Shown: positions 1 through 64,000 of the stretch, piece by piece
How the letters are laid out: each line of letters starts with the position of its first letter
Numbering within the stretch: the stretch's first letter is position 1
DNA from: Maritimibacter alkaliphilus
GTDB lineage: Bacteria; Pseudomonadota; Alphaproteobacteria; Rhodobacterales; Rhodobacteraceae
NCBI RefSeq assembly: GCF_019801605.1
Contig: NZ_JAHVIT010000002.1
Location: 744,001-808,000, forward strand
Direction: 5' to 3'
Length of the DNA: 64,000 nt
The notes under the pieces: model-generated
Database searches by the model: none
What the model was told of the DNA's origin: nothing
The model's input: the letters and a program-made list of their open reading frames with translations, nothing else
Translations under genes and position numbers: made by a program

Positions 1-122
1 AGGCCGGGGGCAACCCCTACGGTTATTCCGCCAAGGCCGGTGAGTTCGACGATGCCGGCAAGGCCGCCGTCGCCCACCAGGCCAAGCGCCTGACCGAGAT
101 CGCGGCGAAGCTCTCCGCCTGA
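1..122 (+). CDS. C-terminal end of a flavodoxin-fold NAD(P)H oxidoreductase (partial)
   Basis: Only the last 39 codons lie in the window, read in the frame starting at base 3 and ending at the TGA at 120-122. The tail has a GGNPYGYSAKAG segment followed by an amphipathic helix ending in LTEIAAKLSA. This resembles the C-terminus of WrbA-like or NADPH-dependent FMN reductase proteins, where a GxxPYG stretch sits close to the flavin site and the last helix packs against the sheet. The 5' part is outside the window, so the assignment rests on a short stretch and is tentative. A GC-rich hairpin follows 28 bases after the stop. Confidence 0.5.
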   Translation, partial: AGGNPYGYSAKAGEFDDAGKAAVAHQAKRLTEIAAKLSA

Positions 123-150
123 TCGGAGCCGCCTGATCGAAAAAAAACAT

Positions 151-176
151 CCGGGGCCGGTGGACACCGGGCCCGG
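151..176 (+). terminator. Hairpin after the flavodoxin-like gene
   Basis: CCGGGGCCGGTG and CACCGGGCCCGG are inverted repeats with one mismatch. They can form a strong stem of about 10 pairs around a small loop. The stem is followed by a weak pyrimidine-rich stretch (GGTCTTCTCT) rather than a clean T-run, so it is a plausible but imperfect terminator. Confidence 0.4.
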
Positions 177-190
177 AGGTGGTCTTCTCT

Positions 191-293
191 AGGTCTCTAG
201 GTCTCTAGGTCTCTAGGTCTCTAGGTCTCTAGGTCTCTAGGTCTCTAGGTCTCTAGGTCTCTAGGTCTCTAGGTCTCTAGGTCTCTAGGTCTC
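191..293. repeat. Tandem octamer array (AGGTCTCT), about 12.9 copies
   Basis: Twelve perfect copies of AGGTCTCT run from 191 to 286, followed by a 7-base partial copy to 293. Every junction creates a CTAG tetranucleotide, giving 13 CTAGs at exact 8-base spacing. The array lies between two converging genes (the one ending at 122 and the response regulator ending at 523), so a change in copy number would not shift a reading frame. Perfect short tandem arrays of this kind are prone to slippage. Confidence 0.97.
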
Positions 294-522
294 CGATCTG
301 CGGCAGCACTCGCATTCCTCGGCACCGTTCCGAGGCATTCCGCGTCATCGCCTGCGACCCTCCGGGTCCAACGGATGCCCCGTCGCTCTCTTCACGAAAC
401 CGGCCCCAGATCGGCCCCGGACCGGCCCGCGCTTCCGTCGCAACCCGCTTTGGGCCGATTGCCGAACCGTCGTGCTGCCGCCGCCGAAAGGCCGGCCCGT
501 CGCACCAGCCACAGCCCGCTCC

Positions 523-1239
523 TCAGATCGCAACCGGCTCTGCCAGCCTGTCCCTCAACAATCCAGCCAGGCAGGCCACGTCCCCTCCATGGGCGGCCCC
601 CTCCCGGCGTGTGGCCTCCAACCGCTCCAGCACCCGCAACAGCGCCACGTCCTGAGCGCCGCGCGCCACGCCGAGCAGGAACTGTCGGGCATAGTCGACC
701 ACTTCGACCGGCGCGCCGGGCGCCAGCATCCCGGCCAGGTGGGCCATGTCGTCCCGATAGGCGATCGGATCCGGCTCTACCCGGTCCGAGAGCACTTCGC
801 GCGGGCCGCGTGGATGAAACTCGGGTGGGAGGTGGCGCAGGATGGCATCCTGAAACGCCATGACACTCACCAAGGGCTTGGACAGGAACCCGTCGGCCCC
901 CGCCGCGAGAGCCCTGTCGTGCAACTGGTCCTCCCCGCTGGTGGCAAGGATGACAGCGATCCGGGGTCGGGCGTCGGCCAGCGTGGCGATCAGGTCAAGG
1001 CCGGTGCCGTCCGGAAGCCCGAGGTCGATCACGATGACAGAGGGCCGGTAGACCCGCAGGTGACGTTCCGCGGCCGACAGGGAATCCGCTCGGCGTATCC
1101 GGGCTCCGGACCGCAGGCAGAGCAGTCGCATGGCATCGCTGGCATAGCGGCTGTCCTCGACCACCAGAACCGTGAGGCCCAGAAGCGGGCGGTCCCCGGT
1201 GGGGGCCGGCCGGCCGGACTGTCGCTCTACGTCATTCAT
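523..1239 (-). CDS. Response regulator with N-terminal receiver domain
   Basis: A 238-residue protein begins at an ATG (1239-1237) with a GGGAGACAGG ribosome binding site just upstream, which is preferred over an in-frame start 13 codons earlier. Residues about 20-140 are a CheY-like receiver: the acidic cluster in LVVEDS, the phosphoacceptor Asp in VIDLGLPDG, the Thr/Ser in ATSGE and the Lys in LSKP are all present. The remaining roughly 100 residues are helical with no recognisable DNA-binding or enzymatic output domain. It therefore probably acts through protein contacts or as a phosphorelay member. No histidine kinase is adjacent, so the partner is unknown. Confidence 0.85.
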   Translation of the reverse strand: MNDVERQSGRPAPTGDRPLLGLTVLVVEDSRYASDAMRLLCLRSGARIRRADSLSAAERHLRVYRPSVIVIDLGLPDGTGLDLIATLADARPRIAVILATSGEDQLHDRALAAGADGFLSKPLVSVMAFQDAILRHLPPEFHPRGPREVLSDRVEPDPIAYRDDMAHLAGMLAPGAPVEVVDYARQFLLGVARGAQDVALLRVLERLEATRREGAAHGGDVACLAGLLRDRLAEPVAI

Positions 1240-1457
1240 CGCCTGTCTCCCTCGATGGCCCGTTCCCGCCGACCGCACGCATCCCCAAACGTCTGCCCGG
1301 CGCGTTCCGGCCCCTGAAGGGTAGCGATCCTCGGCTAATGAAAGCTTAAGCCATCTACGGGGGGCGACGCCGTCGCAGACCCGTCCCTGCGCGGACCTGT
1401 CGCTTGCGTGGCCAGACGCAGCCGCGCATAAGGATCGAAAGGAAGAGGAGAGAGATC

Positions 1458-1862
1458 ATGATCGGTCGCCTGAATCACGTCGCCATCGCCGTGCCCGACC
1501 TCGAGGCCGCGGCGGCACAGTACCGCGATACCCTCGGCGCAGAGGTCGGCGCGCCGCAGGATGAACCCGATCACGGCGTCACCGTGGTCTTTATCGACCT
1601 GCCGAACACCAAGATCGAGCTGCTCTACCCGCTTGGCGACGCCAGCCCGATCCAGGGGTTCCTCGACAAGAACCCCGCCGGTGGCATCCACCACATCTGC
1701 TACGAGGTCGAGGACATCCTCGCGGCCCGGGACCAGCTCAAGGAAGCCGGCGCGCGGGTCCTCGGCACGGGCGAGCCCAAGATCGGCGCCCATGGCAAGC
1801 CGGTGCTCTTCCTGCATCCTAAGGACTTCAACGGCTGCCTCGTCGAGCTGGAACAGGTCTGA
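1458..1862 (+). CDS. mce: Methylmalonyl-CoA epimerase
   Basis: This 134-residue protein is one vicinal-oxygen-chelate (glyoxalase-fold) unit pair, the normal size for the epimerase. It interconverts (2S)- and (2R)-methylmalonyl-CoA in the propionyl-CoA to succinyl-CoA route. Visible landmarks are the N-terminal metal-ligand segment LNHVAIAVPDL, the GIHHICYEVED segment with the second His, and the final ligand Glu in GCLVELEQ. The ATG at 1458 has a purine-rich GGAAGAGGAGAG site upstream; in-frame starts before it would add a non-homologous leader. The DUF1467 gene starts 3 bases after the stop, as is common for this pair in Rhodobacterales. The downstream mutase is B12-dependent, which fits the B12 uptake operon elsewhere in the window. 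Confidence 0.93.
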   Translation: MIGRLNHVAIAVPDLEAAAAQYRDTLGAEVGAPQDEPDHGVTVVFIDLPNTKIELLYPLGDASPIQGFLDKNPAGGIHHICYEVEDILAARDQLKEAGARVLGTGEPKIGAHGKPVLFLHPKDFNGCLVELEQV

Positions 1863-1865
1863 TCC

Positions 1866-2150
1866 ATGGCGATCACCTCTGCCCTCGTGCTCTTCGCGGT
1901 GATCTGGTTCCTCACCCTGCTGGTGGTCGTGCCGATCAAGCTCAAGACCCAGCAGGACGTGGGCAAGGTCACGCCGGGCACCCAGTCCGGCGCGCCCGAG
2001 CACCACTACCTCAAGCAGAAGGTCTGGATCACCACCGGGGTCACGCTGGTGCTCTGGGCCATCGTCTGCGGCATCATCCTGTCGGGCTGGGTGACCATCG
2101 CCGACATCGACCTCTTCCACCGCATGAACCCGCGCGGCCCCGTCAACTGA
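1866..2150 (+). CDS. DUF1467 family membrane protein
   Basis: A 94-residue protein with two predicted transmembrane helices (about residues 5-24 and 55-76) and a short conserved loop containing VGKVTPGTQSGAPEH. This matches the DUF1467 family, whose function is unknown. It starts 3 bases after mce, so the two are co-transcribed and probably translationally coupled. The association with mce is recurrent in alphaproteobacteria, but no role in CoA metabolism can be read from the sequence. Confidence 0.88.
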   Translation: MAITSALVLFAVIWFLTLLVVVPIKLKTQQDVGKVTPGTQSGAPEHHYLKQKVWITTGVTLVLWAIVCGIILSGWVTIADIDLFHRMNPRGPVN

Positions 2151-2219
2151 CGGTCACCTGACTATCTCCTGACCATCACCTGACCGGTACATCTTTCGCT
2201 CGGAAATATCCCCGGGGGG

Positions 2220-2243
2220 CTTGCCGCCCCGCAGGGCGGCAAG
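2220..2243. terminator. Convergent hairpin terminator between DUF1467 and CysZ-like genes
   Basis: CTTGCCGCCC (2220-2229) and GGGCGGCAAG (2234-2243) are a perfect 10-base inverted repeat around a 4-base loop. There is no long T-run, but the hairpin lies between the ends of two converging genes and could act on both. Confidence 0.5.
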
Positions 2244-2327
2244 GGGGGGCAGGCAGCCCCCCACGCGCGGCGCAAGCCGCGCCAGGCGTCGTGTGCGGCG
2301 CAGCCGCTCCGATCGGTCAGGCCCGCT

Positions 2328-3041
2328 TCAGGCCCGCTTCAGGCCGCCAGTCAGCCGGTGGAAGATATGGGTGAAGGTCGCCGCCCCGAAGATCGGGATC
2401 ACGAGGTTCACCAGCGGCACCGACAGTGGCACCGCCATCAGCACGCCCGCCGCCCAGATCGACAGCCAGTTGCGGCCGCGCAGGCGCTTCGCCTCCTCCC
2501 GGCCCACGCGCCGGATCGCGGCCAGCGTGTAGTATTCCCGCCCCAGCAGGAAGCCGTTCAGCCCCCAGAAGATGAAGAGCGCGAAGGGCGGAAACAGGAC
2601 GTAGAGCACAAGCGCCACGATGTTCGCCCCGATCAGCACGCCGAGGAAGCCCAGCGAGTCCTTGATCTGCTCCGGGATCGGCAGCCGGGGCACCGCGGGC
2701 AGGTGGGGATAGTGCCGGTCCTCCACCGCCTGCGCCACGTCGTCGAGGAAGAACGAGGTGATGGCAGAAGCCACCGGCACCATCAGGAAGACCGAGAGCG
2801 CCATCATGGCGAAGAAGCTGGACCATGTGACCAGCTCTCCGACCCATGTCACCTCGCCGATCAGCGGCAGGGTGGCGCTGTCGCCCACCAGCCACTGCAA
2901 CAGCACGAGGAGGGCGGCATAGGTCGCCACCAGCAGCGCGAAGGTCAGCACGATCCCGAGGAAGAGCACCCGGCGGAACCGCCGGTCCCCGGCCTGCGAC
3001 AGCGCGAGGGCAAAGCTCTGCAGGATCACTCCGACTGCCAT
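2328..3041 (-). CDS. EI24/CysZ-like integral membrane protein
   Basis: A 237-residue protein with about four to five hydrophobic segments (for example around residues 25-52, 68-95, 135-165 and 200-225) and the loop DDVAQAVEDRHYP. This is typical of the EI24/CysZ domain family. CysZ proteins in gammaproteobacteria import sulfate; for this alphaproteobacterial member the substrate is unknown. The start at 3041 gives MAVGVILQS and overlaps the last 16 bases of the upstream nitroreductase gene, so the two form an operon. A longer in-frame extension through the nitroreductase region is a shadow. Confidence 0.85.
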   Translation of the reverse strand: MAVGVILQSFALALSQAGDRRFRRVLFLGIVLTFALLVATYAALLVLLQWLVGDSATLPLIGEVTWVGELVTWSSFFAMMALSVFLMVPVASAITSFFLDDVAQAVEDRHYPHLPAVPRLPIPEQIKDSLGFLGVLIGANIVALVLYVLFPPFALFIFWGLNGFLLGREYYTLAAIRRVGREEAKRLRGRNWLSIWAAGVLMAVPLSVPLVNLVIPIFGAATFTHIFHRLTGGLKRA

Positions 3042-3604
3042 GTCACCACCTTGGCGAGGTCCGGGCGCGGGCGTTCCGGCGGGGCGGCGGTTTCGGTGCC
3101 GACGTAGACCAGACCGGCGAGGCTCTCCTGCGGGGCCAGCCCCAGACCCTCTTCGAGGAACGGCCGGTCGAAGGCGTGCCAGCCGGTCAGCCAGCCCGCG
3201 CCCCAGCCCGAAGCCAGCGCCGCGTTCACGAGGCCGAGGCAGACGGCGCCCGCCGAATAGGTCTGCTCGATGACCGGGATCTTGGGGCTTTCCTTCGGGC
3301 TCTCGACCACGGCGACGCAGATCACGCCATCCTCGAACTGCTTGGCCGCCTTGGCGATATCGGCCTCGTCCTTGCCGAGTGCCGCACCCCGGGTCCGGGC
3401 CAGTCCCGCGAGGCGATCCAGCGCCGCACCGTCCAGCACGATGAAGCGCCAGGGCTCCAGCTTGCCGTGGTCGGGCACGCGGGCGGCGGCGGTCAGGATC
3501 ACCTCCATCTCGTCGCGCGACGGCCCGGGGGCGGTCAGCGTCTTGGGCGGACGGGACCGGCGGGTCAGCAGGAAATCGAGGGCGGCTTGGTTTCTTTCGG
3601 GCAT
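3026..3604 (-). CDS. Nitroreductase family protein
   Basis: This 192-residue FMN-dependent oxidoreductase resembles the YdjA-type small nitroreductases. The N-terminal LLTRRSRP is the conserved FMN-phosphate-binding RRS segment. VPDHGKLEPWRFIVLDG is the signature region of this subgroup, and GAGWLTGW lies near the C-terminal flavin-contact region. A good AGGAGTG ribosome binding site precedes the ATG at 3604. The 3' end overlaps the CysZ-like gene by 16 bases. The natural substrate cannot be inferred. Confidence 0.9.
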   Translation of the reverse strand: MPERNQAALDFLLTRRSRPPKTLTAPGPSRDEMEVILTAAARVPDHGKLEPWRFIVLDGAALDRLAGLARTRGAALGKDEADIAKAAKQFEDGVICVAVVESPKESPKIPVIEQTYSAGAVCLGLVNAALASGWGAGWLTGWHAFDRPFLEEGLGLAPQESLAGLVYVGTETAAPPERPRPDLAKVVTWQSE

Positions 3605-3860
3605 AGATCACTCCTGTCGCTGCCCCGACATGTCGGCGCTGCGGCGCGGGGATTCAAGCTTTAAACCCACGAAAAGCCTCAGGATCGCACCCGTCCGTCG
3701 CCGCGGGAGGACCCGGCGCCGCCCCGAGGCGGTAGATCGGACGGCTGATCGGACTGCGAAGGGCGGAGGAGCGAGTGGGGGCAGGGCGCTGCAATCGCGG
3801 CCCGGTGCTGGGCACCGGAGGCCGCCCGCAACACGCGAGGGCGGCGCGGTGCCTGCGATC

Positions 3861-4274
3861 TCAGGAGGCGCGGGCAGCGGCGAGGCGGGCCTGCGCCTCG
3901 GCGTCGCCGTTGGCGGCGCGGCTGATGAGGATGTCGGGCACGTGGTTCTGTGCCCAGATGCAGATCTGATCCATCAAACCGGCCAGTTCCTCTCCGAGCG
4001 GGGTGAGTTCATATTCCACCCGTGGCGGCACTTCCGCATGGACGGTGCGCAGCACCAGACCGTCATGTTCCAGGCCGCGCAGGGTCTGGGACAGCATCTT
4101 GGGCGAGATCCCCTCGATCTTGCGTGCAAGCGCGGCGTTGCGCATCCGTCCCTGCCTCAACGCGGTGACCGTAAGGTAGGTCCACTTGCCCGAGAGCAGA
4201 TCAAGCACCATGTGCGAGGCGCAGTGCCGCTTGAAGACATCGAAGGGATAGCTTTCTGCCGCATTGCTAACCAT
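3861..4274 (-). CDS. HxlR family transcriptional regulator
   Basis: A 137-residue winged-helix protein with the HxlR layout: HCASHMVLDLLSGKWTYL, then the recognition-helix region EGISPKMLSQTLRGLEHDG and the wing PRVEYELTPLG. The Cys in HCAS sits where HxlR-type redox or electrophile sensors carry their reactive Cys. I chose the ATG at 4274; a TTG at 4292 would add six residues. Neither has a strong ribosome binding site. The gene is divergent from the MDR oxidoreductase at 4373, a typical regulator-target layout, and an imperfect direct repeat lies between them. Confidence 0.88.
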   Translation of the reverse strand: MVSNAAESYPFDVFKRHCASHMVLDLLSGKWTYLTVTALRQGRMRNAALARKIEGISPKMLSQTLRGLEHDGLVLRTVHAEVPPRVEYELTPLGEELAGLMDQICIWAQNHVPDILISRAANGDAEAQARLAAARAS

Positions 4275-4276
4275 GA

Positions 4277-4306
4277 GGTAACTACTTTCCAAAAAGGTGC
4301 CTACTT
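4277..4306. promoter_or_regulatory. Direct repeat, candidate HxlR operator
   Basis: GGTAACTACTT (4277-4287) and GGTGCCTACTT (4296-4306) match at 9 of 11 bases and start 19 bases apart, just upstream of the HxlR gene start. HxlR of Bacillus subtilis is known to bind direct repeats in its target promoter, so this is a reasonable operator candidate. It is inferred only from position and repetition. Confidence 0.4.
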
Positions 4307-4372
4307 CACAAACGGAAGTTATGGTGGAATCAAGGCGCTCGTCAACGTCGCATAGAACGGCAGGAGCATTTC

Positions 4373-5293
4373 ATGCAGATCATTACTCAAGAACGCACGG
4401 GCAGTGCGCAGGTCTTGCAGTTGTCCGAGAAACCTACGCCCGAGCCGGGACCGGGCGAGCTGCGCGTGCGTGTCGTGGCCGCGGGGGTGAACCCAGTGGA
4501 TGCCGCCGTGCGCGCCGGGGATTTCCCCCTCATCGGCGCGCCGCCCTTTACCCTCGGCTGGGATCTTGCCGGCGAGGTCGAGGCCGTGGGCCCGGGCGTG
4601 CGCTGGTACCGCCCCGGTGACCGGGTGGCGGGGCTGGCGCGGTTCCCGCAGCAGGCGGCGACCTATGCCTCCCATGCCATCGTGCCCGAGGAGGAGATCG
4701 CCCGCGTGCCCTCGCAGGTAGACCTGCAGCAGGCCGGGGCCCTGCCGCTGGCCGGGCTCACCGCGTGGCAGGCGCTGGTGGTGGCCGGGGGCCTCGCGCC
4801 GCGCCAGCGGGTGCTGATCCATTCCGGCGCCGGGGGCGTCGGGCATCTCGCGGTCCAGATCGCAAAGGCGCGGGGCGCCCATGTCACCGCCACGGCGAGC
4901 GCCGGCAAGCTGGAGCTGCTGCGCGAACTGGGGGCCGACATCGCGGTGGACTACCACCGGGCGCAGCCGGTGGGGCCCTTCGACCTCGTCCTCGATCCGC
5001 AGGCCGGGGTGCAGGCGGAAACCTCCGTCGCGCTCACGCGGGCCGGGGGCAAGGTGATCACCCTGCTGGACTTCACCGAGACGGCGGCACAGCTGGCGCA
5101 GGCGCGGGGCGTGCATCTGCAACGGATCATGGTGCGGCCCGGGGCCCATCACATGGCCGCGCTGATGACGCTGATGGCCGAGGGCGCGCTGCGCGTCGTG
5201 GTCGACCGGACCTTCCCCTTGGCCGAGGCCGGGGCCGCGCAGGACTACCTCGCCGAGGCCCGCCCGGCGGGCAAGGTCGCCCTGATCCCCTGA
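4373..5293 (+). CDS. Zinc-independent MDR oxidoreductase (quinone oxidoreductase-like)
   Basis: A 306-residue medium-chain reductase with an N-terminal GroES-like domain (residues about 1-125, including AAGVNPVDAAVRAG) and a Rossmann domain. The glycine motif HSGAGGVGHLAVQIAKARG binds NADP(H). The zinc-binding cysteines of alcohol dehydrogenases are absent, which places it with the quinone oxidoreductase / enoyl reductase branch. A CAGGAG site lies upstream of the ATG. It is divergent from an HxlR regulator, which suggests induction by an electrophile or quinone, by analogy with similar pairs. Confidence 0.88.
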   Translation: MQIITQERTGSAQVLQLSEKPTPEPGPGELRVRVVAAGVNPVDAAVRAGDFPLIGAPPFTLGWDLAGEVEAVGPGVRWYRPGDRVAGLARFPQQAATYASHAIVPEEEIARVPSQVDLQQAGALPLAGLTAWQALVVAGGLAPRQRVLIHSGAGGVGHLAVQIAKARGAHVTATASAGKLELLRELGADIAVDYHRAQPVGPFDLVLDPQAGVQAETSVALTRAGGKVITLLDFTETAAQLAQARGVHLQRIMVRPGAHHMAALMTLMAEGALRVVVDRTFPLAEAGAAQDYLAEARPAGKVALIP

Positions 5294-5335
5294 GAAGCGC
5301 CGCGGACCGGTGCAGGCGCGCGGGCCCGGGCGGGA

Positions 5336-5944
5336 TCAGCGCAGAAGGGCCCGCAGGCCCGTGCCCGGCGTCCAGATCCGGGCCTGCCAGCCCGCGGCCT
5401 GTGCGGCTTTGACGTTGGCCGGTGTGTCGTCGACGAACATGATCTCGGCGCCGGGCAGGGCGATGGCGGCCTGCGCCCTGGCAAAGAAGGCAGCGTTCGG
5501 CTTGGCCGCGCCGAGGGCGGCGGAGAACAGCATCCCGTCCAAATGGGAGCCGAGCGCAAGCTCCTCCATCAGGTAGCGCGCCCGCAGCGGTTCCTGATTG
5601 GTGGCAAGGAGGACGCGCCAGCCCGCGGCACGCAGGGCATCGACCTCCGCCAGGACGGCCGTATCCACAGCCGCATCGCGGGAAAACCAGTAGTCGAGGA
5701 CCTCCGCCACCGTCAGGTCGCGGTGCAGCGCGGGCAGGCAGCGCGCGAGCACCGTGTCGAGCGCCTCCCGCCCGGTGAGGATCGCGGACCAATGCGGGCG
5801 GAAGAAGAGCCGCTGCAGGGCCTCCGGGTCGATCCGAAGGTCCTGCGCGATGGTTCCGGCCCAGCTGCCGCCCTGACGCGGATGGACCAGAACCCCATCC
5901 ACGTCGAGCATCAGGCAGCGCGGGCCGGGGCCGGTCTCAGCCAA
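5336..5944 (-). CDS. HAD superfamily hydrolase
   Basis: A 202-residue HAD phosphatase-like protein. Motif I is LDVDGVLV with nucleophile and acid/base Asp, motif II is the Thr in LLATNQE, motif III is the Lys in GAAKPNAAFF, and motif IV is FVDDTPAN. The annotated start is a TTG (5944) that overlaps the stop of the deacetylase-like gene by 8 bases; the first in-frame ATG, at 5911, would begin right at motif I and lacks a ribosome binding site. The substrate is unknown. Overlap with the upstream gene indicates co-expression. Confidence 0.82.
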   Translation of the reverse strand: MAETGPGPRCLMLDVDGVLVHPRQGGSWAGTIAQDLRIDPEALQRLFFRPHWSAILTGREALDTVLARCLPALHRDLTVAEVLDYWFSRDAAVDTAVLAEVDALRAAGWRVLLATNQEPLRARYLMEELALGSHLDGMLFSAALGAAKPNAAFFARAQAAIALPGAEIMFVDDTPANVKAAQAAGWQARIWTPGTGLRALLR

Positions 5945-7043
5945 GATGGGCCGCGGCCATCTCGTTGATCAGGGTCGAGTGGAAGGCGCGCACCCGTTCG
6001 TTCGGCTGGCGGGTGGCCACGGTCTTGGCCATCGGATCCGGCGCGACATGCGCGCTCCCCGAGAGGGTCTCGATCACCGCGTGGCCGCAGAACGGCACGT
6101 AGGCCTCGGAATAACCGCCCTCGTGCACGGCCAGCAGCTTGCCGCCGCAGTGCCGGTCGGCGGCGGCCATCATCAGCCGGGTCATCTCGGCATAGGTCTC
6201 GGCGGTGCACATCATGTGGGCCAGCGGGTCGAAGGGCCCGGCGTCGAAGCCGCAGGCGATGATGATCACGTCCGGCTTGAAGCGGTCGATGGCGGGCACC
6301 ACGATCTTCTCCATCACCTCTAGGTAGCCGTGATGGCCCACGCCCGGCGGCAGGGGGATGTTGATGTTGCAGCCCTCGCCCGCGCCTTTGCCGCGGTCTT
6401 CCACCTCGCCGCTGTCGAGCGGGTAATTGTGTTCCTGATGGATCGAGATCGTCAGCGTGTCGTCCCGATCGTAGTAGATCGCCTCGGTCCCGTTGCCGTG
6501 GTGCACGTCCCAGTCGACCACAACGGCACGGCCCAAAAGACCCTCGGCCCGGGCGGCTTCCAGTGCGACGGGGATGTTGGCCAGCAGGCAGAAGCCGTTG
6601 GGCCAGTCGGGCAGGCAGTGGTGCCCCGGCGGACGCGAGAGCGCATAGGCGTTCTTCACCTCGCCTTTCAGAATGGCGCGCAGCGAGGCCGCGGCCAGCC
6701 CGGCCGACAGCGCCGCGATTTCATAGCCGCCCTTGCCGAAGGGCGTGCGCAGGCCCAGCTCGCCGCCGCCCGCGTCGGAGGTTTCCTTGAATGTGTCGAG
6801 GAAGGCGGCGGGGTGGATGCGCTCCAGCTCCTCGCGGGTGGCCTGCGGGGCAGAGGAGACATGCAGGTCGCCCATCAGCCCGGTCACGTCCATCAGGTTC
6901 TTGAGCCGCCGCTTGGTCTCGGGGCTTTCCGGCAGGCCGCCCGCCGCGAGCGGCTGGACGAGGTCCCCCACCGGCAGGGTCAGCGCGTAGTTGCCGCCCG
7001 AGTGCCAGAAACAGCGTTCGTCCCAGTAAAAGCCCGTCTTCAT
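5937..7043 (-). CDS. Class II histone deacetylase-like amidohydrolase
   Basis: A 368-residue zinc-dependent deacetylase-fold protein. It carries SRPPGHHCLPD (His dyad), DWDVHHGNGTEAIYY (Asp and His zinc ligands), GFDAGPFDPLA (third zinc ligand Asp) and EGGYSEAYVPF. In bacteria such proteins act on acetylated polyamines, acetoin-related or other N-acyl substrates; the substrate here is not clear. I start it at the ATG at 7043 (MKTGFYWDE) because GGAGACG lies just upstream, while the preceding in-frame codons look like leader sequence. Its stop overlaps the HAD hydrolase start. Confidence 0.9.
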   Translation of the reverse strand: MKTGFYWDERCFWHSGGNYALTLPVGDLVQPLAAGGLPESPETKRRLKNLMDVTGLMGDLHVSSAPQATREELERIHPAAFLDTFKETSDAGGGELGLRTPFGKGGYEIAALSAGLAAASLRAILKGEVKNAYALSRPPGHHCLPDWPNGFCLLANIPVALEAARAEGLLGRAVVVDWDVHHGNGTEAIYYDRDDTLTISIHQEHNYPLDSGEVEDRGKGAGEGCNINIPLPPGVGHHGYLEVMEKIVVPAIDRFKPDVIIIACGFDAGPFDPLAHMMCTAETYAEMTRLMMAAADRHCGGKLLAVHEGGYSEAYVPFCGHAVIETLSGSAHVAPDPMAKTVATRQPNERVRAFHSTLINEMAAAHLG

Positions 7044-7273
7044 CGTCGTCTCCATCGTCGTTCGGCGCGATCCGACCACTCCGGCGCGGGATTGGCAAGG
7101 GGAGGGGCCGCGGGGAGGAGGTGGCAAGTGGCCGGTGCACGCCCGGACCGGTGGGGCGTGTGGCCGTCGAGGTGCGGTCCGGCCGCCTGTCGGGGGCCGG
7201 TTTGGGGGCCGGTTGAGGGCAGGGCCGTGGCGCGGCGATTGACAGGCGCGTGGTCAGCCGCCATGCCGGGCCA

Positions 7274-7534
7274 ATGGCACAACTTCCCGACCTCACCGAC
7301 CTTGCGCAGCCCGGCACCGAAATCGCCCTGCGGGTCACGCCCAAGGCCTCGCGCAACCGGATCGAGCGGGGCGAGGACGGGGCGCTGCGGGTCTATGTCA
7401 CCGTGGTGCCGGAGGACGGCAAGGCGAACGTGGCGGTGCAGAAGCTGCTGGCCAAGGCCATGGGCCTCGCGCGCTCTCGGCTCACGCTGGTGCGGGGCCA
7501 GACCGCGCGGGACAAGGTCTTCCGGGTGGAGTGA
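7274..7534 (+). CDS. DUF167 (YggU family) protein
   Basis: An 86-residue protein matching the DUF167/YggU family: ALRVTPKASRNRIE, then DGKANVAVQKLLAKAMG, and a C-terminal VRGQTARDKVFRVE. The K/R-rich conserved surface and small alpha/beta fold are typical, but the molecular function of the family is not established. The start at the ATG 7274 gives MAQLPDLTD; an upstream GTG at 7250 is possible but adds unrelated residues. The stop lies 6 bases from the end of the converging gene at 7541. Confidence 0.87.
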   Translation: MAQLPDLTDLAQPGTEIALRVTPKASRNRIERGEDGALRVYVTVVPEDGKANVAVQKLLAKAMGLARSRLTLVRGQTARDKVFRVE

Positions 7535-7540
7535 ACCGCC

Positions 7541-7780
7541 TCAGCGCGCCTTGGGCGGCAGGACGTAGCTGCCCTCGGGCAGGTTCAGGGCCGCGGCGAG
7601 GTCGCGCAGCTGCGAGGGCGAGAGGGTGATCTTGAGCACTTCGTCGGTGCGGGCGTCGTATTGCTCCAGCGTCACACATTCGGTGAAGGCATTGATCGAG
7701 ATGTCTTCCTGCAGCGGCGCCGGGCCATCGTCGACCAGCGTAATGACGGTTGCATCAAACTCGTGCTCGATCGTGAACAT
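7541..7780 (-). CDS. Small hypothetical protein, 79 residues
   Basis: I do not recognise a family. The protein starts MFTIEHEFDATVITLVDDG and is acidic in the first half, with a helix-prone SPSQLRDLAAALN segment and a basic last residue pair. Support for it being real: an AGAGGTAG ribosome binding site 5-6 bases before the ATG at 7780, balanced amino acid composition, and tight convergence with the YggU gene. It is likely cytoplasmic, with no signal peptide or membrane segment. Confidence 0.7.
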   Translation of the reverse strand: MFTIEHEFDATVITLVDDGPAPLQEDISINAFTECVTLEQYDARTDEVLKITLSPSQLRDLAAALNLPEGSYVLPPKAR

Positions 7781-8087
7781 GATCTACCTCTTGGGCTGAC
7801 GGTGTCTGTCCTTGTCCCTCGGGCGGCCCCGGGGCGCAGGCTGACGCGCGCCCGAATGGCCCGAATGGCCGGTGTCTTAGCGGCCCCCACGGTGCTTGAG
7901 AACTGCCAAACCTGCAAGCAGGCCCTTGCAGGAAGCCCGCTGTTTCAGCGTGGGACCGGCCTTGCCGCAGTCAAAACTGGCGCGACAAATCGGGAAAATT
8001 ATTTTCCTGGAGGAAAATTTATACGCTAGAAGTTTGGGCAGAGAGGGCGCGCTCCGGCGTCTTCGGGATGAAACCGGGGAGACATCT
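7781..8087. other. Divergent intergenic region
   Basis: About 307 bases between the 79-residue protein gene (minus) and the FAD-oxidoreductase operon (plus). The only clear structure is the A/T-rich palindromic cluster at 7993-8018 followed by TATACG at 8020-8025. I see nothing convincing in 7781-7992. Confidence 0.6.
7993..8018. promoter_or_regulatory. Palindromic operator, probably for the XRE-cupin regulator
   Basis: ATTTTCCT (8001-8008), a 2-base gap and AGGAAAAT (8011-8018) form a perfect 8-base inverted repeat. GGAAAA (7993-7998) makes a second dyad with TTTTCC (8002-8007), so the half-site occurs three times. TATACG at 8020-8025 could be the -10 element, placing the operator over the core promoter of the operon that encodes an XRE-cupin regulator as its third gene. 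Autoregulation is inferred. Confidence 0.6.
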
Positions 8088-9323
8088 GTGCGGATTGCAG
8101 TGATCGGTGCGGGAATCATCGGCGTCAACGTGGCGCTGGCGTTGCAGGCGCGTGGCGCCGAGGTGACGGTCTTCGACCGCTCGGCGCCGGGGCAGGGGGC
8201 CTCCTTCGGCAACGCGGGCTGTTTCGCCTTCTCCGAGGTCACGCCGATCGCCATGCCCGGCCTCGTCTGGTCGGTGCCGGGGATGCTGGCGGACCCCCAT
8301 GGCCCGCTGGCGATCCGCTGGTCCTACCTGCCCAGGCTGGCCCCCTGGCTCGCCGCCTTCCTCAAGGCCGGTCGCCCGGGGGAGGTCGCGCGGATTTCCG
8401 ATGCGCTGACGGCGCTCTGCAGCCGCGCGAAGGAGACATATGCCCCCCTGCTCGCCGCCTCCGGGGCGGAGGCGCTGGTGCGGCGCGAAGGCGCGCTCTT
8501 CATCTTCCGGAACCGCAAGGCGCTGGAAGCCGAGCTGCCCGAGTGGGAGATGAAACGCGCCCGCGGCATCGCGATCGAGGAGATCGGGCCCGAGCGCCTG
8601 CGCGAGATGGAGCCCGCGCTCTCGCCCGAGTATACCTGCGCCTTCCACGTGCCCGACTGGCACCACACCGTGAACCCCGAGGCCATCGTCACCACGCTGG
8701 CCGCCCATCTGCGGGCGCAGGGCGGGCGCATCCGCCGGGCCGAGGTCGACCGCATCGAGATGAAGGGCGAGGGCCCGCAGCTGAAGCCCGCAGGCGCCCC
8801 GGCCGAGAGCTTCGACCGCATCGTCATCGCCTGCGGGGCGCATTCCCTGAAGCTCTGCGCGCCGCTCGGCTACCGTCCGCTGCTGGACACCGAGCGCGGC
8901 TACAACCTCACGCTGCCCGATCCGCAGGTCAGCCTGACCCGCCCGGTCTGCGTGATGGACAAGGGCTACTTCATGACGCCGATGGAGATGGGTCTGCGCG
9001 TCGGCGGCGGCGTGGAACTGGGCGGCCTTGCGGCCCCGCCGAACTGGGACCGGCCCGAGCGGATGGTGGCCCATGCCGAAACCGTGGTGCCGGGCCTGAA
9101 CCGCGAAGGTGGGCGGCAGTGGATGGGGTTCCGTCCCTCGATGCCCGACAGCCTGCCGGTGATCGGGCGGATGCCCGGGCAGGACAAGCTGCTGGTGGCC
9201 TTCGGCCATGGCCACATGGGGCTGACATTGGGCGCCATCACCGGCCGCCTGCTGGCCGAGATCGCCTTCGATGTCGCGCCCTGCATCGATCCCGCGCCCT
9301 ATGATCCGGCGCGCTTCACCTGA
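8088..9323 (+). CDS. FAD-dependent D-amino acid dehydrogenase-like oxidoreductase
   Basis: A 411-residue DAO-family flavoprotein. The dinucleotide motif GAGIIGVNVALALQARG begins 7 residues from the start, and the second Rossmann strand has VTVFDRSAPGQGASFGNAG. FGHGHMGLTLGAITG near the C-terminus is the typical FAD-contact segment of DadA-like enzymes. It starts at a GTG (8088) with GGGGAGA upstream; longer in-frame starts extend through the promoter region. Such enzymes oxidise D-amino acids (D-Ala, D-Pro, D-hydroxyproline, D-Lys) to imino or keto acids and pass electrons to the respiratory chain. The next gene encodes an Ldh-family reductase, which suggests a cyclic D-amino acid substrate. 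Confidence 0.85.
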   Translation: MRIAVIGAGIIGVNVALALQARGAEVTVFDRSAPGQGASFGNAGCFAFSEVTPIAMPGLVWSVPGMLADPHGPLAIRWSYLPRLAPWLAAFLKAGRPGEVARISDALTALCSRAKETYAPLLAASGAEALVRREGALFIFRNRKALEAELPEWEMKRARGIAIEEIGPERLREMEPALSPEYTCAFHVPDWHHTVNPEAIVTTLAAHLRAQGGRIRRAEVDRIEMKGEGPQLKPAGAPAESFDRIVIACGAHSLKLCAPLGYRPLLDTERGYNLTLPDPQVSLTRPVCVMDKGYFMTPMEMGLRVGGGVELGGLAAPPNWDRPERMVAHAETVVPGLNREGGRQWMGFRPSMPDSLPVIGRMPGQDKLLVAFGHGHMGLTLGAITGRLLAEIAFDVAPCIDPAPYDPARFT

Positions 9324-9352
9324 CCGGCCCGCGCCCTGACGGACCGCCAGTT

Positions 9353-9434
9353 GGCTGGCCCCAACCGACTGGCCTCACCCGACTGGCCCCCATCCGACTG
9401 GCCCCAAATTCGACTGCCCCAAATTCGACTGACC
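9353..9434. repeat. Degenerate 14-16 base tandem repeats
   Basis: CGACTG recurs at 9366, 9380, 9395, 9411 and 9426, usually followed by GCCCC, with a diverged copy (GGCTGGCC) at 9353. Spacing is 14, 15, 16 and 15 bases. The array fills the gap between the FAD oxidoreductase and Ldh-family genes and ends just before the latter's ribosome binding site. Confidence 0.8.
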
Positions 9435-9446
9435 GAGGAGACGACC

Positions 9447-10460
9447 ATGGAAACGACGACACTCACCCGCGATGACCTTGCCGCCCTGCTGGCAAAGGTC
9501 TTCACCGCCAACGGCTGCAGCGAGACCGTCGCGGGCATCCTCGCCGCCAATGTCGCGGGCGCCGAGGCGGCGCAGTCCTACAGCCACGGGGTGTTCCGGA
9601 TCGAGGGCTTCGTCAGCACGCTGCGCTCGGGCTGGGTCGACGGCACGGCGGTGCCGGTGGTCGAGGACGTCGCCCCCGGGTTCCTGCGGGTCGATGCGCG
9701 CAACGGTTTCGCACAGCCAGCCCTCGCCGGCGCCCGGGACGCCTTCGTGGCGCGGGTCCGGCGGCAGGGCGTGGCGCTTCTGGCCCTGCGGGACTCGCAC
9801 CACTTCGGCGCGCTCTGGCCCGATGTGGAGGCCTTTGCCGACGAGGGGCTGATCGCGCTCTCCATGGTGAACAGCATGACCTGTTCGGTGCCCGCGGGAG
9901 CGGTGAAACCGGTGCTGGGGACCAACCCCATCGCCTTTGCCGCGCCGATCGCGGGCAAGCCGCCGCTGGTCTTCGACTTCGCCACCACCACCATGGCCCA
10001 CGGCGACGTGCAGATCGCCGCGCGCGAGGGGCACAGCCTGCCCGAGGGCACCGGCATGGACAGCGCGGGCCAGCTGACCGGCGATCCCAAGGCGATCCTC
10101 GACGGCGGGGCGCTGGTGCCCTTCGGCGGGCACAAGGGCTCCGCCATCTCGTTGATGGTGGAGCTGATGGCGGCGGGGATCTCGGGCGGCAACTTCTCGT
10201 TCGAGTTCGACTGGTCCGGCCATCCCGGCGCCCAGACCCCGCGCACGGGGCAGATCCTGCTGGCCATCGATCCCTCCCACGGCGCGGGCACGGCCTTCGC
10301 CGACCGGGGCCGCGTGCTGGTGGACCAGCTGGCCGAGGCGGGGTTCACCCGCTACCCCGGCGCACGGCGCCGCGCCGTGCCTGTCGGGCCCGGCACGGAG
10401 GTGCCGCTGGAGGCCCCGGTGCTGGCCCGGCTCGAGGCGCTCGCCTCGGGCGCGGCCTGA
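9447..10460 (+). CDS. Ldh family NAD(P)H oxidoreductase (malate/L-lactate dehydrogenase type)
   Basis: A 337-residue member of the type 2 malate/L-lactate dehydrogenase family. Landmarks are SHGVFRIEG, the catalytic-His region LLALRDSHHFGALW, the GTNPIAFAAP segment and PFGGHKGSAISLMVELM near the active site and dimer contact. Members include Delta1-piperideine-2-carboxylate/Delta1-pyrroline-2-carboxylate reductases as well as malate, lactate and ureidoglycolate enzymes. Pairing with a D-amino acid dehydrogenase-like gene favours a cyclic-imine reductase role, by inference. The ATG at 9447 follows a GAGGAG site. Confidence 0.85.
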   Translation: METTTLTRDDLAALLAKVFTANGCSETVAGILAANVAGAEAAQSYSHGVFRIEGFVSTLRSGWVDGTAVPVVEDVAPGFLRVDARNGFAQPALAGARDAFVARVRRQGVALLALRDSHHFGALWPDVEAFADEGLIALSMVNSMTCSVPAGAVKPVLGTNPIAFAAPIAGKPPLVFDFATTTMAHGDVQIAAREGHSLPEGTGMDSAGQLTGDPKAILDGGALVPFGGHKGSAISLMVELMAAGISGGNFSFEFDWSGHPGAQTPRTGQILLAIDPSHGAGTAFADRGRVLVDQLAEAGFTRYPGARRRAVPVGPGTEVPLEAPVLARLEALASGAA

Positions 10461-10464
10461 TCCG

Positions 10465-11067
10465 ATGGCGGGCGCGGTCGAGCCCCAGCTGTCCCTGCCC
10501 CCGCTCGGCGAGCGGGTGCAGGCATTGCGCAAACGGGCGGGCCTGACGTTGAACGATCTGGCCGGGCGTGCGGGGATTTCCGCCTCGGCGGTCTCCAAGA
10601 TCGAGAACGGCCAGACCTCGCCCACCTACGAGACGCTGCTGCGGCTTGCGCTCGGCCTCGGGGTGGACGTGGCAGAGCTCTTCGGCGGCGCGGCGGAGAG
10701 CCCGGTGAACGGGCGCCGCACGATCACCCGCGCCGGGCAGGGCGCGGTGCAGTCGACGCCGCAGTACGACTACCGGATGCTCTGCACCGAGTTGGCGACC
10801 AAGGCGTTCAACCCCCTGCTGACGAAAATCCGCGCCCGGTCGATCGCCGAGTTCGACGGGTTGCAGAGCCACCGGGGCGAGGAGTTCTTCTATGTCCTCG
10901 ATGGCGAGGTGGAACTGCACACCGAACATTACGCACCGGTCCGGCTGGGGGTGGGGGACAGCTCCTACTTCGACAGCGCCATGGGGCACGCGCTGATCTC
11001 GGTCAGCGCGCAGGAGGCCACGGTGCTCTGGATTGCCACGCGGGTGCATGGCGTGCTGGAGCGCTGA
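10465..11067 (+). CDS. XRE-cupin transcriptional regulator
   Basis: A 200-residue regulator. Residues about 15-70 are a lambda-repressor-like helix-turn-helix (LTLNDLAGRAGISASAVSKI, then ENGQTSPTYETLLRLA), and residues about 115-195 are a cupin ligand-binding domain with HRGEEFFYVLDGEVELH. It starts 4 bases after the stop of the Ldh-family gene, so it is the last gene of that operon. XRE-cupin regulators commonly control amino acid or amine catabolic operons they belong to. The palindromic cluster at 7993-8018 is the likely operator. Confidence 0.9.
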   Translation: MAGAVEPQLSLPPLGERVQALRKRAGLTLNDLAGRAGISASAVSKIENGQTSPTYETLLRLALGLGVDVAELFGGAAESPVNGRRTITRAGQGAVQSTPQYDYRMLCTELATKAFNPLLTKIRARSIAEFDGLQSHRGEEFFYVLDGEVELHTEHYAPVRLGVGDSSYFDSAMGHALISVSAQEATVLWIATRVHGVLER

Positions 11068-11559
11068 GACGGCTGCGCCAACATGTTGAAACTGTTCGGC
11101 ACACTGGCCCTGTCCGTCGTGCGTGTTCGCAGGCGGCTGGCGGACGTCGGAAGGGGCTCTGGGGGCAAGGATGAGCCACTGATCCCGCGGGGGAGGCCCT
11201 TTGCGAGGTCTGCTTCGGGGCGACGCCAGACCGGCATATGGGACGGTAGACGGCGGCGGGCTTTGCGCTGACAGGCCCCTGTTCGTGGTGGCCTGTCGAC
11301 GGCGAGGCCGGGTGACAGCGTGCCGGACCGGTTCCGGCGCCGCCGGTGGCAAGACCGCCGAGGGAGGCCCCGGCCGGGCCGCTTCCTGCCGGAACTGCCT
11401 GTGATAGTGGCAGATCAAAGAAATTCGGGCCCGGCGCTCCCTTACAGCGCAAAGCCGCGCGCCTCGAATCGGAAAGCAAGCTATTCAGAATCTCGATTGA
11501 ATTGAGGAATTGGTGCTTGGCCCGCGCAATACCTTGGGGCTCGCCACCGTGGTATTACG
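11068..11559. other. Intergenic region before the EPS locus
   Basis: About 490 bases between the XRE-cupin gene and the acyltransferase. Most of it is GC-rich without recognisable signals. The last 140 bases become A/T-richer (around 11470-11520, with GATTGAATTGAGGAATTGG), which is where the acyltransferase promoter would be expected. I could not identify a confident -35/-10 pair and see no supported gene. Confidence 0.5.
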
Positions 11560-12612
11560 ATGAATCGAATTGATGGCCTTCAGTGGGGCAGAGGTATTGC
11601 GGCAGTGCTTGTCGTGCTGTGCCATGCCATCGCGCACCCGCTTCCGTCCCAACCAGAACTGACCTGGACGATCGGCGTGGCTGGTGTCACGCTCTTCTTC
11701 GTGCTGAGCGGCTTCATCATGGTCGTGACGACAGGCCATGGCCGCTTCAGCCCGGGTGCCTTCATGACGCGCCGGATCCTGCGCGTGGTGCCGCTCTACT
11801 ACGTGATGTCGATCCTTGCGGCGGTGCTGGCATTGGCTCTGCCCTCCGCGTTCAAAGGCACCGTTTTCGACATCGGTCACCTGGTGAAGTCGCTCCTGTT
11901 CATCCCGGCGGAGCGCCCGGGGTCCGACGAGATCGTTCCGGTGCTCAAGCTGGGCTGGACCCTCAATTTCGAAATGTACTTCTACCTGATCTTCGCGGGG
12001 TTCGCATGGCTCGACGCCAGACAGCGCGCCCTCGCGGTGACCCTGTTCTTCGGAGCCTCGGTCGTGATCGGCGCGCTGACCCACTTCGAGAGCCCCGTGC
12101 TCGAGTTCTACACCCGGCGCGACACGCTCGCCTTCGTGGCAGGTGTCTGGATCGGCATCCTCCATATCAATGACAGGTTGTCGAACTGGGAACCTCTTGC
12201 CCTCGCGGGGCTTGTGGCGGGGTTCGCGCTGGTCATGGTGAACATCTATCTGGTCGACGTTCCGTTGATCGACCTGGTGTCGTCGGTCACGCTTTTCTGC
12301 GCCTGCGCGGTCCTGCTCCTCGCAGGGAGGGTGAACCGCTACGCGGACCGGGTGCCGCGCTGGTTCCTGCTGTCGGGCGATGCGTCCTACTCGATCTACC
12401 TTGCGCATATCTTCGCGATCGGGGCGGTCTATTTCGCCCTGTCCGGTCTGCCCTACCTGGTTCAGATCGTCGTGGCCTTCACGGCTGGCACGGCGGCGGG
12501 CTTCTTCGTGTATTTCGCGATCGAACGCCCGCTGACCCGTGCGGCGCAGCGGGCGGTGTTGCGTCCGGGCAGGCGGGCGGCGGCGCATGTCAGCCCCGGT
12601 GCCGCGGAGTGA
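11560..12612 (+). CDS. Acyltransferase 3 family protein (ExoZ/OafA-like)
   Basis: A 350-residue polytopic membrane protein with about ten hydrophobic segments. The N-terminal LQWGRGIAAVLVVLCHA carries the conserved Arg and His of acyltransferase 3 enzymes, followed by GVTLFFVLSGFIM, another signature segment. SYSIYLAHIF near residue 285 matches the late conserved YLxH region. Such enzymes O-acetylate (or otherwise acylate) sugar residues of exopolysaccharides, as ExoZ does for succinoglycan. It lies at the edge of the EPS locus and converges on the flippase gene. Confidence 0.88.
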   Translation: MNRIDGLQWGRGIAAVLVVLCHAIAHPLPSQPELTWTIGVAGVTLFFVLSGFIMVVTTGHGRFSPGAFMTRRILRVVPLYYVMSILAAVLALALPSAFKGTVFDIGHLVKSLLFIPAERPGSDEIVPVLKLGWTLNFEMYFYLIFAGFAWLDARQRALAVTLFFGASVVIGALTHFESPVLEFYTRRDTLAFVAGVWIGILHINDRLSNWEPLALAGLVAGFALVMVNIYLVDVPLIDLVSSVTLFCACAVLLLAGRVNRYADRVPRWFLLSGDASYSIYLAHIFAIGAVYFALSGLPYLVQIVVAFTAGTAAGFFVYFAIERPLTRAAQRAVLRPGRRAAAHVSPGAAE

Positions 12613-12747
12613 GCGCCGCGCCCGCCAGGTCCGCCCGCCAGTGTGGCGGGATCAGGTGCTGATCCAGCGAGAGGCGCCTGCGCACCCGGGACATTGACGG
12701 ACGCACATTGCCCCTGACATCAGGGTTCATCCCCGGGCCGCACGCCG

Positions 12748-12767
12748 CCCGCATGGCGCCATGCGGG
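12748..12767. terminator. Perfect 20-base palindrome between converging genes
   Basis: CCCGCATGGCGCCATGCGGG is identical to its own reverse complement. It lies between the converging acyltransferase and flippase genes, 20 bases from the latter's stop. It may serve as a bidirectional transcription stop. No T-run follows on either strand. Confidence 0.4.
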
Positions 12768-12786
12768 GGCGCGCCGGCCCCCGGGG

Positions 12787-14040
12787 TTATCCGTCGAGTG
12801 CCTGGCGGGCGTTGGCGGCCTTTCGGAACAGCAGCGCTGCCATGACCGCCTGCCCCGCCAGAACACCTGCCAGGGACCAGACCGGCGCCGCGATCAGCAA
12901 CAAGCCGACCACCAGCACGACAGAGAGGCCGCCAGACACCGCGCTGGCCCATGCGAGGGGTCGGAATTCACCGAGGGCCTGCAACAGGAGGCTCTCGGGC
13001 GTGCGGGCCGTCGTCAGCCCCGCGATCAGGAACCAGAGCGTCAGGCCGGCGATCAACGTGCCGCGGTCATACTCGGGCGGGAAGATCGTGTCGGGCAGCC
13101 AGATCCAGAGCCCCCCGGCAAGCAGCAGGGTCATCCCGTAGATCACGAACAGCATCCGGCGCAGCGTGCTCACCCGGTCGAAGGCATCATCGTAGCGGCC
13201 ATTGGATAGCGCGGCCGCCAGCGGGGGGCGCTCGAAGTTGCCGAGCGCGTTCTGGGTCAGCGTGATGGGACGGATCAGCAGTTGTGCCGCGGCGATCGGG
13301 GCGAAGGCGGAGGGCCCCACGATCAGCGTCACGAGGTAGGCGTGGGCGTTCGCGGTGGCCTCTGTGGTGATCACCCCCAGCAGGGACCAGCGCGCATAGT
13401 CGCGCCAGACCTTCAGGTAGTCTTTCAGCGCACCGAGCGAGACACGGTAGAACTGGTGCAGAAGATAGCTCGGGCCGAAGGGAAGAAGCGCGGCGAAGGC
13501 GCTGAGCAGCAGCAGGCCGAAGGCCTGTGCGAGGCTGAACCCGGGCAGCCCGCGGATCGCGATCGTGCCGGCGATGACCATGGCGCCATAAGCTATGTCC
13601 GAGTAGGCGGCGCGCATGGGCTGGGCGACGGAGTAGGCGTGCGACCGGGCGAACCAGCGCAGCAGCATGACGACCGTGTAGGCCAGCAGCACCATGTTCG
13701 CCGTCGCATCAAGACCAAGCGCCAGCCCAACCATGCCGAGCACCACCGACCCGGCAAGGGCATAGAAGAGACTTCCGCTCATGAAGCAGCGGACCACCTC
13801 CTGTCGCGTGGTCTGGTCTTCGGCCTTGCCGAGCAGAAGGGGATAGGGCGCGCAGAGCAGGGCGCTGCTGATGCCGTAGCCCAATTGAACGGTGATCAGC
13901 AGGAAGGAGAAGGCGCCGAACTCCTCCGGCGGCAGCGTGTGCAGCAGTTGGAGGGAGAGAAAGAACTGTGAACCGGCAGAAGCGACCTGTCCGAGGGCAG
14001 GTGGCAGAAATCGGAGGTACTTTCGCAAGGTTTTTGCCAT
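12787..14040 (-). CDS. Polysaccharide flippase (Wzx-like, MATE/MOP superfamily)
   Basis: A 417-residue protein with about 12 hydrophobic segments, the size and topology of lipid-linked oligosaccharide flippases. The N-terminus (QVASAGSQFFLSLQLLHTLPPEEFGAF) resembles the start of oligosaccharide flippase proteins, where a GxF motif ends the first helix pair. In a Wzx/Wzy pathway it would move undecaprenyl-PP-linked repeat units across the inner membrane. It is transcribed opposite to the neighbouring glycanase gene, with 351 bases of divergent promoter region between them. Confidence 0.83.
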   Translation of the reverse strand: MAKTLRKYLRFLPPALGQVASAGSQFFLSLQLLHTLPPEEFGAFSFLLITVQLGYGISSALLCAPYPLLLGKAEDQTTRQEVVRCFMSGSLFYALAGSVVLGMVGLALGLDATANMVLLAYTVVMLLRWFARSHAYSVAQPMRAAYSDIAYGAMVIAGTIAIRGLPGFSLAQAFGLLLLSAFAALLPFGPSYLLHQFYRVSLGALKDYLKVWRDYARWSLLGVITTEATANAHAYLVTLIVGPSAFAPIAAAQLLIRPITLTQNALGNFERPPLAAALSNGRYDDAFDRVSTLRRMLFVIYGMTLLLAGGLWIWLPDTIFPPEYDRGTLIAGLTLWFLIAGLTTARTPESLLLQALGEFRPLAWASAVSGGLSVVLVVGLLLIAAPVWSLAGVLAGQAVMAALLFRKAANARQALDG

Positions 14041-14391
14041 CTATGGTTGAATTTAAAAAGCCGGCAGGTGACGATCCCAAAAGTTGAAGTCAGTAAATTG
14101 CGTGTCGGCGCATTGCGCACGCGTTGAAGTCCTCAAATTCACTCCAACTCCCGAAGACCCTCGAAACTTGAAACGATATTGCGCCCGGACTCTGCGAATG
14201 AGGCAGGAAACCGGCGCCGGACACGGGACTTTCTAGGGTATCGCCCTGCGTCGCACAGGAAATGGGCTTGTTTCCAAGCCGTTGGCCTGCGCGTGCACAG
14301 CCGGGGTGCGCCCGACGACCCCCGGGTGCTGCCGCTGTCTTTCCTTACTTGTACCCAACTTCTGCAAGCTTTCCTCGACAGGTTGAGCGCG
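14041..14391. other. Divergent intergenic region inside the EPS locus
   Basis: 351 bases between the flippase (minus) and the GH113-like gene (plus). The left third is A/T-richer than its surroundings and probably holds the flippase promoter. An open frame continues upstream of the glycanase start through this region, but its composition (Arg/Pro/Ser-rich) and the lack of a ribosome binding site argue against it being translated. No clear repeats or RNA structures were found. Confidence 0.5.
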
Positions 14392-17043
14392 ATGAATTCT
14401 GCATGGAGCCCATACACAATGGCCGAATACCAGAATACCCTCGAGTTCGATGTCTCGCCCGCACCGGTCCTGTCATGGACGGAGGGGGAGATCGCTGATT
14501 TCCGGAATTCCGACGTCATGAGCGGCGGCAGTATTTCACAGGTCACGCAGGCGATCAATTTCACCACGGGGACAGACGTGCTTGGCCTCCAGGTGCTCTA
14601 CGAACAGGGCGGAGCCAGCAGCGGCCTGAACATCTACATCGAGGATGGTCAGCTCTTCGCTGCGGTCTGGGACGTGAATGACGGTGGCTGGGGTGTTGTG
14701 GAACTGTCGGCGGACATAGCCGGTGAGACACAGTACGAGGTGGCGCTGATCCTGGATGCGACGGTGGCAGATGGCGGGCTGGTCGCCTTGGTCCTGAACG
14801 GTGTCCAGGTGGATGCGGCCAGCGGTGTCGGTGCGATCCGGTCACTGGCGGATTCCATCGGGCTTGGCGAAGTGTCCGGCAAGACACGTATCGATGGCGC
14901 GGCCATTACCGATGACGCAACGTTCGGCGGGACGATCCACTGGGTCGAACAAATCCATGCCGTCCCGTCCGCGGCGTCCTATTCCGGCACGCCTGAGGTG
15001 GAGGGGCATGATGCCCTGATCGCCAGCCTGTCCGACGCGGCGCTCATCTTCGAATGGCAGGACGGCGACGATCTCACCATCGACAGTTCCGAGGCGCTCA
15101 ACGGGGGGCTCTTCGACGAAAAGACCCAGATCGTCAGTTTCACGACCGGCGACAACATCGACGATCTCCAGATGCTCTACGAACAGGGCGGCCGGACGCG
15201 CGGGCTGAACCTCTTCATCGAGGGCGGGACGCTCTATGCGGCTGTCTGGAACGGGGCGAAGGATGCCTGGGACTACACGGAACTGTCCGCCGCCGTGGAA
15301 GCGAACACGTCCTATGACGCGGTTCTCGTGATGGACGGGAACGCGGAGCAGACCGGAACAGCCTCGCTCTATCTCAACGGTGCTCTCGTGGATGAGGCCG
15401 GAGGGATCGGTGTGCTCCGCTCTCAGACCGGGGACGGTGCCGTTGGCCACGTGGACGGAAACACGCTCGTTCATGATCAGCGTGTCGGGGACGATGCCAG
15501 TTTCACGGGCACGATATCCTATGTGGCGGGCTACAACGACGCGGCGGATCCCGAGGGCGATACGGGTGGGGGCTTCGAGGAGCCTCCCGTCGAAGAGCCG
15601 CCCGTGGAGGAGCCACCTGTGGACGGGGGCGATGATGAAACCCCGCCCGATCCGGAAGAGGGGGGCTCCGACGGTTGGGCCTTCCAGGGCATCAGCCTCG
15701 ACTACGCCCGCAACGGGCTGGCCGTCCTGGCGGAATCGCAGCTTGCCATGGACGGGGTCGTCGAGATCAACGCGAACGCGGTTGCGATCGTCTCGCGCTA
15801 CCAGGTCGCGCATCAATGGGCGAGCGATGTCTATGCCGATGACTACTACACGGAGTCTCTGGCCAACATCACGCAGGCGATTCAGGATGCGCAGGCCCGC
15901 GGGCTCCAGATCCTTCTGAAGCCGCATCTCGGCGGGGCCGACGGCACCTGGTCGGGGAACCTGACGCCGAACGACGCGGACGCCTTCTTCGAGAGCTACA
16001 AGGCGCATATTCTCGACCTGGCGCGGATCGCGGAAGCCAATGATGTCGAGGTCTTCTCGCTCGGCAACGAGATGGGCGAGCTCTACGGCCCGGAGTACAC
16101 GGACTACTGGCTCGATATCATCACGGACGTGCGCGACATCTACAGCGGTGATGTGACCATCGCGGCGCAATACTGGCAGGCGGGCAATATCGAGTTCTGG
16201 GACGAGCTCGATTTCATCGGGATCAACGGGTATTTCCCGCTTTCCGATGCGCCGGTGCCGACGGTGGAGAAGCTCATCGCGGCCTGGACGACCATGGACT
16301 CGGGTCTCGCGCAGTGGCTCGGAATGTCGGTGGTGGACTATACGCAATCGCTCTCGGAGCAATATGACCTGCCGGTCATCTTCACGGAGATCGGCTTCCG
16401 CAGCATCGAAGGTGCGGCGAGCGATCCCGGGGACTACGACCTGGTTGGCGAGGTCAGCGAGGAAGCCCAGGCCAACATGATGGAAGCCTTCATGCAGGTC
16501 TGGGGCGAGCAGGGCGACTGGTTCGAGGGCAGCTTCCTCTGGGGCTGGAACGTCGCGCAGGGCCAGGACAACGACTACTCCGTCCAGGACCGGCTGGCCG
16601 AGGAGATCGTCGCCGACGCCTACGGCGCACAGGACGGGATCTTGCTGCCTGAAGACGAGGGCGGCCAGACCGAGATCACGCTGCGCGTGTCCGGGAAAGG
16701 GCCCGAGGACTTCACGCCGGAACTGCTCGTGAACCTCGACGGGCTGGACGTGGCCCTGCTGGACGTGACCGCAGTGCGCGCGGAGGGGGATTTCCAGGAG
16801 TTCACCATCACCGTCGACGACGCATCGCCCGAGGAATTGCGCCTGTTCTTCACCAACCCGGTCGACCAAACCGGGATCTACGTGGACTGGATCGACGTGA
16901 ATGGCCTGCACATCGAGGGGGAAGATGCCACTGACAACGCGGCCATTCCCGAGGGCTACCAGGACAACTCTGAATTCGCGTCCCTCTTCATGAATGGCGC
17001 GCTCAGCTTCTCGCTGGTCGATTCGGAGCTTCTGCTGCTCTGA
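14392..17043 (+). CDS. Secreted multidomain glycoside hydrolase (GH113-like) with two LamG-like domains and a CBM
   Basis: An 883-residue protein. Residues about 22-185 and 216-380 are duplicated beta-sandwich (concanavalin/LamG-like) domains sharing LYEQGG and a following GLNxxIExG segment. A Pro/Glu linker (about 393-423, repeated EEPPV) leads to a TIM-barrel hydrolase (about 425-745), with Glu560 in LGNEMGE as probable acid/base and Glu666 in FTEIGFRS as probable nucleophile. This arrangement fits clan-A families such as GH113 (beta-mannanase-like). Residues about 758-841 resemble CBM36/60 xylan-binding modules. There is no signal peptide; the C-terminus ends in DSELLLL, compatible with a type I secretion signal. 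ATG 14392 is preferred, and ATG 14419 is an alternative. Confidence 0.75.
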   Translation: MNSAWSPYTMAEYQNTLEFDVSPAPVLSWTEGEIADFRNSDVMSGGSISQVTQAINFTTGTDVLGLQVLYEQGGASSGLNIYIEDGQLFAAVWDVNDGGWGVVELSADIAGETQYEVALILDATVADGGLVALVLNGVQVDAASGVGAIRSLADSIGLGEVSGKTRIDGAAITDDATFGGTIHWVEQIHAVPSAASYSGTPEVEGHDALIASLSDAALIFEWQDGDDLTIDSSEALNGGLFDEKTQIVSFTTGDNIDDLQMLYEQGGRTRGLNLFIEGGTLYAAVWNGAKDAWDYTELSAAVEANTSYDAVLVMDGNAEQTGTASLYLNGALVDEAGGIGVLRSQTGDGAVGHVDGNTLVHDQRVGDDASFTGTISYVAGYNDAADPEGDTGGGFEEPPVEEPPVEEPPVDGGDDETPPDPEEGGSDGWAFQGISLDYARNGLAVLAESQLAMDGVVEINANAVAIVSRYQVAHQWASDVYADDYYTESLANITQAIQDAQARGLQILLKPHLGGADGTWSGNLTPNDADAFFESYKAHILDLARIAEANDVEVFSLGNEMGELYGPEYTDYWLDIITDVRDIYSGDVTIAAQYWQAGNIEFWDELDFIGINGYFPLSDAPVPTVEKLIAAWTTMDSGLAQWLGMSVVDYTQSLSEQYDLPVIFTEIGFRSIEGAASDPGDYDLVGEVSEEAQANMMEAFMQVWGEQGDWFEGSFLWGWNVAQGQDNDYSVQDRLAEEIVADAYGAQDGILLPEDEGGQTEITLRVSGKGPEDFTPELLVNLDGLDVALLDVTAVRAEGDFQEFTITVDDASPEELRLFFTNPVDQTGIYVDWIDVNGLHIEGEDATDNAAIPEGYQDNSEFASLFMNGALSFSLVDSELLLL

Positions 17044-17101
17044 GAGCGGGGGGCGCCACGGTGGCTCCCGGCTCGGTATCGCAAACTGCCGGAAAATCAC
17101 G

Positions 17102-17135
17102 CACCGCAGCCATTGGCTGCGGTGTCTTCGTTTTT
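17102..17135 (+). terminator. Rho-independent terminator after the GH113-like gene
   Basis: CACCGCAGCC (17102-17111), a 3-base spacer and GGCTGCGGTG (17115-17124) form a perfect 10-pair stem followed by TCTTCGTTTTTG. It ends the glycanase transcript and separates it from the glycosyltransferase/GH74-like pair. Confidence 0.9.
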
Positions 17136-17265
17136 GTGAACGGAACGTCAGAAGGTTTGCCGGGCCGGCCCTTGGCAGGCCGAGCGGGCCGCTCATACGA
17201 TGCGGGCAATACTATGACCGATTACTAAAAATGCTTGTTCGACCACTCTGGATGGATTGCTAGAG

Positions 17266-18288
17266 ATGAAATTGACCATTGGCATCAAGGCTCTCAACGA
17301 GAGCGAACATATCGAGAAGGTCCTGCAGAGCGCGCTGGCCGCGGCGGCGCCCTGGGGCGGCGAAGTTGTCCTTGCCGATAGCGGGTCGACCGACGGCACG
17401 GTGGAAATCGCCAACCGCTACCCGGTCCGGATCGTTCAGCTGACGAATTTTCAGGATCGCTCCTGCGGGGCGGGCGCGCAACTCGCCTTCCAGAATGCGC
17501 TGGGCGAGTATTTCTACCTGCTCGACGGGGACATGGTGCTGGACCCGGGCTTCCTGGACGAGGCCATTCCGCTGCTGGATGCCACGCCCGAGCTGGCGGG
17601 CGTCGGGGGGCAGGTGACCGAGGTGAACACCGAGGGGCACGGCTTCAAGATCCGGGCGATGGCCATGGCCGGACGGAACTGGCGCTCCGGCCCGGTGGAT
17701 CATCTCGATTGCGGCGGGCTCTATCGCGCCGAGGCGGTCCGTTCCGTCGGATACCTGGCGGATCGGAACCTGCATGCCTTCGAGGAGATGGAACTGGGCG
17801 CGCGGCTGCGTGCCGGTGGCTGGTCACTCGCACGTATCGACCGTCACGCCGTGGATCACTACGGCCACCAGCAGAACGGCTATCACCTCCTTCTGCGGCG
17901 GATGCGCAGCGGCTATGCCGGGGCGGTGGGCGAGGTGCTTCGCGGGGCCGTCGGCCGATCGCACCTGCCACAGGTGCTGGGCGCTTGCACTCATATCCGG
18001 AATGCCGCGATCGTGGTGGTCTGGTGGTGCCTGCTGCTCGTCGCGCTGCTGGGGCCCTGGTCGTGGACGGCCGGGGTGCTTGCGTTCCTCGCGCTCGTCG
18101 GGGTGCCGCTGGCGGCGCTCAGCTGGCGGCGCGGGTCCCTGAACCTGGGGATGTATTCGCTGGTGTCGTGGAACGTCACGGCAATCGGGTTGATCTCGGG
18201 CTTCTTCCGGCACCGTGTGCCCGCCGAGACCCCGCTCAACTGCACGGTCCTTCAGGACCCCGAGACCTTCTCTGCGACCGCGACATGA
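17266..18288 (+). CDS. Family 2 glycosyltransferase
   Basis: A 340-residue GT-A enzyme: N-terminal TIGIKALNESEHIEKVLQS, nucleotide-binding ADSGSTDGT, and the metal-binding DGD in YLLDGDMVLD. Acidic residues in HAFEEMELGARLR fit the catalytic-base region. Two or three hydrophobic segments at about 245-310 anchor it to the membrane. It would add a sugar to the lipid-linked EPS repeat unit. The start is taken at ATG 17266 rather than a TTG three codons upstream. Its stop overlaps the next start as ATGA (18285-18288), so it is translationally coupled to the GH74-like gene. Confidence 0.87.
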   Translation: MKLTIGIKALNESEHIEKVLQSALAAAAPWGGEVVLADSGSTDGTVEIANRYPVRIVQLTNFQDRSCGAGAQLAFQNALGEYFYLLDGDMVLDPGFLDEAIPLLDATPELAGVGGQVTEVNTEGHGFKIRAMAMAGRNWRSGPVDHLDCGGLYRAEAVRSVGYLADRNLHAFEEMELGARLRAGGWSLARIDRHAVDHYGHQQNGYHLLLRRMRSGYAGAVGEVLRGAVGRSHLPQVLGACTHIRNAAIVVVWWCLLLVALLGPWSWTAGVLAFLALVGVPLAALSWRRGSLNLGMYSLVSWNVTAIGLISGFFRHRVPAETPLNCTVLQDPETFSATAT

Positions 18289-20582
18289 CCTTTGTGACAT
18301 CCGCAGCCAGTGCGCTTCGCGCCGTTGCTTCGGTGTGCCTGCTGTCCACCGTGCCGGCCGCCCACGCCGAGACCTACGCCTGGAAAGAGGTCGCCATCGG
18401 CGCGGGGGGCTTCATCACAGGCTATTCCACCGACCGGACCGGGACGACACGAGTCATTCGCGCCGACGTCTACGGGGCGTACCGCTGGGAGGACGATGCG
18501 GACCGATGGGTGCAGATCGTCACCAGTGATGCCATGCCGGACGCGTTCCGGGACCAGAACGGCATGGTCGAGGGCGTCTATGCCCTGACCGTCGCGCCGA
18601 CGGACCCGGATCGGCTCTACATGGCCGCGCGTGACCGGCTCTTCACCTCTCGGGATGCGGGCCGGAGCTGGGCCGTCGCGGCCCCCCCGGCCGCGGGGGA
18701 GCTGGAGTTCGATCCGAACGATGCCTTCCGTCATTCCGGGCCCGCGCTTGCGGTCCTGCCCGACGACCCCGATCGCGCGTTCTTCGGGTCTCCGCAGCAG
18801 GGCGTCTGGCGGACGCTCAACGGCGGCGACACCTGGGAGCATGTCCCGGACATACCGGCCTCCGCGCCGCCCGCCGACGCGCCCGAGGCAGGCCTGCCCG
18901 GGATCCCGATCTGGACGCCGGGACCGGCACAGGTCTGGGCCTATCCGCCGGGCGGCGGCCTCTATGGCTCCACGGACGGCGGGATGACCTTCGCCAAGGT
19001 CGACACGGTGGGGGACACCGCGCCCTATCGCATCCGGCGTGCCGCGTTTCGGGGGAATGACTTCTATGCTGTCGGCGATGGCATCGACGGCCGTCCCGGC
19101 ATCTGGCGGCTGAGGGACGGCACATGGGCGAACCTTGCCGATCGTGCGGGGCTGTCGCCGCGGCGTGCCTTCGCGGGCATTGCCATGCTGGGAACGCCGG
19201 GGCACTTCATCGTCTCCGGCATCGGCGGCACGATGATGGTCACGCGGGACGACGGGCGCAGTTGGGCCCCTCTCGGGCGCGATGTCGTGATCCCGCCGAA
19301 GGAGCCGCCCTGGTTGCGGGTATCGGATCGCAGCTATTTCTCGGTCGGGTCCGTCATGACCGATCCGCTGGACCCGGACCTCCTGTGGCTGCCGACAGGG
19401 GTCGGCGTCTTCTCCGGCCGCGTCATCGGTGGCGAGATCCGCCTCGAGAGCCAATCCCGCGGGATCGAGGAGCTGGTCGCGAACGACGTGATCCACCCGG
19501 CCGGTCAGGCGCCGCTCTTCGCGGCCTGGGACTTCGGCATTCACCGCCGCGAGGACCTCGACAGTTTCTCGACGGGCTATGGCCCGCGGGAGCGGGTCCT
19601 GATCGCCGCGCAGCAACTGGACTGGAGCGCCGGAACACCCTCCTTCATCGTCACGAACGCCTCCGACACGCTGAGATGCTGCGACTATGACGGGGACGCG
19701 GTCCTGGCGGGCTACAGCGAAGACAGCGGGCGGACCTGGCAGAAGTTTGCGACCCTGCCGACGCCTCCGGGGCAATCCGCCGACGATCCCTTCCGCATGT
19801 CCTTCGGCAGTATCGCGGTGGCTTCGGATGACGTGAACACCATCGTCTGGATGCCGAGCTTTGGCCGGGCCCCGTTCTACACCCGCGACCGGGGGAAAAC
19901 CTGGACCCGGGTCGTCTTCGAGGGCGAGGTCCTGCCCAACACCGGCGCGCATCAGGCCTTCTATCTGAACCGCAAGGTCGTCACGGCGGATCGGACCCAG
20001 CCGGGCACGTTCTATATCCTTCACGATGGCGGGGCCGAGAACGGGCCGCTCGCAGGGCTCTGGCGGTCCGAGGACTACGGCCAGAGTTGGCAGCAGGTTC
20101 ATCGGGGCCCGGTGGCCGGAGACAGTGGCCAAAGCGCCAAGCTCCGCAGTGTTCCTGGGCACGCCGGCATGCTCTACGCCACGCCGGGCACGGCCCATGA
20201 CGATCCGGGGCTGTTCCGGTCCACGGACGGGGGCGCACATTGGGAGCGTCTGCCGCGGATTTCCCAAGTCGACGACATTGCCTTCGGCGTCGCCGCGGAG
20301 GGCGCGGAGTTCCCAGCGATCTACATTTCGGGCCGGGTCGAGGGTGTCTTTGGCATCTGGCGCTCGGTCGACGAGGGCGGGACTTGGCACAGGCTGGTCG
20401 ATTTTCCCCTCGGGCGGCTCGATCAGGTCACCGCGCTCGCTGCGGACCCGACGGATGAATTCGGCCTCGTCTATATCGCCTACCGGGGGTCAGGATGGGT
20501 CTATGGCCGACCCGAGGCCTGTTCCCCCGGCGCCTACGAGCAAGGCGACACGTCCTATTGTTTCGAGGTTGAGGGTCAATAA
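18285..20582 (+). CDS. GH74-like (Asp-box beta-propeller) exported glycanase
   Basis: A 765-residue protein with a signal peptide (cleavage likely after PAAHA, about residue 28). The mature N-terminus has the GH74 xyloglucanase layout: a WKEVAIGAGGFITG segment followed by ADVYGAYRW, whose Asp61 is the expected catalytic residue. Asp416 in AAWDFGIHR is a candidate second acid. At least eight Asp-box motifs (for example SRDAGRSW, NGGDTW, TRDDGRSW, SEDSGRTW, TRDRGKTW) indicate the tandem seven-bladed propellers of the family. Automated pipelines may call it sialidase because of the Asp boxes. ATGA overlap with the GT2 gene implies a function tied to the polymer, such as trimming or length control. 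Confidence 0.78.
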   Translation: MTFVTSAASALRAVASVCLLSTVPAAHAETYAWKEVAIGAGGFITGYSTDRTGTTRVIRADVYGAYRWEDDADRWVQIVTSDAMPDAFRDQNGMVEGVYALTVAPTDPDRLYMAARDRLFTSRDAGRSWAVAAPPAAGELEFDPNDAFRHSGPALAVLPDDPDRAFFGSPQQGVWRTLNGGDTWEHVPDIPASAPPADAPEAGLPGIPIWTPGPAQVWAYPPGGGLYGSTDGGMTFAKVDTVGDTAPYRIRRAAFRGNDFYAVGDGIDGRPGIWRLRDGTWANLADRAGLSPRRAFAGIAMLGTPGHFIVSGIGGTMMVTRDDGRSWAPLGRDVVIPPKEPPWLRVSDRSYFSVGSVMTDPLDPDLLWLPTGVGVFSGRVIGGEIRLESQSRGIEELVANDVIHPAGQAPLFAAWDFGIHRREDLDSFSTGYGPRERVLIAAQQLDWSAGTPSFIVTNASDTLRCCDYDGDAVLAGYSEDSGRTWQKFATLPTPPGQSADDPFRMSFGSIAVASDDVNTIVWMPSFGRAPFYTRDRGKTWTRVVFEGEVLPNTGAHQAFYLNRKVVTADRTQPGTFYILHDGGAENGPLAGLWRSEDYGQSWQQVHRGPVAGDSGQSAKLRSVPGHAGMLYATPGTAHDDPGLFRSTDGGAHWERLPRISQVDDIAFGVAAEGAEFPAIYISGRVEGVFGIWRSVDEGGTWHRLVDFPLGRLDQVTALAADPTDEFGLVYIAYRGSGWVYGRPEACSPGAYEQGDTSYCFEVEGQ

Positions 20583-20611
20583 CAGATATTTCGGGCGTTG
20601 TTCTGTTATTG
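20577..20611 (+). terminator. Inverted repeat across the stop codon of the GH74-like gene
   Basis: CAATAACAGA (20577-20586) and TCTGTTATTG (20602-20611) are perfect 10-base inverted repeats separated by 15 bases, and the TAA stop (20580-20582) lies in the left arm. It may act as a terminator or a 3'-end stabiliser. Confidence 0.5.
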
Positions 20612-21225
20612 TGCTCAATTCACGGCCTTTTGTCATAAAGTTCCAGGGCGCCTGCCATGTTTGATTGTTTTATTGCTTGCCTGGCGCGCAAATTCCGGCT
20701 GCTCTAGGTCAGGTTTATCGGTCGCGGGGCCGTGGAGGGGGGGTACCGTCCAAAGCTTTCAGACGGCAGCGTGGCGTGAGTGCCCGAGGGCTCCCATGAA
20801 CACAATGCGCCATGTCTATGCAGGTCCTGCGGGCAAAGGAGGGAGGCCGGTCGGGGGAGGACCACGGTGCCGGATGAGCGATCTGCCTGATCGTGCGCGC
20901 CGGAGGAGGCACCAAATCGCATGAATTGTGGGCTTTCGATTCGCCTTTTCGCGAGGCGGGTTCATTTTTTGCGGTTATTCACCGGCTGAAATCACCTCTT
21001 GGTTGTGCGAGGCGCTGGCATTGTGTTTCACTGTGCAGTGTAGATGCCTTGAAACCGCGCAATTCCGGCGCTTTCCCGAGATTTCCGGCGTCCTGCCTGC
21101 TGTATACGGCTGCCGATCTTGCCGCACTGCAGAGATTAAGTTTTGATTAAGACAAGAATGCGGCTGAATTTCGTCGCGCCCAAGCTGCCAACTTTCATCG
21201 ACTGCATTTTCATGGGGATTTCTCA
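20583..21225. other. Long intergenic region before the priming glycosyltransferase
   Basis: 643 bases, clearly A/T-richer than the coding DNA, with no supported gene. It contains the inverted repeat at 20577-20611 and the direct repeat at 21134-21151. The size and base composition suggest a heavily regulated promoter for the sugar transferase, as in other EPS loci, but I could not define the promoter elements. Confidence 0.5.
21134..21151. promoter_or_regulatory. Direct repeat GATTAAG-TTTT-GATTAAG
   Basis: Two identical heptamers start 11 bases apart (21134 and 21145), one helical turn, about 75 bases upstream of the sugar transferase start. This is the spacing expected for side-by-side binding of a regulator dimer. 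The identity of the regulator is unknown. Confidence 0.4.
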
Positions 21226-22017
21226 ATGAATGACTATGCAATGAGACAAGAAATTTTTCCTTTGGTGTCAAAGCCTCTGACCTGGGGTGACGCCGTCAAG
21301 GGTCGCTCCGCAATTCGCTCCGATGTGCCCAGTGTCGACGAGATGCAGACACTGCCTCGCGTCATCTTGCGCCGTTACACCGGGCACGCCTACGACCAGT
21401 TTCCCGGCGACCGCCACGACGAGTGGCTCATGCGCCTGCAGGACATCGTCATTGCCTCTGCCGCGCTCTTCCTTCTGTTGCCGTTCTTCATCGTCGCGGC
21501 CCTGGCCATCAAGCTCTCCTCGCGCGGCCCGGTGTTCTTCCGGCAGGACCGGTACGGTCTGAACGGCGAGATTTTCCGGATCTACAAGTTTCGGACCATG
21601 AAGGTCGACCAGGGGGATGCCAGCGGGCGCCAGCAAACCGTGCGCGACGACCCGCGCGTGACCTGGATCGGGAAGTTCCTGCGCAAGTCGAGCCTTGATG
21701 AACTGCCTCAGTTGCTCAACATCCTGCGCGGTGACATGGCTGTCGTCGGGCCGCGTCCCCATGTTCCGGGCATGATTGCCAACGGGGTGACGTACGAGAG
21801 CTTCGACGAGCGTTACATGGACCGCTGCAAGGTGCGCCCTGGCCTGACCGGGCTGGCGCAGATCAAGGGGTTCCGCGGAGAGACGAACAGCGAATACACC
21901 GCCCGGATGCGTCTGGAATACGATCTGCAATATATCGCGGAGCGCAGCGCACTGCTGAACCTCAAGATCTTCGTCGCGACACTGCGCGTCGAGTTCATCG
22001 GCGGTGGCGGTTACTGA
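21226..22017 (+). CDS. Undecaprenyl-phosphate sugar phosphotransferase (ExoY/WbaP-type priming enzyme)
   Basis: A 263-residue bacterial sugar transferase. After about 65 variable residues there is one membrane helix (about 76-97), then the conserved core: FFRQDRYGLNGEIFRIYKFRTM, with the catalytic Asp-Glu pair in SSLDELPQLLNILRGDMAVVGPRPH, and VRPGLTGLAQIKG. It transfers a sugar-1-phosphate (often Gal or Glc) onto undecaprenyl phosphate, starting repeat-unit synthesis. GGGGA precedes the ATG at 21226. It stands alone behind a long regulatory region and overlaps the tail of the opposite-strand small membrane protein gene by 7 bases. Confidence 0.93.
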   Translation: MNDYAMRQEIFPLVSKPLTWGDAVKGRSAIRSDVPSVDEMQTLPRVILRRYTGHAYDQFPGDRHDEWLMRLQDIVIASAALFLLLPFFIVAALAIKLSSRGPVFFRQDRYGLNGEIFRIYKFRTMKVDQGDASGRQQTVRDDPRVTWIGKFLRKSSLDELPQLLNILRGDMAVVGPRPHVPGMIANGVTYESFDERYMDRCKVRPGLTGLAQIKGFRGETNSEYTARMRLEYDLQYIAERSALLNLKIFVATLRVEFIGGGGY

Positions 22018-22202
22018 AGCAGGTAGATCACGAACCGGACCGTCAGGCCGATCATGATGGCACAGGACCCCCAGACCAGGAGGTTCTTGAAGAACAGGAC
22101 GGCACGGTGGTTTTCGCCACGCTCGTTGCCTGCCGGGCCCGAGCGTTGTGAGGCTGGCTTGCCTGCCGAATACTCAACAGAAGTGTCGGTTTCTTCCGTC
22201 AT
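22011..22202 (-). CDS. Small single-span membrane protein, 63 residues
   Basis: I do not recognise a family. The N-terminal 32 residues are polar (MTEETDTSVEYSAGKPASQR...) and the last 30 form one hydrophobic helix ending FVIYLLQ, so it is probably an N-in tail-anchored or single-span protein. An AGGCGG ribosome binding site sits about 4 bases before the ATG at 22202. Its 3' end overlaps the sugar transferase gene tail-to-tail by 7 bases, and it is divergent from the co-polymerase gene at 22382. It could be an accessory of the EPS assembly machinery, by location only. Confidence 0.6.
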   Translation of the reverse strand: MTEETDTSVEYSAGKPASQRSGPAGNERGENHRAVLFFKNLLVWGSCAIMIGLTVRFVIYLLQ

Positions 22203-22381
22203 CTACCGCCTGTCAACTATCGGATTGCACAAAAATCACTCGTACCTTGTTCAACCTAAGGCGCCAAGAGTTCTCTCGTCAACAACTACCGCCCCGTCGC
22301 GCCCGCGGGCAGACGTGACCGACACCGCCACAGAACTCCTTTTTTTCAAAGTCTCTAACACCAGAAATCGATCGGAAGCCC

Positions 22382-24010
22382 ATGCAGGAAAAAGATGCTC
22401 TTTATGATGTGATCTCCTCGATCTGGCGTCGCAAGTGGGTCGCCGTCGGTGTATTCGCGGCGATGATCGTTCTGCCCGTCGTCTATGTCTCCCAGTTGGA
22501 AGACGAATACACGGCGCAGTCGAAGGTGCACATTGCCCACATGCCGGGGCTGGACCCGGGCAACCGGTCCGCGGTGCAGGTCTACAATGACCCGATCTCC
22601 CTCCAGACCGAGGTCGAGGTGCTCAAGAGCGATCCCATCGCCCTGGCGGTCATCGACACCCTCGACCTGGCCGCAGAGCCCGAATTCGCGCCGCAGGGCG
22701 TGCCGCTCTCGACCCGTGTGAAGACGTTGCTGGCGTCGGTCCTGCCGATCGATCTGGGCGTCGCGGAGGCGGAGACGCCCGAGGAAATGCGCGACCGCGT
22801 GTTGAAGGAATATTACGGCGGCCTGAAGGTCAGCAATGACGGGCGCTCGGCGCTGGCCGAGATCGATTTCACCTCCAAGGACCCGGCGCTGTCGCGCGAG
22901 ATCGCGAATGCCCATGCAATCGCGTATATTTCCAACCGGTCCGAACGCCGCATCGATCCCTACGACGCCACCGCCGCCCGCCTGCTTGCACCCGCGCGCA
23001 CGCCGGCCGCATCGAAGCCCGGGTCCGCCAAGATGGTCCTTGGCCTCGGCGTGCTGATCGCGTTGGTTGCCGGGGCGCTCGCGGCCCTGTCGCGCGATCA
23101 CTACCTCCGCCGGGACCGGCGGCTGGAAGCGGTCTCGGAAGAACTCGGGCTTGGCGGCCTCGCGGCGCTGCCGGTCAATCTGGCCAAGGTCATGGCGCCC
23201 AAGGCCGGTCGCTACCGGACCTTCTTCGACGAGCGCTGCCGCTCCGTGGCGCGGATGCTCCATGAAGATCACGTCGGTGAGAAGCGCGTCTTCATCGTGT
23301 CCTCGGCGCTGCCGGGCGAGGGGGCTGCCGTCGTCGCACACGGTCTTGCACAGGGCTTCGAAGCGCTCGGCAAGCCGGTCTGCCTCGTGGATGCCGACCT
23401 GCGGGGCAAGGGCCTCAGCGAGCAGTTCGAGCTGGAGCCGGGCGCCAAGGGCGTCTCGGAATGGCTGCTGGGCGGGCTCCAACTGCCCGAAACCAAGCGC
23501 AAAGGGGGCCTCCTCGTGCTGCCCTCGGGGCAGCGACGACAGGACGCGGCCCGTGTGATGACGCGCGACCTGTTCGAGCGCCTGTTCACCGATCTCGCCA
23601 AGGGCTTCGACAACGTCGTCGTGCTGGCGCCTCCGATGGAGCCTCTGCCCGACGTCATGCTGATGTCGCCCGAAGCGACGTCCACCGTGCTCGTGGTGCG
23701 CTCGGACGCGCGTGATCTGCAGGCGAGCAAGCGCATGATCACCAAGCTGCGCGACCGGCATGCGGCCCTGTCGGGGGTGATGCTGGCCGGGAATGACCCC
23801 GAGATCGAGGACCTGCTGTCCAACCGCGCCACCCGCGCCCTGGTCGAGGTGACGCCGGCAGACAGCCTCTCGGCACGGGGACGTCGTCCGCGTGGTGTTC
23901 TGTTGGTGGCCCCCCGCCTCGCGGGCGGTGAGGCCGCGCGCACCGGCGAACCGGTCATCACGCAACTGCCCAACTTCAAGCGGAGCGGGCATGTCGGGGC
24001 GGCGGAATGA
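22382..24010 (+). CDS. Wzz/BY-kinase-like polysaccharide co-polymerase with degenerate ATPase motifs
   Basis: A 542-residue protein. A Wzz domain with membrane helices at about 18-38 and 222-242 flanks a short periplasmic part, and a cytoplasmic CpsD/ExoP-type P-loop domain follows. The P-loop is altered: where BY-kinases have GEGKS/T this has PGEGAA (residues 311-316), so Ala315 replaces the Lys. Walker A' (CLVDADLRG, 334-342) is kept, but the Walker B position reads VVVLAPP with Leu415 where Asp is expected. The last 40 residues contain no tyrosine. It probably still sets chain length as a co-polymerase but is unlikely to be an active kinase. The start has no overlap with neighbours; the OPX gene follows closely. 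Confidence 0.82.
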   Translation: MQEKDALYDVISSIWRRKWVAVGVFAAMIVLPVVYVSQLEDEYTAQSKVHIAHMPGLDPGNRSAVQVYNDPISLQTEVEVLKSDPIALAVIDTLDLAAEPEFAPQGVPLSTRVKTLLASVLPIDLGVAEAETPEEMRDRVLKEYYGGLKVSNDGRSALAEIDFTSKDPALSREIANAHAIAYISNRSERRIDPYDATAARLLAPARTPAASKPGSAKMVLGLGVLIALVAGALAALSRDHYLRRDRRLEAVSEELGLGGLAALPVNLAKVMAPKAGRYRTFFDERCRSVARMLHEDHVGEKRVFIVSSALPGEGAAVVAHGLAQGFEALGKPVCLVDADLRGKGLSEQFELEPGAKGVSEWLLGGLQLPETKRKGGLLVLPSGQRRQDAARVMTRDLFERLFTDLAKGFDNVVVLAPPMEPLPDVMLMSPEATSTVLVVRSDARDLQASKRMITKLRDRHAALSGVMLAGNDPEIEDLLSNRATRALVEVTPADSLSARGRRPRGVLLVAPRLAGGEAARTGEPVITQLPNFKRSGHVGAAE

Positions 24011-24071
24011 GCCGGAACGTGATTTTCCTGCAGCGTGCGTCGCTTGCGGCCTGCCCGGAAGGAGCAATGAC

Positions 24072-25301
24072 ATGATGAATTCGATGCGTGGAGCCTTGAT
24101 GGCGGTCCTGAGTGCGGTTCTCCTCACGCCAGGCGTGGCTTCGGCCCAGGGGCAGGAGGAGATCCTGCTGGGCGTCGAGGATCAGCTTACGGTCAAGATC
24201 TACCAATGGCCGGAGCTTTCCGGGGAGTTCAGCATCGGGGCCGACGGGCAGATTTCCCTGCCCCTCGTCGGGTCGATCCAGGCCGCCGGTGTGAGCACGG
24301 ATGAACTCGGGCGGCGTATCTCCGAGTCCCTCAAGCAGCGCGCCCGCCTGTCCGAGGCTCCGGAGGCGGCGATCGCGGTGACGGAATATCGCCCGTTCTA
24401 CATCCTCGGGGACGTGGAGCGTCCGGGCGCCTATCCCTATCGGCCCGGGGCCGTCGTGCTGAACGCCGTGTCGCTGGCCGGAGGGTACTACCGCAAGAAG
24501 ACCAGTGATTGGCAGCGCGCGGAACGTGACGCGATCCAGGCGGTGGCCGACCGCGAGATCGTTGTCGGGCAGATCCTGCGCCAGTCGGTCCGTCGCGCGC
24601 GGCTCGAGGCGGAGCTGGACGGGGCCACTGCCTTCGAGGTGCCGCCGGTCGCGGCAAACAGCCCCGCGGCCCAGCCGATCATCGAGGAAGAGCGGCAGGT
24701 CATGGCGGACCGGGCCGAGCGGTTGGCCCTGTCGCTGAGCGCGATCAGCGCAGAGCGCATGGCGCTGAGTGGCCGGCTGCAACTGATCGAGGCCCAGATC
24801 GGCGAACGTGCCATCGAATTGGAAGCGACACTGAAGCAGATGGAGTCGACCAGTGCGCTGGTGACCAAGAAACTGACCTCGACCAGCGAACTCTACAACA
24901 TGCAGTCGCAGGCCTCGACGGTGCGCCGCGAACGCAAGGAACTGGAAGTCCAGCTCCTCGACACCCGGCAGCAACTGCGCAAGCTGGACGAGGAGGAAGA
25001 GCGTGTGCGGCACGACTTCAAGGCCGAGGCGCTTGTGGACCTGCAAACGGTGCGTGGCACCCTGGACGATCTCGAAACGCAGCTTCAGGAGGCCCGCCAG
25101 CTCTACATGGAGGCAACCCTGGCTGGGATCGACCAGAACAGCGCGACCCTCGAATCGGAGAGCGAACGCCTCTTCACGCTCGTGCGTCAGGACGGGGCCG
25201 AGAGCCGTGAAATGGCCGTGGAGGCCACGACGGCCATCCGCCCCGGAGATATCATCACGGTGAGGACGGCGCTTCCGCTGCCGACAGTCCCGAGCCAATG
25301 A
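24072..25301 (+). CDS. ExoF-like polysaccharide export (OPX) protein
   Basis: A 409-residue exported protein with a type I signal peptide (cleavage about after GVASA, residue 25). Residues about 30-105 are the polysaccharide export domain (LLGVEDQLTVKIYQWPELSG), followed by an SLBB-like segment with YILGDVERPGAYPYRPG, then about 200 residues of helical coiled coil (roughly 190-375). No lipobox cysteine is present, unlike Wza, so it is not a lipoprotein. This resembles ExoF of the succinoglycan system. The ATG at 24072 (MMNSMRG) has AAGGAG upstream. The stop overlaps the next gene as ATGA. Confidence 0.85.
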   Translation: MMNSMRGALMAVLSAVLLTPGVASAQGQEEILLGVEDQLTVKIYQWPELSGEFSIGADGQISLPLVGSIQAAGVSTDELGRRISESLKQRARLSEAPEAAIAVTEYRPFYILGDVERPGAYPYRPGAVVLNAVSLAGGYYRKKTSDWQRAERDAIQAVADREIVVGQILRQSVRRARLEAELDGATAFEVPPVAANSPAAQPIIEEERQVMADRAERLALSLSAISAERMALSGRLQLIEAQIGERAIELEATLKQMESTSALVTKKLTSTSELYNMQSQASTVRRERKELEVQLLDTRQQLRKLDEEEERVRHDFKAEALVDLQTVRGTLDDLETQLQEARQLYMEATLAGIDQNSATLESESERLFTLVRQDGAESREMAVEATTAIRPGDIITVRTALPLPTVPSQ

Positions 25302-26479
25302 CGGATATCCGGGCCAATGGAACAGGTGGCGCGGTCGGCCATGGGGCGACCGGCGCGCAGAGCGAGGCCCTGAGGCGCATCCTGCTCTCCAGCAGCCATG
25401 CCTCGGAGGGCGGTGTTTCCGTCTATCTCGATATGCTGGCACGGGTCATGCGGGCCCGTGGCTGGGATGCGCAGACAGCGGCACTCTACCGGTCTCCGCG
25501 CCCCGATCCGCGCCGGTTCGACGAAATCATGGTCGAGGTCGACACCCTCGGGGCAACCGGCTACGGGCGGGCCTTCTGGCGGTTCCTGTCGAAGGTGCGG
25601 CGGGAGAAGCCGGATGTCGTTCTGGGGGCCATGCCGCTCAGCAATGTCATGGCCGGTACGGCGGCGCTTCTGACGGGCTCGAAGGCGATTGCCACCCATC
25701 ACAGCCCGCTGGAGACCCACAGCCGCCCCATTGCCATGCTCGATCGCTGGCTGGGAAGCCTCGGGGCCTATGACTCCGTGATCTGCGTCTCCGAGGCGGT
25801 GGCCCGGTCCTTCGGCAATTATCCCGAAAGCTACCTGAAGCACCTTCAGGTGGTGGCGAATGGGGTCGTGCCGGTCCGGGCGTCCTGTGACCGGGCCCAC
25901 ATCGTCGAGAAATACCAGCTGAACCCCGATCTGCCCTTCATCGTGATGGCCGGGCGCTTCGCGCCGCAGAAGAACCCGCTTGCCGCGATCAAGGCGGTCT
26001 CGAAGGTGCCGGGCGTCCAGCTCGTCATGGCGGGGACGGGGCCTCTGCGTCCCGATGTCGAAGCGCTCATCTCGGAGCTCGGCCTGTCTGACCGGGTGTT
26101 TCTTGTCGGCCTTCTGGATCGGCCCGACCTGCATGATCTGATGGGCACCTGCGACGCCTTCATGCAGGTCAGCCTCTACGAAGGGCAGAGCCTTGCCCTG
26201 CTCGAGGCGGTGTCGGCCGGACGCCCGATCATCATCAGTGACGTCCCGACACAGGTCGAAAGCGTGATCGGGGCCGATGGCGGGCTCGGGGCGACGATCT
26301 GTGATCCCGAGGATCCGCAATCCATTGCCGACGCGATCACGCTGGCGCTCTTCGATGACGTGCACCGCGCGCGGGTGTCGAAGACGGCCCAGGCTCTCGC
26401 GCAGGACGTTCGGACCGATGAGCAGATGCAAAGCGACTATGCCGAGTACTTCTGCTCCATCGTGGGGCGGACGGGCTGA
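25298..26479 (+). CDS. Family 4 glycosyltransferase
   Basis: A 393-residue GT-B enzyme. The N-terminal domain has SSSHASEGGVSVYLDMLARVM, the acceptor-side loop typical of GT4, and the C-terminal domain has VMAGRFAPQKNPLAAIKAV, then AGTGPLRPDVEAL and the donor-binding EX7E-like segment YEGQSLALLEAVSAGRPII. It would transfer a nucleotide sugar to the EPS repeat unit at the cytoplasmic face. It starts in an ATGA overlap with the OPX gene, so it belongs to the co-polymerase/OPX operon, and it converges on the polymerase gene. Confidence 0.9.
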   Translation: MTDIRANGTGGAVGHGATGAQSEALRRILLSSSHASEGGVSVYLDMLARVMRARGWDAQTAALYRSPRPDPRRFDEIMVEVDTLGATGYGRAFWRFLSKVRREKPDVVLGAMPLSNVMAGTAALLTGSKAIATHHSPLETHSRPIAMLDRWLGSLGAYDSVICVSEAVARSFGNYPESYLKHLQVVANGVVPVRASCDRAHIVEKYQLNPDLPFIVMAGRFAPQKNPLAAIKAVSKVPGVQLVMAGTGPLRPDVEALISELGLSDRVFLVGLLDRPDLHDLMGTCDAFMQVSLYEGQSLALLEAVSAGRPIIISDVPTQVESVIGADGGLGATICDPEDPQSIADAITLALFDDVHRARVSKTAQALAQDVRTDEQMQSDYAEYFCSIVGRTG

Positions 26480-26530
26480 GGCCTGTCGGCGCAGCGCGGT
26501 TTCCAACCACCAAGATCAGGAATTCTGATG

Positions 26531-26578
26531 CTCCCGCAGCGGCGGGAGGACGGCGTCAGGCGGGTGTCGCCTGACGCC
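26531..26578. terminator. Two hairpins at the convergent ends of the GT4 and polymerase genes
   Basis: CTCCCGC/GCGGGAG (26531-26537 and 26542-26548) form one 7-pair stem. GGCGTCAGGCG/CGCCTGACGCC (26552-26562 and 26568-26578) form a perfect 11-pair stem with a 5-base loop that includes the polymerase stop codon. Together they probably block read-through between the converging operons. Confidence 0.6.
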
Positions 26579-27866
26579 GCGCCTTGTCCACCAGTTGCTG
26601 GGTCAGCGCCCCGCCGATCAGCGTGAACAGCCAGACCTCGGCATCGCGGTTCATCATCGTGCTCTCTGACAGGTTGTGCATCAGGCCAAAGAACAGGAGC
26701 GCGAGCGGCAGTGCGCCGTCGCGCGATGCGATGCCCCGGGTCAGGATCAATTGTCCGATCGGGATGAGGAACACCGCCGCGATGGCCAGGGCCAGCCCCG
26801 GAAAGCCGATGGCAACGAGGGTGTCCAGGTATCCGTTGTGTCCGTTGGGCGAGACTTCGACCCAGTTGTCCGCAAGCTGATGGATCGGGCTGGCATCGTT
26901 GTAGGTCCAGAATGATCCGCTGCCTGCGCCCGTCAGCGGATGCGCCATCGCGTATTCGATCAGGAAGGCCCAGATCTGCGTGCGCCCGGTGAGGGAGTCC
27001 GGTTCATTCAGATAGGCATCGAGCTTGGCGCTGAAGAGGAAGGAGCCGACCTGGTACAGGCCGACCGCGGCGAGGAGACCGATCACCAGCACCAGACGCC
27101 GGTTGTGCGGAGGTGTGTAGCGATAGAGAAGCCCGATGAGCAGCGCCGCGGACCCGACGCCCATCGAGGTTTTCGACTTCGACATGTAGAGAAAGACGCC
27201 GGCGGCGACGATCGCGAAGACCCTCAGCAGGGTGCCGACCTTGAACGGGCTGAGCAGGTAGAAGAGGATGGCCGTCGCGCAGATCGCGCCCGCCAGGTTC
27301 TTCTGCTCGCTCAGGCCCTTCCAGTTGCCGATCAGCTTGGGGTCGACGACGCCGTACTGGTGGATCGCCGAGAGCGGGAACAAGGCCACGGCGACAAAGT
27401 CCGCCAGGACGAGCCCCAGCAGGACGATCTGCAAGGTCTTGGTCGTGCGCCGGTAGCCTGCCGCATCGGTGGACAGGAAGATGGTGACCACCATGATGAT
27501 CGTGAGGCCGAGCCGCTGAAGCCCGGTCATGGGTACGAGGGACCAGCTCAGGCTGATCAGGCACCACGCGAAGAGAAGCCAGTAGGGCGTCGGGACCCGG
27601 GCGAGGCGGCTGGGAAAGCTCAGCAGGTTCTGAAGCCAGACGATCAGCACGAAGACCGTCATGTAAGACAGCTGGCGGCTGGCATCGCCCCCCTGCATGT
27701 CCCGCGGCGAGGGCAGGGCAAGGGGGTTGAAGCCGACACAGGCCAGGAACAGCACCACCCCCAGTATCACGCAACCGATGGTTTCGCGGTGGCGGGCCAC
27801 GAAGGGACCGGAGGAGGCCTGCCCCATGGCGGGGGGATCGGCGAGGGCGCTGGTCTGGCTCGACAT
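26556..27866 (-). CDS. O-antigen ligase/polymerase family protein (Wzy/ExoQ-like)
   Basis: A 436-residue polytopic protein with about ten to twelve membrane segments and a large periplasmic loop containing GRTQIWAFLIEYAMAHPLTGAGSGSFW and NGHNGYLDTLVAIG. That is the Wzy_C signature, with the conserved Arg and His residues of polymerases and ligases. It would polymerise EPS repeat units in the periplasm. It is the third gene of the minus-strand operon after the PssD- and PssE-like genes, with 5 bases between stop and start. Confidence 0.9.
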   Translation of the reverse strand: MSSQTSALADPPAMGQASSGPFVARHRETIGCVILGVVLFLACVGFNPLALPSPRDMQGGDASRQLSYMTVFVLIVWLQNLLSFPSRLARVPTPYWLLFAWCLISLSWSLVPMTGLQRLGLTIIMVVTIFLSTDAAGYRRTTKTLQIVLLGLVLADFVAVALFPLSAIHQYGVVDPKLIGNWKGLSEQKNLAGAICATAILFYLLSPFKVGTLLRVFAIVAAGVFLYMSKSKTSMGVGSAALLIGLLYRYTPPHNRRLVLVIGLLAAVGLYQVGSFLFSAKLDAYLNEPDSLTGRTQIWAFLIEYAMAHPLTGAGSGSFWTYNDASPIHQLADNWVEVSPNGHNGYLDTLVAIGFPGLALAIAAVFLIPIGQLILTRGIASRDGALPLALLFFGLMHNLSESTMMNRDAEVWLFTLIGGALTQQLVDKARRQATPA

Positions 27867-27871
27867 GGCGG

Positions 27872-28360
27872 TCAGGCTTCCCGACCGCGGATATAGGCGT
27901 TCAGCCGGTTGACGAAGGCCTCCGGGGCATGATCGCTGAACTGGTCAGGGCCCGCCACGCTGTCCATTGCCTCGCTGATGGCCTGCTCGATCCCCGTTTC
28001 GTCCTCCGCGACGAAAATCCCTTCTCGTCCGCGAAGCCAGTTCGCCGTGGCGAGTTGGTGGTCCGTCGTATGTTCGCCCAGGGCTTTGCGCCGGGGCATC
28101 ATCACCAGCGGCGTCCGTGCCCCGGCGGAGGTCAGGTAACTGCCGATACCGGCGTGGGCGACGACCACCTCGGCCGCTTCGACCTTCTCGCGGAAAAGGC
28201 TCGGCGCGAGGCTGCGGTCCCACTCCATCGACTTGGGCAGGTAGGTGCCGCTTCCGATCTGGGCGAAGACCGCAGTCCCGGGATGGGCGGCGGCCCATTC
28301 ATCGAGCGCGATGATCAGGCGATCGAAGGGCATGACGGTTCCGACGGTTACGAAGATCAT
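27872..28360 (-). CDS. PssE/Alg13-like glycosyltransferase subunit
   Basis: A 162-residue GT28 C-terminal-type protein beginning MIFVTVGTVMPFDRLI, the donor-binding half of a split GT-B enzyme. VVAHAGIGSYLTSAGARTPLVMMPR is the conserved UDP-sugar-binding segment. Its partner, the Alg14-like membrane subunit, is encoded immediately upstream, and the ATG overlaps that stop by 4 bases. By analogy with PssD/PssE and EpsE/EpsF, the two-subunit enzyme adds a glucose or glucuronate to the growing EPS repeat unit. Confidence 0.9.
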   Translation of the reverse strand: MIFVTVGTVMPFDRLIIALDEWAAAHPGTAVFAQIGSGTYLPKSMEWDRSLAPSLFREKVEAAEVVVAHAGIGSYLTSAGARTPLVMMPRRKALGEHTTDHQLATANWLRGREGIFVAEDETGIEQAISEAMDSVAGPDQFSDHAPEAFVNRLNAYIRGREA

Positions 28361-28809
28361 ATCACGGCCCCCCAGTAGTCCGGCCCGTCCGGGCTGCTCA
28401 GGTGCGGCCATTGAGTCAGGAAGACATCCGCGATCCGGGACGCGTGCCGCCCCGACACCGAGATCTGTTCGGAGTTCGCGATCGAGTCGATCCAGATCGT
28501 CTTGGAGCGGAAGAAGACCTTGCCGAGCACCAGTGCGGTCAGCCCCGGCAGGGCGCCCGTCGTGATGATGGTATCGGGGCGTTCCTTCAGCAGCGCCCGC
28601 ATCACCGTGTAGAGCGTGCGCGGCATCCGCTGCAGCGATTTGCTGTTCACTTCGCCCACCACATAGAAGCGGTGGCCCGGAACGTCCTTCTCATAGTCGG
28701 CGCGCGTGCAGGCGTAGGCCACGTCCAGACCTTCGAAGCTGCGCTGCAACCGCATGAGTTGCATCCAGTGACCACCGGAAGAGCAAATGGCGAGAACTCG
28801 TTGCGTCAT
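28357..28809 (-). CDS. PssD/Alg14-like glycosyltransferase subunit
   Basis: A 150-residue protein of the Alg14 family, beginning with a short hydrophobic strand (RVLAICSSGGHWMQLMRL) that includes the GGH motif of this family, then TGALPGLTALVLGKVF. Alg14-type subunits recruit the catalytic Alg13-type partner to the membrane and bind the lipid acceptor. AGGAG precedes the ATG at 28809. It is the first gene of the minus-strand pssD-pssE-wzy-like operon. Confidence 0.9.
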   Translation of the reverse strand: MTQRVLAICSSGGHWMQLMRLQRSFEGLDVAYACTRADYEKDVPGHRFYVVGEVNSKSLQRMPRTLYTVMRALLKERPDTIITTGALPGLTALVLGKVFFRSKTIWIDSIANSEQISVSGRHASRIADVFLTQWPHLSSPDGPDYWGAVI

Positions 28810-29434
28810 CTCAAATCTCCTGAACGAAAGGGGCAGGCGCAGGCGTCGTTTCGGGCGCATCCATCGGGCTCGGGGCTGACGACGAGGGGGAGTGCGCCAT
28901 CAGGCGACGGACAGTGCCGCCCGTCACGGCCCGCGGCGGGGAGGCTGTCGCAAGGCCAGGGCGAGCGGGTGCAACAGGCGTCGGCCTCCCGGCCCGGTGG
29001 GGCGGGGCGTGCCTGGCGCACGTGGCGGGGAGGGGGGCGTGCTGAGGGAAAGAAACCTGCGGATGCATCGTGAAATCATTTCGGGCAAAAAGTCGCGTTC
29101 CTCAGCGTAACCCGCACAAAAGAAGGGGGATAAGGAATTCGCAGTGGCCGAAGGGGGAAGTCGGGCGGGGCCCGGTTGCGCCTATTCCGGCGGCGCAGCG
29201 CGGGCCAATCGTTCAAAACGACAGCATCCGTGAATCGCATTTTCCCGGGCAAGGCCGGATGGGGGAAGCAAACCACCATTGTCCCGCGCGACCTGACGGG
29301 AAAGCGCTGCCAAGCGCAGGCAGATCGCGACTCGCGGCAGGCAGGCGGTACCGCCACGGGCGTCAGGGGGCAGGGCGTCAGGGGGCGGGGGCGTCAGGGG
29401 GCGGGGGCGTCGGGTGGCGGAACCCCGCATCGGA
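28810..29434. other. Intergenic region between EPS and cobamide loci
   Basis: 625 bases holding the upstream region of the PssD-like gene (right of 28810) and the downstream region of cbiZ. The only clear structure is the G-rich tandem repeat at 29360-29418. Short open frames here look like shadows and lack ribosome binding sites. I did not find a promoter that I could defend. Confidence 0.5.
29360..29418. repeat. Tandem repeat of GCGTCAGGGGGC, four copies
   Basis: Perfect copies start at 29360, 29375 and 29391, and a diverged copy at 29407, giving spacings of 15, 16 and 16 bases. On the transcribed (minus) strand it is C-rich and lies 16 bases past the cbiZ stop. The role is unknown. Confidence 0.85.
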
Positions 29435-30103
29435 TCAGGCGGGGTCGGCCAGCCCGGGTATCCGGATCGCCCAATCCTCCAGCCACTGCAGCGTTCCCGT
29501 GATTACCGCGTCATAGACCGCGCGGCCCGCGGCCTCGCCCGCCGCGGTGTGCAGCCCGCAGTAGGCTTCCGCCCCGGCGGGGGCGGCGACGGCGATGCAA
29601 TCGGTCCCCGTGCCCGTGGCGCGGCCCGTCGGCAGGCGCATCGCGGCCTCGATCACCGCGGCGGTGCGGGCCTGTGTGGCGATGGACAGCGCCTCGATCA
29701 GCGCGGCCTGCGTCAGCCCGCAGGAGAGCCGCAGCGCCACGTTGATCGTGCCCCAGTCGCGGCCCGTGTAATCCATCCGGTGGCCGACGCGCTCGGCATT
29801 GGACAGGCCGACGGTGGCGACGGCGGTGGCACGGATGCCCTCCACCTCGGCCTCGGCGACCTCGTAGGCGCTGACATCGCGGGAGGTGAGGAAGGTCACG
29901 GCATTGCTGTCGCCGACCTCCTCCAGCTGCGCTGTGAGCCACGCCGTCACGTCCAGCTCCGGCGTCAGGTCTGAATTGCGGACCTCGCGCCAGAGGATGC
30001 GGTCGGCAGTGACAAGGCCGGAACGGTGCGGCGCCCAGCTGAGCACCTGCATCTCGCCGCCCAGGTCGAAGCGCAGCCAGGGCCGGTCCAGCGTCACGCT
30101 CAT
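29435..30103 (-). CDS. cbiZ: Adenosylcobinamide amidohydrolase
   Basis: A 222-residue CbiZ-family protein. The conserved core GRDWGTINVALRLSCGLTQAALIEALSIATQARTAA and TGTGTDCIAVAAP are present. CbiZ hydrolyses the aminopropanol amide bond of adenosylcobinamide (and in Rhodobacter sphaeroides also of adenosylpseudocobalamin), giving adenosylcobyric acid for rebuilding into cobalamin. Start at ATG 30103 overlaps the btuD stop as ATGA. It is the last gene of the riboswitch-controlled btuBFCD-cbiZ operon, so imported incomplete corrinoids can be remodelled. Confidence 0.92.
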   Translation of the reverse strand: MSVTLDRPWLRFDLGGEMQVLSWAPHRSGLVTADRILWREVRNSDLTPELDVTAWLTAQLEEVGDSNAVTFLTSRDVSAYEVAEAEVEGIRATAVATVGLSNAERVGHRMDYTGRDWGTINVALRLSCGLTQAALIEALSIATQARTAAVIEAAMRLPTGRATGTGTDCIAVAAPAGAEAYCGLHTAAGEAAGRAVYDAVITGTLQWLEDWAIRIPGLADPA

Positions 30104-30846
30104 CCCAGGACCCCCATCGGCAGGAAGACCGGGCCGTCCTCGGTCTCGGCATGGTAGATCGAGACGCCGAAGGCCTCGGCCATGCGGGCGGGGGTCAGCA
30201 CCTCGGCGGGCGTGCCGTCGGCGAGGATGCGGCCATGGGCCAGCAGCACCAGCCGGGTGCAATGCCGCGCGGCAAGGCCAAGGTCATGGAGCGAGGTCAC
30301 CACCCCGCGCCCCTCGGCGGCGAGGCGGGCGAAGACCTGCATCGTGGCGATCTGGTGCGCCGGGTCCAGCCCCGCGACCGGCTCGTCCGCCAGCAGCAGC
30401 GGGCATTCCTGCGCCAGCGCCCGGGCGATCAGGGCGCGGGCCTGTTCCCCGCCCGAGAGCCGCGTGGCCGTCCGGGCCCGCAGGGGGCTGAGCTGCATCT
30501 GGGCCAGTGCCTCCTCGATGGCGGCGCGGTCGGTCTCGGTCCCGCCGCCATGGGGCAGGCGGCCGAGGGAGACCAGCGTCTCGACCGAGACGGGCCAGGC
30601 GATCTCGCGCGCCTGCGGCATCCAGGCGGCCTGTTTCGCCCGCGCGGCGGGGGAGAGGGCGGCGAGCGACGATTGCCCTGCGAAGGGCACCAGCCCGAGG
30701 GCCGCACGCATCAGTGTCGTCTTGCCTGCACCGTTGGGGCCGATGAGGCCCACGAACTCGCCTTCGCCCACGGAGAGCGTGATGCCATCCAGTACCGGAC
30801 GGTTGCGCAGGGTGACGGAGAGGTCGGAGAGCGAGAGCAGCGTCAT
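30100..30846 (-). CDS. btuD: Corrinoid ABC transporter ATP-binding protein
   Basis: A 248-residue ABC ATPase: Walker A GPNGAGKTT (about residues 36-44), Q-loop in QAAWMPQAREI, signature LSGGEQARALIARALAQ, Walker B LLLADEP and switch His in TSLHDLG. The length and its place between the BtuC-type permease and cbiZ identify it as the ATPase of the cobamide importer. Its start overlaps the btuC stop by 4 bases and its stop overlaps the cbiZ start, so the genes are translationally coupled. Confidence 0.92.
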   Translation of the reverse strand: MTLLSLSDLSVTLRNRPVLDGITLSVGEGEFVGLIGPNGAGKTTLMRAALGLVPFAGQSSLAALSPAARAKQAAWMPQAREIAWPVSVETLVSLGRLPHGGGTETDRAAIEEALAQMQLSPLRARTATRLSGGEQARALIARALAQECPLLLADEPVAGLDPAHQIATMQVFARLAAEGRGVVTSLHDLGLAARHCTRLVLLAHGRILADGTPAEVLTPARMAEAFGVSIYHAETEDGPVFLPMGVLG

Positions 30847-31826
30847 GCCTGCTCTCCCTTCGTCTTCCAGATCAGGTGCAGGAAGAGCGGCGCGCCCACG
30901 AGGGCCGTCACCACGCCGAGCTTCAGGTCCCGGTCGGGCATCACCACGCGCACCGCGATGTCGGCGGCCAGCAGCAGTGCCGCCCCGCCCGCGGCGGAGG
31001 TCCAGAGCAGGGCCGAGGGCCGCGCGCCCACAACGGGCCGCAGCAGGTGCGGCACCACAAGGCCGACGAAGCCGATGGCGCCCGCAACGGCGGTACCCGC
31101 GCCCACGACGCAGGCGGTGCCCAGCACCAGCGCCAGCCGCAGCCGTGTCAGGTGGACGCCCATGGCGCCCGCCGCATCCTCGCCCAGCGTCAGCGCGTCG
31201 AGCCCGCGGCCCGTCCGGGCCAGCAGCAGCGCGCCCGCCGCCATGAAAGGCGCTGCCAGCCAGACATGCACCATGGACCGGTCGGCGAGCGAGCCCATCA
31301 TCCAGAAGACGATCTCCCCGGCGGCATAGGGCGAGGGCGAGAGGTTCAGCACCAGCGAGGTCAGCGCCGAGGCCATGGCCGAGACGGCGATGCCGGCCAG
31401 GATCAGCGTCAGGGAACCGCCACGTGGCCCGGCCAGCAGGACCAGCAGCAGCACGGCCCCCACGGCGCCCGCAAGTGCCATCAGCGGCAGGGCGAGGGCA
31501 AAGGCGGCGGAGAGGCCGGTCTGGATCGAGATCACGGCGCCGAGCGCGGCGGAGCCCGAAATGCCGATCAGCCCCGGCTCGGCCAGCGGGTTGCGCAGGT
31601 AGCCCTGCATCGCGGCCCCGGCGAGGCCGAGCGAGCCACCGATCAGGATCGCCAGCAGCATCCGGGGCAGGCGGATTTCCCGCATTACCAGCGGCAACGG
31701 GCCATCGCCACCGGCCACAAGCGCCTTGAGCGCGGCAATTGGCCCGATATCGGCCGGGCCGATGACGAGGGAGGCCAGCGCCAGCAGGGCAACCAGCGGC
31801 AGCAGGACGGCAAAGGCTTTTTTCAC
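30843..31826 (-). CDS. btuC: Corrinoid ABC transporter permease (FecCD/BtuC family)
   Basis: A 327-residue permease with about nine to ten membrane helices. Typical FecCD segments are seen: LPRMLLAILIGGSLGLAGAAMQGYLRNPLAEPGLIGISGSAALG, and GAIGFVGLVVPHLLRPVVG, which contains the coupling region contacting the ATPase. Specificity for corrinoids rather than siderophores is inferred from the upstream cobalamin riboswitch, btuB and the linked cbiZ. It overlaps btuF and btuD at both ends by 4 bases. Confidence 0.92.
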   Translation of the reverse strand: MKKAFAVLLPLVALLALASLVIGPADIGPIAALKALVAGGDGPLPLVMREIRLPRMLLAILIGGSLGLAGAAMQGYLRNPLAEPGLIGISGSAALGAVISIQTGLSAAFALALPLMALAGAVGAVLLLVLLAGPRGGSLTLILAGIAVSAMASALTSLVLNLSPSPYAAGEIVFWMMGSLADRSMVHVWLAAPFMAAGALLLARTGRGLDALTLGEDAAGAMGVHLTRLRLALVLGTACVVGAGTAVAGAIGFVGLVVPHLLRPVVGARPSALLWTSAAGGAALLLAADIAVRVVMPDRDLKLGVVTALVGAPLFLHLIWKTKGEQA

Positions 31827-32665
31827 TGCGCGGGCCTCATCCGCTCGCGCATGTCGGTCAGTTTCTTCATCGCACCCAGGACTTTCGGGGTTCCGCAGAT
31901 CCAGTCGGCATCCGACATGATCGCGCCGGGGACGGCATCGCGCAACCGTTCCACCACGGGATGTTCGAGGATTTCCTCCGACCGCGATCCGCCGGGATAG
32001 GCGCGCGATGTGATCAGGGCGTCGGGTTCGGCCATGGCGAGCAATTCCAGCGGCATCGGGCCGCCATAGGGGAAGCCCGCCTCGGCGGCGACATTGGCGA
32101 AACCGGCGGCGGCGAGGATCTGGCCCGCAAGGGTCTGGTCGCCGGTGGTGTAGCCATTGGCGTAGTAGAGCGCGGCCCGGGGGCGCGCGTCGCCCGCAGG
32201 TGCGCGCAGCGCGGCGAGATCGGCATCGAACTGCGCGGTCAGCGCCTCGGCCTTGGCTTCGCGGTGCAGCAGCGTGCCGACCTCCGCGATATGGTCGCGG
32301 ACCTCCTCCAGCGAATTGGCCGGCGCGATCTGGGCGACGCGGACGCCGAGACGGCGCAGCATGGCCACGGCGGCGAGGGAGGAATACTGCCCGGCGAGGA
32401 CCAGGTCGGGCTGCATCAGCCAGACTTCCTCGGCAAGGGCGTGGTTGATGTCATAGGCCTGCGCCTCCTCCACCATGGCGGAGGACCGCGGATCGGTCGC
32501 CAGCATGGAGACCGAGTGCAGCTGCCCCGGCGCGGCCAGCATCATCGCCAGCTGGTCGGTGCAGAGGTTGATAGAGACGACCCGGCGCGGCGCGGCGTCT
32601 TGCGCCTGCGCTGCGGCCGGGACGCCGAGGCAGAGGGCGGCCAGAAACGCCCGGGCGGATCGCAT
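31823..32665 (-). CDS. btuF: Periplasmic corrinoid-binding protein
   Basis: A 280-residue class III substrate-binding protein with an N-terminal signal peptide (cleavage about after AAQAQ). The mature part begins with RRVVSINLCTDQLAMML, the usual first strand of BtuF-like proteins, and has the central helix linking two lobes. The start ATG 32665 has GGGGAT/CAGGG purines upstream and is preferred over an in-frame start 15 codons earlier. It receives corrinoids after passage through BtuB and delivers them to BtuCD. Confidence 0.88.
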   Translation of the reverse strand: MRSARAFLAALCLGVPAAAQAQDAAPRRVVSINLCTDQLAMMLAAPGQLHSVSMLATDPRSSAMVEEAQAYDINHALAEEVWLMQPDLVLAGQYSSLAAVAMLRRLGVRVAQIAPANSLEEVRDHIAEVGTLLHREAKAEALTAQFDADLAALRAPAGDARPRAALYYANGYTTGDQTLAGQILAAAGFANVAAEAGFPYGGPMPLELLAMAEPDALITSRAYPGGSRSEEILEHPVVERLRDAVPGAIMSDADWICGTPKVLGAMKKLTDMRERMRPAQ

Positions 32666-32716
32666 CCCTGATCCCCGGCCCGGACGTGGGGCTTTCCGGC
32701 CGTACCGCACCGCCTC

Positions 32717-34594
32717 TTACCAGGACGAGCTCAGGCCGATGTAGGCCGTGCGCCCGCGCGAGGCATAGCCCCAGGTGTCGGAGTAGTCGTCGTCGAAGAG
32801 GTTCAGCACCCGGCCCGTCACCTTCACCGTATCGGTCACCGCGTATTGCGCCGAGACGTCCACCACCGTGTAGTCGGGCAGCTTCTCGACAGCGTAGCTG
32901 CCGAAGTACTGCGCGTCGTAGTTGCCCGCGACATAGCGCAGGTCGCCGTTCAGCAGCAGGCGCCCGTCAAGCGAGGTCCAGGTCGCGCCGAGGGTGAGCG
33001 TATGCTCGGGGCGGCGCTGCTCGACCGAGCCATCGGGGTTGGTGGCGTCGAGGTAGGTATAGGCGGCGCGCAGGCTGAGTTGCTCCGTCGCTTCGAAGCG
33101 GGCCGCCAGTTCCACACCCTGCCGGTCGCTGTCGCCGGTCTGGTTGATGTAGGTGTAGGTCGTGGCATCGGCCATGACCGAGGTGATCTCGTCGGTCAGG
33201 GTCTCGTTGAAATAGGTCACGTCGATCGTGCCACGGCCCGCGGCGAAGGGCACCTCGACACCGATGTCGAAGGAGGTGTTCTCCTCCGGCTTCAGGTCGG
33301 TGTTCCCGGTGTAGGTGATGCCGCTGTAGGTGTCGTTGGCGAAGAGCTCGTAGTAGCTGGGATTGACCGAGCCCTTGCCCGCCGAGGCGTGCAGCCGGAT
33401 GCCGCTGGCCAGCGTGTAGCTGACGCCCGCGTTCCAGGTGGTCACGTTGCCGAACTGGTCGTTGTCGTCATGCCGGATGCCGACCTGCAGGTCGAGACCG
33501 GGCGCGAAGCTGCCCCGGTACTCCGCCGCGATCGAGTTGGTCTCGCGGTTGTAGAGCGAATTGGTGGTCGAGCTGTCCTGCGCATTCTCCAGCATCAGCG
33601 TGACCATGTGGTTCGCCGCCGCCACGGTGCCGTCGATGCCGTAGGACAGGCGGTACTTCAGCACCTCGGTTTCGGTCTCGGTCGGGGCGACGCCATTGTA
33701 GCCCTGGTCGTAGTCGGTGCGCTCGTAGCTCAGCCGGTTGACCATGCGCCCGCCGAGGCTCTCGTATTCCAGCCAGACCTGCGCGGTCTGCTCCTCGCGG
33801 TCGCTCCACTGGGTCGGATCGTCCACGACGTATTCGCCGGCGGTGGCCGCCGTCCAGGACTCGCTGTCGTAGTCGTAGGTCTCTTCGGAATGGCGGAAGG
33901 TCGCGCCCATGGTCAGGCCGGGCAGCAGCTCGTAATCCGCGGCGAACTGCCAGGTCTCGCGGGTGATGCCGTCCTTCTCGCCGCCCGAGCCCGAGTAGTC
34001 GTAGCCCTCGTCGTTGCGCTTGGCATAGGTCAGCGAAACGCCGCCCTTCTCGCCCCGGTGGGTGACGAAGCCCGAGACGGCCCAGCCGCTGCCGGCCTCG
34101 ACGGTGCCGCCGTAGTGCAGGCCGCTGCCGCTGGATTTCTTGGTGATGATGTTGATCACACCGGCCGAGGCATTGGAGCCGTAGAAGGCGGACTGCGGCC
34201 CGCGCAGCACCTCGATCCGCTCGATATTGGCGGTCTCGAGCCCGGTGAGGATGTATTCGCCATCGCCGCCGGCGGCCTCGATGCCGTCGATCAGGATCAG
34301 CGTGTGGCTCGACTCGCCGCCGCGGATGCGGACCTGCGTGTAGCTGGCGCCGCTGCCCGAAACGCTCACGCCCGGTACGAGGCGCAGGGCCTCCTGCACC
34401 GAGGCCACGCCGCGCTCTTCCAACTCCTCGCCGGTCAGCACCGTGGCCGAGCGCCCGTAGCGCGCGGCGTCGATCGGGGTCAGGCCGCCCGAGACGATGA
34501 TCTCGTCCAGTTCGATCATGCTCTGCGCGCGGGCGGCAAGCGGAGAGGTGGCGGCGGTGATGGCCAGAACGGCCGTGGTCATCTTGAGTGTCAT
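32717..34594 (-). CDS. btuB: TonB-dependent cobalamin receptor
   Basis: A 625-residue outer-membrane receptor. It has a signal peptide ending about LAARAQS, a TonB-box-like ELDEIIVSGG, a plug domain (VQEALRLVPGVSVSGSG and IRGGESSHTLILIDGIE), and a 22-strand barrel ending in GLSSSW with the terminal aromatic needed for outer-membrane insertion. The ATG at 34594 follows an AAGGGACAGAG purine stretch; the longer in-frame frame runs into the leader. The gene is the first of the operon and lies directly downstream of the cobalamin riboswitch. Confidence 0.93.
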   Translation of the reverse strand: MTLKMTTAVLAITAATSPLAARAQSMIELDEIIVSGGLTPIDAARYGRSATVLTGEELEERGVASVQEALRLVPGVSVSGSGASYTQVRIRGGESSHTLILIDGIEAAGGDGEYILTGLETANIERIEVLRGPQSAFYGSNASAGVINIITKKSSGSGLHYGGTVEAGSGWAVSGFVTHRGEKGGVSLTYAKRNDEGYDYSGSGGEKDGITRETWQFAADYELLPGLTMGATFRHSEETYDYDSESWTAATAGEYVVDDPTQWSDREEQTAQVWLEYESLGGRMVNRLSYERTDYDQGYNGVAPTETETEVLKYRLSYGIDGTVAAANHMVTLMLENAQDSSTTNSLYNRETNSIAAEYRGSFAPGLDLQVGIRHDDNDQFGNVTTWNAGVSYTLASGIRLHASAGKGSVNPSYYELFANDTYSGITYTGNTDLKPEENTSFDIGVEVPFAAGRGTIDVTYFNETLTDEITSVMADATTYTYINQTGDSDRQGVELAARFEATEQLSLRAAYTYLDATNPDGSVEQRRPEHTLTLGATWTSLDGRLLLNGDLRYVAGNYDAQYFGSYAVEKLPDYTVVDVSAQYAVTDTVKVTGRVLNLFDDDYSDTWGYASRGRTAYIGLSSSW

Positions 34595-34744
34595 CTCTGT
34601 CCCTTCCGGGCGCCCCGTTGGTCGGGGCAGGTGCTTGCGTTCAGCGACCGGAAATGGACAGGTGACCCCCCGGCAGCGGTGCGGTGTCACCACATACGGA
34701 CAGGTCCGTTGCCCCGGGCGCCCTCCGCGCCCCGAACAGGGTGA

Positions 34745-34935
34745 ACGGCTTCGACAGGTTTCCTGACTTGCGGGTCATCGCCTTACCGGGCCTTCCCGCC
34801 GCGCCCTTGTGGCGCCGCAGTGGCATGATCCGGCATCGCTCGCCGCTTACAGTTGCGGGGGCAGTTGCGGCATTGGGCCCAAGGCCCGCACCGCATTCCC
34901 TTTTGCACCGGGCGTGGGGACACCCGGACCGAAGC
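34745..34935 (-). ncRNA. Cobalamin riboswitch (AdoCbl aptamer)
   Basis: Read on the minus strand, the region shows the landmarks of the class in order: AAAAGGGAATGCGGTG (34904-34889), the core CTGCCCCCGCAACTGTAAG (around 34870-34850), GCCACTG, a GGGAAGGC segment, and the B12 box GCAAGTCAGGAAACCTG (ending near 34753). It sits about 150 bases upstream of btuB. Binding of adenosylcobalamin is expected to lower expression of btuBFCD-cbiZ, probably by sequestering the ribosome binding site or by early termination. The exact 5' edge is approximate. Confidence 0.95.
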
Positions 34936-35160
34936 TGGCCGGGACCCTAGGGCAGGAGGGGCCTTCAGTGCAAGAGCGAAAGCCCTGTCACCCGCCCTGA
35001 GACCGGGGCCTGCCCCCCCCCGCGCGCCCGGGCCGTGACGCCCTACTTGCGCATGCCCTGCGTCTGGCGGTCACATGGGGCGCGTCGCCCCATGCGGCAG
35101 GAAGACCGCTTTCCCGAAACCTGCAATCAGATTAGACCTTTGCGGGAAAGGACGGCCCCC
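34936..35160. other. Divergent region between the riboswitch and cydD
   Basis: This stretch should contain the btuB operon promoter (minus strand) and the cydD promoter (plus strand). It includes a C-run and GC-rich segments around 34995-35040 and the purine-rich GGAAAGGA ribosome binding site for cydD. I see no FNR box or other defined operator here. Confidence 0.5.
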
Positions 35161-36810
35161 ATGTCCCGGACCTCTGCCCTCACGCGCCTCGTGGCGCCCG
35201 CCGCTGCGCGGCACCTGCGTCTCGCCTCCGGCCTTGGCCTGGCGGCCGGGTTGCTCTGGCCCGTGCAGGCGGCCGCGATCGCCTGGGCGATTCCGGCGTG
35301 GATCGAGGGGCGCTGGGTGGCGGGGCTCTGGGCCGCTGCGCTCTTCCTTGCGGCCGCGCTGATCCGGGCCGGGCTGGAGGCCCTGGCCGCCCGCCGGGCC
35401 TACCGCGGCGCGGACATGGTGATCACCGAGGCGCGCGGGGCGCTGCTCGACCGCGAGGAGGTGCAGCTCTCGGGCGGCGTCTCCTCCGCGGCGCTCGGCG
35501 CGATGGTGGCGCAGAAGCTGCCGCTGCTCTCGCCCTATCTCACCCGCTACCAGACCGCGATGGTGCGCGTCATGGTACTGCCGCTGCTCTACCTCTGCCT
35601 CGTCTTCCCGATCTCCTGGGCGGCGGGGCTCGTGCTGCTGGTGGCGGGGCCTCTGATCCCGGTCTTCATGGCCCTCGTCGGCATGGCCGCGAAGGAGGCA
35701 AGCGACCGCCAGATGGCCGAGATCGGCGACATGAACGCGCTGCTTATCGACAATATCGCCGCCCTGCCGGACATCCGCCTGCTGAACGCGACCGAACGGG
35801 CGCGTACGGATTTCGCGGCCCGGGCCGAGGCTCTGAAAACGCGCACCATGGCGGTGCTGCGGGTGGCCTTCCTCTCCTCCACCGTGCTGGAGCTCTTCGC
35901 CGCACTCGGCGTGGCGATGGTGGCGGTCTATGTCGGCTTCTCACTGCTGGGGGAGATCCCCTTCGGCGCCTATGCCACGCCGCTCACGCTGGGGCAGGGG
36001 CTCTTCCTGCTGCTCATGGCGCCCGAGTATTTCCAGCCTTTGCGCGACCTTGCCGCCGCGTGGCACGACCGGGCCGCGGCCCAGTCCGTCGCCGATGAAC
36101 TGGAGGCGCTGGCCGCCCGGCCCGCCGATCCGATCCTCGGCACCGGCGACCTGGCCGCGCCGATCCCCGGGCCCGCCACGCTGACGATGACCCGCGTCGC
36201 GGTGCAGCGCGGGACGCGCCGGCTGGCGCTGCCCGACATCACGCTGGAGCCGGGCGAGATGGTCGTTCTGGCGGGCCCCAGCGGGGCGGGCAAATCCACG
36301 GCGCTCGACCTTGCGGCAGGATTACTGCGGGCCGGGGAGGGAGAGATCACGGTGGCGGGACAGACGCTCGACCGGCTCACCGCCGATGGCTGGCGTGCCC
36401 GGATCGCCTATATCCCGCAGGCCGTCCGGATGCCCGATGCGCCGCTGCGCGACATTCTCGACCCGCACGGACGGGGCGGCGACATGGCGGCGGCGCTGCG
36501 TGCCGCGCGGGCCGATCACGTCGTGGCGGCCCTGCCCGAGGGGCTGGAGACACGGCTGGGCGAGACCGGCGCAGGCGTTTCGGGCGGCGAGGCGCGGCGG
36601 CTGTTGCTGGCCCGCGCCTTCCTTGCCGGGGCCGAGGTGATCCTCGCGGACGAGCCCACCGCCGACCTTGACCACGCCACGGCGCGGCAGGTGATCGACG
36701 CGCTTGCCGCGCTGAAGGGGCAGGGGGCGGCGCTGCTGGTGGCGACCCATGACCCGGAGCTGATGCACCGCGCCGACCGGGTGGTGCGGATCGGGGAGGA
36801 TGCGGCATGA
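35161..36810 (+). CDS. cydD: Thiol exporter subunit CydD (ABC transporter)
   Basis: A 549-residue half-transporter: six membrane helices in about residues 15-310, then an ATPase domain with Walker A GPSGAGKST, signature VSGGEARRLLLARAFL, Walker B VILADEPTADLD and switch His in ATHDPE. CydDC exports glutathione and cysteine to the periplasm (or otherwise loads haem and redox balance) and is needed to mature cytochrome bd. The ATG at 35161 follows GGAAAGGA. cydC starts in a 4-base overlap, and cydABX follow downstream. Confidence 0.93.
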   Translation: MSRTSALTRLVAPAAARHLRLASGLGLAAGLLWPVQAAAIAWAIPAWIEGRWVAGLWAAALFLAAALIRAGLEALAARRAYRGADMVITEARGALLDREEVQLSGGVSSAALGAMVAQKLPLLSPYLTRYQTAMVRVMVLPLLYLCLVFPISWAAGLVLLVAGPLIPVFMALVGMAAKEASDRQMAEIGDMNALLIDNIAALPDIRLLNATERARTDFAARAEALKTRTMAVLRVAFLSSTVLELFAALGVAMVAVYVGFSLLGEIPFGAYATPLTLGQGLFLLLMAPEYFQPLRDLAAAWHDRAAAQSVADELEALAARPADPILGTGDLAAPIPGPATLTMTRVAVQRGTRRLALPDITLEPGEMVVLAGPSGAGKSTALDLAAGLLRAGEGEITVAGQTLDRLTADGWRARIAYIPQAVRMPDAPLRDILDPHGRGGDMAAALRAARADHVVAALPEGLETRLGETGAGVSGGEARRLLLARAFLAGAEVILADEPTADLDHATARQVIDALAALKGQGAALLVATHDPELMHRADRVVRIGEDAA

Positions 36811-38447
36811 GACAGCTGTGGCGCGTGTTGCGCCTGCTCTGGTCCGCGCGGCCCTGGGGCATGTGGCGCGGGGCGGTCCTCTCGGTCGTGGTGCTGGTCA
36901 TGGGGGCTGCGCTGCTGGGGCTGTCGGGCTGGTTCATCACCGCGACGGGCATGGCGGGGCTCGCGGGCATCGGCATCGCCTTCGACGTCTTCCGCCCCTC
37001 GGCAGGGGTGCGGATGCTGGCGCTTGGCCGCGCCGCCGCGCGCTATGCCGAACGGCTGCTGACCCATGACGCCACGCTCTCGGCGCTGGCGGTGCTGCGG
37101 CTCGACCTGCTCAAACGCCTCTCCGCCCGTCCGCTGGCCGAGCTGCGCCAGCTGCGCGGCGGCGTGGCGCTGACGCGGATCACGGCGGATGTGGATGCGC
37201 TCGACGGGGTGGCGCTGCGGCTCGCGCTGCCGATCGCCTCGGCGCTGCTGACCCATTGCTTCGCCTTCCTGATGCTCTGGTGGCTGGTGACGCTGCCGGT
37301 CGCGCTGACGGTGACGGCGGGCTACCTCGGCGGGGCAGGGGTGATCCTCTACCGCGTGGGGCGTCGCGGCTTCGGCCCCTCCTCGCGGGCCGAGGCGGCG
37401 GGGCAGGAGATGCGCCGCGCGGCGATCGGCCTCTTCCGCGGGCAGCGCGACCTGATCCTGCAAGGCCGGATGCCCGCGGCGCGGGCCGCCCTCACCGGGG
37501 CCGAGACCGAGGCGCGGGCGGCCCATGACCTTCTCGACCGGCTGGATGCGCGGGCGGGTCTGGCGCTGGCCACGTTGGTGGCATTGGTGACAACCGCCGT
37601 GATGGTGCTGGCCCTGCACGCGGTGCAGAGCGGCGCGGCGCAGCCCGCGGCGGCAGCCATCGGGGTCTTTGCGGCACTGGCCTTGGCCGAGACGGTGATG
37701 CCCCTGCGCCGCGGGCTGGCGGAGCTGGGCCGGATGCGCGATGCCGCTGAACGGGTGCTGTCGCAGCCCGAGGCCGCCGTCGCGGGGCCGAAGGCTCCGC
37801 TGGCCGCTGACACCGCCGCCGGGCTGCGGGTGCAGGGGCTTACTCTGACCCGGCCAGACCGGGTGAAACCGCTGGCGGAGGGCCTCTCCTTCGTGGTGGC
37901 CATCGGGGAAACGGTGGCGATCCGCGGCGAGAGCGGGTCCGGCAAGTCGACGCTGCTGGATGTGCTGGCGCGGGTCACGCCCTCGGCCGGGGCGGTGCAC
38001 CTTCTGGGGCAGCGGCTGGAGGACTACCCCGAGGACCAGCTGCGCCGCCTGCTGACGCTGGTCCCGCAGCGCAGCGCGCTGATGGGCGGCACGATCCGCC
38101 AGAACCTCGCCCTCGCCCGGGCCGACGTGAGCGATGACGCCGCGTGGCAGGCGCTGCGCGCCGTGGCGCTGGACGGTGTGATTGCCGAGCGCGGCGGGCT
38201 GGAGGCGATGCTGGGCGAGGGGGGCGCGGGCCTCTCCGGCGGGGAGGCGCGGCGGCTTGTTCTGGCCCGCACTCTGCTGCGGCGCCCGGCTGTGCTACTC
38301 TTGGACGAGGCGACCGAGGGGCTGGACGATGTGACCGCCCGAAAGGTCCTCTCCGGCATCCGCGAGACCCTGCCGGAGGTCGCCCTGCTGCTGGCGGCTC
38401 ACCGCCATGCGGAACTGGAATTCGCGGACCGGATCATTCAGCTTTAG
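36807..38447 (+). CDS. cydC: Thiol exporter subunit CydC (ABC transporter)
   Basis: A 546-residue partner of CydD. Residues about 15-300 are the transmembrane domain (GLSGWFITATGMAGLAGIG is typical of CydC helix 1-2), and the ATPase domain has Walker A GESGSGKST, signature LSGGEARRLVLARTLL, Walker B VLLLDEATEGLD and LAAHRH. The ATG overlaps the cydD stop by 4 bases, indicating coupled translation of the heterodimer. The gene ends 169 bases before cydA, with a perfect FNR box in the gap. Confidence 0.93.
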   Translation: MRQLWRVLRLLWSARPWGMWRGAVLSVVVLVMGAALLGLSGWFITATGMAGLAGIGIAFDVFRPSAGVRMLALGRAAARYAERLLTHDATLSALAVLRLDLLKRLSARPLAELRQLRGGVALTRITADVDALDGVALRLALPIASALLTHCFAFLMLWWLVTLPVALTVTAGYLGGAGVILYRVGRRGFGPSSRAEAAGQEMRRAAIGLFRGQRDLILQGRMPAARAALTGAETEARAAHDLLDRLDARAGLALATLVALVTTAVMVLALHAVQSGAAQPAAAAIGVFAALALAETVMPLRRGLAELGRMRDAAERVLSQPEAAVAGPKAPLAADTAAGLRVQGLTLTRPDRVKPLAEGLSFVVAIGETVAIRGESGSGKSTLLDVLARVTPSAGAVHLLGQRLEDYPEDQLRRLLTLVPQRSALMGGTIRQNLALARADVSDDAAWQALRAVALDGVIAERGGLEAMLGEGGAGLSGGEARRLVLARTLLRRPAVLLLDEATEGLDDVTARKVLSGIRETLPEVALLLAAHRHAELEFADRIIQL

Positions 38448-38513
38448 AAGGGAGTGTTCAAAAAACACAAGCCTGTGAATGGCATAACGTCACATTCCGC
38501 AAATCGCATCCAG

Positions 38514-38527
38514 TTGATGCAGATCAA
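38514..38527 (+). promoter_or_regulatory. FNR/FnrL box upstream of cydA
   Basis: TTGAT-GCAG-ATCAA is a perfect match to the FNR consensus. Its centre (38520/38521) placed at -41.5 predicts a transcription start near 38562, and TATTGC at 38550-38555 sits exactly where the -10 element should be. This is a class II activator layout, predicting low-oxygen induction of cydABX. Confidence 0.92.
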
Positions 38528-38616
38528 ACGCACACGGATTGGCGGGGTGTATTGCGCGACAGAAACCTGCATTTTCGAGACACTATACGGTTTCGGGTAA
38601 CCACGGGAGTTCCCTC

Positions 38617-40215
38617 ATGGAGTTCGACGTCGTCGAGCTGTCACGCCTCCAATTCGCGATGACAGCGCTATATCACTTCCTCTTCGTGCCGCTGACTTTG
38701 GGTCTGTCGATCCTCGTCGCGATCATGGAGACGGTCTATGTCATGACCAACCGCCCCATCTGGCGCCAGATGACGAAGTTCTGGGGGACCCTCTTCGGGA
38801 TCAATTTTGTCCTCGGCGTCGCCACGGGGATCACCATGGAATTCCAGTTCGGCATGAACTGGTCCTACTACAGCCACTACGTGGGCGACATCTTCGGGGC
38901 GCCGCTGGCGATCGAAGGGCTGATGGCCTTCTTCCTCGAGGCGACCTTCGTGGGGCTCTTCTTCTTCGGTTGGGACAAGCTGTCGAAAGTCGCGCATATG
39001 ATCGTTGCGTGGCTGGTGGCCATCGGGTCGAATTTTTCGGCGCTGTGGATCCTCATCGCGAACGGCTGGATGCAGAACCCGGTCGGTGCGGAGTTCAACC
39101 CCGACACGATGCGGATGGAGATGACCTCCTTCTTCGAGGTGATGTTCAACGAGGTGGCGCAGGCCAAGTTCGTGCACACCGTCTCGGCCGGCTATGTCAC
39201 CGCCTCGGTCTTCGTCCTTGGCGTGTCGGCGTGGTACATGCTGAAGGGCCGTCATATCGAACTGGCGCGGCGCTCCATCGCGGTGGCCTCCTCCTTCGGA
39301 CTGGCCGCGGCGCTCTCGGTCGTGGTGCTGGGGGATGAGAGCGGCTATTCCGCCTCCCATACCCAGAAGATGAAACTGGCCGCGATCGAGGCGATGTGGG
39401 AAACCCACGAGGCGCCCGCGCCCTTCACCATCGTCGGCTTCCCGGACCAGGAGGCGCGCGAGACCCATTACGCCATCCACGTGCCCTACGTGATGGGGCT
39501 GATCGGGACCCGCTCGCTGACGACCGAGATCCCCGGCATCGAGGACCTCGTCGCGGAGTCGGAGGACAAGATCCGCTCGGGGCTGATCGCCTATGACGCG
39601 CTGATGACGATCCGGGCCGAGCGCGACGCAACCCCCGCCGAGGTGCGCGCCACCTTCGAGGACCATTCCGAGGACCTCGGCTATGCCCTGCTGCTGAAGC
39701 GCTATGTCGACGACCCGCGCGATGCCACGGAAGAGCAGATCGCCATGGCCGCTGACGATACGGTGCCGCACGTCTGGCCGCTGTTCTGGGCCTTCCGGAT
39801 CATGGTCGGCCTCGGCTTCTGCTTCATCGCGGTGATGGCCTCCTTCTTCGTCATGGCACAGATCAAGGGCATGCGCTTCCCGCGTCCCGCGCTCTGGCTG
39901 GCGGTGGTCATGATCCCTGCGCCCTGGATCGCGGCCGAACTGGGCTGGATCGTCGCGGAATACGGGCGGCAACCCTGGACGGTGGACGGCATCCTGCCGA
40001 CCGCGCTTTCGGCCAGCCACCTCAGCGTCGGCGATCTGCTGATCACGCTGGCGGGCTTCGTCATCTTCTACTCGGTGCTCTTCATCATCGAGATGGGTCT
40101 GATGGTGAAATACATCCGCAAGGGTCCGCAGGAAGACGTCGAGGCCACCGAGGTCTGGATGCAGAAACACGAACGCCGGATGCGCAGCTCCGGTGAAGTC
40201 AGCCCCGCGGAGTAA
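38617..40215 (+). CDS. cydA: Cytochrome bd ubiquinol oxidase subunit I
   Basis: A 532-residue membrane protein with about nine helices. SRLQFAMTALYHFLFVPLTLGLS carries the haem b595 ligand His near residue 20; QAKFVHTVSAGYVTASVF carries a further haem ligand His, and GRQPWTVDGILPT is the strongly conserved segment after the quinol-binding Q-loop. The enzyme oxidises quinol and reduces oxygen with high affinity. The ATG at 38617 has GGGAG upstream. It is transcribed from an FNR-box promoter and followed by cydB after 5 bases. Confidence 0.96.
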   Translation: MEFDVVELSRLQFAMTALYHFLFVPLTLGLSILVAIMETVYVMTNRPIWRQMTKFWGTLFGINFVLGVATGITMEFQFGMNWSYYSHYVGDIFGAPLAIEGLMAFFLEATFVGLFFFGWDKLSKVAHMIVAWLVAIGSNFSALWILIANGWMQNPVGAEFNPDTMRMEMTSFFEVMFNEVAQAKFVHTVSAGYVTASVFVLGVSAWYMLKGRHIELARRSIAVASSFGLAAALSVVVLGDESGYSASHTQKMKLAAIEAMWETHEAPAPFTIVGFPDQEARETHYAIHVPYVMGLIGTRSLTTEIPGIEDLVAESEDKIRSGLIAYDALMTIRAERDATPAEVRATFEDHSEDLGYALLLKRYVDDPRDATEEQIAMAADDTVPHVWPLFWAFRIMVGLGFCFIAVMASFFVMAQIKGMRFPRPALWLAVVMIPAPWIAAELGWIVAEYGRQPWTVDGILPTALSASHLSVGDLLITLAGFVIFYSVLFIIEMGLMVKYIRKGPQEDVEATEVWMQKHERRMRSSGEVSPAE

Positions 40216-40220
40216 GTGAC

Positions 40221-41381
40221 ATGATCCTTTACGAACTGATCGACTTCGACGTGCTGCGGGTCATCTGGTGGGTCCTGCTGGGCGTTCTGCTCACAGGCTT
40301 CGCCCTGACCGACGGCTTTGACATGGGCACCGCGGTGCTGCTGCCCTTCGTCGGCAAGACCGACGTGGAACGGCGCATCGTCATCAACACCATCGGCCCG
40401 GTCTGGGAAGGCAACCAGGTGTGGTTCATCCTCGGCGGGGGCGCGATCTTCGCCGCCTGGCCGCCGCTCTACGCGGTGAGCTTCTCGGGCTTCTACCTTG
40501 CCATGTTCCTCGTCCTGGCGGCGCTGATCCTGCGGCCCGTGGGCTTCAAGTACCGCTCCAAGCGGGACGGCGTGACATGGCGCCGGAACTGGGACTGGGC
40601 GCTCTTCGTCGGTGGTGCCGTGCCTGCGCTGATCTTCGGCGTGGCCATGGGCAACGTCCTGCGCGGCGTGCCCTTCCATCTGACCGAGGACCTGATGCCG
40701 ATCTACGAGGGCGGCGTGCTCTGGAAGCTGCTGGGCCTGCTGAACCCCTTCGCCCTGCTGGCGGGTGTGGTCTCGCTCTCCATGCTGACGATGCACGGCG
40801 CGGCGTGGCTGTCGCTCAAGGCCGAGGAGCCGGTTGCGGGCCGTGCCCGGGCCTATGGCGCCAAGGCGGGGATCGTGGCGGGCGTTGCCTATGCGCTGGC
40901 CGGGCTCTGGCTGGCCTTCGGCATCGACGGCTATGCCATGGTCAACCCGGTGCCGGCAGACGGTCCGTCGAACCCGCTCTACAACGAGGTGGTGCGTGGC
41001 GGGTCCTGGTTCGCGGCCTATGCCCAACGGCCGTGGATCGCAATCGCGCCGATCGCGGGCTTCGTCGGCATCGCGCTGACGGTGCTGGGCCTGCGGGCCG
41101 GGCGCGAGGCCTCGACCTTCCTCGCCTCCAAGCTGGCGATCACGGGGATCATCTCCTCGGTCGGGCTGGTGATGTTCCCCTTCATCCTGCCCTCGCGCAC
41201 CAATCCCGACAGCTCGCTGAGCGTCTGGGACGCCTCCTCCTCGCACCAGACGCTCTTTGTCATGCTGGTGGCGGCGGTGATCTTCATGCCCATCATCCTC
41301 GCCTACACGGCGTGGGTCTACAAAGTCCTCTGGGGCAAGGTGACGGCGGATGACGTCACCGGCGAGTCCCACAGCTACTGA
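40221..41381 (+). CDS. cydB: Cytochrome bd ubiquinol oxidase subunit II
   Basis: A 386-residue membrane protein of the CydB family with eight to nine helices. LTDGFDMGTAVLLPF, GPVWEGNQVWFILGGGAIFAAWP, and the late LPSRTNPDSSLSVWDASSS are the usual conserved segments. It forms the heterodimer with CydA. The ribosome binding site (GGAG) lies inside the end of cydA, and the small cydX gene follows after 17 bases. Confidence 0.96.
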   Translation: MILYELIDFDVLRVIWWVLLGVLLTGFALTDGFDMGTAVLLPFVGKTDVERRIVINTIGPVWEGNQVWFILGGGAIFAAWPPLYAVSFSGFYLAMFLVLAALILRPVGFKYRSKRDGVTWRRNWDWALFVGGAVPALIFGVAMGNVLRGVPFHLTEDLMPIYEGGVLWKLLGLLNPFALLAGVVSLSMLTMHGAAWLSLKAEEPVAGRARAYGAKAGIVAGVAYALAGLWLAFGIDGYAMVNPVPADGPSNPLYNEVVRGGSWFAAYAQRPWIAIAPIAGFVGIALTVLGLRAGREASTFLASKLAITGIISSVGLVMFPFILPSRTNPDSSLSVWDASSSHQTLFVMLVAAVIFMPIILAYTAWVYKVLWGKVTADDVTGESHSY

Positions 41382-41398
41382 CCGAAAGGAACTGAACG

Positions 41399-41515
41399 AT
41401 GTGGTATTTTGCCTGGCTCCTCGGCCTTCCGCTGGCCGCGATGTTCGCGGTGCTGAACGCGATGTGGCTTGAACTGCGCGAAGACGCGCGGATGGCCGAA
41501 GAGGGCGAAGAGTGA
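41399..41515 (+). CDS. cydX: Cytochrome bd small subunit CydX
   Basis: A 38-residue protein, MWYFAWLLGLPLAAMF... with one membrane helix (about residues 3-24) followed by WLELREDARMAEEGEE. The MWYFAW start and the WLE after the helix are hallmarks of CydX, which binds CydA and stabilises the oxidase haems. AAGGA lies 9 bases upstream of the ATG. It is the last gene of cydABX and is easy to miss because of its size. A strong terminator follows. Confidence 0.96.
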   Translation: MWYFAWLLGLPLAAMFAVLNAMWLELREDARMAEEGEE

Positions 41516-41925
41516 CCTGAGGGGCCCCGCGCCCCATGAGACACCGCCGCGCCGCGTTCCGCGCGACGGCACTGGCCGGGCAGGGCAACCTGCCCGGCTT
41601 TTTTGTCTGGTGCAGGGGCGGAGGTGAGGGCCGCCGCCAGCGCCGCGCGGCGGGGGCCTTGGGTGAAGCAGGCCCGATACAGGCCCGACATGGGCTTTGC
41701 TCAGGCTGGAGGCAGGGGCTTCGTCACGGCCGCATCCGTCTGCGCGAAAGCGGCCCGCGCGGGCCTGACTGCCCGGTTCCGCGGCATCCGTTCGGTGCAG
41801 GGCGAGACGCCCCCTCACCGCATTGCTGCCTCCCGGAATTGACTCTGGTCTCTCCCCCGGTGCGCCGCCATGATCCGCGCGGGCGCCCCCGCGCCCCAAT
41901 CCCTCCTCCGATCCGACAGGCTGTC
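41516..41925. other. Intergenic region between cydX and the S9 peptidase gene
   Basis: 410 bases containing the terminator at 41575-41604. From 41605 to 41925 I see no supported gene or clear operator. An open frame continuing upstream of the peptidase start crosses the terminator and is therefore unlikely to be translated. Confidence 0.6.
41575..41604 (+). terminator. Rho-independent terminator after cydABX
   Basis: GCCGGGCAGG (41575-41584), a GCAA tetraloop and CCTGCCCGGC (41589-41598) form a perfect 10-pair stem followed by six T residues. It is a textbook intrinsic terminator. Confidence 0.97.
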
Positions 41926-43749
41926 ATGACCCCGACTTCCCCCCTCACCGCCGCCGCTGCCCACAGCGCCGGTGCCTCGATCCGTGCCTATTTCTCCCTC
42001 ACCGAACACCGCGCGCCCGCGATCAGCGGCGATGGTGGCCGGATGGTCTGGCTCTCCAATGCCAGCGGCTTCGCGCAGGTCTGGGAGGCGGACGGGCAGG
42101 GCGGCGCCGTGCAGCTGACCCGGATGGACGAGCCGGTGGGCAAGCTCAGCTTCGTGCCCGGCAGCCGCGACCTGATCCTGACCACGGACCGGGGCGGGAA
42201 CGAGCGGCACCAGATCTGGCACCTGCGCGACGGGGATACGGTACCCGAGCCGCTGACCGACGCGCCCCGCGTGGTGCACGGCTTTGGCGCGATGTCCGCG
42301 GATGGCGGGCTGATGGCCTATGCCGCGAATGACCGCGACCCGGCCAAGATGGACGTGCTGGTCCGCGATATGGCCAGCGGAACGGTGCGCCGGGTCTGGC
42401 AGGGGCAGGGCTTCGGCGAGGTGCTGGCGGTCTTTCGAAATGGTGCGTCGCTGCTGGTGAAAACCTCGGAGGCGTCGAGCCGCCAGACCCTCTGGCGCAT
42501 CCGGATCGCCGATGGCACCGCGACGGAGGTCTTCCCCGGTGACGGCCCGACGGAGTACCGGACCATCAAGCTTCTGAAAGACGGGGTGACGATGCTGGCG
42601 CTCTGCGATCGCGGGCGTGACCGGGCGGCGCTGATGCGGGTCTCGCTGGAAAGCGGCGCGGCGAAGGTGCTGGCTGGCTACGACGCGGCAGATATCGACG
42701 GTTTCGCGCTCAGCGGGGATGAGGCCACCGCCGCCCTGCTGGTGAACCGCGACGGGCTGGACGGGATCACGCTGCTCGACATCGCGCAGGGCACGCTCAC
42801 CGATCTGCCCGCGCCGCACCCCGGTGTCCTCTCGGTGCCGGTCTTCCATCCGGCGAGTGGCGCGCTGGTCTTCTCGGCCGAGGGCGCCTGCGACGCGCCC
42901 GCGCTCTGGACGCAGGCCCTCGACGGCAGCCCTGCCACGGCGCTCGCCAAGACCCGGCCCGAGGGGCTGCCCGCCTTCCGCGAGCCTTCCCTCACCAGCT
43001 ACACCAGCTTCGACGGGCAGCAGGTGCCCTGCTTCCTCTACGATCCCGAAGGCCCCGCGCCGGAGGGCGGCTGGCCGGTCATGGTGATCGTCCACGGCGG
43101 GCCGGAGTTGCAGTGGCAGCCGACCTTCCGCGCCGATGTGCAGTGGATGCTGGCGCAGGGTATCCGGGTTGCGGCGCCCAACGTGCGCGGCTCAACCGGC
43201 TATGGCCGCCAGTGGCACGAGATGGACGACCTTGGCAACCGGATGGACAGCGTGAAGGACCTGCTGGCCCTGCGCGATTGGCTGGCGGCGCAGCCCGAGG
43301 TGGACGCCGCGCGGATCGGCGTCTTCGGACGCTCCTACGGCGGCTTCATGGTGCTGGCGGCGATGGTCGAGGCGCCGGAAGCCTGGCGCATGGGCGTGAA
43401 CTTCTACGGGATCGCCAACTTCTCGACCATGATGCAGACCACCGGCCCGTGGCGGCGGGACCTGCGCGCGGCGGAATACGGCGACCCGGAGGAGATGGCC
43501 GAGGCGCTGGAGGTCTTCTCGCCCATTCACCGGATCGAGAAGATCGCCGCGCCCCTGCTGCTGGTCCATGCCTTCGAGGATCCGCGCGTGCCGATTGGCG
43601 AGACGGAAATGGTCCATTCCTGCCTGACCGGGCTGCAACGGGACGTGGAGTACCTGCGTATCGCCCACGAAGGCCACGGATTCGCCCGGACCGAGAACCG
43701 GCTGACCGTGCACGAACGTCTGGCCGACTTCATCACCCGAACCCTCTGA
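41926..43749 (+). CDS. S9 family serine peptidase (prolyl oligopeptidase/acylaminoacyl-peptidase type)
   Basis: A 607-residue protein with an N-terminal beta-propeller (about 20-345, WD40-like repeats such as LSNASGFAQVW) and a C-terminal alpha/beta-hydrolase domain. The catalytic triad is visible: Ser470 in GRSYGGF, Asp552 in HAFEDPRVP and His584 in HEGHGF. MVIVHGGPE supplies the oxyanion region. There is no signal peptide, so it acts on peptides in the cytoplasm. It lies upstream of the M28 peptidase and peptide transporter genes and may share their physiological role, but has its own upstream region and a 161-base gap after it. Confidence 0.9.
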   Translation: MTPTSPLTAAAAHSAGASIRAYFSLTEHRAPAISGDGGRMVWLSNASGFAQVWEADGQGGAVQLTRMDEPVGKLSFVPGSRDLILTTDRGGNERHQIWHLRDGDTVPEPLTDAPRVVHGFGAMSADGGLMAYAANDRDPAKMDVLVRDMASGTVRRVWQGQGFGEVLAVFRNGASLLVKTSEASSRQTLWRIRIADGTATEVFPGDGPTEYRTIKLLKDGVTMLALCDRGRDRAALMRVSLESGAAKVLAGYDAADIDGFALSGDEATAALLVNRDGLDGITLLDIAQGTLTDLPAPHPGVLSVPVFHPASGALVFSAEGACDAPALWTQALDGSPATALAKTRPEGLPAFREPSLTSYTSFDGQQVPCFLYDPEGPAPEGGWPVMVIVHGGPELQWQPTFRADVQWMLAQGIRVAAPNVRGSTGYGRQWHEMDDLGNRMDSVKDLLALRDWLAAQPEVDAARIGVFGRSYGGFMVLAAMVEAPEAWRMGVNFYGIANFSTMMQTTGPWRRDLRAAEYGDPEEMAEALEVFSPIHRIEKIAAPLLLVHAFEDPRVPIGETEMVHSCLTGLQRDVEYLRIAHEGHGFARTENRLTVHERLADFITRTL

Positions 43750-43882
43750 ACCTGCCTCATGCAGCACGCTGGCGGCTGCCGGTGTTGCACAGGGATTGCG
43801 CAGCATGGCGTTTTCCGTCCTCGCGGGCGGTCACGCCGGCGGCATTTCCTTGACGGGGTATAGGGTTTTTCCTCAATCGTAA

Positions 43883-43895
43883 TTTTGTATGACAA
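43883..43895. promoter_or_regulatory. Candidate GntR operator in front of the M28 peptidase operon
   Basis: TTTTGTATGACAA contains TTGT-ATG-ACAA, a short inverted repeat of the GntR/FCD operator type. It matches 11 of 13 bases of the element at 52228-52240 next to the GntR gene. It lies 15 bases before the M28 start, so binding would block initiation. Confidence 0.65.
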
Positions 43896-43910
43896 TATGG
43901 AAATAGACTG

Positions 43911-45689
43911 ATGCCGAAGGATTCTGTGATCGGGGCCATCTCGTCCGAGCGGGCGCGCAAGCATGTCGAGGTGATCTGCAAGACGATCCCCCACCGCGCG
44001 GCCGGGGCCGAGAACGGCAAGCGGATGGCGGAATATTCCCGCGATGCGCTGCTGGCGGACGGGATCGCGGATGCCACGATCTTTGACCTGCCCGCCGTCG
44101 TCTCCTTCCCCGAACCCGCCGGGTTCAAGGTCACGGCCACCGGCGAGGACATCCCTGCCAACACGCTGGGCCACAGCACCGAGACCGGCCCTGAGGGCAT
44201 CACCGGCGAGCTGGTCTATGTCGGCTCCGGCGCCTTCGAGGACTACGAAGGCCTCGACGTCACGGGCAAGATCATCCTGACCGAACTGTCCTATGCGCCC
44301 GGCCGCCACGAGAAGCAGCGCATCGCCGCGCTGAAGGGCGCCATCGGGGCGGTGATGATGAACTGGGGCGGACCGGAGAACCCGGCGGTGCCCATGGGCT
44401 CGGTCAAGCCGAACTGGGGCTCGCCCACGCCCGAGGGCATGCGGGACGAGATGCCCACGATCCCCTGCATCGGCATTGCCCGCGTCGACGGGCTGCGCCT
44501 GAAGGCCGAGGGCGAGAAGGCCCCGGTCGAGATCTGGATGCGCCCGGTGGTCGAGAACGGCTGGCGCCCGGTGCAGATCACCGTGGGCGAAGTCGCCGCC
44601 CCCGAGACCTCGCCCGAGGCGGAGGATTTCGTGCTGATCGGCGGGCATCAGGACAGCTGGCCCGGCGAGGCCGCCACGGACAACGCCGCCGGCAACGCCT
44701 GCATGCTGGAACTGGCCCGCGTGATGAACGAGAACCGAGACCAGCTGCGCCGCGGTGTCGTCTGCGGCTTCTGGACGGCGCATGAGACCGGCACCATGGC
44801 GGGCTCCGCCTGGTACGCGGATCATGAATGGGCGCGGTTGCGCGACCATGCGGTTGCGTATCTCCAGATCGACCAGCCGGCCTGCGTCGGCACCGATACG
44901 CTTTGGGCCGCGGGCTCCAACGCCGAGCTGAAGACCTTCCACGAAAGCGTCGCGGCCGAGCATCTGGAGGGCCGCGGGCAGCTCTGGCACCGCGCCGCGA
45001 AACATGGCGACAGCTCCTTCTTCGGCCTTGGCATCCCGGCCTTCGCGGGCAACGGCTCCTTCACCGAGGACGAGCTGAAGGCCACCGCGCTGGCAACGCT
45101 GGGCTGGTGGCACCACTCGACCGAGAACACGCTCGACAAGCTCGACTGGGACTGGATGCAGACCCACCTCGAGATCTATGCGGCTTGGGTCTGGGAACTC
45201 TGCACCGCGCCGGTTCTGCCTTTCACCTTCACGCCCGTCGCGGGGCAGGTGAGCGAGCGTCTGGAAGAGCTCTCGGCCCCCGGCAAGCTGATCGGGCTGG
45301 ACGCCGCCGAAGCCGCCGCCGCGCGCTTTGCCGAGGCCGCCGCCGCCTTCGACGCCCGGGCCAAGGCCGCGGCCGAGGCCTTCGACGGTTCGGACGCCGC
45401 CGAGGCGATGGCCAAGCGGATCAACACCTGCATGAAGCGCCTGTCGCGCATCCTCGTCCCGCTGCAGAGCACCTCTGTCGGCAAGTACGGTCACGACACC
45501 TACGGCTACACGCCGCAAGGCTCGATGATCCCGATCCTCTACGACCTGCCCGAGCTGGCCACGCTCGAAGAAGGCGAGGATTTCTGGATGCTGCGCACGA
45601 AACTCGTCCGCAACCGGAACAAGGTCATCGACGGGCTCGACGAAGCAACAACCCTGATCGCCGACACGCTGGAAATGATCGGCGACTGA
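43911..45689 (+). CDS. M28-type metallopeptidase with PA domain and altered active site
   Basis: A 592-residue cytoplasmic protein (no signal peptide) with a protease-associated domain inserted at about 75-215 and an M28 peptidase core. Metal-ligand positions are His246 and Asp248 (GGHQDSW), Asp257 (ATDNAAG) and a late His in WWHHSTENTLDK. The usual Glu-Glu pair (general base plus ligand) reads FWTAHETGTMAGS, so His291 replaces the first Glu while Glu292 is kept. A C-terminal helical domain (about 440-592) follows. It is first in the operon with the peptide transporter and is preceded by a GntR-type operator. Confidence 0.83.
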   Translation: MPKDSVIGAISSERARKHVEVICKTIPHRAAGAENGKRMAEYSRDALLADGIADATIFDLPAVVSFPEPAGFKVTATGEDIPANTLGHSTETGPEGITGELVYVGSGAFEDYEGLDVTGKIILTELSYAPGRHEKQRIAALKGAIGAVMMNWGGPENPAVPMGSVKPNWGSPTPEGMRDEMPTIPCIGIARVDGLRLKAEGEKAPVEIWMRPVVENGWRPVQITVGEVAAPETSPEAEDFVLIGGHQDSWPGEAATDNAAGNACMLELARVMNENRDQLRRGVVCGFWTAHETGTMAGSAWYADHEWARLRDHAVAYLQIDQPACVGTDTLWAAGSNAELKTFHESVAAEHLEGRGQLWHRAAKHGDSSFFGLGIPAFAGNGSFTEDELKATALATLGWWHHSTENTLDKLDWDWMQTHLEIYAAWVWELCTAPVLPFTFTPVAGQVSERLEELSAPGKLIGLDAAEAAAARFAEAAAAFDARAKAAAEAFDGSDAAEAMAKRINTCMKRLSRILVPLQSTSVGKYGHDTYGYTPQGSMIPILYDLPELATLEEGEDFWMLRTKLVRNRNKVIDGLDEATTLIADTLEMIGD

Positions 45690-45746
45690 CCCAACTCCGG
45701 CGGGGCGTCTCCCCTCCCGCCGGGCCAACAAGGAGAACGACACGAC

Positions 45747-47324
45747 ATGACATTCCGCACCCTTCTTCTGGCCGCGACCACTGCGCTCGCCACGGCCACG
45801 ATCTCCGTCTCGGCGCAGGCCCAGACCGAGATCGTCTGGGGCGAAGGCACGCCCAAGGGCCTCGACCCGCACGTCGTCTATGACGTGCCGATGCAGCTCT
45901 ACATGCTGAACGCCTACGACAGCCTCTACCGCTACATCGGCAACCCGCCGGAGCTGAGCAACTGGCTGGCCGCAAGCCACACCGTCAGCGAAGACGGCCT
46001 GACCTGGGAATTCACCCTGAAGCCGGGCATCACTTTCACCGACGGCTCCCCGATGACCTCGGAAGACGTGGTCTATTCGTTCCAGCGCCTGCTGGAGATC
46101 GGCAAAGGCCCGTCGGGCGCCTTCAAGCCCGTGCTGAAGCCGGAAAACGTTTCCGCCGTGGACGAGCTGACCACCCGCTTCGTCCTCGACAAGCCCTACG
46201 CCCCCTTCCTGTCGACGATGCCGCTGGTCGCGATCCTGAACAAGGACGTGGTGCAGGCGCATGAAACCGATGGCGACATGGGCGCCGCGTGGCTCTCGAC
46301 CCATCAGGCCGGCTCGGGCTCCTACATCCTGGATGAGGCCACCTACAAGCCGCTGGAAAACGCCGACTTCAACCGCAACGTCGATCACTTCTACGGCTGG
46401 GACGACAACGCGAACCCCGTCGACGTCGTGCACGTGCCGACCTTCACCGAAACCTCGACCCGGGTTCTGGCGCTGCTGCGCGGTGACACCGACGCGACCG
46501 ACGGCTACCTGCCGACCGACCAGGTGGAGCGCATCAAGGCCGCCGACGGCGTCCGCGTGCAGAGCGACGAATCCATGCGGATCATGCTGATCCGGATGAA
46601 CAACCAGAAGCCGCCCTTCGACAACGTAAACTTCCGTCGCTGCGTCAGCTACGCCTTCAACTACGATGGTTTCAACGAGGTCGTCCTCGGCGGCCTGGTG
46701 AAGCGCAACGTGGGCCCGCTGCCCTCGAACCTCTGGGGCGTGGACGAAAGCGTCGAAGGCTACAGCTACGACCTCGACAAGGCGCAGGAGTTCTGTGACC
46801 TCGCCCGCGAAGAGGGCGCCGACATCGACCGCAAGATCGAGATCAAGATCCTCTCGGGCCTCGACCAGACCACCCAGGCCGCGCAGGTCATGCAGCAGGG
46901 TCTCGACGAGCTTGGCCTGAACGTCGAAGTCGTGGGTGATACCTGGGCGAACCTCGCCACCTCGACGGGCACCGTTGAATCCACCCCCGACATGTGGGTG
47001 CACTGGGTCTCGACCTACTTCGTCGACCCGGAAAACTGGATTGGCCAGATGTATTCGAGCCAGTTCAACGGCACCTGGAAAGCGTCGTCCTGGTACGTGA
47101 ACCCCCACGTCGACGACCTGCTGCAACAGGCCCGCGACGTGACCGATCAGGCAGAGCGTGAAGTGCTCTACAAGGAAGCCTATCGCACCATCGTGGACGA
47201 GGCGGCCGACGTCTGGATCTACAACACCGTCGCCCTGCGCGGTCTCAGCGATCGCCTCGACGGCTTCAAGTTCTCCCCCGTCGGCTCTGGCGCCGACTTC
47301 CGCTGGCTCTCCGTCAAAGAGTAA
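45747..47324 (+). CDS. Peptide ABC transporter substrate-binding protein (SBP family 5)
   Basis: A 525-residue periplasmic protein with a signal peptide (cleavage about after SAQAQ). The family 5 signature region runs SHTVSEDGLTWEFTLKPGITFTDGSPMTSEDVVYSFQRL, and the C-terminal region has the YKEAYRTIVDEAADVWIYN segment common in DppA/OppA proteins. It binds di- or oligopeptides (or related amides). AAGGAGA precedes the ATG. A GC-rich hairpin lies between this gene and the permease genes, which would favour excess binding protein. Confidence 0.92.
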   Translation: MTFRTLLLAATTALATATISVSAQAQTEIVWGEGTPKGLDPHVVYDVPMQLYMLNAYDSLYRYIGNPPELSNWLAASHTVSEDGLTWEFTLKPGITFTDGSPMTSEDVVYSFQRLLEIGKGPSGAFKPVLKPENVSAVDELTTRFVLDKPYAPFLSTMPLVAILNKDVVQAHETDGDMGAAWLSTHQAGSGSYILDEATYKPLENADFNRNVDHFYGWDDNANPVDVVHVPTFTETSTRVLALLRGDTDATDGYLPTDQVERIKAADGVRVQSDESMRIMLIRMNNQKPPFDNVNFRRCVSYAFNYDGFNEVVLGGLVKRNVGPLPSNLWGVDESVEGYSYDLDKAQEFCDLAREEGADIDRKIEIKILSGLDQTTQAAQVMQQGLDELGLNVEVVGDTWANLATSTGTVESTPDMWVHWVSTYFVDPENWIGQMYSSQFNGTWKASSWYVNPHVDDLLQQARDVTDQAEREVLYKEAYRTIVDEAADVWIYNTVALRGLSDRLDGFKFSPVGSGADFRWLSVKE

Positions 47325-47332
47325 GCGGCACT

Positions 47333-47361
47333 GCCCGGCCGGTTCCCCTTCCCGGCCGGGC
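47333..47361 (+). terminator. Intercistronic hairpin after the binding-protein gene
   Basis: GCCCGGCCGG (47333-47342) and CCGGCCGGGC (47352-47361) form a perfect 10-pair stem with a 9-base loop, followed by CTTTTC. Such hairpins often attenuate transcription or protect mRNA ends, so that the binding protein is made in excess over the membrane subunits. Confidence 0.7.
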
Positions 47362-47411
47362 CTTTTCTGCACGACCCGACAGGCCCCTCCCCAAAGGCAC
47401 CGATCCTCCCC

Positions 47412-48422
47412 ATGCTGTTATTCCTGATCCGCCGGCTTCTGCTGATCATCCCCGTCCTCTTCGGCCTGCTGCTGCTGACCTTCTTCATGCTGCGGCTGGG
47501 TGGCAACGATCCCGCGGCCATCATGGCCGGGGACAACGCCACGCCCGAGATGATCGCCCGCATCCGCGAGGAGCTGGGCCTGAACCAGCCGCTGGTGGTG
47601 CAGTTCTGGGACTACTTCCTCAGCGTTCTGCGCGGGGATTTCGGGGTCTCCCTCTTCTCCCAGCGGCCGGTGAGCGAGGACATCCTCGACAAGCTGCCGG
47701 CCACGCTGGAACTGACCCTCGTCGCCCTCGTCATCGCCACGGTCCTCGGCATCCTGCTGGGCACGCTGGCCGGTGTCTGGCGCAACTCGATCTTCGACCA
47801 CACGGTGCGGATCGTCTCGGTGGCCGGCCTGGCCACGGCCTCGTTCTGGTTCGCGATCATGCTGCAGCTGGTCTTTGCCATGGGCTTCGAGATCCTGCCG
47901 CTGCGCGGGCGGCTGCCCACGGGCATGGCGCCGCCGCCGGACATCACCGGCATGTATATCTTCGACAGCCTCGTGACCGGGCATTTCGCCACCATGTGGC
48001 AGGCGGTGCTGCACATCATCATGCCCGCTGTCACGATCTCGCTCGGCGGTGTCGCGACGGTGGCGCGCTTCACCCGCTCCGCCGTGGTGGCCTCGCTGCA
48101 GAGCGAATACGCCAACTACGAACAGGCCGTGGGCTATCCCCGTCGCCGCGTGGTCTTCCCCTATGTGCTGCGCAACTCGCTGGTGACGCCGGTGACGCAG
48201 GTCGGCCTGCTCTTCGGTGGCTTCATCTCCAACGCCGTCGCCGTGGAGGCCGTCTTCGACTGGCCCGGCCTCGGCTCCTACCTCGTGCAGGCGATCTTCA
48301 CCTCCGACTACCAGGTGGTGCTGGCGGTGACGCTGGTGATCGGCGCGATCTATGGCGTGGTGAACATCCTCGTCGACATGACCCAAGGCTTGCTCGACCC
48401 CCGCGTCGCCGAGAAAATGTGA
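47412..48422 (+). CDS. Peptide ABC transporter permease (DppB type)
   Basis: A 336-residue permease with six membrane helices. The N-terminus (LFLIRRLLLIIPVLFGLLLLTFFMLRL) and GLNQPLVVQFWDYFLSVLRGDFGVSL are characteristic of DppB/OppB, and the cytoplasmic coupling loop reads SEYANYEQAVGYPRRRVVFPYVLRNSL. It forms the translocation pore with the next gene's product. The start lies 50 bases past the intercistronic hairpin. Confidence 0.94.
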   Translation: MLLFLIRRLLLIIPVLFGLLLLTFFMLRLGGNDPAAIMAGDNATPEMIARIREELGLNQPLVVQFWDYFLSVLRGDFGVSLFSQRPVSEDILDKLPATLELTLVALVIATVLGILLGTLAGVWRNSIFDHTVRIVSVAGLATASFWFAIMLQLVFAMGFEILPLRGRLPTGMAPPPDITGMYIFDSLVTGHFATMWQAVLHIIMPAVTISLGGVATVARFTRSAVVASLQSEYANYEQAVGYPRRRVVFPYVLRNSLVTPVTQVGLLFGGFISNAVAVEAVFDWPGLGSYLVQAIFTSDYQVVLAVTLVIGAIYGVVNILVDMTQGLLDPRVAEKM

Positions 48423-48432
48423 AGGCTCCCGC

Positions 48433-49269
48433 ATGCTGATCCTCAAGAAATTCCTGCGCGATGTCCCCGCCGTCCTGGGCGCGCTCATCGTCCTGGCCGC
48501 GGTCATCCTCGCGATCTTTCCCGAGCTGCTGGTCGACAACGTCGACCGCATAAACCGCGGCAACATCATCATGCGGCTGCAGCCGCCCTCGGCCGACATG
48601 CCGTTCGGCACCGATGACCTTGGCCGCAACATCTTTGAACGGGTGATCGTGGGCACACGCTCGGCGCTGACGATCTCGCTCTTCGTGGTGGTCGTCTCGA
48701 TGATCGTGGGCGTGCCGCTCGGCCTGATCGCGGGCTACCGCAGCGGCTGGGCCTCCAGCACGATCATGCGGGTGACCGATGTCTTCCTCGCTGTGCCGCA
48801 GCTGATCCTCGCCATCGCGATCGCGCAGCTCCTTGGCCGGGGCCAGATCAGCGCGATGATCGCCCTCGCGGTGACCTACTGGCCGTTCTTCACCCGCACC
48901 GTCTATGCCGAGACGCAGAAGGTACGTGCCTCGCTCTTCGTCGAAGCGCTGGAGGGCTACGGCGCCTCCAAGACCCGGATCATGCTGTTCCACATCCTGC
49001 CCAACGTCGCGGCCCCCGTCATCGTGCGGGCCACGGTGGGCATGGGCTTCGTGATCCTCACCGCCGCCGTGCTGGGCTTCCTCGGCGTGGGCGCGGTGCC
49101 GCCGGCGCCGGACTGGGGTCTGCAAATCTCGGAAGGACGCAAGTACCTGCCCGAGCAATGGTGGTACGCAACCTTCCCCGGCCTCGCGATCCTGCTGCTG
49201 GTGCTGGGCTTCAACCTGCTGGGCGACGGTCTGCGCGACCTCGTCGATCCCCGACTGCGGAGGTCCTGA
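48433..49269 (+). CDS. Peptide ABC transporter permease (DppC type)
   Basis: A 278-residue permease of the DppC/OppC family with five to six helices. PFGTDDLGRNIFERVIVGTRSALTISL is the family's N-terminal signature and FVEALEGYGASKTRIMLFHILPNV is the EAA-type coupling loop. It begins 10 bases after the DppB-type stop and ends 2 bases before the first ATPase gene. Confidence 0.94.
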   Translation: MLILKKFLRDVPAVLGALIVLAAVILAIFPELLVDNVDRINRGNIIMRLQPPSADMPFGTDDLGRNIFERVIVGTRSALTISLFVVVVSMIVGVPLGLIAGYRSGWASSTIMRVTDVFLAVPQLILAIAIAQLLGRGQISAMIALAVTYWPFFTRTVYAETQKVRASLFVEALEGYGASKTRIMLFHILPNVAAPVIVRATVGMGFVILTAAVLGFLGVGAVPPAPDWGLQISEGRKYLPEQWWYATFPGLAILLLVLGFNLLGDGLRDLVDPRLRRS

Positions 49270-49271
49270 AC

Positions 49272-50264
49272 ATGAGCGACGCAATCCTCTCCGTCCGTGA
49301 CCTGAAACTCTCGGTCAAGGGTGACGCCGGTCTGGCGCAGATCCTCGACCACGTCGATTTCTCGATCCACCCCGGCGAGGTGCTGGGGCTGGTGGGCGAA
49401 AGTGGCTGCGGCAAGTCCACCCTGATCCGGTCGATCATGGGGCTGCCGCCCAAGGGCGCCCGGATCGAAAGCGGCTCGGTCACCTTCAAGGGGCAGAGCC
49501 TGATGGACCCGAAGATCGCGCAGGGCCTGCGCGGTCGCGAGATCGGCTTCATCCCGCAGGACCCGTTCCAGGCCTTCAACCCGGTTTTCACCGTGGGTGA
49601 CCAGATTCTCGAGATCCTGCGCTGGAGCGGGCTGCCCGACGACCCCAAGGGCGGGCGCTACACCAAGGAGCTGCGCGCCAAGCACCGCGCCCGGCTGATC
49701 GAGGTGCTGCACGCCGTGCAGATCCCCGACCCGGAAGAGGCGCTGACCCGCTTCCCGCACCAGTTCTCGGGCGGGCAGCGGCAGCGGATCCTGATCGCCG
49801 GGGCCCTTGCCTCGCGGCCTTCGGTGATCCTCGCGGACGAGCCGACCACCGCGCTCGACGTGACCACGCAGATGCAGATCCTGCGCCTGCTGCGCGAACT
49901 GGCCAAGGACTTCAACGTGGCGATGCTCTTCGTCACCCACGATTTCGGCGTGGTGGCCCAGATCTGTGACCGGGTGACGGTGATGTACGCGGGCCAGACG
50001 GTCGAGACCGGCACCACCCGCCAGATCATCGACGCGCCGCGTCATCCCTACACCGGCATGCTGATGGCCTGTCACCCCGAGCGCGCGACCGAGATCACCG
50101 GCATCCCCGGGCAGGTCTCCTCGCCGCTGACGCCGCCGCCGGGCTGCCGCTTCGCCCCGCGCTGCCCGCGCGCGACCGAGGCCTGCACCACCGCGCGGCC
50201 CGGCCTCGACCGGCGTGCCGATGGCCGCCGCATCGCCTGCATTCACGAAAAGGAAGTCGCATGA
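49272..50264 (+). CDS. Peptide ABC transporter ATP-binding protein (DppD type)
   Basis: A 330-residue ATPase: Walker A GESGCGKST, signature FSGGQRQRILIAGALA, Walker B VILADEPTTALD, switch His in THDFG. The C-terminal oligopeptide-transporter extension carries the cysteine-rich PGCRFAPRCPRATEAC that in DppD-type ATPases binds an iron-sulfur cluster. The start ATG 49272 follows the permease stop directly. The stop overlaps the next ATPase gene as ATGA. Confidence 0.94.
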   Translation: MSDAILSVRDLKLSVKGDAGLAQILDHVDFSIHPGEVLGLVGESGCGKSTLIRSIMGLPPKGARIESGSVTFKGQSLMDPKIAQGLRGREIGFIPQDPFQAFNPVFTVGDQILEILRWSGLPDDPKGGRYTKELRAKHRARLIEVLHAVQIPDPEEALTRFPHQFSGGQRQRILIAGALASRPSVILADEPTTALDVTTQMQILRLLRELAKDFNVAMLFVTHDFGVVAQICDRVTVMYAGQTVETGTTRQIIDAPRHPYTGMLMACHPERATEITGIPGQVSSPLTPPPGCRFAPRCPRATEACTTARPGLDRRADGRRIACIHEKEVA

Positions 50265-51241
50265 CGCGCCCCCTTCTGGAAACCGTAGACCTCAAGAAAC
50301 ACTACGGCGGCACGCGCAAGCTTCTGCAGCGGCCCAAGCCGCTGGTGAAGGCCGTGGACGGGATCGACCTGCAGCTGGCCCCCGGCGAAGTGCTGGGGCT
50401 GGTCGGCGAAAGCGGCTGCGGCAAGTCCACCCTGGCCCGCACCCTGCTGGGGCTGGAGCGCGAGACCGAGGGCACGATCACCTTCGACGGGCAGGACGTG
50501 GGGGGGCGCGGCGCCTCTGCCGCACGCGAGATCCGGTCCGACATCCAGTACGTGCATCAGGATCCGGGCGCGGCGCTCGATCCGTGGTGGCGCATCGGCG
50601 ACACGCTGCACGAGACGCTGAAGATCCACGGCGTCACCGACAAGGCCGAGCGTGACGCCCGGATCGAGGAGATGCTGCTGGCCGTGGGGCTGAACGACAG
50701 CTTCCGGCGCCGCTATCCGCATGAACTCTCGGGCGGGCAGCAACGTCGCGTCGGGCTGGCGCGGACGCTTTCGCTGCGGCCCCGGCTGGTGATCCTCGAC
50801 GAGCCGACCTCGGGCCTCGACCTGTCGGTGCAGGCCACGGTGCTGAAGCTGATGCTGGAACTGCGGGCGCAATACGACCTGACCTATCTCTTCATCAGTC
50901 ATGATCTGTCTGTGGTGGAGCGGCTCTGCGACCGGGTGGCGATCATGTACCTTGGCCGGATCGTCGAGATCGGCGCGGCAGAGCAGGTCTTTTCCAAGCC
51001 CGCGCATCCCTACACGCAGGCGTTGCTGGCCTCGGCCCCAACGCTGGAGCGTCAGGAGGCGGGCAAGCCCATCGAGGGCGACCCGCCGAGCCCGACCAAC
51101 CGGCCCGAGGGCTGTCCCTTCCACCCGCGCTGCCCGATGGCAGAGGCGGCCTGCCGGCAGGTGGTGCCGGATCTCGCGGACCTGGCAGCGGCCCATCGTG
51201 TCGCTTGCCCGCCCGCACTGCGGACGCTGACCCCGCAGTGA
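50261..51241 (+). CDS. Peptide ABC transporter ATP-binding protein (DppF type)
   Basis: A 326-residue ATPase with Walker A GESGCGKST, signature LSGGQQRRVGLARTLS, Walker B LVILDEPTSGLD and switch His in SHDLS. The C-terminal GCPFHPRCPMAEAAC again supplies the cysteines of the DppF-type extension. It pairs with the preceding ATPase to drive the peptide importer and is the last gene of the operon, converging on the GntR gene. Confidence 0.94.
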   Translation: MTRPLLETVDLKKHYGGTRKLLQRPKPLVKAVDGIDLQLAPGEVLGLVGESGCGKSTLARTLLGLERETEGTITFDGQDVGGRGASAAREIRSDIQYVHQDPGAALDPWWRIGDTLHETLKIHGVTDKAERDARIEEMLLAVGLNDSFRRRYPHELSGGQQRRVGLARTLSLRPRLVILDEPTSGLDLSVQATVLKLMLELRAQYDLTYLFISHDLSVVERLCDRVAIMYLGRIVEIGAAEQVFSKPAHPYTQALLASAPTLERQEAGKPIEGDPPSPTNRPEGCPFHPRCPMAEAACRQVVPDLADLAAAHRVACPPALRTLTPQ

Positions 51242-51254
51242 CAGGGCGACCGGA

Positions 51255-51284
51255 ACGGGGCGCAGCCGGGCGGGCGCGCCCCGT
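51255..51284. terminator. Hairpin between the converging transporter and GntR genes
   Basis: ACGGGGCGC (51255-51263) and GCGCCCCGT (51276-51284) form a 9-pair stem with a 12-base loop. No T-run follows. Position between converging ends supports a terminator role. Confidence 0.45.
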
Positions 51285-51375
51285 CTCCGGGAGCGGACCG
51301 GGGGATGTCGGTCTCGATGGATGTCTCGATCTCTGTGCAGGCAGGCGCAGAGCGGTGCCGCGAGACCTCAGACGC

Positions 51376-52113
51376 TCAGGCGCCTTCTTCCTCGTTGAAC
51401 CGTTCCAGCGCGTCGCGGGCGGCGTTGGCCACGTAGTGCCGCATGGCCGCATCCGCCGCATCCGCATCGCGCGTCACCAAGGCCTCGATGATCGCGTCGA
51501 TCTCGTCCAGCGAGTCGTGGATGCGGGTCGGGTTTTCCATGGCGAGGAACCGCAGGCGCGAAATCCGCGCCAGCAGGCTGCGCAGCAGGTCGCCGGTCAC
51601 CTGAAGGCCGGAGACGGCGATCATGTGCTCGTTCAACTGCACCATCATCCGCACCAGCCCGATCAGGTCGCGCTTCTCGGCGCCGGTCTTGTGGGCCCGG
51701 TGCAGGGCCATGAGCATCGCGTCCTCGCCCTCCGGTGCCTGCTCGCAATAGGCGCGGGCAAGGCGGGCTTCCAGCTCGGCGCGCAGGCCGAAGATCTCGG
51801 CCGCCTCGGCTTTGGTCAGCCGTGTGACGGCGGGGCCGCGGTGGGTGGTCACCGTCACCAGCCGCTCGTTCTCCAGCGTGCGCAGCGCCTCGCGGACCGA
51901 GGTGCGCGACGCGCCGAGCGCCTCGCAGATCTCGCGCTCCACCAGCCGCTGGCCGGGTTTCAGACGGCCCTCGATGATCGCGGTGCGCAGGTTCTCGACC
52001 ACCGCCTCGCGGACGGTCTTGGGCTGCACAAGAGCAATGCTCAGCCCGTCGGCCAGCGTGTTCTGCTCGGCGAGCGTTTCGGTCAGGGCGGCGTGGGTGG
52101 TGATCTCGGTCAA
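51376..52113 (-). CDS. GntR family (FCD domain) transcriptional regulator
   Basis: A 245-residue regulator. A winged helix-turn-helix (about residues 33-98: LRTAIIEGRLKPGQRLVERE, ASRTSVREALRTLENE) is followed by an all-helical FCD effector domain whose His residues (MVQLNEHM, MRHYVANAA) fit the metal or ligand site of the family. No ATG is available; the longest start is a TTG at 52113, with a GTG at 52029 as an alternative that still keeps the DNA-binding domain. It lies between the peptide transporter and the D-aminopeptidase and is likely to repress both, given the shared 13-base element. Confidence 0.88.
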   Translation of the reverse strand: MTEITTHAALTETLAEQNTLADGLSIALVQPKTVREAVVENLRTAIIEGRLKPGQRLVEREICEALGASRTSVREALRTLENERLVTVTTHRGPAVTRLTKAEAAEIFGLRAELEARLARAYCEQAPEGEDAMLMALHRAHKTGAEKRDLIGLVRMMVQLNEHMIAVSGLQVTGDLLRSLLARISRLRFLAMENPTRIHDSLDEIDAIIEALVTRDADAADAAMRHYVANAARDALERFNEEEGA

Positions 52114-52227
52114 ACGGGGCCTGTCGGTCTGGGGCCGGGCCCTTGCGGGCGGCGGCAGGCCCGGCAGAGGGCGGGCACTGGAACGGAATACAGGGCCGCG
52201 GACCGGGTCGATTCGAGGCCTCTTGAA

Positions 52228-52240
52228 TTATCATACAATA
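52228..52240. promoter_or_regulatory. Candidate GntR operator between the GntR and D-aminopeptidase genes
   Basis: The minus-strand reading TATTGTATGATAA matches the element at 43883-43895 at 11 of 13 bases. An adjacent CAATATGACAAA (52236-52247) adds a second, overlapping half-site. The location, 115 bases upstream of the GntR start and 74 upstream of the D-aminopeptidase start, suits control of both divergent genes. Confidence 0.65.
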
Positions 52241-52313
52241 TGACAAAGCTAGGCAAGCGGCATCGCTCCGGCGGTGCCGCCGCTGGGTCCGGCGATACCC
52301 ATAGGAGGTTCAC

Positions 52314-53840
52314 ATGATGAATGGCAAGGCGTTCCAATGGTCTGCGGCAGAAGCCGCCGCATCCGAAGCGGTGGCGCAGTGGTCGGCGGACGGCCCGGGC
52401 GGGGCCATCGTCGGCTTCGACCGCGACGGGCTGCGTTTTGCCGTCTCGGGCGGGCTGGCGGATCTGAACCACGGGCTGCCCTTCACCCCCGACACCGTGT
52501 CGCGCTGTGCCTCGGTCACCAAGCACCTGCTCTGCGCCATGGTGCTCTCCCACCCCGAGGCAATCGGGTTGGACGATCCGCTCGGCAAGCATCTGCCGGA
52601 GTTGGCCCCGGCGCCGGCGGCGGTCACCGTGGCGCGCGCGCTCTCCATGACGGGCGGGCTGCCCGACACGCGGGAGAGCCTGTCGCTGCTGGGGCTGCCG
52701 GCCGCCGCGCCTTCCGGGGCGGAGGCGCTGATGGCCTGCCACGCCCGCATGACCGGCCTGAACTTCGCGCCCGGGGCCGAGGTCTCCTATTCCAACGCCG
52801 GCTACCGGCTGGTGGAGGAGGCGCTGAAACGGCGTGGCCTGACGCTGGCGGGCTTCGTGGCGGAGGCGATCAACGGCCCTCTCGGGACGCACTTTGCCGT
52901 GCCGGAGCATTGGGGCGACCCGGTGCCGGGCCTTGCGCCGGGCTACTGGTACGATGGCGTCCGGTGGCAGCCGGGCGGGCAGGGGATGCATCTGAGCGCG
53001 GCAGGCAGCCTTGCCGCCTCGGCCACGGACATGGCCCGCTGGATCCGGGCGCTGCTGGCCGGGCAGGGGGCCTTGGCCGGGCTCTGGGACGGGATGTCGG
53101 CGCGCCGCAGCCTGCGTGACGGCAGCGAGACGCCCTATGGCCTCGGCCTCTATCGCGTGCCGCTTGGCGTCCACCTGCTGATCGGTCACAGCGGGGCGCA
53201 GGCGGGCTACCGCGCGCAGTTCCTGACGCTGCCCGAGGCCGGTGTGGGCGTCGTGGTGCTGTCGAACCGGGACGACGTGAAGGCGCTTTCGCTGGCACTC
53301 GCCACCTTCGCGGGCCTGCTGGATGCGCCGATGCCGACGCCGGTCGTACCGGGCACCTTGCCCGAGGGTCTTTATGTCGACGAGGACGGCCCGCGGTGGG
53401 TCGAGGTGAAGGCCGCCTCGCTGGTGCACATGGGCACCGAGGAGGCGCTCTATGACGGCGGCGACGGCTGGGCCGAGAGCTGCTCCGGCACGGCGCCCAT
53501 GCGCCTGCGCTGGACCGGGGCGGCGCTGGAGGGCACCATCGGCCATGCGCCCTGCCGCCTGTTGCCCGTGCAGGGGGCGGCGCTGCCTGACGGGCTCGAC
53601 GGGCACTGGCATGTGCCGGGGGAGGGGGCGGTTCTGGAGATCCGGGACGGCGCCGTGATCTGGGGCATCGGCCCGGCGCGGACCGTGGCGCCCCTGACGC
53701 CGCTTGGCGGCGGGCGGGCGCTCTTCACCCTGACCGATGGGGCGTCGCGCCGCCCCGTCTGCTTGCACAAGACCGGGGCGGACAGCCTGACGCTGGGCCT
53801 CAACCGGGCGCGGGCGGTGCCCTACGTCCGGTTGAGCTGA
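52314..53840 (+). CDS. dap: D-aminopeptidase (serine beta-lactamase-like, S12)
   Basis: A 508-residue penicillin-recognising enzyme. Ser67 and Lys70 form the SxxK motif (SVTK), Tyr159 is in YSNAGY, and the third motif is HSG with His292 instead of the KTG of beta-lactamases. Spacing of these four residues matches that of the Ochrobactrum anthropi D-aminopeptidase, which I recall as Ser62/Lys65/Tyr153/His287 in a 520-residue protein, and the about 180 C-terminal residues fit its two beta-barrel domains. It removes N-terminal D-residues from peptides. There is no signal peptide. A strong TAGGAGGT site precedes the ATG. It is divergent from the GntR gene. Confidence 0.87.
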   Translation: MMNGKAFQWSAAEAAASEAVAQWSADGPGGAIVGFDRDGLRFAVSGGLADLNHGLPFTPDTVSRCASVTKHLLCAMVLSHPEAIGLDDPLGKHLPELAPAPAAVTVARALSMTGGLPDTRESLSLLGLPAAAPSGAEALMACHARMTGLNFAPGAEVSYSNAGYRLVEEALKRRGLTLAGFVAEAINGPLGTHFAVPEHWGDPVPGLAPGYWYDGVRWQPGGQGMHLSAAGSLAASATDMARWIRALLAGQGALAGLWDGMSARRSLRDGSETPYGLGLYRVPLGVHLLIGHSGAQAGYRAQFLTLPEAGVGVVVLSNRDDVKALSLALATFAGLLDAPMPTPVVPGTLPEGLYVDEDGPRWVEVKAASLVHMGTEEALYDGGDGWAESCSGTAPMRLRWTGAALEGTIGHAPCRLLPVQGAALPDGLDGHWHVPGEGAVLEIRDGAVIWGIGPARTVAPLTPLGGGRALFTLTDGASRRPVCLHKTGADSLTLGLNRARAVPYVRLS

Positions 53841-53850
53841 TCGGGGCGTC

Positions 53851-55185
53851 CTAGCCGAGCAGGGCCCGCTGGCGCAGCGGGGCCGCGATCGCGGGCACCG
53901 CGCCGAAGGGGGCGACGCCCGGCGGCATCGCCGGCGCATGGGTCGAGGCGAAGGCCGGCTTCGACGCGGGGCGCGGGGTATTGGCGGGTGCCTGTGGTGC
54001 CTTGCGCCCGCGGCGGGCCGACCGGGCCGAGGCCTCGCGGCCCCAGGCCAGCATCAGCTGCAGCGCCAGACCCAGCGGCGGCAGCACGATGGCGGGCCAA
54101 AGCAGGTGCGGATGGGTCTGTACGACGGTCTGGAACAGCAGCGCCAGCAGCGTGCCCGCGGCAAAGACCTGCAGCCCGTGGCGGCCCATCAGGCGCAGCG
54201 GCGCGGTCCAGCGGCTCTCGGCCACGGTCACAACGAAGGGCAGGCAGGACAGCACGTAGGCCAGCGACAGCGCATGGGCGAAGCGCGGCAGGGCGAGGAA
54301 GGTCTTGTCCTGGTTGGTGATGTGGAACGGGACGCCGCTGTCGCGCAGCCAGGTCATCGCCGCATCCATCCGCGGTCCCATGCCGGGCAGGTAGAGCCAG
54401 GCCAACGAGAACAGCAGGTAGCCGACGCAGGCCCAGAAGAGGCCGCGATACACGGGCACGAAGCGTTCACCGCGCCGCATGAAGATGCCGGTCAGCAGGC
54501 CGACGGTGAAGAGCGCCTGCCAGGCGAAGGGGTTGAAGAACCAGCCGCCCTCGTTCGGGAAATTCGGCAGGTTCAGCCGCAGGAGCCCGGTGACGAACCA
54601 CAGCGTCAGCGAGGCCCCGAGCGTCGCGTAGGGAAACCTCTCGGCCAGCGGGATGATCGCGGGCAGCACGAAGAGAAGCACCGCATAGGCCGGCAGGATG
54701 TTCACGTAGCCCAGCTGGTGCGTCATCAGCGGGATGCCGATGACGGCCTGCAACGGGGTCTCCACCAGCGGCGCGAGGTTGATCTGCTGCAGCAGTTCCG
54801 GCGCGCGGAACATCAGCACACCGCCCGCGAAGATCGCGATGGCGGTCACGGTCAGCAGCACGTGCACCACGTAGAGCAGCCAGGCCCGGGACCAGAGCGG
54901 TGCCATGGCCTGCCAGATCCCCGTGCGTTCCACCCGCTCGGGCAGGAAGCGCCCGGAATAGGCGAGGCCCGCGGCGATGCCGGACATCAGGAAGAAGGCC
55001 TCGGCCGCATCGGAGAAGCCGATGTTGCGGACGGTGCCGTATTCATAGGGATTGCCGGGCACGTGGTCGATGAAGATCATCGCGAGCGCCAGACCGCGGA
55101 ACATGTCGATCCGCAGGTCGCGCTTGGCCTTCACCGGGCCTTGGGTGCCGGGCATGGCGATCAGCTTTGCCTCAGGCTGTGACAT
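53851..55185 (-). CDS. opgC: Osmoregulated periplasmic glucan succinyl/acyltransferase OpgC
   Basis: A 444-residue polytopic protein with about ten membrane helices. RDLRIDMFRGLALAMIFIDHVPGNPYEYGTVRNIGFSDAAEAFFLMSG is the OpgC N-terminal signature, carrying the catalytic His-like residue and Arg of membrane acyltransferases. It substitutes the periplasmic glucans, with succinate in Rhodobacter sphaeroides. The ATG at 55185 has AAGGAGG five bases upstream and overlaps the opgH end by 14 bases; an upstream GTG is less likely. The C-terminal 60 residues are Pro/Ala-rich and probably cytoplasmic. Confidence 0.9.
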   Translation of the reverse strand: MSQPEAKLIAMPGTQGPVKAKRDLRIDMFRGLALAMIFIDHVPGNPYEYGTVRNIGFSDAAEAFFLMSGIAAGLAYSGRFLPERVERTGIWQAMAPLWSRAWLLYVVHVLLTVTAIAIFAGGVLMFRAPELLQQINLAPLVETPLQAVIGIPLMTHQLGYVNILPAYAVLLFVLPAIIPLAERFPYATLGASLTLWFVTGLLRLNLPNFPNEGGWFFNPFAWQALFTVGLLTGIFMRRGERFVPVYRGLFWACVGYLLFSLAWLYLPGMGPRMDAAMTWLRDSGVPFHITNQDKTFLALPRFAHALSLAYVLSCLPFVVTVAESRWTAPLRLMGRHGLQVFAAGTLLALLFQTVVQTHPHLLWPAIVLPPLGLALQLMLAWGREASARSARRGRKAPQAPANTPRPASKPAFASTHAPAMPPGVAPFGAVPAIAAPLRQRALLG

Positions 55186-56977
55186 GGGTGCCTCCTTCAC
55201 CTGTGTCGGACTCGGGTGCGGCCTGCGGCTCCAGCGTGGTCGGCCAATTGGCGGCGACCCCGTGGTAGAGCGTCACGACACGGGCGGCCTCCAGCTCGCC
55301 CGGAACGCGGAACAGGCGCGAGCGCGCGGGCCGCGAGGACCAGGCCAGCAGCACCGGCGCGGCCATCATCGGCACGCAGACCGGCAGCAGCCACAGCGCC
55401 AGCGTCGGCGCGAACTGTGTCAGCGCCGCCAGCACGAGGGTGCCCCAGGTCACGATCCAGCCGCTTGCGGCCCAGGCCTCGCGCAGGCTCAGGCGGCCTT
55501 CGCCGCGCTGGTTCGCAGGCCAGCCGCCGTCGCGGCCCATCAGGACCTGCAGCACGGCGCGGGACTGGTACATCAGCATCACCGGCGCCATCAGCGAGGA
55601 CAGCAGCAACTCGCCCAGGACCGAGCGGAAGGTGGTGAAGGCGCCGCCGAAGCCCTTGGTGCGACGGGTCAGCATCGCGTGCACGAGGATCAGGAACTTG
55701 GGCAGGATCAGCAGGCCGATCACACCGATGCCCAGCCCGACGATCTCCCGCGTGCGGTCCGAGGGGAAGGAGGGGAACAGCTGGTAGGGATCGGGGAAGT
55801 AGTTCGGCAGCGGCGCGGTCACGAAGGCCACGAGGCTGACGATCAGGAAGGCCGCCCAGATCAGCGAGACGATGTAGGCGGTGATCCCCTGCAGGAAGAC
55901 GAAGCGGCTCCAGAACCGCAGGCCGGGGGCCGTCAGCAGGCGGGAGTGCTGCAGGTTGCCCTGGCACCAGCGGCGGTCACGCTTGGCATAGGAGACGATG
56001 TTTTCGGGGCCTTCCTCGTAGGAGCCGGTCAGGTCCTCGTCGAGCCGCACGATCCAGCCTGCCCGGGCCAGCAGCGCGGCCTCGACATAGTCATGGGACA
56101 GGATGTGCCCGCCGAAGGGCGGACGGCCCTTCAGCTCGGGGAGGCCGCAGCTTTCGGCGAAGGCGCGCACGCGCACGATGGCGTTGTGGCCCCAGAACGG
56201 ACCGGTATCGCCCTGCATGTGCGCCAGCCCGCGGGAGAAGACCGGCGAGAAGAAGTTCGACGAGAATTGCATCGCGCGCCCGAAGAGCGATTGCGCGCCC
56301 ACGATCTGCGGCAGGGTCTGCAGCAGGCCGAGGCGCGGCTCCGCCACCATGCGGCGGACCATCTCGGCGACGGTTTCCCCTTCCATCAGGCTGTCCGCGT
56401 CGAGGATCACGGCAAACTCGTATGCGCCGCCGGAGCGGGTGATGAATTCCTCGATGTTGCCCGCCTTGCGGCCCCAGTTGTCGGTGCGGCGGCGGTAGTA
56501 GATGCGGCCCGCGCCCTCGCGGTCGCGGTGCAGCTGGTCGAACCACTGGCGCTCGACCCGGGCCAGCGTGTCGTCACGGGTGTCCGAGAGGATGGCGAAA
56601 TCGACCGCGCCGGTCAGCCCGGCCTCGGCAAGGGAGATGTCCATCGCCGCCACCCGGGAGAAGGTTGCGCGGGCGTCCTCGTTGCAGATCGGCACGAGGA
56701 TGACGGTGCGGTGGTTGCGCGGGTCGATCCCCGACAGGTCGCCGGCGCCGATGCGGCGCGGGACCAGCCCCAGAAGCGCCTGCGCGGCGCCCCAGGCCAG
56801 CCAGGAGGTCGTCATCCAGATCAGCAGCGCGCGCAAGACGTCCGTGGTCTGAAGCCCGTCCTGGATGGAGGCCTCGAAGACCAACCCCGCCGCGCCGAGC
56901 CCGAGCAGGCCCGCGAAGGCGATCGCCGTCAGACGCGACGCTAAGGTATTGGCTTTCAACGGTGCACGGTCCGGCAT
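55172..56977 (-). CDS. opgH: Glucan glucosyltransferase OpgH
   Basis: A 601-residue membrane GT2 enzyme that polymerises glucose from UDP-glucose into the backbone of osmoregulated periplasmic glucans. The catalytic domain (about 105-350) shows ILSDTRDD, the DADS metal-binding motif, LDEDLTGS, and KRDRRWCQGN, the equivalent of the QxxRW product-binding motif. Helices occur at about 25-75 and at five or six positions after residue 380. The ATG at 56977 has GGGGAG upstream. It lies between opgI and opgC, with 159 bases to the former. Confidence 0.93.
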   Translation of the reverse strand: MPDRAPLKANTLASRLTAIAFAGLLGLGAAGLVFEASIQDGLQTTDVLRALLIWMTTSWLAWGAAQALLGLVPRRIGAGDLSGIDPRNHRTVILVPICNEDARATFSRVAAMDISLAEAGLTGAVDFAILSDTRDDTLARVERQWFDQLHRDREGAGRIYYRRRTDNWGRKAGNIEEFITRSGGAYEFAVILDADSLMEGETVAEMVRRMVAEPRLGLLQTLPQIVGAQSLFGRAMQFSSNFFSPVFSRGLAHMQGDTGPFWGHNAIVRVRAFAESCGLPELKGRPPFGGHILSHDYVEAALLARAGWIVRLDEDLTGSYEEGPENIVSYAKRDRRWCQGNLQHSRLLTAPGLRFWSRFVFLQGITAYIVSLIWAAFLIVSLVAFVTAPLPNYFPDPYQLFPSFPSDRTREIVGLGIGVIGLLILPKFLILVHAMLTRRTKGFGGAFTTFRSVLGELLLSSLMAPVMLMYQSRAVLQVLMGRDGGWPANQRGEGRLSLREAWAASGWIVTWGTLVLAALTQFAPTLALWLLPVCVPMMAAPVLLAWSSRPARSRLFRVPGELEAARVVTLYHGVAANWPTTLEPQAAPESDTGEGGTHVTA

Positions 56978-57136
56978 GTTGCAAAACTCCCCTGAACGCC
57001 CGGCAACGGGCGCCATGCCGGCGCGGCCGGCGTCATCCCCAATGGTGAAGCGCGCCGGTGAGAGCTGCGCTGCAAAGCGATGTGGCGTGGCTGCCCTGAC
57101 GGTCCGCTGCCGGGCCGCCGGGATCAGCCGGGCAGG

Positions 57137-57313
57137 TCAGCCCTGCGCCGCACGCCCGCCGAAATGCATCAGCCGGGCCAGGAAGCCGGGCGCGCGCACG
57201 GGGGCGCCTTCGAGCTGCTGGCGCGGCATGACCAGCGGCGCCTCGGGGGGCGCGATGCTGACGTGTGCGTCGGTTTCGGGGGCCTTCTCGAACAGGTGTG
57301 CTTCGTTACTCAT
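57137..57313 (-). CDS. opgI: Small protein between opgG and opgH (OpgI-like)
   Basis: A 58-residue protein starting MSNEAHLFEKAPETDAH and ending LMHFGGRAAQG. Its ATG overlaps the opgG stop as ATGA, so it is translated with opgG. The same position is occupied by opgI in the opgGIH-opgC operon of Rhodobacter sphaeroides, where the role of the product is not settled. I assign the name by position; I did not compare sequences. The middle is Pro-rich with a short basic/hydrophobic tail and no membrane segment. Confidence 0.65.
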   Translation of the reverse strand: MSNEAHLFEKAPETDAHVSIAPPEAPLVMPRQQLEGAPVRAPGFLARLMHFGGRAAQG

Positions 57314-58953
57314 GCTTTGATCCACTGGTTGATCCATGTCTCGGTCAGGACGCGGTCGAAACCTTCGACATGGGCTTGCAGTTCCACGACGGCGCCGTTC
57401 GCGGCCGCCACCTCGATCACCAGACGCCACGTATCGCGGCCGGGGATCTTCGACAGGATGGCCTCGACGAGGTCGCCATTTTTCACAGTCACTTGTGGTT
57501 TAACGGCTGCGTCGGCGGGAAGTTCCGCCATCAGGCCGCCGGCGAAATCAATGACGAATTTCCGCTGATCCTCGACCGCCTCGCCGCCGGAAACGCCGCC
57601 GTGACCGGCCAGCGTCCGCAGCACATGGGCCGTGTTCACGGTGTCGTCGGGGGGCAGGTCGCCCCAGTGCATCCGGTAGGAGAATTCCAGCGCCTCGCCG
57701 GCCTTGGGTTGGGCCTCGGGGACCCAGAAGGCGACGATGTTGTCGTTGGTTTCCTTGTCGGAGGGGATCTCCACCAGCCGCACGGTGCCCGCACCCCAGT
57801 CACCGATCGGCTCGATCAGGCAGGAGGGGCGGCGCTCGTAGGCCGCGCCGGCATCGAGCTGGTCGCTGAAGGCGCGGTTGCGCTGCATCAGGCCGAAGGC
57901 GCGGGGCGAGCGGCTGCCGATGTAGGAGTTGGCCAGCCGCGGCGGGTTGTTCAGCGGCCGCCAGAAGCGCCGGCCATCGGCGTTGATCAGGGTCAGCCCG
58001 TCGCTGTCATGGACCCGCGGGCGGTAATCGTCGAAATCGCCCATGTCGCCCGGCCCGAAGAGGAACATCGAGGTCAGCGGCGCCATGCCGATCTGCTCCA
58101 CGTCCTCGCGCAGGTAGAGACGCGCGGTCACCTCCATGCGGGTGTCGGCGCCCGGGGTGATCAGGAACCGATAGGCTCCGGTGAGCGACTGGCTTTCCAG
58201 AGTGGCATAGACGGCGATCGTGCCCTGCCCGGCGGCGGGGCGGTCGATGTAGAAATTCGAGAACCGCGGGAATTCCTCGCCGGAGGAGAGGCCGGTGTTG
58301 AGGGCGAGGCCCCGGGCCGACAGCCCGTAGGCGTTGCCCCGGCCGAGGGCGCGGAAGTAGGAGGCGCCGAGGAAGGCCACGACCTCGTCGTAGACATCGG
58401 GCCGGTTCATCGGCGCGGTCAGGCGCATCCCGGCGACGCCGGACAGGGCGGCGTGCTCGGGGATCTTCTCGCTGAGCCCGTTCATGTAGTCGAAATCGTC
58501 GGTCGAGAAGGTCAGCGGGTGGGCCATGCCCTCGGCGACCTCGAAGACCTGCACCGGCTGCTTGAAGAGCCAGCCGAGGTGGAAGGCATGCAGCTGGAAA
58601 CGGGCTCCGGTCTCGTGCCAGACGGCGCGTTCGGGCAGGAAGCGGATGTTCTGGTAATCGTCGTAGTCGAGATCGGCGACGAAACCGGAGGGCCCCTCGG
58701 GCGCCTTGTAGGCCTCGCCCGCGAGGGCCTGCATCCGGCCGCTCAGGTCGTCGAAGGAGAAGGGCGTGCCGGCAGGCGCGGCATCGGCGGCAGGCGCAGC
58801 CGCAGGGTCGGCCGGCGCGGCGGTGTCCTGCGCACGGGTCAGCCCCGGCAGCACGGTCAGACAGCTGGACCCTGCCAGCAGGCCAAGCATGCGGCGGCGG
58901 TTCAGGACAGGTTCGGTGGCAATACAGCGGGAAATCGTATTGTCAGAATACAA
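57310..58953 (-). CDS. opgG: Periplasmic glucan biosynthesis protein OpgG
   Basis: A 547-residue periplasmic protein of the MdoG/OpgG family. The N-terminus carries a Tat-type signal, NRRRMLGLLAG, with export cleavage around residue 42 (TRAQD). The family core includes FSFDDLSGRMQALAG, YQNIRFLPERAVW and a central MFLFGPGDMGDFDDYRPRVHDSDGL region close to the OpgG active site reported for the fold. The start is a TTG at 58953 with GAGG seven bases upstream; the first ATG would remove the twin arginines. It shapes or branches glucan made by OpgH. First gene of opgGIHC. Confidence 0.92.
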   Translation of the reverse strand: MYSDNTISRCIATEPVLNRRRMLGLLAGSSCLTVLPGLTRAQDTAAPADPAAAPAADAAPAGTPFSFDDLSGRMQALAGEAYKAPEGPSGFVADLDYDDYQNIRFLPERAVWHETGARFQLHAFHLGWLFKQPVQVFEVAEGMAHPLTFSTDDFDYMNGLSEKIPEHAALSGVAGMRLTAPMNRPDVYDEVVAFLGASYFRALGRGNAYGLSARGLALNTGLSSGEEFPRFSNFYIDRPAAGQGTIAVYATLESQSLTGAYRFLITPGADTRMEVTARLYLREDVEQIGMAPLTSMFLFGPGDMGDFDDYRPRVHDSDGLTLINADGRRFWRPLNNPPRLANSYIGSRSPRAFGLMQRNRAFSDQLDAGAAYERRPSCLIEPIGDWGAGTVRLVEIPSDKETNDNIVAFWVPEAQPKAGEALEFSYRMHWGDLPPDDTVNTAHVLRTLAGHGGVSGGEAVEDQRKFVIDFAGGLMAELPADAAVKPQVTVKNGDLVEAILSKIPGRDTWRLVIEVAAANGAVVELQAHVEGFDRVLTETWINQWIKA

Positions 58954-59229
58954 AGGTCAGGCCTCTTCACACGACGGTTTCCTTAGCAAAGCCAAAGACC
59001 GTCAGGGTTGCAATCGCTGGGCTGCGGCGCGGCAATTTCACGCCATTTCCCCGGGGCTTACCGGCACAGACCCGCGACCCCACAGCGCTTTAAACGCATG
59101 AGAACTCAGCAGGTTCCACGGGGTTTCTGCACCTGCGCGGATCTTCGCCGCAGCGCAGGCACGATCCCGCGTACCGGGTGTGGGTGCCGCCTTCGGATCG
59201 GACACCCACGGGATTGTCGGAAGATAAGC

Positions 59230-59628
59230 TCAGGCGCTTGGGTTGCAGAACAGCCTGTAAAGCAGCGCGATCACCTCGGAGGTGGCGTCGCTGGCGAGGG
59301 AATAGTAGATCGTCTTGCCGTCGCGCCGGGTCTGCACGAGGCCCTCCTCGCGCAGGCGGGCCAGCATCTGGCTGACCGCAGCCTGCCGGAAGTCCAGCAG
59401 CTGTTCCAGCTCGCCCACCGATTTCTCGCCCGAGCCGAGGTGACAGAGGATCATCAGGCGCCCCTCATGCGCCAGCGTCTTGAGAAACGCGGCGGCATTG
59501 CCCGCGGCGCGGGCCATTTCGGCAGGAGGGGCTTTGACGTCGGTCTGGTCGTCCACGGTCGTATCGGTGTCGGAGGTTACGGTGCGGTGTATGTAACACC
59601 TTTGTAGCGCGTTTTTAAGATGGGCCAT
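59230..59628 (-). CDS. ArsR family regulator of the SqrR/BigR type
   Basis: A winged-helix regulator with the ArsR fold (about residues 42-125 of 132): LKTLAHEGRLMILCHLGSGEKSVGELEQLL, then RQAAVSQMLARLREEGLVQTRRDGKTIYYSL. The two cysteines in LMILCHL and LFCNP match the pair that forms the polysulfide or disulfide switch in SqrR, BigR and YgaV. The start at ATG 59628 lacks a clear ribosome binding site; a GTG at 59556 would give 108 residues, a more usual size for this group. An inverted repeat, GGTGT-ATGTA-ACACC (59586-59600), lies between the two candidate starts. Confidence 0.85.
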   Translation of the reverse strand: MAHLKNALQRCYIHRTVTSDTDTTVDDQTDVKAPPAEMARAAGNAAAFLKTLAHEGRLMILCHLGSGEKSVGELEQLLDFRQAAVSQMLARLREEGLVQTRRDGKTIYYSLASDATSEVIALLYRLFCNPSA

Positions 59629-59715
59629 GAGGCAGCCGCACCGCAGCACGATAAATTTTTCGCGCTGCGGCGTTCATGTCACCGGTATTGACCCATCAGG
59701 GACTGCGCCGGGCTC

Positions 59716-60795
59716 TCAGCGCAGCAGGAGCACGTTCCGCCGGGCGGTGCCGGTGACGGTATCGGCGATGGCTTCGTTGATCTCTTCCAGCCGCCAGCGG
59801 CCCGAGATCAGCTCGTCGAGCTTGATCCGGCCCTGCTGGTAGAGGTCCACGATCCACGGAATATCCCGGCGGATGATGACATTGCCCATCATCGAGCCTT
59901 CGATCCCCTGTGCCTGCCGCGCCATCAGCATCGGCGAGTAAGTGGATGATTTGTCGAGATGTGGCATCCCCACGGCGATCACCCGCCCGGTCGGAACGAG
60001 GTAACGCGGGGCGGTGTCATAGGCCGGGGCCGCCCCCACGGTGACCAGCACGCTGTCGGCGCCCTTGCCCAGAAGGGCCTTCACGGCGGCCCAGGGCTTG
60101 CCCTCGGCCAGCACGCCGTCCGTGGCGCCGAACTCCCTGGCGATGGCCAGTTTCTCCTCGGTCATGTCCACGGCGACCACGCGGCGGGCCCCGGCGAGGC
60201 GCGCGCCCTGGATCGCGTTCAGCCCCACGCCGCCCGCGCCGATCACCACCACGTCCTGTCCGGGGCGCACGTTGGCGGCGTTCACGGCCGCTCCCAGCCC
60301 CGTGATGACCCCGCAGGAGACGAGCGAGGCTGCCTCCATCGACATGTCGGAGGGAATCACCACCACCTGGCTCTGGTCCACCACGACCTTCTCGGCGAAG
60401 GCGCCGCAGGCCATCGCCTGGTAGATCGGCGTGCCGTCGGGCAGCGACAGCGGCCCGGGCTGCGGCACCGGCGTTTCGCAGGTCGTCGGGCTGGCCGAGG
60501 CGCAGCTGCGGCAGTGACCGCAGGCATGGATCAGCGTGACACAGACATGATCGCCGACCGACAGGCCCTTCACGCCCTCGCCCAGCTTGGTGATGATACC
60601 AGCCGCCTCGTGCCCGGCAACCGTCGGCAGGGTGCCGCCGAAGCCGCCCTGCAGGAAGGAGATATCGGAGTGGCAGATCGCCACTGCCGCGATCTCGACC
60701 TCGATCTGTCCCTCGCCGGGCGGGGCCAGCAGAACCTCCTCGATGGTGAGGGGTGCGTTATGTTCGCGGCAAACGGCCGCCCTGATCTTTTCCAC
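59716..60795 (-). CDS. Zinc-dependent alcohol dehydrogenase
   Basis: A 359-residue MDR enzyme. Catalytic zinc ligands are Cys in AICHSDI, His-Glu in GHEAAG and Cys in LVSCGVITG; the structural zinc is held by four Cys in CGHCRSCASASPTTC. The NAD-binding motif is VVIGAGGVGLNAIQGARLAGA. It resembles class III-type/benzyl-alcohol-like dehydrogenases. A GTG start at 60795 with GGGAGG upstream is clear. It lies 100 bases after pcaB on the same strand and could act on an aromatic or aliphatic alcohol upstream of the protocatechuate pathway, by location only. Confidence 0.88.
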   Translation of the reverse strand: MEKIRAAVCREHNAPLTIEEVLLAPPGEGQIEVEIAAVAICHSDISFLQGGFGGTLPTVAGHEAAGIITKLGEGVKGLSVGDHVCVTLIHACGHCRSCASASPTTCETPVPQPGPLSLPDGTPIYQAMACGAFAEKVVVDQSQVVVIPSDMSMEAASLVSCGVITGLGAAVNAANVRPGQDVVVIGAGGVGLNAIQGARLAGARRVVAVDMTEEKLAIAREFGATDGVLAEGKPWAAVKALLGKGADSVLVTVGAAPAYDTAPRYLVPTGRVIAVGMPHLDKSSTYSPMLMARQAQGIEGSMMGNVIIRRDIPWIVDLYQQGRIKLDELISGRWRLEEINEAIADTVTGTARRNVLLLR

Positions 60796-60895
60796 GTCTC
60801 AACCTCCCTGGCTGCGGGCCCAGAGAACGGCCCGCAGATAGGGGTTACAATAGTGGAATAAAATTCCGCATTGGAAGGGGCTTTGAAAATCGACC

Positions 60896-62221
60896 TCAGC
60901 CGCGGATGCGGGCAGCGAAGGCGCGGGCCTCCGCCGGTGCGGTGCCAAGCTGGCGCGACATGTCGAAGAGATCGCCGAGATCGCGGTCGGGGAAGACCTT
61001 CTGCGCCTCGGTGGCGAGGTCCGAGCCCTCGGCCATCACCGTCTTGCAGATCTCCTTCACCTGCGCCTGTGCCGCGGGGCGGGGCATGTCGGCGGCAAGG
61101 CGGAAGGTCAGCGCCTCGGCCAGCATCAGGCCCTGACCGGCATCCAGCGTGCGCTTCATGGCGGCTGCATCGGGCTGCACCCCCGCCGTCACCTCCTGCG
61201 CCACGTTCAGCGCGGCGGCGGTGGAAAGGATCAGCTGCGGCAGGGTCAGCCATTCGGTGAACCACGCCGCGCCGTCACGTTCGTTGCGGGGCATCGCGGC
61301 GCTCTGCATCGTGGCGTTCAGCCCCGCGACCTGACGGCCAAGCGCCACGAGGGCGGAGGGCTGCACCGGGTTCTGCTTCTGCGGCATGGTCGAGGAGCCG
61401 CCGGTCGCGCCGAGGCGCACTTCGCCGATGCCGCTCATGGTCAGGGCGATGAGGTCCTCACCCATCTTGCCAAGCGCAAGGGCGAGCCGGGCCATCCATG
61501 CCGACAGCGCCAGCACCGGGCTGCGGTCCGCGTGCCACGACCGGCCCGGATCACGCAGGCCAAGCGCCTGCGCCAGTTTCGCGCGGGTCTCGAGCGCGGT
61601 GTCGCCAAAGGCCGCGCCGGTGCCCGCCGCGCCCGAGAGCGAGACCCAGAGCACCTGCTCGCGCAGCGCGGGCAGGGCATCGCGGAGGTCCGCCAGCGGC
61701 GCGCCCCAATGGGCCACCACCGCGCCGAAGCCCACGGGCGTCGCGTGCTGGCCGTAGGTGCGGCCCGCCATGGGCAGGTCGGCATGGGCCTCGGCCAGGT
61801 CGGCCAGCGTGGTCAGCAGTACGGTCAGGCCCTTTTCGGTCAGGTCCAGCACCTGCCGCATCCGCAGCATCAGCCCGGTGTCGGCGATGTCCTGCGAGGT
61901 GGCGCCCCAGTGGACGTATTGCGAATGTTCCGGCGCCTGCATCTCCTTGCGGAAGGCGGCGACGAGGCCGGGGACCGGCACACCATTGGTGGCCACGGCC
62001 TCGGACAGCCCCGCGGGGTCGAGCGGGATTTCGAGGCTGGCGCGGTGGATCGCGGCGGCCGAGACCTCTGGGATTACGCCGAGGCTGCCCTGCACCTTGG
62101 CGAGCGCCCCTTCGACCAGCAGCATGGCGCGGACCTCGGCGCTGTCGGAGAAGAGCTTGCCCAGGTCCCCTGCCGGGAACAGGCGGTGATAGATCGAGCT
62201 GTCGTGCACGGAGCCGGCCAT
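60896..62221 (-). CDS. pcaB: 3-carboxy-cis,cis-muconate cycloisomerase
   Basis: A 441-residue member of the fumarase/aspartase superfamily. SSTMPQKQNPVQP (about residue 280) is the conserved catalytic loop, and HWGATSQDIADTG and GRTYGQHATPVGFG are the other two signature regions. PcaB lactonises 3-carboxy-cis,cis-muconate, the product of protocatechuate 3,4-dioxygenase, to 4-carboxymuconolactone. The ATG at 62221 lies just past the stop of the preceding hydrolase gene, so it is part of the same operon. Confidence 0.93.
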   Translation of the reverse strand: MAGSVHDSSIYHRLFPAGDLGKLFSDSAEVRAMLLVEGALAKVQGSLGVIPEVSAAAIHRASLEIPLDPAGLSEAVATNGVPVPGLVAAFRKEMQAPEHSQYVHWGATSQDIADTGLMLRMRQVLDLTEKGLTVLLTTLADLAEAHADLPMAGRTYGQHATPVGFGAVVAHWGAPLADLRDALPALREQVLWVSLSGAAGTGAAFGDTALETRAKLAQALGLRDPGRSWHADRSPVLALSAWMARLALALGKMGEDLIALTMSGIGEVRLGATGGSSTMPQKQNPVQPSALVALGRQVAGLNATMQSAAMPRNERDGAAWFTEWLTLPQLILSTAAALNVAQEVTAGVQPDAAAMKRTLDAGQGLMLAEALTFRLAADMPRPAAQAQVKEICKTVMAEGSDLATEAQKVFPDRDLGDLFDMSRQLGTAPAEARAFAARIRG

Positions 62222-62222
62222 G

Positions 62223-62939
62223 TCAGTGCCCTCCCGCGATCTGGTGCAGCAGCGCGGCCAGCCCGCGCGGATCGGAGAGGAAAGGGGAATGGCCGGTGGG
62301 CATGTCGTATCTGTCCTTCGGGTCGCAATCTGCCGCCATCTCCGCCTGATGGGCGGGGGCGATGGTCAGGTCCTGTGTGCAGCGGATATAGGACCGCGGG
62401 GTGTTTTGCCAGTTGGGGCCCAGCCGGATCGGCGCGGCGTGTGGGGCCATGGGTTCGGGCACGAGGTTTGCCTGCGCGACGCGGCGCAGGTCTTCGGGCA
62501 CGTCGTGGTAGAACCGCAGGTCGTCGGCACCGGTGTCGACCTCATAGCCGTCTCCCTGACGCCGGGCGATGCCCTTGAGCGGTGGCTGGGGCCAGCTGTC
62601 GGCCATCTGGACCAGCGAGTGCCCGTCACGCGGCAGGAAGGCGCAGAGGTAGACAAGGCGCTGCGCGACCTCGGGCGCCAGTTCGGCCGCGCGGGAAATC
62701 GCAAAGCCGCCGGCGGAATGCCCCACGAGGATCGCCGGGGTGCCAAGATCCGTGGCGGCGTCGATCACCGTCTGCGCGTAGTCATCCAGCGTGATGTCGC
62801 CGTGCGGGCGCGGGTCGGCCCCGCGCCCGGGGAGGTCCGGGGCGACAGCCGCATGTCCCCGGGCCTCAAGCTCGGGGATCACGCGGTGCCAGCACCTGCC
62901 ATCGTGGCAGGCGCCGTGGATCAGCACGAACCGTGCCAT
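62223..62939 (-). CDS. Alpha/beta hydrolase of the hydroxynitrile lyase/methylesterase-like group
   Basis: A 238-residue hydrolase with nucleophile Ser in VGHSAGGF and a C-terminal His in PTGHSPF; the acid is probably Asp in the TQDLTIAP segment. The start, FVLIHGACHDGRCWHRVIPELEARGH, resembles the HNL/methyl-salicylate esterase group (FVLVHGACHGAWCW) rather than PcaD-type enol-lactonases. It starts directly at the pcaG stop and ends just before pcaB, so it belongs to the pca operon. It may cleave an aromatic ester feeding protocatechuate or substitute for another step; this is inference. Confidence 0.82.
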   Translation of the reverse strand: MARFVLIHGACHDGRCWHRVIPELEARGHAAVAPDLPGRGADPRPHGDITLDDYAQTVIDAATDLGTPAILVGHSAGGFAISRAAELAPEVAQRLVYLCAFLPRDGHSLVQMADSWPQPPLKGIARRQGDGYEVDTGADDLRFYHDVPEDLRRVAQANLVPEPMAPHAAPIRLGPNWQNTPRSYIRCTQDLTIAPAHQAEMAADCDPKDRYDMPTGHSPFLSDPRGLAALLHQIAGGH

Positions 62940-63542
62940 TCAGAGGTCGAGGAAGACCGTCTCGTCCTTGCCTTGAAGGACGATATTGAAGCGATAGACG
63001 CCGTCGGCCTCCTTCTTGGCGATCAGGGTGTCGACGCGGGGACGCTGCTCGATCCGCTTGAGCAGGGGATCGTTGCTGTTGTCCTCGTCCTCGAAGTAGA
63101 TGCGCGTTTGCAGACCGGTGTTGATCCCGCGGGCCACGACCCAGACCGAGATGTGCGGCGCCTGCATGCCGCCGCCGCGCATCGGCACGGGGCCGGGCTT
63201 GACGGTGCGCAGGGTGAACTCGCCGGTGGTGCCATCGGCGGCAAAGCGGCAGAAGCCGGAGACCTTGGGGTCCGCGCCCTCCTGACCGGGGAACTTGCCC
63301 GCGGCGTCCGGCTGCCAGCTTTCCATCATGGCATCGCGCAGCGCCCAGCCGGTGCCGTCGAAGACCTCGCCCTTGATGGTGATGATCTCACCGGCGCAGC
63401 CGTCTTCGATCGGGCTGGTGCCGATCTCTTCCTCGTAGGCGCCAGCATTGCCGGCATGGGTCGGCATGCAGCCGATATGAACGTAGGGGCCCGCGGTCTG
63501 CGAGGCGCTTTCGGTCAGGCGGTTGTTGAGCGGTTGGACCAT
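62940..63542 (-). CDS. pcaG: Protocatechuate 3,4-dioxygenase alpha subunit
   Basis: A 200-residue intradiol dioxygenase subunit. TESASQTAGPYVHIG is the conserved N-terminal segment of the alpha chain, and ITIKGEVFDGTGWALRDAMMESWQPDAAG and GGGMQAPHISVWVVARGI follow the family pattern. The alpha subunit lacks the full set of iron ligands, which are in PcaH, and contributes to the active site pocket. Its ATG is separated by one base from the pcaH stop, so the two are translated together. Confidence 0.95.
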   Translation of the reverse strand: MVQPLNNRLTESASQTAGPYVHIGCMPTHAGNAGAYEEEIGTSPIEDGCAGEIITIKGEVFDGTGWALRDAMMESWQPDAAGKFPGQEGADPKVSGFCRFAADGTTGEFTLRTVKPGPVPMRGGGMQAPHISVWVVARGINTGLQTRIYFEDEDNSNDPLLKRIEQRPRVDTLIAKKEADGVYRFNIVLQGKDETVFLDL

Positions 63543-63543
63543 C

Positions 63544-64000
63544 TTACATCCCCTCCAGCTTGTTTTCGAACATGGTCTGGCGACGGCCGCGCAGCACGAT
63601 GTCGAACTTGTAGGCCAGGAAATCCATCGGCCGCGACATGGCCATGTCGAGCGGCGCCACGAGCGCGTCGAGCTGCCCGCGATCCTTCACCGTGTGGGCG
63701 ATCGGGCAAAGGTCGATCAGCGGATCGCCCTGGAAGTACATCTGGCTGATCAGCCGCTGGCCGAAGCTGTGCCCGAAGATCGAGAAGTGGATGTGCATCG
63801 GGCGCCAGTCGTTGCCGCGGTTGGGCCAGGGGTAGGCGCCGGGGCGGATCGTCAGGAACTCGTAATAGCCGTTCTCGTCCGTCAGGGTCCGGCCGCAGCC
63901 GCCGAAGTTCGGATCGAGCGGCGCGAAGTAGGTGTCCTTCACGTGGCGGTAGCGCCCGCCCGCGTTGGCCTGCCAGATCTCCACCAGCGTATGGGGCACG
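63544..64000 (-). CDS. pcaH: Protocatechuate 3,4-dioxygenase beta subunit (5' end outside window)
   Basis: At least 152 C-terminal residues of the catalytic beta chain, read from the window edge to the TAA at 63546-63544. [17 protein letters not shown]-like sequence opens the fragment and contains the first ligand Tyr; GAYPW contains the second Tyr, and [11 protein letters not shown] the two His that complete the non-haem Fe(III) site. The GTG at 63999 is internal, and the true start lies beyond the window. The enzyme cleaves protocatechuate between its hydroxyl carbons to 3-carboxy-cis,cis-muconate. Confidence 0.95.

Follow-up and report, generated by a model that had tools for sequence, protein, structure and literature searches.

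A candidate FadR-type regulon for uptake and breakdown of small amide-bonded molecules in Maritimibacter alkaliphilus

A gene block in Maritimibacter alkaliphilus probably serves the uptake and breakdown of small amide-bonded molecules, with a single regulator in control. It lies within a 64,000-nucleotide stretch of contig NZ_JAHVIT010000002.1 (the window), where one locus holds an M28-family protein, a five-gene Opp/Dpp-type importer, an FCD/GntR regulator, an S12 hydrolase and two 13-base elements. The reading we favor, and consider reasonably likely, is an inducible catabolic regulon in which a FadR-type repressor controls an M28–importer module of distant lineages, with the S12 hydrolase added here.

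Under such control, the FCD regulator would bind TTGT-N3-ACAA just 5' of the M28 gene and between its own gene and the S12 gene, most likely keeping both units repressed; binding of an imported substrate or of a carboxylate product to the FCD domain would lift the repression. The importer would bring in a small amide-bonded compound, perhaps one with a D- or racemisable residue, on which the M28 and S12 enzymes would act in the cytoplasm. M28, importer, regulator and operator form a module that distant alphaproteobacteria also have, and the S12 gene, from a family often near D-amino-acid genes, would have come under the control of this operator in the present lineage. A hunch from one sequence thus becomes a testable regulon whose predicted operator recurs in distant lineages.

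The gene block and its predicted operators

Pfam searches support the gene content of the proposed regulon and find every gene that an earlier note had assigned to a single block (M28, importer, GntR/FCD regulator and S12). The M28-family protein has a PA domain (43911–45689, forward strand; PF04389, 1.8e-17; PF02225, 2.4e-07) and is followed on the same strand by an SBP_bac_5 periplasmic binding protein (45747–47324; PF00496, 8e-70), permeases B (47412–48422; PF00528, PF19300) and C (48433–49269; PF00528, 1.4e-32), and ATPases D (about 49272–50264, start assumed) and F (50261–51241), each with PF00005 and PF08352. The regulator is encoded on the reverse strand (51376–52113, TTG start assumed), and its GntR HTH and FCD domains, both above cut-offs (PF00392, 4.4e-18; PF07729, 4.4e-16), place it in the FadR subfamily. 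Divergent from it lies the gene for an S12 serine hydrolase, a distant D-aminopeptidase relative (52314–53840, forward strand; PF00144, 2e-40). An S9 (prolyl oligopeptidase-type) hydrolase gene lies upstream of the first operator (41953–43749, forward strand; PF00326, 8.5e-43); its membership of the block is uncertain and its start codon is not fixed. In Ketogulonicigenium vulgare, an S9 homologue annotated as two overlapping genes adjoins an S12 orthologue, M20 and importer genes.

With its SBP_bac_5 protein, two BPD permeases and two oligo_HPY ATPases, the importer has the composition of Opp/Dpp/Nik-type ABC importers. It differs from them in scoring under the displayed NCBIfam cut-offs for named substrates, and hence receives no named substrate; nor does the binding-protein family tell the substrate. 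A simple hydropathy scan finds a hydrophobic N-terminal stretch in the binding protein and no strongly hydrophobic one in S9, M28 or S12. The hydrolases do appear to be signal-less, as previously claimed, which makes the accompanying proposal that import precedes cleavage plausible.

The two elements, O1 (TTTTGTATGACAA, 43883–43895, forward strand) and O2 (TATTGTATGATAA, 52228–52240, reverse strand), differ at 2 of 13 bases, as the 11-of-13 match reported earlier implies. This match was rejected as evidence when taken alone: the best ungapped 13-mer match reached at least 11 in 33 of 60 trials with first-order Markov versions of both intergenic regions, and the real regions have a second match of 11 of 13 bases, a GC-rich one, so the O1–O2 pair by itself proves nothing. 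The form of the sites is more specific. FadR-subfamily regulators recognize TKGT/ACMA boxes, typically with 3 nt between GT and AC, according to the excerpt of PMC4494728. O1 fits this form, with a core palindrome TTGT-ATG-ACAA (43885–43895) 15 nt 5' of the M28 start. O2 lies between the GntR and S12 genes, which diverge from each other, and reads TTGT-ATG-ATAA, with AT in place of AC in one imperfect half-site. The regulators described in that excerpt share the FCD domain, the palindromic site and its placement, both between divergent genes and ahead of a structural operon, although the operon predicted to be controlled here is not named in it. The sole promoter-like site in a promoter scan (52256–52227) reads towards the GntR gene, and O2 overlaps its second hexamer; 0.7 such sites are expected by chance, and the scan found none before M28.

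The sequence TTGTATGAYAA occurs three times in the genome, twice within this block. The third copy precedes an S11 D-Ala-D-Ala carboxypeptidase gene by about 90 bp; P. nanhaiensis retains it, and it is known from these two sister species only. A degenerate operator pattern, fixed after the sites had been seen, is not enriched genome-wide (11 sites vs 15 for a reversed control), across 22 genus genomes (25 vs 18) or with one mismatch allowed (11 vs 12). It is the position of the motif, not its count, that is telling.

Coupling and distribution across genomes

Position proves informative among 18 M28 loci scored for the operator. Where a regulator of this clade is visible, in five loci, the operator is always present and matches at 10 or 11 of 11 bases; one further locus (L049) has a match and is too short to show a regulator, and the remaining 12 have no match of 9 or more (the shortened loci L006, L023 and L027 were counted as without regulator). 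In those five, the match ends 10–15 nt upstream of where M28 is computed to start. G461, G638 and G703 each contain TTGTCTGACAA a single time, always before M28; CTGTCTGACAA is a single copy on an 80-kb Acuticoccus plasmid, again before M28; and TTGTATGACAA is found once in G048, within the divergent promoter region that serves an operon with its regulator relative. These counts represent about three independent lineages plus G048, since L004 belongs to a sister species of the one studied here and the f16 loci are closely related to each other. Identity to the regulator here is 44–46% for those near M28 in Acuticoccus and in two f16 genomes.

The element is also conserved in relatives, the check that the earlier note had proposed: O2 is unchanged in P. 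nanhaiensis though the intergenic region around it has other changes, and an O1-like site precedes M28 in distant genomes. Because the operator occupies the same place in distant genomes and two of its three copies here fall in the block, the O1/O2 resemblance appears to be more than chance. An accidental likeness, with a regulator that acts on no gene but its own, would fit the randomised trials and the lack of motif enrichment, but this is most improbable given the coupling of operator and regulator (5 of 5 loci vs 0 of 12) and the once-per-genome site at M28. On the same comparison, GntR control of both units through one element, as first claimed, is well supported.

A close parallel is a plasmid cluster of Acuticoccus sp. 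I52.16.1 (NZ_CP094832.1), which likewise has M28, five importer genes, a same-clade regulator and the operator. It adds a racemase, two M20 genes and hydantoinase A/B, and has no S12 homologue within a 25.8-kb stretch. Importer genes follow M28 in five further genomes, at about 59–73% identity.

Genome sampling supports a patchy distribution. Counterparts are rare, at 2 of 22 genus genomes and 2 of 295 family genomes, one of the latter with a 33% relative only, and a phylum sample added none (1 of 398, the genome itself). This rarity weighs against ordinary nutritional uptake and hydrolysis of L-peptides, whose usual machinery includes M28, S9 and Opp-type importers; the changed M28 active site and the gene contexts of S12 weigh against it as well, and we regard it as improbable. 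Beside the block, all five other genus genomes compared retain a glycosyltransferase gene next to an OpgC gene, but S9, M28, GntR, S12 and a CydB-like gene are found in 0 of the 5 OpgC-side 20-kb stretches (three give weak ATPase matches of 26–31%). The right edge of the block is therefore a break point, and no clean empty site was found in these five genomes. At the level of titles and abstract openings, the papers listed yielded no description of this system.

An M28 subfamily with an altered active site

The M28 domain scores above the PF04389 cut-off and keeps H246, D257, E292, D321 and H401/402, which we take to be its metal ligands. The general-base Glu is replaced by His (His291) in this protein and in 18 of 18 relatives examined, so the label 'peptidase' is unproven; Glu holds this position in 3 of 3 PDB chain alignments printed. 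A subfamily annotated as peptidase thus departs from the active-site rule of its family, and a distant branch of relatives has Ser at the next Glu position as well.

Glutamate carboxypeptidase II/III (GCPII/III) and NAALADase-like proteins (M28B) share the metal-ligand pattern, and GCPII gives the best Foldseek matches; the model is of low confidence (mean pLDDT 54.7), and a GCPII-like layout is only hinted at. Where the protein here has His, GCPII has a Glu, and PDB entry titles describe its mutants E424M and E424A as inactive; unlike these relatives, the protein here has no signal or anchor.

Asp/Glu racemase homologues occur in 6 of 16 M28 loci; among ten close relatives, M20 occurs in three, hydantoinase A in two and M81 in two. 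PuuE-like deacetylases, below the PuuE cut-off where scanned, occur in three M28 loci and beside the genome's own paralogue. These neighbors, with the Acuticoccus hydantoinase A and B and the allantoin genes within 8 kb in one S12 orthologue locus, would suit catabolism of hydantoin-like compounds, ureides or N-acyl/N-carbamoyl amino acids, in which the importer would bring in the compound, M28 would be an amidohydrolase or an enzyme akin to one, and S12 would be an amidase. The ten genes scanned here include no racemase, hydantoinase or M20, racemase and hydantoinase are absent from all 11 loci of the S12 set, several M28 relatives lack such neighbors and the binding-protein family is uninformative, leaving this route doubtful for the present block.

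More speculatively, the M28 subfamily may have a new chemistry, with His as general base on a retained metal-site pattern. Some members are accompanied by dedicated importers, by Asp/Glu/hydantoin racemases and by a FadR-type regulator of their own, and might degrade a class of chiral amides that has yet to be placed in a pathway. Should chiral amides or ureides prove to be substrates of the subfamily, genes next to Opp importers that now carry the label 'M28 family peptidase' would need new annotation.

The S12 hydrolase and D-residue peptides

S12 carries the SXXK, YXN and HXG motifs (S67/K70, Y159/N161 and H292/G294) in 9 of 9 aligned sequences, where the catalytic S67, K70, Y159 and H292 are invariant; a broken, two-piece orthologue (L044) was left out. 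The same Ser/Lys/Tyr/His set serves the D-aminopeptidase (DAP) of Ochrobactrum anthropi, given as S62, K65, Y153 and H287 in the excerpt of PMC3347556. The likeness in spacing that had been claimed holds almost exactly (92/133 here vs 91/134 there). The S12 orthologue profile aligns to residues 21–473 of 520 in DAP (PDB 1EI5; 1e-27), continuing beyond the catalytic domain. Similarity is nevertheless low, the last part of 1EI5 is unaligned, and the beta-lactamase domain is the only one that Pfam detects in S12. A fold model, in which the three-domain layout was sought, has a mean pLDDT of 35.5.

Assignment as a DAP equivalog was rejected (92 bits vs a cut-off of 443 for NF009622). The best orthologue E-value, 3.8e-27 (n=9), is close to the 3.1e-26 here, so none comes near 443 bits. 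The relationship to D-aminopeptidase is a distant one, with the residues, their spacing, the 1EI5 profile and gene context in its favor.

As to context, an M19 dipeptidase, D-amino-acid transaminase or S58/DmpA gene is present in five of the eight S12 orthologue loci read, and three have none of these. Homologues of these genes are absent from all 16 M28 loci, although a D-aminoacylase gene lies about 8.6 kb from the 34% relative in Pantoea. S12 and M28 occur together only here and in L004 among the loci read. The regulon for D-peptides that the earlier note had suggested accordingly finds its footing in the S12 arm and not in the M28–importer arm. It would have the whole block serve peptides with an N-terminal D-residue, such as peptidoglycan or non-ribosomal fragments, with S12 removing that residue and M28 trimming the rest. 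The kept catalytic residues, the long 1EI5 alignment and the five loci favor it; the low DAP score, the other three S12 loci, the 16 M28 loci and the M28 lacking its usual general base do not, and we hold it possible though rather unlikely. A peptidoglycan link has as its sole support the operator copy before the S11 carboxypeptidase gene, which is confined to the two sister species. Also in keeping with D-peptide use, an isolate matching P. nanhaiensis is among the marine diaminopimelic acid users in the excerpt of PMC9602339.

The gene contexts of the S12 orthologues also suggest, tentatively, that alphaproteobacteria have a route for D-residue peptides that has not been named.

Gene order and distribution of the block

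The plus-strand genes of the block run from the M28-family protein (43911-45689) through the SBP_bac_5 binding protein, permeases B and C, ATPase D and ATPase F. The GntR/FCD regulator gene lies 3' of the importer genes on the minus strand, divergent from the S12 hydrolase gene (52314-53840). An S9 hydrolase gene (41953-43749) flanks the block upstream and an OpgC gene downstream. The S9 hydrolase may be part of the system, since Ketogulonicigenium vulgare has a homologue (L044 4787-6613; annotated as two overlapping genes) close to an S12 orthologue. OpgC and the adjoining glycosyltransferase gene (53851-57016; loci L096-L100) stand together in each of five other genus genomes examined, with differing genes on the other side of the pair; beside OpgC, these five showed no gene of the block apart from ATPase matches.

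The window belongs to contig C2 of a 4.9 Mb genome, and Pseudooceanicola nanhaiensis (L004) has an M28 protein 98% identical to the one encoded here. M28 matches occur in 2 of 22 genomes of the genus, within the limits of the search, and in 2/295 of the family sample (one a 33% relative), 7/385 of the class sample and 1/398 of the phylum sample, own genome counted each time; in the large samples, no more than three or four top candidates were scored in each genome, and some matches may have been missed. The family of genome G461 has matches in 3 of 17 genomes, the own genome not among them. The regulator was found at E 1e-40 in 2 of 295 genomes. S12 was found in 5 of 385 at 1e-50, and 31 plasmid records matched it at 1e-40. 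A pattern scan over 84,980 species returned four loci.

A candidate operator and its position

The earlier note was right in its observation of two 13-base elements and in their positions, one before M28 (43883-43895, plus strand) and one between the GntR and S12 genes (52228-52240, minus strand). Taken alone, their 11/13 likeness is not beyond chance: when the two intergenic regions were randomised with a first-order Markov model, 33 of 60 trials gave a best ungapped 13-mer match of at least 11, and a second, GC-rich 11/13 match exists between the real regions. Of 100 shuffles, 3 had at least two matches to a degenerate pattern that was derived from the sites themselves and allowed two mismatches. 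The element, TTGT-ATG-ACAA, is palindromic and has the published form of FadR-subfamily sites, which PMC4494728 gives as TKGT/ACMA boxes with a GT-to-AC gap typically of 3 nt.

Comparison across genomes covered the 200 nt 5' of M28 in 18 loci. In all five loci with a visible regulator of the window clade, a stretch before M28 matches at 10 or 11 of the 11 positions and ends 10-15 nt 5' of a computed start that could be in error by a few codons. L049, too short to show a regulator, also has a match. The remaining 12 loci have no match of nine or more in these 200 nt; they include L030, with a GntR at 31%, and three short contigs (L006, L023, L027) in which a regulator could escape notice. The window regulator is about 44-46% identical to those near the M28 operon in Acuticoccus sp. 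I52.16.1 and two genomes of family f16, and genome G048 encodes a further relative, located elsewhere in that genome.

Single copies of TTGTCTGACAA occur in G461, G638 and G703, every one at M28, and a single copy of CTGTCTGACAA lies at M28 on the Acuticoccus plasmid. G048 has one copy of TTGTATGACAA, within the promoter region of the operon that contains the regulator relative. Genome-wide enrichment was not found (11 sites versus 15 for the reversed control), nor was the motif enriched in the 22 genus genomes (25 versus 18) or, with one mismatch allowed, in the own genome (11 versus 12). The signal lies in the position of the sites, not their number. Because the window and L004 come from sister species and the f16 loci are closely related, the evidence amounts to about three independent lineages plus G048. 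On these sequence comparisons, the regulatory part of the earlier reading appears well backed, beyond what its author could have known. Separately, TTGTCATACAA occurs at L046 10881-10891; the divergent promoter region around it separates an AA_synth-family gene (PF06684) from an operon that includes a regulator relative.

TTGTATGAYAA has three copies in the own genome, two within the block. The third, of the TTGTATGACAA type (G000:C2:1125335-1125345; L003 1501-1511), lies about 90 bp 5' of an S11 D-alanyl-D-alanine carboxypeptidase gene (PF00768, 3.1e-61). It is kept in P. nanhaiensis with partly changed flanks, and no other retrieved site aligned to the S11 upstream region. As a possible regulon member it is a lead only, since both genomes that carry it belong to sister species.

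The FCD regulator probably represses both the M28-importer and S12 units, and would be released by the imported substrate or a carboxylate product. The element between GntR and S12 overlaps a promoter-like site for GntR at the second hexamer (0.7 such sites expected by chance), which would fit autorepression. The N-termini of the hydrolases suggest a cytoplasmic location, in which case the importer would act first.

The M28 arm

The M28 active site departs from the family pattern, the one real oddity here. In all three printed alignments, the window protein has His (AHETG) where solved chains have Glu before the metal-ligand Glu. This general-base position is His in 18/18 relatives examined, a biased sample of M28 retrieved with the window protein as query. 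The adjacent Glu is kept in 13 of them and is Ser in five, all distant (L009, L017, L018, L029, L030). The best Foldseek matches of a low-confidence model are to GCPII, among them several entries whose titles describe inactive mutants (E424M or E424A). From the alignments, and a GCPII numbering that we take to place Glu424 at this position, His291 corresponds to Glu424. The novelty is the combination; the component kinds are already known, the M28 active site excepted.

Eight of the 16 mapped M28 loci have an adjacent Opp-type importer, and six have an Asp/Glu racemase homologue. The 10 close relatives (at least 54%) have the importer adjacent in six, racemase in three, M20 in three, hydantoinase A in two and M81 in two; L006 and L024 showed no reference neighbours. 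The Acuticoccus locus carries hydantoinases A and B, and the Pantoea locus M24, M20, racemase, amidohydrolase and deacetylases, with a D-aminoacylase gene at a distance of about 8.6 kb. An own-genome paralogue at 38-40% identity (G000:C1:1405011-1406735; L025) is accompanied by importer genes of its own, an Asp/Glu racemase and two deacetylases that resemble PuuE but score below the PuuE family cut-off.

The S12 arm and the substrate

All nine aligned S12 orthologues match the D-aminopeptidase model (best E 3.8e-27), the window protein at 92 bits against a cut-off of 443. Their catalytic residues are invariant, their profile aligns to residues 21-473 of 1EI5, the Ochrobactrum anthropi enzyme (1e-27), and Pfam finds a beta-lactamase domain in all nine plus one weak stray match. 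Eight S12 loci were read (seven of the 31 plasmid records plus G353), with reference proteins drawn from Paracoccus and Neorhizobium loci; L047 and L048 (32-33% relatives), lacking reference neighbours, were left out. M19 dipeptidase occurs in four, D-amino-acid transaminase in four, S58/DmpA in three, and a Paracoccus-type binding protein with permeases in four. At least one of the three enzymes is present in five of the eight, and none in L039, L041 or L044. Allantoin genes occur within 8 kb in L041, and S9, M20 and importer genes in L044. Around S12 in L038, L042, L043 and L045, the same kinds of gene recur in different combinations (M19 dipeptidase, importer, LysR, D-amino-acid transaminase, S58/DmpA).

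The proposal of D-residue peptides as substrate has partial support for S12, through the D-aminopeptidase profile and those five loci. It is unsupported for M28: none of the 16 mapped loci has a D-amino-acid transaminase, M19 or S58 homologue. The two main substrate options, as we infer them together with the order of cleavage, are D-residue peptides and hydantoin-like or N-acyl amides. Of these 16 loci, only L004 has an S12 homologue, and the 11 S12 loci showed no homologue of M28, racemase or hydantoinase; among the loci read, the two arms therefore meet only in the window and L004. Between these two, S12 (L004 18418-19938) is 88% identical and the M28 and importer proteins 97-99.7%, so S12 may diverge faster or have been exchanged.
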